Under the pieces are notes generated by a model. It was not told the DNA's origin, did not search any database, and saw only the letters and a program-made list of their open reading frames with translations. Position numbers and translations under genes: made by a program. Below, piece by piece: positions 1 through 34,078 of a stretch of 34,078 bases of DNA; positions within the stretch are counted from its first letter, which is position 1, and the number at the start of each line of letters is the position of its first letter. The DNA is from an uncultured Bacteroidota bacterium (lineage in GTDB: Bacteria; Bacteroidota; Rhodothermia; Rhodothermales; UBA10348), in NCBI GenBank assembly GCA_937877085.1, contig CALEEY010000188.1:1-34078 (forward strand), given 5' to 3'.

Positions 1-300
1 CGCCCACTGTTGTCACGGTCGTTGCCTTCTTGGCCCCTCGCATCGCGCCCACGGTCGTCACGCCCACTGTTGTCACGGTCGTTGCCTTCTTGGCCCCTCG
101 CATCGCGCCCACGGTTGTCACGCCCACTGTTGTCACGGTCGTTGCCTTCTTGGCTCCTGGCATCACGCCCACGGTTGTCACGCCCACGGTCGTCACGGTC
201 GTTGCCTTCTTGGCTCCTCGCATCACGCCCACGGTCGTCACGCCCACTGTTGTCACGGTCGTTGCCTTCTTGGCCCCTCGCATCGCGCCCACGGTTGTCA
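1..300 (-). repeat. 60-bp tandem repeat (5 near-identical copies, continuing off the left edge) encoding a 20-aa R/D/G/N-rich repeat in the RNase E/G tail
   Basis: Bases 1-60, 61-120, 121-180, 181-240 and 241-300 align with only a few substitutions. Minus-strand translation is about GRDDRGRDARGQEGNDRDNS per unit. Shorter degenerate units continue to about 400. Confidence 0.95.
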
Positions 301-2486
301 CGGTTGTCACGGTTGTCACGATCGTCGTCCTCGCGACCCCTAGCATTACGCCCACGGTTGTCGCGGCCACCATCCCTCTGGCCTCTTGTATCACGACCGC
401 CACCAATAGGGCGCCCTAGTAGTTCATCGCTCGACGAATCGGTCTCTTTGGAATCTGAGCCCCTTGAATCGCGTCCACGAGGACTATTCGCATGCGAATC
501 CGCATTGTCCCGATTCCGAGTGTTTCTGCTGTCAGGTCTTGAGCCGGAGGAACTGCCCCGTCTGTCATCCCTTTGACCGTTGGATTCTCCTCTTGAACGA
601 GCATCTTCTTGAGCGGGTGCCGCTTTTTTCGCATCCGGTTCGTTGACTGCAGCGCTTTTTACCACTGGCGTTTTAGGCTCCGATCTCGGAACCTCTTTCA
701 GCTTTGGTAGGCTTGTGATGTCCTGGTTGCTTCTGCCATCCAAAAATCGGAATGCCATCGGATCCAATGAGGACTCTTCAGCGATCTCGACCCGAACACC
801 ATACTTTATAAACCAGCCTATTTGTTTAAATAAGCCACTTTCAAGGTAGGATGCCGTGAACGGATGAAGCACCATAACCACTTTGCCGGATCTACCCGAC
901 GCCTTGAAGTTCGCAAACCAAGACTCAATGTCGTTCTTAAAATCTTGCGGCGACAGCTTAGAAACAAACTCCTGGGGTAACCGCGAGCTCGGGGCCCTTT
1001 CGTTCCAATTTCTAGGGGTCGCTTCGGTGCCTTCCGGTAAGGAAAATGTCTTGGTGATACTGGGCCGCAACCGCTGCCTGGTGATCTGGATGAGTCCAAA
1101 ATCACTCATGGTCAACACTTTCGTAACGGCTCGATCTTTCCGGAATTCAGTCTTTAGCGTCTCGTAAACTTTCCGACGGTTCCGCTCATTTCGCATGTCG
1201 ATAAAATCGACCACGAGAATGCCGCCAAGGTCACGCAATCTCACCTGTTTGCTTAAGATTTTGGCGGCTTCAATGTTTACGCGTAGCGAATTTTCTTCTT
1301 GGGACAGCCCTCGACCAGCACGACCAGAGTTCACGTCAATTACGTGCATGGCCTCGGTCGTTTCGATAAACAAGTACCCTCCAGACGGCAGATTTACACG
1401 GCTATCAAAAGCCTCCTCAACCGCCTGAGCAATGCCCGCTTTATCAAAAATAGACTCAGGTCCTTGGTGAAACTTGACATCTGCGACCATATCCGGCGCA
1501 ATAGCTTGAACGTACCCTTTAATGTTGCGGTACAGCCGTTGATCATCCAGAGTGATCCGATCATAATCGTCGGTGAACAAGTCCCGCATAATGGACGAAA
1601 CCATGTTCACGTCTTCGTGAATCACCACGGGAGCTTTGTGCCCTTGAAGAAGCTTTTCTTCTAGTTTTTTCCACTTCTCAATCAATAGGTTCAGGTCCGT
1701 ATCCAGTGCTTTCGCGCTTCTGCCGTCAGCAACGGTCCGGACAATCACCCCAAATCCTTCGGGCAGCAAGCTTCTAGCCAATGCTCGAAGCCGGCGGCGC
1801 TCTTTAAAGGATAGAATTTTCTTGGAAACGGCGACGTAATTGGCCATTGGAACCAACACCAAGAATCTTCCTGCTAAGGAAATATCCGTCGTTATACGAC
1901 TTCCCTTATTCGCAATCGGTTCTTTGCTGATTTTGACTAAAATCGGCTGATCTTTCTTTAGAATCGTCACCGGATCGACATAGGGTGCATCTTCCTGATC
2001 GTCCCGGTAGCCTCCACCATCGTGCCGGCTATGTTGGCGATGAAGGGCCGATTTTCGCTTGTCGCGGCTACCGGCATCGGCCAAATGATGATGTTCGCCA
2101 TCATCATCGTCTCCTTCATCATCATCACTTCGATTGGAATGATGATCCACCGATCCACCGGGGTGGCGTCGTTTCTTTTTAATTGGCCGCGTACTATAAC
2201 TGGCTTTAAACTTGCCAATTACAGGGGTATCAGACTGTGCATAGGAAAGCCAGTCTTCGACGTTTTCGATCAAATCAGTGAAATGGAGAAAAGCGTCTTG
2301 CTTTTGCCCAATATCTACGAACGCTGCCTGAATGCTCGGCATAATTCGCCGAATTCTACCCAGGAAGATATTCCCGATGGTGCGTTCGTGTTCTTGATTC
2401 TCGATGAAAAGCTCGACGAGCTCACCATTTTCAACAATGGCAATGCGGGTCTGCTTCCCTTTGTTAACAACAATTTCTTTCGACAT
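1..2486 (-). CDS. Ribonuclease E/G family protein, C-terminus truncated by the window edge
   Basis: Hand translation of the minus strand from ATG at 2486 gives MSKEIVVNKGKQTRIAIVENGELVELFIENQEHERTIGNIFLGRIRRIMPSIQAAFVDIGQKQDAFLHF... then ISLAGRFLVLVP, VIHEDVNMVSSIMRDLF, and FIETTEAMHVIDVNSGRAGRG...LGGILVVDFIDM. These are typical RNase E/G S1 and catalytic-domain motifs. The frame stays open to base 1, so the ORF track omitted it. Confidence 0.95.
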   Translation of the reverse strand, partial: MSKEIVVNKGKQTRIAIVENGELVELFIENQEHERTIGNIFLGRIRRIMPSIQAAFVDIGQKQDAFLHFTDLIENVEDWLSYAQSDTPVIGKFKASYSTRPIKKKRRHPGGSVDHHSNRSDDDEGDDDDGEHHHLADAGSRDKRKSALHRQHSRHDGGGYRDDQEDAPYVDPVTILKKDQPILVKISKEPIANKGSRITTDISLAGRFLVLVPMANYVAVSKKILSFKERRRLRALARSLLPEGFGVIVRTVADGRSAKALDTDLNLLIEKWKKLEEKLLQGHKAPVVIHEDVNMVSSIMRDLFTDDYDRITLDDQRLYRNIKGYVQAIAPDMVADVKFHQGPESIFDKAGIAQAVEEAFDSRVNLPSGGYLFIETTEAMHVIDVNSGRAGRGLSQEENSLRVNIEAAKILSKQVRLRDLGGILVVDFIDMRNERNRRKVYETLKTEFRKDRAVTKVLTMSDFGLIQITRQRLRPSITKTFSLPEGTEATPRNWNERAPSSRLPQEFVSKLSPQDFKNDIESWFANFKASGRSGKVVMVLHPFTASYLESGLFKQIGWFIKYGVRVEIAEESSLDPMAFRFLDGRSNQDITSLPKLKEVPRSEPKTPVVKSAAVNEPDAKKAAPAQEDARSRGESNGQRDDRRGSSSGSRPDSRNTRNRDNADSHANSPRGRDSRGSDSKETDSSSDELLGRPIGGGRDTRGQRDGGRDNRGRNARGREDDDRDNRDNRDNRGRDARGQEGNDRDNSGRDDRGRDARSQEGNDRDDRGRDNRGRDARSQEGNDRDNSGRDNRGRDARGQEGNDRDNSGRDDRGRDARGQEGNDRDNSG

Positions 2487-3073
2487 AGACTATTGTCGGA
2501 CAAGAACGACCTAGCGTCTGAATGCTCAGAACGGAAAGGGAGATAACCATACGACGGCGGACCAATACCCAAGTGGTGGTCAAAGCCTGATTGATGGTCA
2601 CGGCCGTAAAAACAGCCATAACTCAACGGTAGATTATTCCAAGAAAGCGCCTGATTAACCATAATCAACGCTTCTGGTGCCCTTTCCGGCGGCGCACTTC
2701 CAAAGAAGGCCGTCCTAAAATACTTGATAAACTGTGAAAGGATGGAATTCACATTCTGCGCTCCGAATCCGGAAGGTGCGACGTGTTTCCTGGTCTCCGT
2801 TCGACCCAAATAAATGCCCGCATCCAGCCACAATAGAATCAACATAACGAATTCATACGTCTTGTTGAGTAGCTGTAAACGTGGGGTACTGTACATCAAT
2901 GGGTGATCAGCAACGTGCCGAACGGGAGTTTGTACTAGCTCAGTAATTCTGAGTCCAGATTATAATATCTCAAGCGTTATTCTCCGAAGGGCCCGAAATG
3001 ATCCCCGACTACATATATTGCAACACTACAAAATGGCCCTTTTTTCGCTTTCCCGATTATTTAATTTGTATTC

Positions 3074-4207
3074 ATGAGTCAAGAAAAAGCAACATCTGCC
3101 CCCTCTGCTAAAGGACTTGAAGGGGTTATTGCCCTAGAATCCTCCATTTGCGATATCGATGGGGTTAAAGGTGAGTTGATTTATAGGGGGTACGATATTC
3201 GCGACCTTGCAAAAAATTGCACGTTTGAGGAAGTCTGTTATCTGCTGTGGAATGGGAAATTGCCGGACGAAGTGCAGCTTGAGCACTTAAATCGATCTTT
3301 GACGGCCGAGCGGATTTTGCCGCCCATGATTAAAGACGTGCTGGCCATGACTCCGGAGGACGCGAGCCCGATGGCGGCTCTGCGCACAGCCGTTTCGGCC
3401 CTTGGGCTGTTCGATGGCGAAGCCGAAGACATGTCTCCGGAGGCTAACTACCGCAAATCGGTGCGGCTTACGGCCCAAATTCCTACCATTCTGGCCCATT
3501 TCGATAGAGTTCGTAATGGCTTGGAGCCCATCCCTCCACTTCGAGACGGTTCCATTTCTTCCAATTTCTTGTATATGCTTCACGGAGACGAACCGGGCGA
3601 AGCGGCTGAGAAAACCTTCGATATGTGCTTGGTACTACATGCCGAACATGGATTGAACGCGTCTACTTTTGCTGGCCGCGTCATAGGCGCCACCTTATCC
3701 GACATTTACTCCTCCATTACAGGGGCCATCGGCGGATTAAAGGGGCCGTTACATGGCGGCGCCAATATCGAAGTGATGGAGATGCTCATGGAAATTGACC
3801 GAACCGGGGCCGATCCTAAAGCCTGGGTTTTGGACAAGCTTCAGAAAAAGGAACGGATCATGGGCCATGGGCACCGGGTGTATAAGACGTTGGACCCCAG
3901 GGCTGCCATATTGAGGGACATGCTGGCCAAGCTGTCCAAAGAGAGCGGAAACACCAAATGGTTTGACATGAGTATGATCATTTCGGAGACGGTTCTAAAA
4001 GAAAAAGGACTTCATGCCAACGTGGACTTCTTTTCCGCCTCGGTCTATGGCACGTTGAATATTCCTTCCGATCTTTTTACACCCATATTTGGAATGTCTC
4101 GAATCTCCGGCTGGACAGCACACTTAATGGAACAGTGGAAAGACAATCGACTGATTCGTCCAACAGCCGCTTACACGGGCCCCCGACATCTAAAAACCGG
4201 ACGATAA
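3074..4207 (+). CDS. gltA: Citrate synthase
   Basis: SSICDIDGVKGELIYRGYDIRDLA at the N-terminus, GGLKGPLHGGANIEVMEML, and the active-site motif GHGHRVYKTLDPRA. Confidence 0.97.
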   Translation: MSQEKATSAPSAKGLEGVIALESSICDIDGVKGELIYRGYDIRDLAKNCTFEEVCYLLWNGKLPDEVQLEHLNRSLTAERILPPMIKDVLAMTPEDASPMAALRTAVSALGLFDGEAEDMSPEANYRKSVRLTAQIPTILAHFDRVRNGLEPIPPLRDGSISSNFLYMLHGDEPGEAAEKTFDMCLVLHAEHGLNASTFAGRVIGATLSDIYSSITGAIGGLKGPLHGGANIEVMEMLMEIDRTGADPKAWVLDKLQKKERIMGHGHRVYKTLDPRAAILRDMLAKLSKESGNTKWFDMSMIISETVLKEKGLHANVDFFSASVYGTLNIPSDLFTPIFGMSRISGWTAHLMEQWKDNRLIRPTAAYTGPRHLKTGR

Positions 4208-4312
4208 GTCACCCAATAAGTAGAGGAATGACTTGGCGCACAGGCCAATCAATACAAAATTTATCGAAATTGACCCTTGTCTTGATTAGTTTAGAAGCGC
4301 CACATTTTGTTC

Positions 4313-4343
4313 GGTAGTACATTGGTTGTTGGGTAGTACATTG
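4313..4343. repeat. 12-bp direct repeat GGTAGTACATTG, two copies with 19-bp periodicity, in the gltA-sdhC intergenic region
   Basis: GGTAGTACATTG at 4313-4324 and again at 4332-4343. Confidence 0.7.
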
Positions 4344-4426
4344 TTTTTATCGGAGCGGATGTGCCACGCGCATATTGATGTCGCTCCCAACCATGTTTTT
4401 GTAAATCATCGGTTTACACCGCTTTT

Positions 4427-5125
4427 ATGAGTTCAAAAAATGCTTTTAGCTCCCCCGTCGGCAAAAAACTGATTACCGGGATAACCGGTCTCGGCTTGGT
4501 CGTATTTGCAGTGGAGCATATGATTGGCAATCTTGCCATGTTTTCAGGGAACGATGCCTACAACGAATACGCCCATTTTCTGACCAGCTTAGGACCCCTC
4601 CTGTATGTTGTGGAAGCAGGCCTCGCTGCATTCTTCATTTTCCATATAACGAACGGAATCCAAATTTGGTATGGTTCCAGAAAAGCACGACGCATTGGAT
4701 ACGATACCTATCGATCGGCCGGAAAGCCCAGTAAACAATCGGCCTCTTCGCGCAGCATGATTGTAACGGGTTTGATCCTATTTGTTTTTCTAGTGATTCA
4801 CCTCGTTTCCTTTAAGTTTGGACCTGGTGGCCCTGGAAATGCCGATGCCACCTATGTAACCACCGTCGCTGGCGTAGAAATGAGGGATCTTGCCAAATTG
4901 GTGCGTCACAAGTTTGACTCCCCGTACTATGCCTTTGGTTATTCATTTGTGATGCTGCTGCTGGTCGCACATCTGCGGCACGGGGTATGGAGTGCGTTTC
5001 AGTCCCTCGGTGCCACACGCCCTTCGTTGACCCCGACGATATACGGATTGGGAGCCCTACTAGGTCTGGCCATAGGACTCGGATTTATAGCCCTGCCACT
5101 AGCGATCTATTTCCACATTATTTGA
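4427..5125 (+). CDS. sdhC: Succinate dehydrogenase cytochrome b subunit (b558 family)
   Basis: [32 protein letters not shown], several hydrophobic helices with histidines, immediately upstream of sdhA and sdhB. Confidence 0.93.
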
Positions 5126-5174
5126 GTCCAGCGCCGAAACGAACCTCGGTATCAAATCCAAAGATATTCTAATC

Positions 5175-7088
5175 ATGAAATCTGATCTCGATTCAAAAAT
5201 CCCTAACGGACCGCTGAAAGAAAAGTGGGACCATTACAAGAACGGGATAAAGCTGGTAAACCCCGCTAACAAGCGAAAACATACCGTTCTGGTTGTTGGA
5301 ACCGGACTGGCTGGCGGTTCTGCCGCCGCCACGCTGGCGGAGCTGGGATATAAAGTCAAGAGTTTTTGCATTCAAGACTCGCCGAGACGGGCTCACTCCA
5401 TTGCAGCCCAGGGCGGTATAAATGCCGCCAAAAATTATCCAAATGATGGGGACACGGTTTGGAGACTGTTTTATGACACGGTTAAGGGCGGCGACTATCG
5501 TTCCCGTGAGGCCAATGTTCATCGCTTAGCTCAAATCTCGAACGAAATTATCGACCAGTGTGTAGCTCAAGGGGTGCCTTTTGCGCGTGAGTACGGAGGC
5601 TTGTTGGACAACCGCTCGTTCGGTGGCGCCCAAGTTTCTAGAACGTTTTATGCACGCGGTCAAACCGGACAACAACTTCTACTAGGAGCCTATCAATCCA
5701 TGAGCCGGCAGATCGGTCTGGGCAACATTGAGATGTTCGCCCGACAAGAAATGCTGGACCTGGTGCTCGTGGATGGAAAAGCCCGCGGCATTATCACGCG
5801 TAATTTGGTCACGGGCGAAATCGAGCGGCATTTTGGAGATGCTGTTTTGTTGTGTACGGGTGGGTATGGAAACGTTTACTACCTGAGTACAAACGCCAAG
5901 AATTCGAACGTGACGGCCGCCTGGCGCTGTCACAAACGGGGAGCGGCCTTTGCCAATCCGTGTTTCACCCAAATTCACCCGACGTGTATTCCGGTTTCGG
6001 GCGATTACCAGTCCAAGCTCACGCTCATGTCCGAAAGCCTACGAAATGACGGCCGGGTTTGGGTTCCAAAAAAACAAGGAGATAATCGCAAGCCCAAAGA
6101 CATCCCTGAAGACGAAAGGGACTACTATTTGGAGCGGCGTTACCCCAGTTTTGGAAACTTGGTCCCCCGCGACGTAGCGTCTAGAAATGCAAAACTCGCG
6201 TGCGACGACGGAAAAGGGGTCGGGGAAACCAAACTGGCCGTTTATCTGGATTTTGCGGAAGCCATTGCGCGGCTCGGCCAGGATGCCATCGCCGCGAGGT
6301 ATGGCAATCTCTTTGAAATGTATGAACGCATTACAGGGGAAAATCCGTACGAAACGCCGATGCGCATTTACCCAGCGGTTCACTATACCATGGGCGGACT
6401 TTGGGTCGACTATGAACTGCAAAGCAACGTTCCAGGGCTGTTTGTTCTGGGCGAAGCTAATTTTTCGGATCACGGAGCCAATCGATTGGGCGCCTCTGCG
6501 CTGATGCAGGGACTAGCGGACGGCTATTTTGTGATCCCTTATACGCTTGGTAATTACCTGGCTAGCAACGACTTAAAGAAAGTTGATGGTACCCATGAAG
6601 CGTTTTCGAAAGCAGAAAAGGATGCAACCGATCGGCTAGAAAAACTACTGTCAATCAAGGGCACGAAAACGGTAACGGAATACCACCGTGAGCTTGGTAG
6701 GATTATGTGGGACTATGTGGGAATGTCCCGAACCGAGGAAGGCTTACAAACGGCTATTAAAGAAATTGCTGCCCTCCGAGAGGACTTCTGGAAAAACGTG
6801 CTGGTCCCAGGCGAAAATTCAACCATGAACAAAAATCTCGAATTTGCAGGCCGATTAGCCGATTTTCTTGAACTTGGAGAGCTTATGGCCCGCGATGCTC
6901 TTGAAAGAGAGGAGTCGTGCGGCGGTCATTTCCGAGAAGAGTACCAGTCCGAAGAAGGGGAAGCGATGCGTAATGATGATCTCTTTACCTACGTCGCTGC
7001 ATGGGCCTACTCTGAAAACGGCCACACGCTCATAAAAGAGCCCTTAGAATACGAAAGCGTTAAACTGACAACCCGAAGCTACAAATAG
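5175..7088 (+). CDS. sdhA: Succinate dehydrogenase/fumarate reductase flavoprotein subunit
   Basis: [22 protein letters not shown] (FAD-binding), [26 protein letters not shown]-type region, and [43 protein letters not shown]. Confidence 0.97.
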
Positions 7089-7110
7089 GCTTACGCCTCC
7101 TGATTGAAGT

Positions 7111-7863
7111 ATGGCAGATAGCATGAATATCAAATTGAAAGTATGGCGTCAGGCCGGTCCTAATGTCCAGGGTCGATTCGAAACGTACACCGTCCCGGAT
7201 GCAAATCCGCACATGTCGTTTTTAGAATTGCTGGATGTTTTAAATGAGCAGTTGATCAAATCGGGAAGCACCCCCGTCGAGTTTGACCATGATTGCCGCG
7301 AAGGCATTTGTGGTTCATGCGGAGTCGTTGTCGATGGCGTAGCCCACGGACCACAACGCCGAACGGCGTGTTGTCAGCTCCACATGCGGCACTACAAAGA
7401 TGGCGATACCATTGTGGTAGAACCGTGGCGTGCTGAGGCGTTTCCGATTGTCAAAGATCTGGTGGTAGATCGCAGCGCCTTTGACCGCATTATAGCGGCT
7501 GGTGGGTATGTCAGCATCAACGCTGGTTCCGCCCAGGATGCCAACAATTTACCTATCGCCAAAACAGCAGCCGATCTGGCGATGGATTTTGCGGCATGCA
7601 TCGGATGTGGAGCTTGCGTAGCGGCCTGTCCTAACGCCTCGGCCTCACTTTTCACGGCCGCCAAGATTTCGCACCTGGCCATGTTGCCTCAAGGAATGCC
7701 CGAACGAAAAATGAGGGTTACCGCGATGGTCAATCAAATGGCAGAAGAAGGCTTTGGAGACTGCTCCAATCACGCCGAATGCGAAGCCGTTTGCCCCAAA
7801 GGAATCTCCATTTCGACCATAGCCACGATGCGCCGGGAATACATGAAGGCCATGCTGGGCTAA
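7111..7863 (+). CDS. sdhB: Succinate dehydrogenase/fumarate reductase iron-sulfur subunit
   Basis: Fe-S motifs CREGICGSCGVVVDG, CIGCGACVAACPNASASLF, and CSNHAECEAVCPKGISI. Confidence 0.97.
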   Translation: MADSMNIKLKVWRQAGPNVQGRFETYTVPDANPHMSFLELLDVLNEQLIKSGSTPVEFDHDCREGICGSCGVVVDGVAHGPQRRTACCQLHMRHYKDGDTIVVEPWRAEAFPIVKDLVVDRSAFDRIIAAGGYVSINAGSAQDANNLPIAKTAADLAMDFAACIGCGACVAACPNASASLFTAAKISHLAMLPQGMPERKMRVTAMVNQMAEEGFGDCSNHAECEAVCPKGISISTIATMRREYMKAMLG

Positions 7864-7901
7864 GTCCAGTATCGCAGTGGTGGATAATGCAGGCGTACGT
7901 T

Positions 7902-7927
7902 CTGGCAGCGCAAAAAAGCAGTGCCAG
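7902..7927. terminator. Candidate bidirectional terminator/inverted repeat between convergent sdhB and purQ
   Basis: CTGGCA (7902-7907) pairs with TGCCAG (7922-7927) around an A-rich loop, inside the 65-bp convergent gap. Confidence 0.45.
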
Positions 7928-7928
7928 C

Positions 7929-8630
7929 CTAAGCTTCGATCATTGATTTTACAATAGACGTAAAAATCTTCGCGCCGTCGGTCCGACCAAGAATGGCTTC
8001 GGATGCACGTTCCGGGTGAGGCATCATCCCAAGAACGTTTCCACCTTCGTTTAAAATACCTGCGATCCCACGAATGGCGCCATTGGGATTGGCTTCGGCG
8101 GTAATAGCGCCGGAGGCATCACAATATTTAAATGCGACTCGGCCTTCGCCTTCCAACCGGTCAAGAATCTCTTCAGAAGCGAAGTAATTTCCTTCTCCGT
8201 GGGCAATAGGAACTCGGATTATTTCACCCGGAGTCAAGTCGTTCGTAAACAAGGTATCCGAATTTTCCGTTCTCAGTAACACATCCTTGCACGCAAACCG
8301 AAGGGATTCATTGCGCATGAGCGCCCCAGGTAACAAGCCCGACTCGCATAAAATCTGGAACCCGTTGCAAATCCCCAAAACGGCGCCTCCCGCATTAGCA
8401 AAACGAACAACATCCTTCATAATCGGGGAAAAACGGGCAATGGCACCGCTTCTAAGGTAATCGCCGTAGGAAAACCCCCCAGGAACGATCACAAAATCGA
8501 CATCTCCTAAATCCGATTCTTTATGCCAAATAAAACGCGCCTGCTGGCCGAACACGTGTTTTGCAACGTGATATGCGTCGTGGTCACAATTTGACCCAGG
8601 AAATACGATGACTCCAAAGCGTATCGACAT
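7929..8630 (-). CDS. purQ: Phosphoribosylformylglycinamidine synthase, glutaminase subunit PurQ
   Basis: [74 protein letters not shown]. The internal ATG at 8630 fits PurQ better than the 8678 start in the ORF track. Confidence 0.96.
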
Positions 8631-8887
8631 AGAAAAATCGATCAGATAGTTGTTAATGGGGGTTCCAAGAATATACACATTGCCTGCGCCAATCTCTTCC
8701 TCCGTAAATCAAAAGAAGGACGGCAACAAGATGATTCACTGAGAGTTTGCGGGCAGTACGTTTTTACCGTCTTTTTGACGCAACATTACCTTTTTTTTAC
8801 ACAACATAGACGTACTCTTAGGCGTTATATATTTCCGGACGCTTAAATCTTCCCGATCTTAGCAAATATTATTTTACAACCAGTCGT

Positions 8888-9763
8888 ATGATCCCGAAGG
8901 AGTTGTTTCGCAAGATTCGCCAAATTGAAATCCGCACTAAGGGCTTGGTGCGCAACATATTTGGGGGCGAATATCACTCTGCATTCAAAGGAACGGGAAT
9001 GGAGTTTGCTGAAGTTCGGCCCTATCAATTTGGGGACGACATTCGCAGCATAGACTGGAACGTTTCTGCGCGATACGACGAGACCTTTATCAAGGTTTTT
9101 GAGGAAGAGAGAGAGCAAACGGTCATCTTGGCGGTGGATATTTCCGGGTCCGAAGATTTTGCCTCGGTTGGTCAATACAAAAGGGAAATGGCGGCTGAAA
9201 TTTGCGCCGTAGTAGCTTTCAGTGCCATTCAAAACAATGACAAAGTGGGTCTTCTCCTTTTTTCGGACCAAGTGGAATTGTTCGTCCCACCGAAAAAGGG
9301 TAAAAAACACGTCCTGAGGCTTATAAGGGACCTGTTTGCGCATCAGAAAAAATCCAATGGCACCAATATCAAAGTCGCGTTGGACCACCTGGTACGAGTA
9401 TTACATCGGCGCTCTATCGTCCTCATGTTGAGCGATTTTATGGATTCAGATTATGAGCCGGCCTTACGGGCTGTGGCGCGAAGGCACGATACCATTGCCG
9501 TCCATATGGTCGATCCTGTCGAAATGGACTTACCGGACGTTGGTTTACTTGAAGTAACCGACGCCGAGACGGGTCAGCAAGTGCTGGTGGACACGTCGAG
9601 TCATGAAGTTCGCGAAATGTATGTTGAACAGGCGCTCGAACGGGAACGTACCATCGAAATGATGTTTAGGCGACTTCGGGTTGATCGCGTACCCATCCAC
9701 ACCGATGAAGGCTATGTCGATCCACTGATCCGATTCTTTCGTAGACGTAATAAAATGGCTTGA
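8888..9763 (+). CDS. DUF58 domain-containing protein, first gene of the Bat cluster
   Basis: GGEYHSAFKGTGMEFAEVRPYQFGDDIRSIDWNVSARYDETFIKVFEEEREQTVILAVDISGS is the DUF58 signature. Confidence 0.95.
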   Translation: MIPKELFRKIRQIEIRTKGLVRNIFGGEYHSAFKGTGMEFAEVRPYQFGDDIRSIDWNVSARYDETFIKVFEEEREQTVILAVDISGSEDFASVGQYKREMAAEICAVVAFSAIQNNDKVGLLLFSDQVELFVPPKKGKKHVLRLIRDLFAHQKKSNGTNIKVALDHLVRVLHRRSIVLMLSDFMDSDYEPALRAVARRHDTIAVHMVDPVEMDLPDVGLLEVTDAETGQQVLVDTSSHEVREMYVEQALERERTIEMMFRRLRVDRVPIHTDEGYVDPLIRFFRRRNKMA

Positions 9764-10803
9764 GAACGTTTTTAACACATATTGTTTTGGTGTCTCTGTT
9801 ATGCGTTGCCCCCAGCTATGGGCAACGTGTGGAGGCCTTTTTCTCTGCAGATTCGGTAACCGTGGGAGATCGATTCCAATTGACCATGGTTGTTGGGCAT
9901 GACGGTACCAGAAGCGCGCAATTTCCGCACAGTCTGCTTCCTGATTCCCTAAAATTGGTCAATGCGCCGTTTACTCTGGGGGATTTTGAAATTCTATCGG
10001 TTCTCCAGCAGGGAGGGCGACCATACGAACGAGGCGGCCGAATCGACTCTGTCGTTTACGAAGTAACTACTTTTGCCCTCGATTCTGCTCGGGTGGCTGG
10101 CATTCCATTTGGGCTCTCAACGGAGACCGATACCCTTTTTGGAATGTCGCCCGCCATGGTGCTCAGAATAGGATCTCTCGTTCCTGAGGATGCCACCGAA
10201 ATCAAGGATTTGATGCCGTTGGCTGAATTTAAGCCCTCGTGGTGGCCATGGATTCTGGGCGCTTTAGCCCTGCTGACCATTGCGGCATTGCTCTGGTGGT
10301 GGCGTAAACGTCAAACCCAAGCGCAAGGGGACGAACCAACGGTTGTCACCGAAACGCCTGCTTACGACGAAGCCTTGTCACGGCTTGCTGGGCTGGAGCA
10401 GTATGACCTTAACGATCCTACTTCCGTCAAGCCGTTCTATATAGAGTTGACAGACATTCTTAGAACCTATGTAGGTCGACGGGTGCACGTACCCGCTTTG
10501 GAATCGACTACCAGAGAATTATTGGACCGATTGAAAGCTTCCGCAGAAGGTAAATACGTTCCTACGGATGTGATAGCTGAAATCGACGAGGTCCTCTCGC
10601 AAGCCGACTTGGTAAAATTCGCCGATCTTCGCCCGATTTTGGAGCAGTCACGAGCGATGGTTATAGAAACTCGAGAAGCCATTGATGGCACGGAAACGGC
10701 CTTTCGCAAGCGGGAAGAATTGAGACGAGCCGAGGAGATGGAACGGCTAAAAGCAGCGCAGTATGCTCCTTCTGAAGCGGCGCTGCAAGAGGAGGAGGAC
10801 TAA
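9760..10803 (+). CDS. Bat-operon membrane protein of unknown function (signal peptide, extracytoplasmic domain, one TM helix WWPWILGALALLTIAALLWWW, cytoplasmic tail)
   Basis: TTG start overlaps the DUF58 stop by 4 nt. It lies between DUF58 and BatA, where a DUF4381-like gene is often found. Product assignment rests on context and topology only. Confidence 0.7.
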   Translation: MRTFLTHIVLVSLLCVAPSYGQRVEAFFSADSVTVGDRFQLTMVVGHDGTRSAQFPHSLLPDSLKLVNAPFTLGDFEILSVLQQGGRPYERGGRIDSVVYEVTTFALDSARVAGIPFGLSTETDTLFGMSPAMVLRIGSLVPEDATEIKDLMPLAEFKPSWWPWILGALALLTIAALLWWWRKRQTQAQGDEPTVVTETPAYDEALSRLAGLEQYDLNDPTSVKPFYIELTDILRTYVGRRVHVPALESTTRELLDRLKASAEGKYVPTDVIAEIDEVLSQADLVKFADLRPILEQSRAMVIETREAIDGTETAFRKREELRRAEEMERLKAAQYAPSEAALQEEED

Positions 10804-10806
10804 ATC

Positions 10807-11790
10807 ATGACATTTGCGCAGCCTTATTGGTTGATACTTTTAGTTTTTATTCCCCTCGTGGCTTGGAGATCGTGGAGAACGGCTTCGATTCGTGGGGGAA
10901 TGCGGTTTAGTTTTACGCAAGCCATTAGCCAATCTCACTCGACTTGGAAGACCCGGCTGCGTTGGCTTCCATCGACCCTCCGCGTGAGCGGAATGACGTT
11001 GGCCATCTTAGCCATGGCACGTCCACAGAACATGAATGTGATCCAAGAACGCTTTGCGGAAGGGGTCGACATCATGATGGTGCTCGACACGTCCACTTCG
11101 ATGCGAGCCGAAGACTTTCGCCCGAACCGATTTGAAGCAGCTAAAGCGGTGGGTACCGAGTTTATTCAGGGTAGAACTTCTGACCGAGTGGGCTTAATTG
11201 TGTTTGCTGCCAACGCCTATACGCAAGCTCCACTAACGCTTGACTACGCGTTTTTGACGCAGATGCTTGCGGAGGTCGAAGTAGGGGTTATTGAGGACGG
11301 AACGGCTATTGGGACCGCTTTGGCCATGGCTGTCAACCGACTCAAGGACACTGAGGCCAAAAGCAAAGTCGTCATCCTGCTTACGGACGGTCAGAATAAT
11401 AGGGGTGAACTAAGTCCCGAGACAGCTGCAGAAGTTGCCAAAACCCTCGGCGTCCGCGTGTATGCAATCGGCGTCGGACAATACGGTGAGGCGCCGTTCG
11501 TCGTGGATCATCCGTTTGCGGGTCGTCAACGGCGCATGGTTCCGGTCGAGATTGACGAGGAAATGTTGCAGGCGGTTGCCGATATGACGGGCGGTAAATA
11601 TTTCAGAGCTACGAATAATCGAGCCTTGCAAGATATTTACAACCAAATCGGCGAGTTAGAAAAGACCAAGATTGAGGAGCGAGTGTATACCGATTTCGAA
11701 GAGCAGTATCCTCTTTTTCTATTTCCAGGTTTGGGTCTACTGTTTCTGGAAGTGCTACTTGCCACTACAATTTTTAGGCGTTTTCCATAA
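10807..11790 (+). CDS. batA: VWA domain-containing BatA-like protein
   Basis: VDIMMVLDTSTSMRAEDFRPNRFEAAK (MIDAS DxSxS), VGLIVFAANAYTQAPLTLDY, VVILLTDGQNNRGELSP, with N- and C-terminal TM segments. Confidence 0.93.
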   Translation: MTFAQPYWLILLVFIPLVAWRSWRTASIRGGMRFSFTQAISQSHSTWKTRLRWLPSTLRVSGMTLAILAMARPQNMNVIQERFAEGVDIMMVLDTSTSMRAEDFRPNRFEAAKAVGTEFIQGRTSDRVGLIVFAANAYTQAPLTLDYAFLTQMLAEVEVGVIEDGTAIGTALAMAVNRLKDTEAKSKVVILLTDGQNNRGELSPETAAEVAKTLGVRVYAIGVGQYGEAPFVVDHPFAGRQRRMVPVEIDEEMLQAVADMTGGKYFRATNNRALQDIYNQIGELEKTKIEERVYTDFEEQYPLFLFPGLGLLFLEVLLATTIFRRFP

Positions 11791-12830
11791 TGGCGTGGCT
11801 TAATCCAACATATTTCTGGACGCTAGTTTTCGTTCCACTCGTAGCAGCCTTGTTTTTCATGGCCGCTTGGCGCAGAACGCTGTTGTCCAAGCGTTTTGGC
11901 GACAAAGAATTGGTAGCCCGATTAACCGCTACCATTAGCAAAAGGCGCCGTCGGTGGAAGGCGGCGCTACGAGTTAGCGGTGTTTTATTGTTGGCATTGG
12001 CGCTGATTGGCCCACGGTTCGGTACGCAACTACGCGAAGTCAAAAGAGAAGGCATCGATTTAGTCATTGCGCTGGACGTCTCCGCTTCGATGATGGCCGA
12101 AGACATCGCCCCCAATCGATTGTCTAGAGCGAAGAACGAAATTAAAAACCTCGTCGGCGAACTTAAAGGGGATCGCATAAGCCTGGTTACGTTCGCAGGG
12201 GACGCTTTTATTCAATGTCCGTTGACCACCGACTACGGCGCTTTGCGGCTTTTCTTGGACGTTGCCGATCCTTCGCTAATACCAACCCCGGGTACGGACT
12301 TTGGAGCCGCATTAAAGATGGCTATTCAGGCTTTTGAAGCGCCTTCTGGCGACCCCGACCAAGAAGTAAGAACCAAGGCCGTGCTCTTCGTCTCGGATGG
12401 AGAGAATCACGTCGCGGATCTTGAAGCCATTGTCGAGGAAGCTAGACAGTCCAATATTGTTCTTTATTCCGCTGGCGTCGGAGAGACCGAAGGGGCACCG
12501 ATACCGGAATATCGAAATGGACGACGGGTAGACTACAAGAAAGATCGAGCGGGAGCCGTGGTTACCACGAAATTGGAAGAAGCGGTTTTACAGGATCTAG
12601 CTCGTAATGGAAGCTATTTCAGAATAGCCAAGACATCGAGTTCACTTCCCAGAATTACAGCCGCTTTGGCACAACTCGATAAAACAGCCTATGGGGCTGA
12701 AGAATTTGAAGAGTACGAAGAACGTTTTCAATGGCCTTTGTTACTGGGCCTCGTACTCCTGTTCGCTGAATGGGCCATCCCGGACCGTATTCGGATCAAA
12801 TCGGGGCTAACGCCCCGTGACGAAGCATAA
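11790..12830 (+). CDS. batB: VWA domain-containing BatB-like protein
   Basis: IDLVIALDVSASMMAEDIAPNRLSRAK, ISLVTFAGDAFIQCPLTTDYGALRLFLD, AVLFVSDGENHV. Start overlaps the batA stop (TAATG). Confidence 0.93.
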   Translation: MAWLNPTYFWTLVFVPLVAALFFMAAWRRTLLSKRFGDKELVARLTATISKRRRRWKAALRVSGVLLLALALIGPRFGTQLREVKREGIDLVIALDVSASMMAEDIAPNRLSRAKNEIKNLVGELKGDRISLVTFAGDAFIQCPLTTDYGALRLFLDVADPSLIPTPGTDFGAALKMAIQAFEAPSGDPDQEVRTKAVLFVSDGENHVADLEAIVEEARQSNIVLYSAGVGETEGAPIPEYRNGRRVDYKKDRAGAVVTTKLEEAVLQDLARNGSYFRIAKTSSSLPRITAALAQLDKTAYGAEEFEEYEERFQWPLLLGLVLLFAEWAIPDRIRIKSGLTPRDEA

Positions 12831-12886
12831 ATGAAAACGTTATGCGCCTCTAACCGTACAATGACGAACTCCATCCTGAACTACAC

Positions 12887-13642
12887 ATGATTCGCTCCAT
12901 TGCTTTTTTGCTTTTTGCAACCCTCCTTTTCGGTCCGGGCGACGGAAAGAAAAAAGGACGTAAAGGCAATGCCCTTTACGCTCAAGAACAGTATGCCGAG
13001 GCTATTGAAGAGTTTAGACTGGGGGTTTCTGCCGTATCGGAAGCCGGACCAGGTCCGGTGTACTCGGGTCTCCTCAACAATCTAGGCGCATCGCTTTATC
13101 GTACAGGAGACACTGAACAGGCTGGTATTGCATTCTCTGGCGCGGCCCAAATGGCCAACACGCCTGCAGACTTAGTCCGAGCTAGTTATAATGCTGGAAA
13201 TGCCGCTGCAACCGGAAAACAGCTTGAACAGGCTTTGGCTCATTATAGACGGGCACTTCTGTCAGATCCAACGAATGCCGATGCTAAATTCAACTATGAG
13301 TTTGTGAAGCGCCAATTGGAAGAGCAGCAAAAACAGGAGCAGCAGCAAGACAAACAGAATCAAGACGAAAATAAAGAGAACGAAGATCAGCAAAAAAGCG
13401 ATCAAGATCAGGAAAGCGACAAAGAAAATCAGGACCAGAAGCAACAACAGGATCAGCAAGACTCCCAAGACCAGAATCAGGAGCAGCAAGAACAGCAGCA
13501 GCAAGATCAGCAGGATCCTACAAAAATGAGTCAACAGGAGGCCGAACGAATCCTCGATGCCCTCCAAAACGAAGAAGAACAGTTATTAAGGCAGGTTCAG
13601 AAATTAAAAACACGCCCGCGGCGTGTTGAAAAAGATTGGTAA
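12887..13642 (+). CDS. batC: TPR protein with Q/D/E/K-rich low-complexity C-terminus, BatC-like
   Basis: TPR-like NALYAQEQYAEAIEEFRLG and ASYNAGNAAATGKQLEQALAHYRRALLSDPTNADAKFNYEFVKRQLEEQQ, followed by a Gln/Asp/Glu/Lys-rich tail. Positioned between batB and batD. Confidence 0.88.
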   Translation: MIRSIAFLLFATLLFGPGDGKKKGRKGNALYAQEQYAEAIEEFRLGVSAVSEAGPGPVYSGLLNNLGASLYRTGDTEQAGIAFSGAAQMANTPADLVRASYNAGNAAATGKQLEQALAHYRRALLSDPTNADAKFNYEFVKRQLEEQQKQEQQQDKQNQDENKENEDQQKSDQDQESDKENQDQKQQQDQQDSQDQNQEQQEQQQQDQQDPTKMSQQEAERILDALQNEEEQLLRQVQKLKTRPRRVEKDW

Positions 13643-15501
13643 TGAGGGAGACATTCTATCGTTTTTTTGGGGTCCTTTTGGTGGGGATCCTGACTAGTTC
13701 GTCCCTGGTGGTTGCCCAAACCACCAATGTCGACGAGTCCGTGAGTGCTAAATCTATTGGCACGGAAGAAACCGTTACGTACACCATAAACGTCAGCGGA
13801 TCGGACGGTACAGACCTGGAAGTTCCTACGGCTCCTGTCGCAGAGGGCCTGACGCTCATTCAGTCTCTTCCAAGCACGCAACGAAGCGTATCAATTGTCA
13901 ACGGCCAAATGTCCCAGAGCTTTAGCTTCAGCTGGATCTATCGACCCACACGGGAAGGAAACGCCACCATTGCGGCCACTTCGGTGAAAGTGGGCAATAA
14001 AGAATTTCACACCGCCCCCTTGACGGTTACCGTTGTTCCTCAAGCACAGCGCCCTCCACCTCGTCGGCAAGTCGATCCGTTCAGTTCGCTTTTTGGAAAC
14101 ACGGTCGACCAGACACCCGAACCGCCCCAGGCTCCTAATGACACGGATATTTTCATCCGCGCCATTCCAACGGCCCGATCGGCTTACCAAGGAGAACAGG
14201 TCATTATCGAATACCAACTCTTTTTTAGAGAGGGCATCCAGCTACGGCAAAGCCGCCTGACGGACAGCTGGGACGCAGAGGGCTTTTGGAGAGAGGAATT
14301 GGACGTTGAAACGAGGCCAATTCCTCGTATTGTGGTAGAAAATGGCCTTCGATACAACTCCATTGTCTTAAAACGGGCTGCCGTATTTCCAACCCGAGCC
14401 GGCAAAATGAGTGTGGATCCGCTTAAAATTGAAAGCGAAGCTATGTTGCCTTTTGGCAACCGCGATCCTTTTCAGTCCATGTTTTCACTTCGGAATCGAT
14501 TTTCCCAAGTGCAGTTGGCTTCGCCCCGGGTTTCTATAGACGCGCGTCCGCTTCCAGCGGACGCGCCACCCAGCTTCAACGGAGCCGTGGGCAAGTACGC
14601 TATGACGGTAACCACCGATCGTACAAACATCAAAGTCGGTGAGTCCATTCAACTGAGCATTACCATCGCTGGAAGGGGCAATTTGGCCACTTTGAGTTCT
14701 CCAACCTTTGTGGTTCCTAATTCCTTTGACCTGTACGATCCTGAAGTATCCTCCATCATAGACCGCTCAGGTAGAGAAATTGTCGGAAGTAAAACCTTCC
14801 GATATGTGCTTATTCCCCGGTCAAACGGCTCGTTTGAAATACCGCCCATCGAGTTCAGTCATTTTGACACCGATTCCAACACCTATAAAACCTCAAAAAC
14901 CGATATCACACCGATTACGGTTTCGGGAACGGCAACAACTCCAGATGTGGTGGTTGCCACCACCAACGGCATGCCGGTCGACGATTTTGCGCCTCTGTTC
15001 ACCTCCTCTTCCGAATGGAAAAAAGCGAATCCGGGCTCGCTTCACGATGCGTATTGGGTATATCTGCTGCTATTTTTCCCTTCGGTCATTTTGGTGATGA
15101 CCGTAGTGGTTAAAAGACGTCGTGACAAGTTTACTCAAAACGTGTCCTGGGCCAGAGGCAGACGCGCTCATCCACTGAGCAAAAAACATCTGAAACAAGC
15201 CACTTCACTTTTGGCGTCAGGTAATGTATCCGGATACTATGAAGAGTTAGAACGAGCTGTTCTTGGGTTCATTGGAAATCGACTAGACGTTGCCGAACGG
15301 GGACTGACCAGAGAAAAGCTGGACGGCATGCTAGCTGCGAACGGCGTCGACCTTGAACTGCGTAACCGGCTTCGGAAGCTTTTAGACGCCTGCGATATGG
15401 GGCGTTTTGCGCCATCCTCCGTAACCCCAGAAAACATGGAATCGGCCCTCGATGAAGCTTCGTCTATCATTCCTGATGTTGATGAACAAACAGCTCCATG
15501 A
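13642..15501 (+). CDS. batD: BatD-like oxygen tolerance protein
   Basis: Signal peptide, repeated Ig-like beta domains (SVSAKSIGTEETVTYTINVSG..., DIFIRAIPTARSAYQGEQVIIEYQLFFR...), C-terminal TM. ATG 13642 overlaps the batC TAA and is preferred over the TTG at 13636 in the ORF track. Confidence 0.9.
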   Translation: MRETFYRFFGVLLVGILTSSSLVVAQTTNVDESVSAKSIGTEETVTYTINVSGSDGTDLEVPTAPVAEGLTLIQSLPSTQRSVSIVNGQMSQSFSFSWIYRPTREGNATIAATSVKVGNKEFHTAPLTVTVVPQAQRPPPRRQVDPFSSLFGNTVDQTPEPPQAPNDTDIFIRAIPTARSAYQGEQVIIEYQLFFREGIQLRQSRLTDSWDAEGFWREELDVETRPIPRIVVENGLRYNSIVLKRAAVFPTRAGKMSVDPLKIESEAMLPFGNRDPFQSMFSLRNRFSQVQLASPRVSIDARPLPADAPPSFNGAVGKYAMTVTTDRTNIKVGESIQLSITIAGRGNLATLSSPTFVVPNSFDLYDPEVSSIIDRSGREIVGSKTFRYVLIPRSNGSFEIPPIEFSHFDTDSNTYKTSKTDITPITVSGTATTPDVVVATTNGMPVDDFAPLFTSSSEWKKANPGSLHDAYWVYLLLFFPSVILVMTVVVKRRRDKFTQNVSWARGRRAHPLSKKHLKQATSLLASGNVSGYYEELERAVLGFIGNRLDVAERGLTREKLDGMLAANGVDLELRNRLRKLLDACDMGRFAPSSVTPENMESALDEASSIIPDVDEQTAP

Positions 15502-16295
15502 ATGTGATGCGTAACGTAGGAAGCCTCTTTTTACTGCTTTTGGCCGTTATCACGCCATCTAACTCCGCTGCTTTTCAGTCGGAGACGAATCCGATGTCGC
15601 TTGAAAACGCCGTGCGATCGTTTGACGAGGGTACGGTCCATCTGCTAGATGGGAATTTTCTAGCCGCAATCCAACAGTACTCACAGGCTGACGAAGCTGG
15701 CTGGGTTTCGGCTGAACTATACTACAATATGGGCCTTGCCTATCACCGTTCGAACAAATTTGGACTGGCGGTTCTCTATCTAGAAAAAGCCAAACGATTG
15801 GCCCCTGAAGATGTTAAAATAGTACACTCGTTGAGTGTCGCCAGTCATCGCCAGGCCGATCGCTTTTCACAACTACCCGATCCCTTCTGGCAGAAAACCC
15901 ACCTGTGGCTAGCAAATAGATTGCCTTTTGCCGTTGCCTTCTGGATCGGCCTTGCCTTTTGGATCGGTCTAGTTGGGTTAATTATTGGAAAGCTGCTCTT
16001 TCAGCTACATGGAGACTGGTGGCGACGGGCTAGGATCTTATTGGGTTCTGTTTCTTTTTGTCTCATCTTCTACGCCTTAACCACATCTGCCTGGCCTCCT
16101 ATTGAGGAGAGGGCCGTTGTTCTTACGCCAGAGGCCAAGATTCATGAGCTCGCTGATGAGTCCTCTACAGAAGTTTTGATAATCCACGAAGGCTTGGTTA
16201 TTACCGTAAAGACTTCGTCAGCCGATTGGGCTTTTATAGAGGTATCCAACGGATCCAAGGGCTGGGTTTCGTCCGCAGTGTTAGGAACTATCTAA
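15498..16295 (+). CDS. batE: TPR + SH3-like BatE protein
   Basis: TPR region ELYYNMGLAYHRSNKFGLAVLYLEKAKRLAPED, two TM segments, and C-terminal SH3-like IHEGLVITVKTSSADWAFIEVSNGSKGWVSSAVLGTI. ATGA overlap with batD. Confidence 0.88.
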   Translation: MNVMRNVGSLFLLLLAVITPSNSAAFQSETNPMSLENAVRSFDEGTVHLLDGNFLAAIQQYSQADEAGWVSAELYYNMGLAYHRSNKFGLAVLYLEKAKRLAPEDVKIVHSLSVASHRQADRFSQLPDPFWQKTHLWLANRLPFAVAFWIGLAFWIGLVGLIIGKLLFQLHGDWWRRARILLGSVSFCLIFYALTTSAWPPIEERAVVLTPEAKIHELADESSTEVLIIHEGLVITVKTSSADWAFIEVSNGSKGWVSSAVLGTI

Positions 16296-16402
16296 GCCTC
16301 TTTTCGCACACACATAGTCCGCCGAGTTTCCATTCATTATCTTTGGAACCCGGATTTCCCTTCTCTGGGATAGATTCCTCTTCACAACTAGGACCAGACA
16401 AC

Positions 16403-17002
16403 TTGGAACCTCACGTACTGAATAGATCGCGCAAGACCGGCTGGATTGAAGTCGTTTGTGGTTCAATGTTCAGTGGGAAAACCGAAGAACTGATCCGCCG
16501 GATGAAACGAGCCCGGATTGCGCGCCAACGAATAGAAATATTCAAACCGGCGTTGGATACCCGTTTTAGTGGTCTGGATGTGGTTTCGCACGATGAATCG
16601 GCTCTGCAATCGACTCCCGTGACCGCTGCATCACAGATTTTGCTATTGGCAATGGATGCCCAAGTGGTCGGAATCGACGAAGCCCAGTTTTTCGATTCCG
16701 ATCTAATTAATGTGTGCCGAGAATTGGCCAAAGCGGGCAAGCGAGTTATTGTTTGCGGGCTCGACCAAGATTACCTCGGCCAGCCATTTGAACCCGTGCC
16801 CAGCATCATGGCCATCGCTGAATTCGTCACCAAGCTTCACGCCATTTGCGTGGTTTGTGGCGCCCCGGCCAATCATTCCCAGCGACTTGTTAAAGGTCAA
16901 GGACGCGTACTTCTGGGTGCCACAGAATCGTACGAGCCTCGCTGCCGTGAGTGTTTTGATTTGAAGCTATCGTCACAAGAAGTGGACAGTCCATCCGTCT
17001 GA
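16403..17002 (+). CDS. tdk: Thymidine kinase
   Basis: GWIEVVCGSMFSGKTEELIRRMKRARIARQRIEIFKPALDTR (P-loop), VVGIDEAQFFD, VCGLDQDYLGQPFEPVPSIMAIAEFVTKLHAICVVCGAPANHSQR. Start uncertain: TTG 16403 has AGGA about 9 nt upstream; the ORF track uses ATG 16226, which would run through the end of batE. Confidence 0.93.
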   Translation: MEPHVLNRSRKTGWIEVVCGSMFSGKTEELIRRMKRARIARQRIEIFKPALDTRFSGLDVVSHDESALQSTPVTAASQILLLAMDAQVVGIDEAQFFDSDLINVCRELAKAGKRVIVCGLDQDYLGQPFEPVPSIMAIAEFVTKLHAICVVCGAPANHSQRLVKGQGRVLLGATESYEPRCRECFDLKLSSQEVDSPSV

Positions 17003-17012
17003 TCGCGTCTAG

Positions 17013-17031
17013 ACCCGCCCAGAGACCGGGT
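17013..17031. terminator. Candidate hairpin between convergent tdk and the DUF445 gene
   Basis: ACCCG-(9 nt)-CGGGT inverted repeat within the 35-bp convergent gap. No strong T tract. Confidence 0.3.
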
Positions 17032-17037
17032 GCTAGC

Positions 17038-18282
17038 CTATCCTTTCGATTTGGCGCGTAGGCGATAGAGCCCTTCGTCAATCAAAAACAGAATCAATCC
17101 AAATACAGCAAAAGCCAATACCGCCGGGATGGGCTGCCAGATGACCAGTCCGCCAAGTCCGCCCAACGCTCCACCCAAATATTTAATGTAATTCAACTGC
17201 TCGTTGCTGGAGTTCTTAATGAGGTCTTCCAATTTTCCCTCATCGTACGCCATCATGTTGCTCATGACCATTTCATAGATGTCCAGATTTTCAACGAAAC
17301 CCAGTACGACTGTAGTCGCTAAGTTTTCGATGTCTTCCGCTCTTGCCTCAATTTTTTCAGGAATCTTGTCGATAAGCGTGTCTATCTGATCCAGAATTAC
17401 ATCCAGTTGGGTTGGAATCTGGTGAATGGCTTTATCGATTCGCGCTTTGAAGTCGTCTTCGTTTAAGTATCGATAGGCCTTGAGTGCCATTCCCCCAAGC
17501 CCCGCTCCCACATAGGCTTCTATCTTTCCAACCACGAAATCAACAATCTTCAATCGAACTTCGTCGGATGTTAAAACGGTTTGGACATAATCGGCCGTCA
17601 ATATTTTTAATTCCGCCCGAAATGACTCATCCTCCAATACTCCTCGGGTAACCGACATCGCTAGCTCCCGATACTTCGGGATAATTTCCTTCTCCTCGAT
17701 TTTCTTTTTGATGATGTCCTTATTGATCAGCTCCTCGCTCACGGCCGTCGCTAATCGGTAAATCACCCTCTCCCGTTGTGCCGGGATGAGTCCCTGGCCA
17801 AACAAAGGGCGTTGTTTGCGAGGGTTGAACAACATGGTGATGGCCACCCAGTTCGTAAGGAAGCCAATCAATCCGCTCACAGAAACAATTCTCACAAGCC
17901 CATCGAGTGCAAACGTCTTTCCAAAAGCGGACATAGACATCCCATCAAAATCCCAGAGAAAGGAACCCGCAAACAGTAAAAAAAGCACCCATGGAATGGC
18001 ACGTAAAACGGGAAGAAGAGACGCGTGCCCCCCTTCCATACGAATCGGCGCCTGGTGGTCCTTATCAGAGGGCCCAGAATCAGGGAGATGGGCCTTGATG
18101 TATTTCGTGAGCAAGGCACGAAAGTCTTCTGCCCGCGCGCGAGTCATCTGCTTGGCTTCAACGACGCTTAGTCCTTGCGGTTGGCCCTCTTCGTCGGGCG
18201 TTTGACCATGCGACGTCTCCGATCCTGCTTGATCATCGAAATCGATTGCTGAAAATGGATCGGTGTCTTCTGTGGCCATCAA
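17038..18282 (-). CDS. DUF445 family membrane protein
   Basis: GLIGFLTNWVAITMLFNPRKQRPLFGQGLIPAQRERVIYRLATAVSEEL is the DUF445 signature. Hydrophobic segments at both ends. Confidence 0.9.
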   Translation of the reverse strand: MMATEDTDPFSAIDFDDQAGSETSHGQTPDEEGQPQGLSVVEAKQMTRARAEDFRALLTKYIKAHLPDSGPSDKDHQAPIRMEGGHASLLPVLRAIPWVLFLLFAGSFLWDFDGMSMSAFGKTFALDGLVRIVSVSGLIGFLTNWVAITMLFNPRKQRPLFGQGLIPAQRERVIYRLATAVSEELINKDIIKKKIEEKEIIPKYRELAMSVTRGVLEDESFRAELKILTADYVQTVLTSDEVRLKIVDFVVGKIEAYVGAGLGGMALKAYRYLNEDDFKARIDKAIHQIPTQLDVILDQIDTLIDKIPEKIEARAEDIENLATTVVLGFVENLDIYEMVMSNMMAYDEGKLEDLIKNSSNEQLNYIKYLGGALGGLGGLVIWQPIPAVLAFAVFGLILFLIDEGLYRLRAKSKG

Positions 18283-18331
18283 ACAAATGAAATTTAAAAT
18301 TTCTACAAGCGTAGTCGGACGTAGTTAGGCC

Positions 18332-18892
18332 CTACTGAGTTGCAAAGCCTAGCCGAGTTGCAGCAACTTGCATTCCAGAAATCACGTTAGCAATGTGTTG
18401 ATTCAGCTCCAAGCCCAATCCGTCGGCACCATTTCGAATGTCTTCCCGGCTTACAGCCGCTGCAAACGGCTTATCCTTCAATTTCTTGGTTACCGATTTG
18501 GGCGACATACCTTCCAGTCCGGTCGGGCGGACGTAGGCGACGGCCATAATAAATCCTGCCAGTTCATCGACTGCGAACAGCGTCTTAGCTATTCGTGAGA
18601 TCCTGGCCGTTTGCGTATGATTGGCGTGGCCCATGATGGCCTCCAAAATATCTTCTGAATAGCCCTTTTCCCGAAGCATTTTTACGCCCACAAACGGATG
18701 CTCCTCGAGCGACTGATGCCGCTCGTAGTCCACATCGTGAAGCAGGCCCGCTATACGCCAAGTTTCTTCGTCCTCATCAAACAGCCCGGCATAGTAAGCC
18801 ATGGCAGCCTCAACGGCATATCCATGCCTACGTAGGCTGTCTGTACGTGTCCATTCGTGAAATAGATCGAGCGAATCTTGATAAGACGGCAT
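18332..18892 (-). CDS. HD domain-containing hydrolase
   Basis: HGYAVEAAMAYYAG...EETWRIAGLLHDVDYERHQSLEEHP...AIMGHANHTQTARISRIAKTLFAVDELAGFI: H...HD...H...D arrangement. Confidence 0.9.
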   Translation of the reverse strand: MPSYQDSLDLFHEWTRTDSLRRHGYAVEAAMAYYAGLFDEDEETWRIAGLLHDVDYERHQSLEEHPFVGVKMLREKGYSEDILEAIMGHANHTQTARISRIAKTLFAVDELAGFIMAVAYVRPTGLEGMSPKSVTKKLKDKPFAAAVSREDIRNGADGLGLELNQHIANVISGMQVAATRLGFATQ

Positions 18893-18908
18893 AGTGAGAT
18901 CCTACTAA

Positions 18909-19841
18909 CTAAAATATATCGACCAGCTTCATTTGCCCTAGATATTTACCAGGGTTGACCCTGAAATCAGCTAGGAGTGCATTGATACCATTTAAGGTAG
19001 AATCCATTTTTTGATACATAGACGGGTCATTCACCAACATGCCAAGCGTGCCCTGACCTTCGTTCACCTTGGTCAATAGCTCGTTTAAACTTCGGCTAGC
19101 TTCGCCTAAACTGACCAATTCACGATCCAGTGAAGCAATGGTTACCGACAGATCGGAGACGAGCTTGGTAACGGCAGGCCCATTGTCGGAGGTGATGGTC
19201 TTAATGGACCCCGTGGCATCCTCCACGTTTTGAAGAATGATGCTGATTCTGGCTCGCTCTTCCTTCAAAAGTCGCTCGAGCTGAGCCACACTTCCCTTAA
19301 CCGACCCAAGCGTTGTCCTAAAGTCGGATTCAGGTTCAGAGAGCATGGTCCCCGTTTCAGATAATACTTTGTCCAACCCGCTCAAAACATCGTCAAATTT
19401 TTGAACCATCTCTGGAGCACGTGCGCTCAGATCACCGAATAAGTCATTGCCTTCTCCGGTCCCAACGAGCCCGCCTTCAGGAATAAGGGCAGCGTCGCGC
19501 GGGCCTAGAAACAGGTCCATTCGAACGGCGCCTAACGCATCGATGCCCGATACCGTCGCATACGATCCTTCCGTCACCGATATTTTCCGGTCAACGTGGA
19601 ATTTGACTTCTACTTTACCCGTTTTCTCCGAGATACTAACACCGTTTACGCTGCCGACACTCACCCCGTTGACCCTTACTAGATTGCCAGGAATCAGTCC
19701 ACCTGCATTGTCAAACTCGGCGGTGAGGTCATAGGTTGTCCGAAACAAAGGTAAATCTTCGAAATACCGGACTCCAAAAATGAAAATTGTAATGGCTACA
19801 ATGATCGTTAGTCCGACTTTAAGTTCGTTTGAAATTTTCAC
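18909..19841 (-). CDS. MlaD/MCE-family lipid-transport substrate-binding protein
   Basis: One N-terminal TM then YDLTAEFDNAGGLIPGNLVRVNGVSVGSVNGVSISEKTGKVEVKFHVDRKISVTEGSYATVSG, the MCE domain. Adjacent to MlaF- and MlaE-type genes. Confidence 0.93.
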   Translation of the reverse strand: MKISNELKVGLTIIVAITIFIFGVRYFEDLPLFRTTYDLTAEFDNAGGLIPGNLVRVNGVSVGSVNGVSISEKTGKVEVKFHVDRKISVTEGSYATVSGIDALGAVRMDLFLGPRDAALIPEGGLVGTGEGNDLFGDLSARAPEMVQKFDDVLSGLDKVLSETGTMLSEPESDFRTTLGSVKGSVAQLERLLKEERARISIILQNVEDATGSIKTITSDNGPAVTKLVSDLSVTIASLDRELVSLGEASRSLNELLTKVNEGQGTLGMLVNDPSMYQKMDSTLNGINALLADFRVNPGKYLGQMKLVDIF

Positions 19842-19866
19842 GCCGATAATTGGGTTTTTATGAGCT

Positions 19867-20607
19867 TCATTTTCCTATCAAATATTCGTTGGCTTTAACA
19901 AAACTTCGAAGTATTTGATCGTCGCTTCTGTGTAGTTCATCGATCGTGCCGGCCCAATGCATACGTCCATCGTGTACGAACGCCGCCTTGTCGGCAATAT
20001 TTAGTACCGAATGCATATCGTGGGTTACGACAATACTCGTCACATTCAGTTGGTCCGAGAGGTTTTGAATCAGATCATCGATTGTATTGGACGTTTCAGG
20101 GTCCAATCCACTGGTTGGTTCATCGTACAAAATGTATCTAGGTTTCAGAGCCACTGCACGTGCAAGTGCTACTCGCTTTTGCATCCCCCCAGATAATTCT
20201 GAAGGCATTTTCGCACCTACTTCGGGTAGCTCGACCATACCAAGGCACTCCAACACCACATGTTCAATCTCCTCTTCCGTCATGGAGGTAAACGTCCGAA
20301 GCGGAAAGGCCACGTTGTCGAAAGAACTCATCGAATCAAAAAGCGCTCCTCCTTGAAACAGAACGCCAAAATTCTGACGTATCCGCCTCAAATCCGCATA
20401 GGAAATGGCATTGATATCTATCCCATCTACGGTAATCTTGCCAGCATCTGGTTGAAGCAGGCCAATAATATGCTTCATCAAAACACTTTTGCCAGATCCT
20501 GAACGACCAATAATGGCTAGCGTCTCGCCCTCTAGGATCTCCAAATCGACCCCGTTCAGAACGGCCTTCCCTCTAAAACTTTTATGTAGGTTTTGAACGC
20601 TTATCAT
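19867..20607 (-). CDS. ABC transporter ATP-binding protein, MlaF/Mkl type
   Basis: Walker A AIIGRSGSGKSVLMKHIIGL, signature ELSGGMQKRVALARA, Walker B RYILYDEPTSGLDPETS. Confidence 0.95.
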   Translation of the reverse strand: MISVQNLHKSFRGKAVLNGVDLEILEGETLAIIGRSGSGKSVLMKHIIGLLQPDAGKITVDGIDINAISYADLRRIRQNFGVLFQGGALFDSMSSFDNVAFPLRTFTSMTEEEIEHVVLECLGMVELPEVGAKMPSELSGGMQKRVALARAVALKPRYILYDEPTSGLDPETSNTIDDLIQNLSDQLNVTSIVVTHDMHSVLNIADKAAFVHDGRMHWAGTIDELHRSDDQILRSFVKANEYLIGK

Positions 20608-20608
20608 T

Positions 20609-21373
20609 TTACAACAGGGTCGCGGCTAAAATTAAATCGGCGAGGAGCAACAGCACGCAGCTAGCAACGGCAGCCTCCGTCGTGGCCTTACCAACACCCT
20701 CAGCACCACCTCGGGTATAATACCCCTTAAAGCAGGACACGGATGTAATGATAAAGCCGAAAACCAAACATTTAATCAAACCAAAAATGGGGTCAAACGG
20801 CTGAAAAAACTCTCTAGCACCATCCACAAATACTCCCATGGGAACGAACCCTCCGAGGTGCCCGACCAACATGCCACCGCCAATGCCTACGAAACACGCG
20901 GCCACATATAGCACGGGAAACATCACAATTCCAGCAATCACTCGTGGGACAATCAGATATCCGATGGAATTAAGCCCCATGGCTTCCAATGCGTCAATTT
21001 GTTCGGTCACTCGCATGGTACCCAGTTCCGCCGCAATGCGCGCACCCACGCGTCCAGCCAAAATAAACCCAGTGACCACTGCGCCGAGTTCGAGAACCAT
21101 AGAGGGAACTACAATGGACCCGATAATGCTTTTAGGAATAAGGGGGCTAACGAGCTGGTAAGATGTCTGAACCGTGGTCACCGCACCGGAAAATGCCGCT
21201 GCCAACATCACAATAGGCATGGAATCGATCCCAACATGGATCATCTGCTCCCATAAATTTTTTCGATACGTACTAAATTCAGGAACAGCGCCAAATGCCT
21301 TGAAAAGCAATTGGCTATATCGACCTAACGCTTGAACCGGGTCGAGAATTATTTTTTTAGTGTATTGAATCAA
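20609..21373 (-). CDS. MlaE-family ABC transporter permease
   Basis: VGIDSMPIVMLAAAFSGAVTTVQTSYQL, VLELGAVVTGFILAGRVGARIAAELGTMRVTEQIDALEAMGLNSIGYLIVPRVIAG. Confidence 0.95.
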   Translation of the reverse strand: MIQYTKKIILDPVQALGRYSQLLFKAFGAVPEFSTYRKNLWEQMIHVGIDSMPIVMLAAAFSGAVTTVQTSYQLVSPLIPKSIIGSIVVPSMVLELGAVVTGFILAGRVGARIAAELGTMRVTEQIDALEAMGLNSIGYLIVPRVIAGIVMFPVLYVAACFVGIGGGMLVGHLGGFVPMGVFVDGAREFFQPFDPIFGLIKCLVFGFIITSVSCFKGYYTRGGAEGVGKATTEAAVASCVLLLLADLILAATLL

Positions 21374-21544
21374 GATTGGCTAATTGAAGAGTATTCCCGA
21401 ATCTGAATTTCTACAAAGTACGATACTCTACGCTATTGGTGCAGGTTCTCCCAAAAAAGGTACGGTGTTCATAAAACTTCCTTGAATGAAGTTTGGGTTC
21501 GGCCATGTCACACTGTTGTCACCACCCGCCTCTATATTAGCACC

Positions 21545-22903
21545 ATGTCAAAAGTGAAATCCATATTTGTTTGCCAGGAGTGCGGAAACGACTCTCCGCG
21601 CTGGATGGGGCAATGCCCTGCGTGCAACTCCTGGAATACCATGGTTGAGGAGCGTCAACACTCCGTGAAGCACTCGGCACGCCCCACCGCCTCTTCTAAC
21701 GGACTGGGGTCAAAGGCTCTAACGCTGGACGAAGTTCAATCGGGTGCGGAGACGCGTTTTGTGACGGGAAACGCGGAATTGGATCGCGTGTTGGGTGGCG
21801 GAATCGTACAGGGATCCGTGGTGCTGGTGGCAGGGGACCCCGGAATTGGTAAAAGTACCTTGATGACGGAATTGGGAGCTTTAGTCCCCCACGCGAAGGT
21901 GCTTTATGTAACGGGGGAAGAATCGCCTTCGCAAGTCAAAATGCGCGCGGAACGAATGGGCGTGCATTCTAAAAATTTTATGATGTTGGCCGAGACGGAG
22001 GTGGAGTCCATTATCCGCTGCGTCTTGGATGAAAAACCAACGTTGATGATTGTCGATTCGATTCAGACGGTCTTTAGATCTGACCTTCAGAGCGCCCCGG
22101 GATCAGTAGCCCAAGTTCGTGAAAGCGCGGCTGCTTTAATTCAATTATCGAAATCGACGGGCACCTCTACATTTATTGTCGGGCACGTCACGAAAACAGG
22201 TTCGATCGCGGGCCCTCGAGTGCTCGAACACATGGTAGACACGGTGCTTTATTTGGAGGGCGACAGGCACCACGTTTTCCGAATTCTTAGGGCGGTCAAA
22301 AACCGATTCGGCTCGACGAATGAGATCGGCGTCTTCGAAATGCGTTCCGCAGGACTGACTCCTGTTGAAAATCCAAGTGAGTTGTTCATAGCGGACCGAA
22401 ATGTTCTGTCCTCCGGATCCGTAGTGGTTTGTTCAATGGAGGGTACAAGGCCCATGCTCGCGGAGATTCAGGCGTTGGTTACGCCCACCTCCTATGCTAA
22501 TCCTCAGCGCACAGCTACCGGTTTCGACGCCAAACGGCTTCAAATGCTTTTGGCTGTACTGGAAAAACGTATTGGATTAGGGCTCTCAAGCTGCGACGTC
22601 TTCGTGAACGTGACGGGGGGGCTACGCCTCACTGAACCGGCGGCGGACTTGGCAATTGCTGCCGCTGTGACCTCCTCTTTTCGAGATATTCCCGTTCCGA
22701 GTCAAGCCATGATCTGCGGCGAAGTGGGCCTTGGAGGCGAAATAAGGGCGGTTTCACAATTGGATTCGCGATTGGCCGAAACCTCCAGGCTGGGATTTAA
22801 TCAAGCATTTATCCCTTCCCGGGGTCATCGAGATGCGACGCCTAAAAAATTGGAGTGCGTGGCCCTTGCTGATCTTTCTGAAATGATGGACCGACTGTTT
22901 TAG
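21545..22903 (+). CDS. radA: DNA repair protein RadA
   Basis: N-terminal zinc finger KSIFVCQECGNDSPRWMGQCPACNSWNTMVEE, GDPGIGKSTLMTELGAL, RadA KNRFGSTNEIGVFEM motif, Lon-like C-terminal domain. ATG at 21545 preferred over 21482. Confidence 0.97.
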   Translation: MSKVKSIFVCQECGNDSPRWMGQCPACNSWNTMVEERQHSVKHSARPTASSNGLGSKALTLDEVQSGAETRFVTGNAELDRVLGGGIVQGSVVLVAGDPGIGKSTLMTELGALVPHAKVLYVTGEESPSQVKMRAERMGVHSKNFMMLAETEVESIIRCVLDEKPTLMIVDSIQTVFRSDLQSAPGSVAQVRESAAALIQLSKSTGTSTFIVGHVTKTGSIAGPRVLEHMVDTVLYLEGDRHHVFRILRAVKNRFGSTNEIGVFEMRSAGLTPVENPSELFIADRNVLSSGSVVVCSMEGTRPMLAEIQALVTPTSYANPQRTATGFDAKRLQMLLAVLEKRIGLGLSSCDVFVNVTGGLRLTEPAADLAIAAAVTSSFRDIPVPSQAMICGEVGLGGEIRAVSQLDSRLAETSRLGFNQAFIPSRGHRDATPKKLECVALADLSEMMDRLF

Positions 22904-22940
22904 CCTCAAGAGCAACACCGAAAACCGGTCCCGCCCCGGA

Positions 22941-23015
22941 GCCAGCCCCGACGGCTTAACCCCAAGCCAGCCCCGACGGCTTAACCCCAAGCCAGCCCCG
23001 ACAGCTGAACCCGCG
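22941..23015. repeat. 25-bp tandem repeat x3 with a short internal hairpin, in the radA/rpiA convergent gap
   Basis: GCCAGCCCCGACGGCTTAACCCCAA at 22941-22965 and 22966-22990 (identical). Diverged third copy GCCAGCCCCGACAGCTGAACCCGCG at 22991-23015. The second copy, with its flanking A bases, contains AAGCC-(9)-GGCTT. Confidence 0.85.
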
Positions 23016-23023
23016 AAGCCAAC

Positions 23024-23722
23024 CTACCGTCTAGCCATCGTTCGAACGGATCCATCAGAAAGGCCAATCAAGACGTCGGTGACCATGTCTATAAATAATC
23101 CATGGTCCACCACGCCTGGCGTATTGAGCAGCACCCGATTGACGTGTTCGGGGTCTGTAATTTCATTGAACATGGCATCCAAGATCCACAATCCTTGATC
23201 GCTAACGACTGGACCATCTTTTCTAAGGCCCATCCGTATTTCTGGTCGCGCTCCAAGAGCTATCAAAACATTCATGACGGGCGTAGCAGCCATGGGAACG
23301 ATTTCGACCGGCAGTGGCATGCGCGTTCCTAGTTTGTCCACCAGCTTGCCTTCATCAATTAGAATGACAAAGCGTTTGGCCTGGGCCGCGACAATTTTCT
23401 CCCGCGTCTGCGCTGCCCCCCTTCCTTTGATGACAATGAAGTTCTTGTCGACCTCGTCCGCTCCATCAAAGGCCAAATCTAAAACAGGCGTTTGATCTAG
23501 GGTGGTCAGTGGAATGCCACATTCTCTGGCTAATCTTTCGGAAGCGAAAGAAGTCGGAACCCCGCACACCTGTAGGCCTTCCTTCTGAATACGAACCCCG
23601 AGAGCTTCAATTGCCATTGCAGCGGTAGAACCTGTTCCAAGCCCCAATTTCATACCTGAGGTAATCATTGAAGCTACTTGTTCGCCAGCGGCCCGCTTGG
23701 CAGCTTTTTGTAAGTCTGGCAT
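23024..23722 (-). CDS. rpiA: Ribose-5-phosphate isomerase A
   Basis: GMKLGLGTGSTAAMAIEALG, GIPLTTLDQTPVLDLAFDGADEVDKNFIVIKGRGAAQTREKIVAAQAKRFVILIDEGKLVDKLG. Confidence 0.97.
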   Translation of the reverse strand: MPDLQKAAKRAAGEQVASMITSGMKLGLGTGSTAAMAIEALGVRIQKEGLQVCGVPTSFASERLARECGIPLTTLDQTPVLDLAFDGADEVDKNFIVIKGRGAAQTREKIVAAQAKRFVILIDEGKLVDKLGTRMPLPVEIVPMAATPVMNVLIALGARPEIRMGLRKDGPVVSDQGLWILDAMFNEITDPEHVNRVLLNTPGVVDHGLFIDMVTDVLIGLSDGSVRTMARR

Positions 23723-23796
23723 AGGACGAGTTGTGTTTATGATAACACGCTCAAACTACGGTAGAAATCGGAAACCTGTGGCCTGAAAAAACCGAT

Positions 23797-25035
23797 TTAC
23801 TCGTGTCGAAGAGATTCAATGGGCGCTAGTCTTGCCGCTTTTAGGGCCGGATAGCCTCCAAAAATGAGGGCAATCATCGTGACCAAAATCACCGATGCAA
23901 TGGCCCATCCGGTTGGAAAAGCCGCGGTAATATCAAAATAAAAGGCCACCCCGTTTCCTACGGCAGCTCCTAAAAGAATTCCGACGATACCGCCTATCTG
24001 GCAAAGGAAAAATGCTTCAAACAAGAACTGGCGCATAATATCCTTCTTTCTGGCGCCGACCGATTTTCGGACGCCAATCTCCCGGGTCCGCTCTGTAACC
24101 GACACCAACATAATGTTCATAATGCCAATTCCGGCGGCCAGAAGAGAGATCAACCCAATGCCGGCTCCTCCTGCGGTCAAGGTGCCGGTGAATGCCTCAA
24201 ATACGGCTTGCATGGAATCATTGGTGGAGATTTCGAAGCTACTTTCTTCGCCCGGCTGCACGCCTCGTATAACTCTGAAACGTCCCGTTAATTCGTCAAT
24301 GACCGCGTTAACCATTACGGGATCGTGAACTCTAACACTAACATTGCCAATATTGCGGCCAAGGCCTCCATAATCCGCAAAACCCCTCGTAATGGGTATG
24401 TAAGCCCGATTATCCATCGGTATCCCAAGAAAGTTGCCCTTTTCCTTCAGGACTCCAATCACTTCGCAGCGCTTTCCTGCTGCTTTCATGACTTTTCGAA
24501 TGGGGTTCTCATTGGGAAATAAAACCTTAACGATGTCGGCGCCTAAAACACATACCGGTCGAGCATATTGGATGTCGTCCCTGGTGAAAAAACGACCATA
24601 TTCGATTTCATAGGAAAAATTTCCCAGCATGTCTTCATCGCTACCCATGACCATGACGCCCGGCTCTGTTTCGCGGTCCTGGTACGTCATCTTGCCGATC
24701 GCAAAATCGTCCATTGGACTGATCGTTACGGCCAGCTGCATCGCATCTTCCAGGCGTTCTACCTGCTCAAATGTGATGTTGGGGCGATTTCTTCCACTAC
24801 GATCTCGGTCACCAATTTGAAACTGAGGGTTCCGAGTTATGGAAACGGTCGAAGAACCCAGAAACTGGAGTTTTTCTTTGAAATAAACATCAATGACCTC
24901 CACGGCGGTGACCGAAACGATAATCGCAAAGACGCCGATTACCATGCCCAGTAACGTCAGAGAAGATCTGGTTTTGTGTCCCTGAATCGCACCCCATGCC
25001 ATGCGAAAAGCTTCGAAAAAACCCATGCTATTCAT
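23797..25035 (-). CDS. MacB/FtsX-type ABC transporter permease (copy B)
   Basis: FRMAWGAIQGHKTRSSLTLLGMVIGVFAIIVSV... and C-terminal GIGIMNIMLVSVTERTREIGVRKSVGARKKDIMRQFLFEA. Alternative ATG start at 25026. Confidence 0.92.
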   Translation of the reverse strand: MNSMGFFEAFRMAWGAIQGHKTRSSLTLLGMVIGVFAIIVSVTAVEVIDVYFKEKLQFLGSSTVSITRNPQFQIGDRDRSGRNRPNITFEQVERLEDAMQLAVTISPMDDFAIGKMTYQDRETEPGVMVMGSDEDMLGNFSYEIEYGRFFTRDDIQYARPVCVLGADIVKVLFPNENPIRKVMKAAGKRCEVIGVLKEKGNFLGIPMDNRAYIPITRGFADYGGLGRNIGNVSVRVHDPVMVNAVIDELTGRFRVIRGVQPGEESSFEISTNDSMQAVFEAFTGTLTAGGAGIGLISLLAAGIGIMNIMLVSVTERTREIGVRKSVGARKKDIMRQFLFEAFFLCQIGGIVGILLGAAVGNGVAFYFDITAAFPTGWAIASVILVTMIALIFGGYPALKAARLAPIESLRHE

Positions 25036-26266
25036 ACCTCAATGCTTCAATTGGCGGAGCCTTTGCGGCCGACCAAGCAGGAGCAAGTCCGAACGTGATT
25101 CCAATGGCAACACACATACCAAAGGCCATAAATACAGTTGGCAAATCAAGAGAGGCAGGAAGGACGGCGCCTATCAGCATCGAAAGCGGGAACGCAAGGC
25201 CCACACCAACAATCCCTCCAACCATACAGATTACAACGGCTTCAACGAGAAATTGGACTAAAATGGTGACCCTTCGGGCGCCGACCGCTTTGCGAACACC
25301 TATTTCTCGGGTCCGCTCCTTGACCGTTACGAACATAATATTCATTACGCCAATACCCCCCACCAGCAGAGCGAGCGCGGTTAGGCCAATACCAATGGCA
25401 AAAATGGCGTTTTTGATCGGCTCGATGGCTGCGCGAAGGGATTCTTGTTCGTTGATTTCAAAATTGTCCGCGTCTTTTGCATCCAATTTCCGAGCCAGGC
25501 GAAGCACGCCTCGCATTTGATCCTTTGCGTCCGCGATCGCGAAACCATCTCCGATTTTGGACTGGATAGACACATCCCGCCAGCGCGTACCAAATTGCTG
25601 CTTAAAGGCATTGAATGGAATTTGGACCGAATAATCCGTGCTTGCCGGTCCCTCGGTAGCGGATCCTTGTCCCGTGAGAATACCAATAATGGTGTACCGC
25701 GCGCCATCGATATTCAATTCCTTTCCGAAAGCCGAGCCAAAGGGATACAGTTCCTCGGCAATTTTTGCTCCCACAACCACGACATGTCTGGCGCTTTGGT
25801 TATCAAACTCGTTGAAAAAATACCCTTCCGATAGATCCACCTCGTGGACAGACGGATAGTTGGCCTGTGCACCCGTCACCGTAGCAGCGGACATCGATTC
25901 CGTTTTAGACTTCAATGTTCGGGACGTAGAAACCACTGCAGTAGCTGTTTCAACCATGCTGGCACTACTATTCAAGGCGTCCGCCAAACTTTCTGTCATA
26001 TTTGGGCGATTCATCATCTCCCACCATTTAGTACTAGGACCTCGAACCCAAGGCCATTTTTCAACATAAATGACGTTCGATCCTAGTGAAGCAATGTCCT
26101 GCTCGAATCCTTTTTCTATCCCATTCATGACCGTGGCCATGCCGGTAACGGAAACGATTCCAATGATTATACCAAGAGTGGTAAGTACCGCACGCAGCTT
26201 ATTCGACCATACCGATGCCAACGCGATACGGGTCGATTCCCCAAATTCAAAAAAGAATCGCAGCAC
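25028..26266 (-). CDS. MacB/FtsX-type ABC transporter permease (copy A)
   Basis: SVWSNKLRAVLTTLGIIIGIVSVTGMATVMNGIEKGFEQDIASLGSNVIYV... and GGIGVMNIMFVTVKERTREIGVRKAVGARRVTILVQFLVEA. Confidence 0.92.
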   Translation of the reverse strand: MLRFFFEFGESTRIALASVWSNKLRAVLTTLGIIIGIVSVTGMATVMNGIEKGFEQDIASLGSNVIYVEKWPWVRGPSTKWWEMMNRPNMTESLADALNSSASMVETATAVVSTSRTLKSKTESMSAATVTGAQANYPSVHEVDLSEGYFFNEFDNQSARHVVVVGAKIAEELYPFGSAFGKELNIDGARYTIIGILTGQGSATEGPASTDYSVQIPFNAFKQQFGTRWRDVSIQSKIGDGFAIADAKDQMRGVLRLARKLDAKDADNFEINEQESLRAAIEPIKNAIFAIGIGLTALALLVGGIGVMNIMFVTVKERTREIGVRKAVGARRVTILVQFLVEAVVICMVGGIVGVGLAFPLSMLIGAVLPASLDLPTVFMAFGMCVAIGITFGLAPAWSAAKAPPIEALRYE

Positions 26267-26474
26267 TTACTCACCCTTTCATATAAATGTGACAATTGGT
26301 CTCTCCCGGCAGAAACGAGCCCGGCACTAGACCATCCGTCTAAAATGTGTCATCGGGTACGGCATGAGACGGGCATGGTTGCGCCTTTATCACCTCTTCA
26401 ACAAGATTCCGTATTTGCCGCTCTACCCTACTTATTTGACGAACGCGGTAGGATTCAATTCCATCAAAACCAAA

Positions 26475-26966
26475 TCAAAAAGGAGCTTGTGTTCGACGTT
26501 CAAAACGTAAACGAAACTCCTTGTAGACTGCGTTATAATCCGCTTTTACCAATCGAAAACCGTTTTCCATGGCTAAGATGGTCATTCCTGGATGCAAATT
26601 AGGGAAGGTGTCAAATGCAAAAACGTGATACCCTTTTTCCTCGACACGACGCATCATATCGTCCAATAGCGCTAAGGCTATTCCATTGCGCCTTTGGTCC
26701 GCGACGACTCCCCCTTTGGCGCTGTAAAATACTTTTTTGCTCTCTCTGTACCCGACCTTAAATCCCACAGGCTCGCCGTCTAGTCTCGCCTCAAGAATCA
26801 TCAAATCTTCCTTCTCGAAGGAATTAATGACTCTTTCTTCACTGAAGATGTCCCGGTTCATCCGCCGGACATCATCCAATTGCGAAAGCGGGATGGAGGC
26901 GATGGTCAAGCCTGGGATGACCGGGACCGAAAGTGACGCAGCTGGGGTATAGCCGAAGCGCTCCAT
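26475..26966 (-). CDS. GNAT family N-acetyltransferase
   Basis: GEPVGFKVGYRESKKVFYSAKGGVVADQRRNGIALALLDDMMRRVEEKGYHVFAFDTFPNLHPGMTILAMENGFRLVKAD: GNAT motif A-like (RRNGIA) and motif B. Confidence 0.85.
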   Translation of the reverse strand: MERFGYTPAASLSVPVIPGLTIASIPLSQLDDVRRMNRDIFSEERVINSFEKEDLMILEARLDGEPVGFKVGYRESKKVFYSAKGGVVADQRRNGIALALLDDMMRRVEEKGYHVFAFDTFPNLHPGMTILAMENGFRLVKADYNAVYKEFRLRFERRTQAPF

Positions 26967-26974
26967 TTCTTCGA

Positions 26975-29020
26975 TTAATGATTATTAGAGGTATTTGAGG
27001 AAAGTTGATTGGAGCCGGTATGTGGCGGCAACTCTGTTGGCTCTTGTTCGACGAGTGAACAGGGTTCTAGAATATGTTCTGGAATCTGATCCAAAAATCT
27101 ACTCGGTCGTGTAAAATATTGCCCGTCGAAACGACGATACTGCAAGCTAGGATAGGATATATAAAGGTAGTCGGCTGCCCTAGTAACGGCAACATACAGC
27201 AATCGCAGCTCCTCCTCAATAGATTCGTCGTCGCCAACCGAGTAAGACGAAGGAATAATTCCATCCAATGCGTGGATAACAAATACCACTTTGAACTCCA
27301 ATCCCTTGGCGGAATGGATGGTCGACAAGGTGAGCGGCGGTTCGTCGTCTTTCACCTCCTCCACATCTATTACCGTCAATTCGATGGGATCGAGCACCAA
27401 TGAATCTAGTAATTCCGATCGCTTGGAGAATGAAAGAGTCAAGCCGACCAGATGCTCCAAGTCCTGCTCCCGCTTTTGGAAATCCTCATAGTAGACGCGC
27501 TTCAAAACCGGGAGGTAATACGACAGGATGGCCTCAATTTGACTCGTTGGGGTCGAATCGGCCTTTTTAACGGATCGTAACATCACAAAAAGAGCCCTAA
27601 GGGATTCGATGTACGCCGCAGAAAATGGTCTTTCTTTTAGCTCAAACGAGTCGTCTTGATCGGCTTCTATCCATTCAATGATCGTTCCGGCCGTCTTGGG
27701 ACCTACTCCTTCCAGCAATTGCAGAATGCGATTCCATGCCACCGTATCTCTTGGGTTCTCGATAACCTTCAGGTAGGCTAGGACATCTTTAATATGAGCC
27801 GCCTCCGCTAATTTTAGACCACCGTATTTGACAAATGGAATATTTTTTCGGCCAAGCTCAATTTCTAAATCAAACGAATTATGTCCATTTCTAAAAAGCA
27901 CCGCCATCTCTCGCAGTGATATCCCTTGTTCTCGAAACTGGAGAATGAGTTGAGCAACGAAACGGCTTTCAAACCGGTCATCGGGCGCCGGTACCAAGCC
28001 GGGTAAATCGCCTCCTACTTTCAGGGTAAAAAGCTGCTTGTCGAACTTCTTCTTCGCCTGACTCAGCAATTGATTTGCGAGGTCCAGAATGCGTTGAGTA
28101 GACCTATAATTGTGTTCGAGTTTGAGAACCCGAGCACGAGAAAACTCGGCCGGGAAGCCAAGAATGTTTTTGAAGTCCGCTCCTCTAAATCGGTAGATAC
28201 TTTGAGCATCGTCGCCGACCGCCATAACATTGCCGTGCACGGACGCCAACGCCTTTACAATTAATGCCTGCGCCCTGTTGGTGTCTTGGTATTCATCCAC
28301 CAGTACGTGGCGGCAGGTTAGTGCAATTTCACGTAGGACGGCCGGCTCTTCCGTAAAAAGTTTGAGGGTCATGATGAGCAGATCATCATAATCCATCAAT
28401 CCGTGCTCTTTTTTATACACCGAATAGTTTTCAAAGAGGAGTTCGATCTCTTTGGTAAACGGGCCGAACTGTGGATACCCTGTCTCAAGGGCTTGGTCAA
28501 TTCGAATGCCCCTGTTACGTACTGCCGAAAAAATACTCTGAAGAGTCCCTTTCCGCGGAAATCGTTTCCCATTGGTCTTGATGGAAGACGTTGCCCGGAC
28601 CACATCAATTACATCCGCTGCGTCGGAGGCATCCAAAATGGTAAAATTGCTCGGATACCCCAGTTTGGCTGCATATTGTTTTAAAATGGTTAAACAAAAT
28701 GCGTGAAAAGTCCCACCGCGCACCCTTTTACATCTTCCATCCAACAGGCCGGCCGCTCGATTGAGCATCTCGTTGGACGAACGCCGGGTAAAGGTCAACA
28801 AAACAATATGTTCGGGAGCGACCCCCGTTTCTACGAGGTAAGCGACGCGGTAAATAAGGGTTCTTGTCTTGCCCGTACCGGCTCCGGCTACGACCAACAC
28901 CGGTCCGCCCCCCATGGTAGCAACTTCGAATTGCTGCTCATTTAGCTCATCCTCGTACGCAATACTCAAACGGCTGACCGGCAGCGCTTCTTCTTTCGTA
29001 AGAATGAACCTTCGCGACAT
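26975..29020 (-). CDS. UvrD/PcrA/Rep-type ATP-dependent DNA helicase
   Basis: LNEQQFEVATMGGGPVLVVAGAGTGKTRTLIYRVAYLVE, VLLTFTRRSSNEML, VLVDEYQDTNRAQ, AVGDDAQSIYRFRGADFKNI, LEHNYRST, LSTIHSAKGLEFKVVFV, EELRLLYVAVTRA. Confidence 0.96.
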   Translation of the reverse strand: MSRRFILTKEEALPVSRLSIAYEDELNEQQFEVATMGGGPVLVVAGAGTGKTRTLIYRVAYLVETGVAPEHIVLLTFTRRSSNEMLNRAAGLLDGRCKRVRGGTFHAFCLTILKQYAAKLGYPSNFTILDASDAADVIDVVRATSSIKTNGKRFPRKGTLQSIFSAVRNRGIRIDQALETGYPQFGPFTKEIELLFENYSVYKKEHGLMDYDDLLIMTLKLFTEEPAVLREIALTCRHVLVDEYQDTNRAQALIVKALASVHGNVMAVGDDAQSIYRFRGADFKNILGFPAEFSRARVLKLEHNYRSTQRILDLANQLLSQAKKKFDKQLFTLKVGGDLPGLVPAPDDRFESRFVAQLILQFREQGISLREMAVLFRNGHNSFDLEIELGRKNIPFVKYGGLKLAEAAHIKDVLAYLKVIENPRDTVAWNRILQLLEGVGPKTAGTIIEWIEADQDDSFELKERPFSAAYIESLRALFVMLRSVKKADSTPTSQIEAILSYYLPVLKRVYYEDFQKREQDLEHLVGLTLSFSKRSELLDSLVLDPIELTVIDVEEVKDDEPPLTLSTIHSAKGLEFKVVFVIHALDGIIPSSYSVGDDESIEEELRLLYVAVTRAADYLYISYPSLQYRRFDGQYFTRPSRFLDQIPEHILEPCSLVEQEPTELPPHTGSNQLSSNTSNNH

Positions 29021-29072
29021 GATGAATTTTGAATACTTGAATGACCCATCCTAAACGCCATAATATGGTCAA

Positions 29073-29191
29073 AGGGTTCTTATCACGCTAGGGTTCTTCT
29101 CGCGCTAGGGTTCTTCTCGCGCTAGGGTTCTTCTCACGCTAGGGTTCTTATCACGCTAGGGTTCTTATCACGCTAGGGTTCTTCTCGCGCT
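29073..29191. repeat. 17-bp tandem direct repeat x7 (AGGGTTCTTMTCRCGCT), iteron-like, in the divergent gap between the helicase and parA
   Basis: Seven contiguous 17-bp units starting at 29073, 29090, 29107, 29124, 29141, 29158 and 29175. They differ only at unit positions 10 (A/C) and 13 (A/G). Confidence 0.95.
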
Positions 29192-29220
29192 AGGGGGATC
29201 CAAACATCTACTTCAAATGT

Positions 29221-29229
29221 TGTGGATAA
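29221..29229 (-). promoter_or_regulatory. Exact match to the E. coli-type DnaA box (TTATCCACA on minus strand)
   Basis: Plus-strand TGTGGATAA at 29221-29229, 29 bp beyond the 17-bp repeat array and upstream of parA. Confidence 0.55.
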
Positions 29230-29346
29230 GACGCACGCTAGATAGGTAGTAAGAAAGGCCCCTTCTTCATAAATTTCGGATAGGAAGACCGCGCATCGGT
29301 GCCTACTTGCCCGCAATGCTGGATCAAATTCAAACACCTCTGCCGA

Positions 29347-30153
29347 ATGGGAAAAATCATAGCCGTAGCCAATCAAAAGGGCGGAGTAGGTAAGACGACG
29401 ACGGCTATTAACTTGGCCGCCTCCCTTGCTGCTATGGAGCATCCGACGCTCCTAATTGATTTTGATCCCCAAGCAAATGGTACTTCCGGCGTTGGAATTG
29501 ACCCAAAAAGCGTAAAAGCTTCCACATATGAGATTTTAATCGGCACCGTTCCTACGGAAGATGCCATTCTTGTAACCGATACTCCATACCTCTCGCTCAT
29601 TCCAAGCCATATCAATTTGGTTGGTGCGGAGATCGAAATGGTGGAAATTCCTGACCGGGAGCGCATGTTGCGCAAGGCTTTGCACAGCGTGAGAGATCGA
29701 TTTGATTTCATCATTCTCGATTGTCCACCCTCCTTAGGCCTTTTGACCCTCAATTCGCTCACGGCGTCCGATTCGGTTTTAATACCTGTTCAAGCGGAAT
29801 ATTTCGCGCTCGAAGGTTTGGGGCAATTGCTCAATACCATCAAGTTGGTTCGACAGCACTTGAATCCCGACCTAGAAATTGAAGGGGTGGTATTGACTAT
29901 GTTTGATGCCCGGCTTCGACTGGCCAATCAAGTGGCTTCTGAGGTTCGCAGATACTTCGGTGAAAAGGTCTTTAACACCATTATCCAGCGTAACGTAAAA
30001 CTTTCGGAGGCCCCCAGTTTTGGGAGGCCCGTATTGCTGTATGATGCAACCAGCACAGGCTCCAGAAATTATATTGGATTAGCTCGGGAAGTGCTTCATG
30101 CCAATCAAGCGTATTTATCTCAACTAGCCGCCTCTCAAGCAGAATCTATTTAA
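29347..30153 (+). CDS. parA: ParA/Soj-family chromosome partitioning ATPase
   Basis: [65 protein letters not shown] at 29347 preferred over 29299. Confidence 0.96.
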
Positions 30154-30165
30154 TCCATACCTGTC

Positions 30166-31098
30166 ATGTCTAAACAAAAATCAGCACTGGGCCGTGGACT
30201 TAGCGCACTGCTTCCGGACAACGACGAAAAAGATTCTGCAGTGCCTTCGGGGATTGAATCCACCAAATTGTACAATTTTGACGAACGCATACGTACGGCA
30301 GGGTCCATTTCTGAAGTCGACATTCACTCTGTATTGCCCAATCCGTATCAGCCCCGCGAGCATTTTGATGAGGAAGCGCTTGCTGAACTGAGCAGGTCCA
30401 TCCGCGAGTTAGGGATTATCCAGCCGATAACCGTTCGAACGGCAGGTCCGAATAAATTTGAACTCATTTCAGGAGAGCGGCGCCTGAAAGCGGCTCGAAT
30501 GGCTGGTCTCACACGTATTCCCGCTTATGTTCGTGAAGCGGATACCGAAGCCATGTTAGAAATGGCTTTGGTTGAAAACGTCCAAAGAGAGCAGCTAAAT
30601 CCGATTGAAATAGCCCTTGGATATCGTCGCCTAATTGATGAGTGCGATCTGACTCAAGAAGACGTTGCATTGAAAATTGGCAAAAACAGATCGACCGTAG
30701 CCAACTTTTTGCGATTGTTGAAACTACCCCCCCTCATTCAAGCGGGACTGCGCGATGGGGTATTGACCACAGGCCACGCACGCGCTTTGCTCTCCATTGA
30801 AAACGAAGATGTCCAGCGTCAACTCATGGAGGAAATCGTTGCTAACGATCTTTCCGTGAGGGACGTGGAAAAAAGAGTCCGTGAGGCCTTACGACCAGCA
30901 AAGAAAAAGGCGGACACCTTAAAAGAGTTTTCCGGAGCCGATTCGATTGAAATTTCGCGGATATCAGAGCGGATTCGCCGAGTATTGGGGACCAAGGTAA
31001 ACGTCAAGCCTGGATCGAATGGCAAAGGGGGGAAAATTGAGGTCGAGTATTATTCCAACGAGGATCTGGAACGAATCGTCGAGTTTTTCGACCGATAG
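30166..31098 (+). CDS. parB: ParB/Spo0J-family chromosome partitioning protein
   Basis: ALGRGLSALLPD, VLPNPYQPREHFDEEALAELSRSIRELGIIQPITVR, FELISGERRLKAARMAG, LVENVQREQLNPIEIALGYRRL, KIGKNRSTVANFLRLLKLP. Confidence 0.97.
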   Translation: MSKQKSALGRGLSALLPDNDEKDSAVPSGIESTKLYNFDERIRTAGSISEVDIHSVLPNPYQPREHFDEEALAELSRSIRELGIIQPITVRTAGPNKFELISGERRLKAARMAGLTRIPAYVREADTEAMLEMALVENVQREQLNPIEIALGYRRLIDECDLTQEDVALKIGKNRSTVANFLRLLKLPPLIQAGLRDGVLTTGHARALLSIENEDVQRQLMEEIVANDLSVRDVEKRVREALRPAKKKADTLKEFSGADSIEISRISERIRRVLGTKVNVKPGSNGKGGKIEVEYYSNEDLERIVEFFDR

Positions 31099-31155
31099 AC
31101 ATTTCTAATGTGTCGTTCTTTAGCCGCCGTTCATGCGATCAACAATCTATTTTAT

Positions 31156-31806
31156 ATGCTGAAGCGCCCGATAGCAAGATTGTTCGTTTTAGGACTTCTG
31201 ATAGGATGTGGCGCCCGAGGTTCCGTGGCTCAAACACCGATTGGGGAAATCCAGCCTCCTCAAAACAGCCCTCAAGAGGAAGTGAAGCGAATCACGTCCC
31301 CCAGAGGGGCACTTTGGAGATCGGCAGTGGCTCCTGGGTGGGGCCAGATTTATAACAGGCAGTACGTCAAACTCCCTTTTGTATATGCCGCGCTGGGTGG
31401 GTTGATTTACAACGTCGTCACAGCACACCAAGATTATATTTTGTATCGGGAAGCTTTTCAGTTCAAGGCCTTCCAGGAGCAGGTGGATTCAGGAGCCCTA
31501 GAATCGAACCCGCGTTCTAGCTTTGAAAACTCCTATAAGCAGGTTGCTGCCGAGTTTGGAGCCGTTTCGTCCAGACCACTCGAAGCACAAAGAAATATTT
31601 TTCGACGTTCGCGTGACCTTTCTTTCGTTGGCGCCGGCTTAGTGTATGGTCTAGCTATGCTAGACGCTTATGTAAGTGCGCACTTGCTAGATTTCGATGT
31701 TGGAGAAAACTTGAGTTTTCAAGTTGAACCACGACCAGGCGGAATAAGCCTGAAAGCCCTCGTTCCATTGGAACGCAGGGCATATGGCGGTTTATCCTAC
31801 CGATAA
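31156..31806 (+). CDS. DUF5683 domain-containing protein
   Basis: Signal peptide MLKRPIARLFVLGLLIGCGARGSVAQ, then PRGALWRSAVAPGWGQIYNRQYVKLPFVYAALGGLIYNVVTAHQDYILYREAF. An in-frame upstream ATG at 31108 is the alternative start. Confidence 0.85.
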   Translation: MLKRPIARLFVLGLLIGCGARGSVAQTPIGEIQPPQNSPQEEVKRITSPRGALWRSAVAPGWGQIYNRQYVKLPFVYAALGGLIYNVVTAHQDYILYREAFQFKAFQEQVDSGALESNPRSSFENSYKQVAAEFGAVSSRPLEAQRNIFRRSRDLSFVGAGLVYGLAMLDAYVSAHLLDFDVGENLSFQVEPRPGGISLKALVPLERRAYGGLSYR

Positions 31807-32050
31807 ACCCACGGAACCGGGGCTACAAGTCTGCATTTACGAGCGTTTGAACGTTTTATCTACACCAAACGTGTGGCGTAAAGTACAGCCACATAACGTT
31901 AGTCGACTTAAGTGTATTTTTTTCACGTCAGTAGATTAACAAAACGTTATATTTAAACTGCCCGGGCTTGACGCGCACTCGTGTATCTATCACGGAAGCA
32001 AATCTGGCACCTTTACCAGGGTAGTTGCCGAGAAAAAAGGGCTCCGTAAT

Positions 32051-33346
32051 ATGTCTGACAGGTACAGTAAAATTGGCGTCACCGCCTCAGAGCCGAATAC
32101 GTTCACGTCGGCTAATGAGCAGCCCAGTCTGTTTACTAAATGTGATCGTTTTTTTGATGCGGATGGCGTATTTGCTCAAATAAAAGCGGCCGATCTTTAC
32201 CCCTACTTTCGCCCTGTTGAAAAGAATGATGGGACTAGAGCCATTATTCAAGGTCGGGAGATCATCATGGCGGGTTCCAATAACTACTTAGGACTTCTTT
32301 CGGACCCTCGTGTAAAAAAAGCCGCTGCAGACGCCATCGAACACTACGGCACTGGCTGCACCGGTTCGCGGTTTTTAAACGGCACGTTGGATCTCCACAT
32401 TCAGCTTGAAGAACGACTTGCACGGTTTATGGGCACTGAGGCCTGTGTCTTGTTTTCAACTGGATACATGACCAATCAGGGAGTGATACAATCCCTTGCG
32501 GGCAAAGGAGATATCATTTTTTCAGATAAGGATAATCATGCTTGTATCGTTGCGGGTACGGCCGTGTCCACTGCGCAAACCATTCGTTTCCGCCATGATG
32601 ATATGAATCATCTGCGTAAACTATTGGAAAAGGCATCGATCGAGTTTCCAGAAGCTGGGAAGTTTATCGTATCCGATGGGGTGTTTTCCATGAGTGGGGC
32701 CGTTGCTCAGGTTCCTCAGCTTGTCGAGTTAGCCGAAGAATTCAACGCTGCCCTCATGCTTGACGATGCGCACGCAGTCGGGGTTATTGGGCCAGGTGGT
32801 CGCGGTAGTGCCGCTCACTTTGGACTGGGTTCGCATGTACATCTGACAACGGGTACCTTTTCAAAAAGCTTTGCCTCCCTCGGAGGTTTCGTCGTCGGAA
32901 CCCACAATGTGATCGAATACATTCGCCATACGGCATCGGCACACATTTTTAGCGCTTCCATGCCGCCGTCAGCGGTTGCAACGGTGCTAAAATGTCTTGA
33001 AATTTTAGAGGCTGAACCCGAAAGACTTGATCGATTGTGGGAAATCTCAGATTACATGAGAAATGGATTTAAGAAGATGGGCTTCAACGTTTTAGCGAGT
33101 CAAACTCCTGTTATTCCGGTGGTGGCCAATACCATGATGACTTGCTTGGAAATGTGGCATGACCTTTTGGAAGAAGGCGTATTCGTTAACGCCGTTGTTC
33201 CTCCCGCCGTACCTCAGGGTCAGTCATTGCTACGAACCTCCTACATGGCTACGCACACAAACGAAGACTTAGATTACATTTTGCAAGCCTTTTACATCGT
33301 GGGCAAAAAGCACGGTGTCATCGGATCAAACGGTGCGGCTGTCTAA
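32051..33346 (+). CDS. Alpha-oxoamine synthase family PLP-dependent enzyme, probable serine palmitoyltransferase
   Basis: GSNNYLGLLSDPRVKKAAADAIEHYGTGCTGSRFLNGTLDLHIQLEERLA, MLDDAHAVGVIGPGGRGSAAHFGL, and PLP-lysine region TGTFSKSFASLGGFVVG, which is more SPT-like than KBL- or BioF-like. Confidence 0.88.
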   Translation: MSDRYSKIGVTASEPNTFTSANEQPSLFTKCDRFFDADGVFAQIKAADLYPYFRPVEKNDGTRAIIQGREIIMAGSNNYLGLLSDPRVKKAAADAIEHYGTGCTGSRFLNGTLDLHIQLEERLARFMGTEACVLFSTGYMTNQGVIQSLAGKGDIIFSDKDNHACIVAGTAVSTAQTIRFRHDDMNHLRKLLEKASIEFPEAGKFIVSDGVFSMSGAVAQVPQLVELAEEFNAALMLDDAHAVGVIGPGGRGSAAHFGLGSHVHLTTGTFSKSFASLGGFVVGTHNVIEYIRHTASAHIFSASMPPSAVATVLKCLEILEAEPERLDRLWEISDYMRNGFKKMGFNVLASQTPVIPVVANTMMTCLEMWHDLLEEGVFVNAVVPPAVPQGQSLLRTSYMATHTNEDLDYILQAFYIVGKKHGVIGSNGAAV

Positions 33347-33379
33347 GAATCATTTTCGAACTAAGACGCTCGCGAAACC

Positions 33380-34078
33380 ATGCCACCGAATTCCTCTCTC
33401 GTTCAGGTTCGCCCCGTAAAGGGATGGTGGGACCGACGCGCGTTTATTCAATTTCCTTTCGATTTATATGCCAACCAGCCGTTTTGGGTACCTCCTCTAC
33501 GACTGGACACAGCAACGCTGGTAAACCCTAAGAAGAATGCGTTTTTTGCCCATGGCAACATGCAATTGTTCTTAGCGAAAAATGAAAAGGGCAAAGTGGT
33601 CGGGCGAATTGCTGCTATCAAGAATGGTATGCATCTCGACAAGTACCATGACGGGGTTGGCTTTTTTGGTTTTTTTGAGACAATCGAAGACGAATCTGTC
33701 TCCTCGGCTTTGCTTGACGCAGCCGCAGGTTGGCTTAAAGAGCAAGGATTGACCGCCATGCGAGGTCCCGCGAACCCTTCACTAAACGATGTGGCTGGAC
33801 TTCTGGTGAATGGTTTTGGAAAACAGCCATCCATCTTGATGCCATACAACTTGGCCTATTATGAATCCTTACTCCATTCCTATGGATTTAAGCGATGCAT
33901 GACCATGTGGGCGTACTACGCGCACACTAGAACGGCACGAATGGAGAAACTGGAACGAGGATCGGCGCTAATCATGAAAAAGTGGCCGTCTCTTTCCATT
34001 CGACTGCTTGATATGTCGCAATTTGAAGAGGAGGCTCGCCTCATTTTGGATATGTACAACGATGCATGGTCCGAGAAC
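33380..34078 (+). CDS. GNAT-like acyltransferase-type protein, truncated at the right edge
   Basis: Hand translation from ATG 33380: MPPNSSLVQVRPVKGWWDRRAFIQFPFDLYANQPFWVPPLRLD...VVGRIAAIKNGMHLDKYHDGVGFFGFFETIED...GLTAMRGPANPSLNDVAGLLVNGFGKQPSILMPYNLAYYESLLHSYGFKR. Open to base 34078, so absent from the ORF track. Confidence 0.8.
   Translation, partial: MPPNSSLVQVRPVKGWWDRRAFIQFPFDLYANQPFWVPPLRLDTATLVNPKKNAFFAHGNMQLFLAKNEKGKVVGRIAAIKNGMHLDKYHDGVGFFGFFETIEDESVSSALLDAAAGWLKEQGLTAMRGPANPSLNDVAGLLVNGFGKQPSILMPYNLAYYESLLHSYGFKRCMTMWAYYAHTRTARMEKLERGSALIMKKWPSLSIRLLDMSQFEEEARLILDMYNDAWSEN

Follow-up and report, generated by a model that had tools for sequence, protein, structure and literature searches.

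The noncatalytic regions of RNase E in the gamma-Proteobacteria conserve disorder, compositional bias and tandem repeats, and the repeats have been proposed as the origin of the docking motifs found in these tails (PMC4435900). RNA binding and focus formation in Pseudomonas aeruginosa depend in part on mixed-charge RE[E/D]R repeats, which act together with two arginine-rich motifs and vary in number between species; the C-terminal PNPase-binding motifs have dissimilar sequences in different species (PMC11964227). The PNPase site of the E. coli enzyme also lies at or near the C-terminus (PMC4435900). In alpha-proteobacterial tails of the Caulobacter type, BR-bodies are driven by alternating charge blocks, and such bodies have been proposed to be widespread (PMC12691583). 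When the Zn-link of the E. coli enzyme is disrupted, the oligomer is destabilised and activity is lost (reviewed in PMC12510024). Insertions into the S1 domain are a known kind of feature, comprising 50–150 residues in alpha-Proteobacteria and plants (PMC4245959).

The stretch of DNA analysed here (the window, 34,078 nucleotides) is the entire contig C188 of a 332-contig, 90%-complete genome. By RNase similarity its relatives belong to the Rhodothermota, order Rhodothermales, a lineage for which a literature search found no study of mRNA decay. The genome contains one copy of the RNase E/G gene (Table 1). The assignment to this family, first made by a sequence-only reading of the window, is borne out by matches to PF10150 (E = 1.6e-92; 310 bits, cut-off 25.5) and TIGR00757 (E = 1.7e-130; 436 bits, cut-off 326), by the alignment with E. 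coli RNase E, and by a structural match. E. coli RNase E is the top PDB match of the AlphaFold model (E = 4.8e-38), and the DNase I and S1/5′-sensor domain entries match the model at TMt 0.79; the overall TM-scores are low, for which the disordered parts and the domain arrangement are partly responsible. Residues D384, N386, D427, R250 and T251 are invariant among 35 homologues and have aligned counterparts in E. coli RNase E. We take the DVNSG and DFID motifs and R250/T251 to be equivalent to the E. coli catalytic and 5′-sensor residues, partly from established knowledge and partly from the alignment. The window protein falls short of the full-length equivalog models for RNase E and RNase G, so neither name is assigned. 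The protein nevertheless has the long noncatalytic disordered region that sets RNase E-type enzymes apart from the short RNase G, with low pLDDT and at least 463 residues after the small domain in the joined protein (see below), and domain scores and fold place it in the RNase E/G family despite the absence of a Zn-link.

Table 1. Positions of the RNase E/G gene, its domains and its repeat array in the window.
Feature	Position	Strand	Basis and remarks
RNase E/G gene, 828 codons	3..2486	minus	ATG start at 2486, open at contig end; PF10150, TIGR00757
Charged low-confidence S1-domain insertion, about residues 98-165	1992..2195	minus	Sequence and pLDDT
Catalytic RNase_E_G domain, residues 203-472	1071..1880	minus	Pfam; DVNSG 384-388, DFID 427-430, 5′-sensor-like R250/T251 invariant in alignment
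Low-confidence linker, residues 470-509	960..1079	minus	pLDDT; where Zn-link CPxCxGxG is expected, motif absent
Folded small domain, residues 513-583	738..950	minus	AlphaFold confidence
Disordered C-terminal tail within the window, residues 609-828	3..662	minus	R 22%, D 19%, G 15%, no aromatic residue
Degenerate units of this array	301..398	minus	TRF and copy comparison; includes a 9-bp DNR run at 290-320
Five near-identical 60-bp (20-codon) copies	1..300	minus	TRF and copy comparison; GRD[D/N]RGRDAR[G/S]QEGNDRD[N/D][S/R]

Within the window, TRF reports a period-60 array at positions 1–370 with 6.1 copies and a score of 545. Codon shuffles of the tail (n = 200) score no higher than 60, so the array reflects neither chance nor mere composition. 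The sequence-only reading had described five near-identical copies followed by degenerate units, placed in frame in a disordered tail, running off the left edge and recently expanded, and on each of these points it holds. The decayed units extend to about position 400, and the array shares the frame of the minus-strand RNase E/G reading frame, which a 60-bp period preserves. The window being an entire contig, the gene is indeed open at its end. The expansion is species-specific: the 27 family genomes compared include one of this species, and the unit occurs in that genome and is absent from the other 26. Disorder is indicated by pLDDT values below 50 almost throughout residues 597–828 (597–616, 618–623, 625–650, 652–668, 670–692 and 694–828), and for a congener whose RNase is full-length (L041) the AlphaFold model shows similarly low confidence through to the end of the protein. 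The five copies differ pairwise by 0–5 of 60 nt. Copies 61–120 and 241–300 are identical and the two between them differ from both by 3–5 nt, a pattern that fits block duplication or conversion, or else could be an assembly mosaic. Nested periods of 15 bp and 9 bp inside the 60-bp unit (TRF) suggest that it has grown from shorter GRDNR/DNR steps.

The full gene, which the sequence-only reading had proposed to obtain, continues on contig C272 of the same genome, and this contig supplies the missing 3′ end. It is likewise terminated by the array repeat, which it shares with the window in an exact overlap of 51 nt, and it codes for two further units and then 214 A/K/P/E-rich residues; the encoded tail ends in PPSRHRLEKYDFSKAA plus about 30 residues. 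The gene order in three congeners (L039–L041) is citrate synthase, RNase, a 246-residue protein, a 96-residue protein and a metallo-beta-lactamase-fold hydrolase. The first of these genes is the citrate synthase of the window, and the last three follow the RNase on C272. The joined protein has at least 1072 residues (828 + 260 − 16, by one frame-consistent path through the overlap), of which at least 463 lie beyond the small domain. Since the array ends both contigs, its copy number as assembled is a minimum, and the assembled array may be collapsed or mosaic.

To compare tails between genomes, we set their boundaries with the post-insertion catalytic core only. In the sampled Ignavibacteria and Cytophagales-like genomes no more than 20 residues follow the catalytic part; the Balneolales mostly have 50–130 and the family of the window mostly 150–440. 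A 153-residue stretch of the core is 84–95% identical among congeners, whereas their tails are 21–41% identical and, [S/T]RHRLEKYDFS apart, have hardly any invariant column. Tandem arrays are present in 18 of the 26 relatives' tails, although these are not 26 independent samples, some loci closely representing the same lineage. The units differ by species (for example RDDQR, QRSEGG/QRNEGG, RSGGRSRSEDSS, RGRGRSGDDEN, SDRNQGGQ and ERQQPRDERQQAQA), and their periods are all multiples of three. Arrays make up 13.9% of tail DNA, against 0.07% of the other (flanking) DNA in the same loci. Tandem repeats are thus the rule in the tails of this family, with a different unit in each species. Almost all family tails have an arginine-rich, balanced composition (FCR 0.32–0.45, NCPR 0–0.15), and disorder and composition persist while the tail sequence turns over, short motifs excepted. 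The tree of the catalytic core retains 23 rows with weak inner support, and no claims on tail gain or loss are drawn from it.

Conservation in the tails of the genus is almost confined to a short motif near the end. RHRLEKYDFS is identical in all five available C-termini of the genus and has a single match in this genome, on C272. Tails of other genera in the family end in NRFMKIDLRS, NRFQRLDFR or VYNIDLRSNKG. In 12 of 23 tails the final 40 residues contain the pattern [ILVYF]D[LF][TSRK] (shuffles: mean 0.02, maximum 1), which is missing from the other 11; because it was defined after the tails had been inspected, its probability is overstated. The link between genera is therefore suggestive only, and the conservation of RHRLEKYDFS within the genus does not depend on it. 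AlphaFold assigned no confident structure to the motif by itself, and Pfam found none of the known partner-binding sites (PNPase, helicase, enolase; E. coli motifs) in the tail. A PNPase gene is present in the genome. In other bacteria, too, PNPase sites lie at or near the C-terminus of RNase E.

On balance, we favour a reading in which the RNase E-type enzyme carries a degradosome-type disordered hub, whose repeat would act as an RNA-binding spacer and whose end motif would dock a partner, with selection acting on composition. The 60-bp minisatellite would then be a recent, species-specific, in-frame expansion inside a disordered C-terminal scaffold, probably generated when direct repeats slipped or recombined unequally. 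Selection would act on the length and the arginine-rich, charge-balanced, disordered composition of the tail, not on its sequence. The repeat most likely serves as a multivalent, weakly RNA-binding spacer, and the conserved end motif PSRHRLEKYDFS of the A/K/P/E-rich distal part most likely recruits a degradosome partner. PNPase would be the first candidate, as its known sites are at or near the RNase E C-terminus. This assignment of spacer and docking site is made because there are two precedents (PMC4435900, PMC11964227). The absence of net charge in the repeat counts against the spacer, as its affinity for RNA could be weak. The lack of a confident structure for the end motif, the definition of its wider pattern after inspection and the 11 tails without that pattern likewise weigh against the reading.

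The closer of the two precedents is the REER region of Pseudomonas (PMC11964227), which like the window tail has tandem, well-mixed repeats of arginine and acidic residues in a disordered C-terminal region, and which seems a better-matched precedent than the Caulobacter BR-bodies. The Pseudomonas unit has four residues, RE[E/D]R, whereas that of the window has 20, GRDNRGRDARGQEGNDRDNS, and includes aspartate, glycine and asparagine. RNA binding has been demonstrated for the REER repeats and is proposed here for the window repeat. With the gamma-proteobacterial noncatalytic region (PMC4435900) the tail shares disorder, compositional bias, tandem repeats and embedded short conserved motifs. Both tails are also bipartite, arginine-rich proximally and AEPV-rich distally in the gamma-Proteobacteria, R/D/G-rich proximally and A/K/P/E-rich distally here. 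In contrast to the gamma-proteobacterial enzyme, the window protein has no E. coli partner motif recognisable by Pfam, ends in another C-terminal motif and lacks the Zn-link. Disordered RNase E tails renewed by repeats are a known class, and the tail is one of them; the missing Zn-link and the lineage-specific end motif make the enzyme that carries it a variant. The rule that disorder and composition are kept while sequence is renewed by tandem repeats is thereby extended from proteobacterial RNase E to a distant, little-studied phylum. The family also offers a set of related tails with dozens of independent in-frame expansions open to comparison, and the conserved end motif and the loss of the Zn-link lead to two specific predictions on the organisation of mRNA decay in the lineage.

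The strongest competitor of the spacer and docking reading is a neutral array: in-frame slippage would be tolerated because the tail is disordered, and the repeat would contribute nothing but length. The units are completely different between species, the repeat zone contains no conserved column in the congener alignment, and nonsynonymous codon differences equal or exceed synonymous ones in most pairs of copies, all of which would be expected of such an array. However, the retention of the arginine-rich balanced composition in almost all family tails and the persistence of long tails in many genera argue against it, and we regard neutrality as possible but rather unlikely.

It is less probable still that the tail drives condensates of the Caulobacter BR-body type through alternating charge blocks. 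In favour of this reading, the enzyme is an RNase E whose disordered tail is long and charged, BR-bodies have been proposed to be widespread, and the distal part of the tail is blockier (kappa 0.20) than the repeat. The repeat itself is patterned in the opposite way. With a charged fraction of 0.56 and a net charge near zero, it has a kappa of 0.04, its local net charge is flatter than in shuffles (z = −2.7), and its composition includes no aromatic residues. The tail of the window as a whole has z = −1.1 against shuffles, so that the alternating charge patches of a BR-body scaffold are not seen, and most relatives' tails show no more charge segregation than shuffles. The E. coli tail, for comparison, has a kappa of 0.22 and z = +4.5. 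For the repeat, whose charge is almost perfectly mixed, the Caulobacter charge-block mechanism is not supported. The sequence-only reading had suggested an analogy to BR-bodies; its general idea of a degradosome-type C-terminal region is supported, but the analogy as it was drawn is not. Caulobacter and Sinorhizobium RNase E (PMC12691583, PMC4245959) do share the disordered C-terminal tail and the charged disordered S1 insertion with the window protein, but they have charge blocks and a conserved Zn-link CxxC (PMC12510024), where the window protein has a mixed-charge repeat and no Zn-link.

In the comparison of the window with loci L010–L064, none of the 42 distinct RNase E/G sequences from Rhodothermota has the Zn-link motif CPxCxGxG; the motif is present in E. 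coli and in 51 of 52 other sequences (Balneolales, Ignavibacteria and Cytophagales-type). It is a usual rather than a universal feature of the family. A literature search found no report of an RNase E without a Zn-link, which is weak evidence of novelty. In the AlphaFold model, pLDDT falls below 50 in the linker (470–509) and nearly throughout the S1 insertion (98–164). The insertion is rich in D, H and R and includes DDDEGDDDDGEHHH, and this stretch is a possible candidate for metal binding. Three loci (L062, L063 and L064) have no C-terminal tail and instead carry several hundred charged, R/G/D/E/S-rich residues in the S1 domain. Their S1-loop insertions contain IDLT/IDLS motifs similar to the one found at the C-terminus in other genera, which looks as though the C-terminus and the S1 loop were alternative sites for the disordered region. 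Like the missing Zn-link and the S1 insertion, we regard this as a lead. A bolder and, in our estimate, improbable proposal would be that this Rhodothermota branch, on losing the Zn-link, passed quaternary organisation or control of activity to disordered segments (the S1-loop insertion and the repeat-built tail) with a lineage-specific [I/L/Y]-D-[L/F] docking motif movable between the two sites.

An assembly artefact or a strain chimaera might be suspected from the position of the array at the ends of two contigs of a short-read-type genome, but in-frame decayed units lie on both of its flanks, the C272 side is syntenic with relatives, and comparable arrays occur inside unbroken contigs of relatives; such an origin is very improbable, and the doubt is limited to the exact copy number. 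The least credible reading gives the repeat a role at the DNA level, such as a binding site, or in an antisense gene. It could appeal to the plus-strand frames, all of which are open through the array, but a period divisible by three keeps them open in any case, and the arrays of relatives, whose periods are always divisible by three, encode similar amino-acid compositions in unrelated DNA units. Chance as the origin of the array is rejected on the codon shuffles, and antisense coding and a function as DNA alone are rejected on the relatives' arrays.

Two further tandem repeats lie between genes of the window. One has a 25-bp unit in 3.2 copies at 22940–23021, between reading frames ending at 22903 and 23024. 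The other, with the 17-bp unit AGGGTTCTTCTCACGCT in 7.2 copies, occupies 29073–29195, between the reading frames 26975–29020 (minus) and 29299–30153 (plus).
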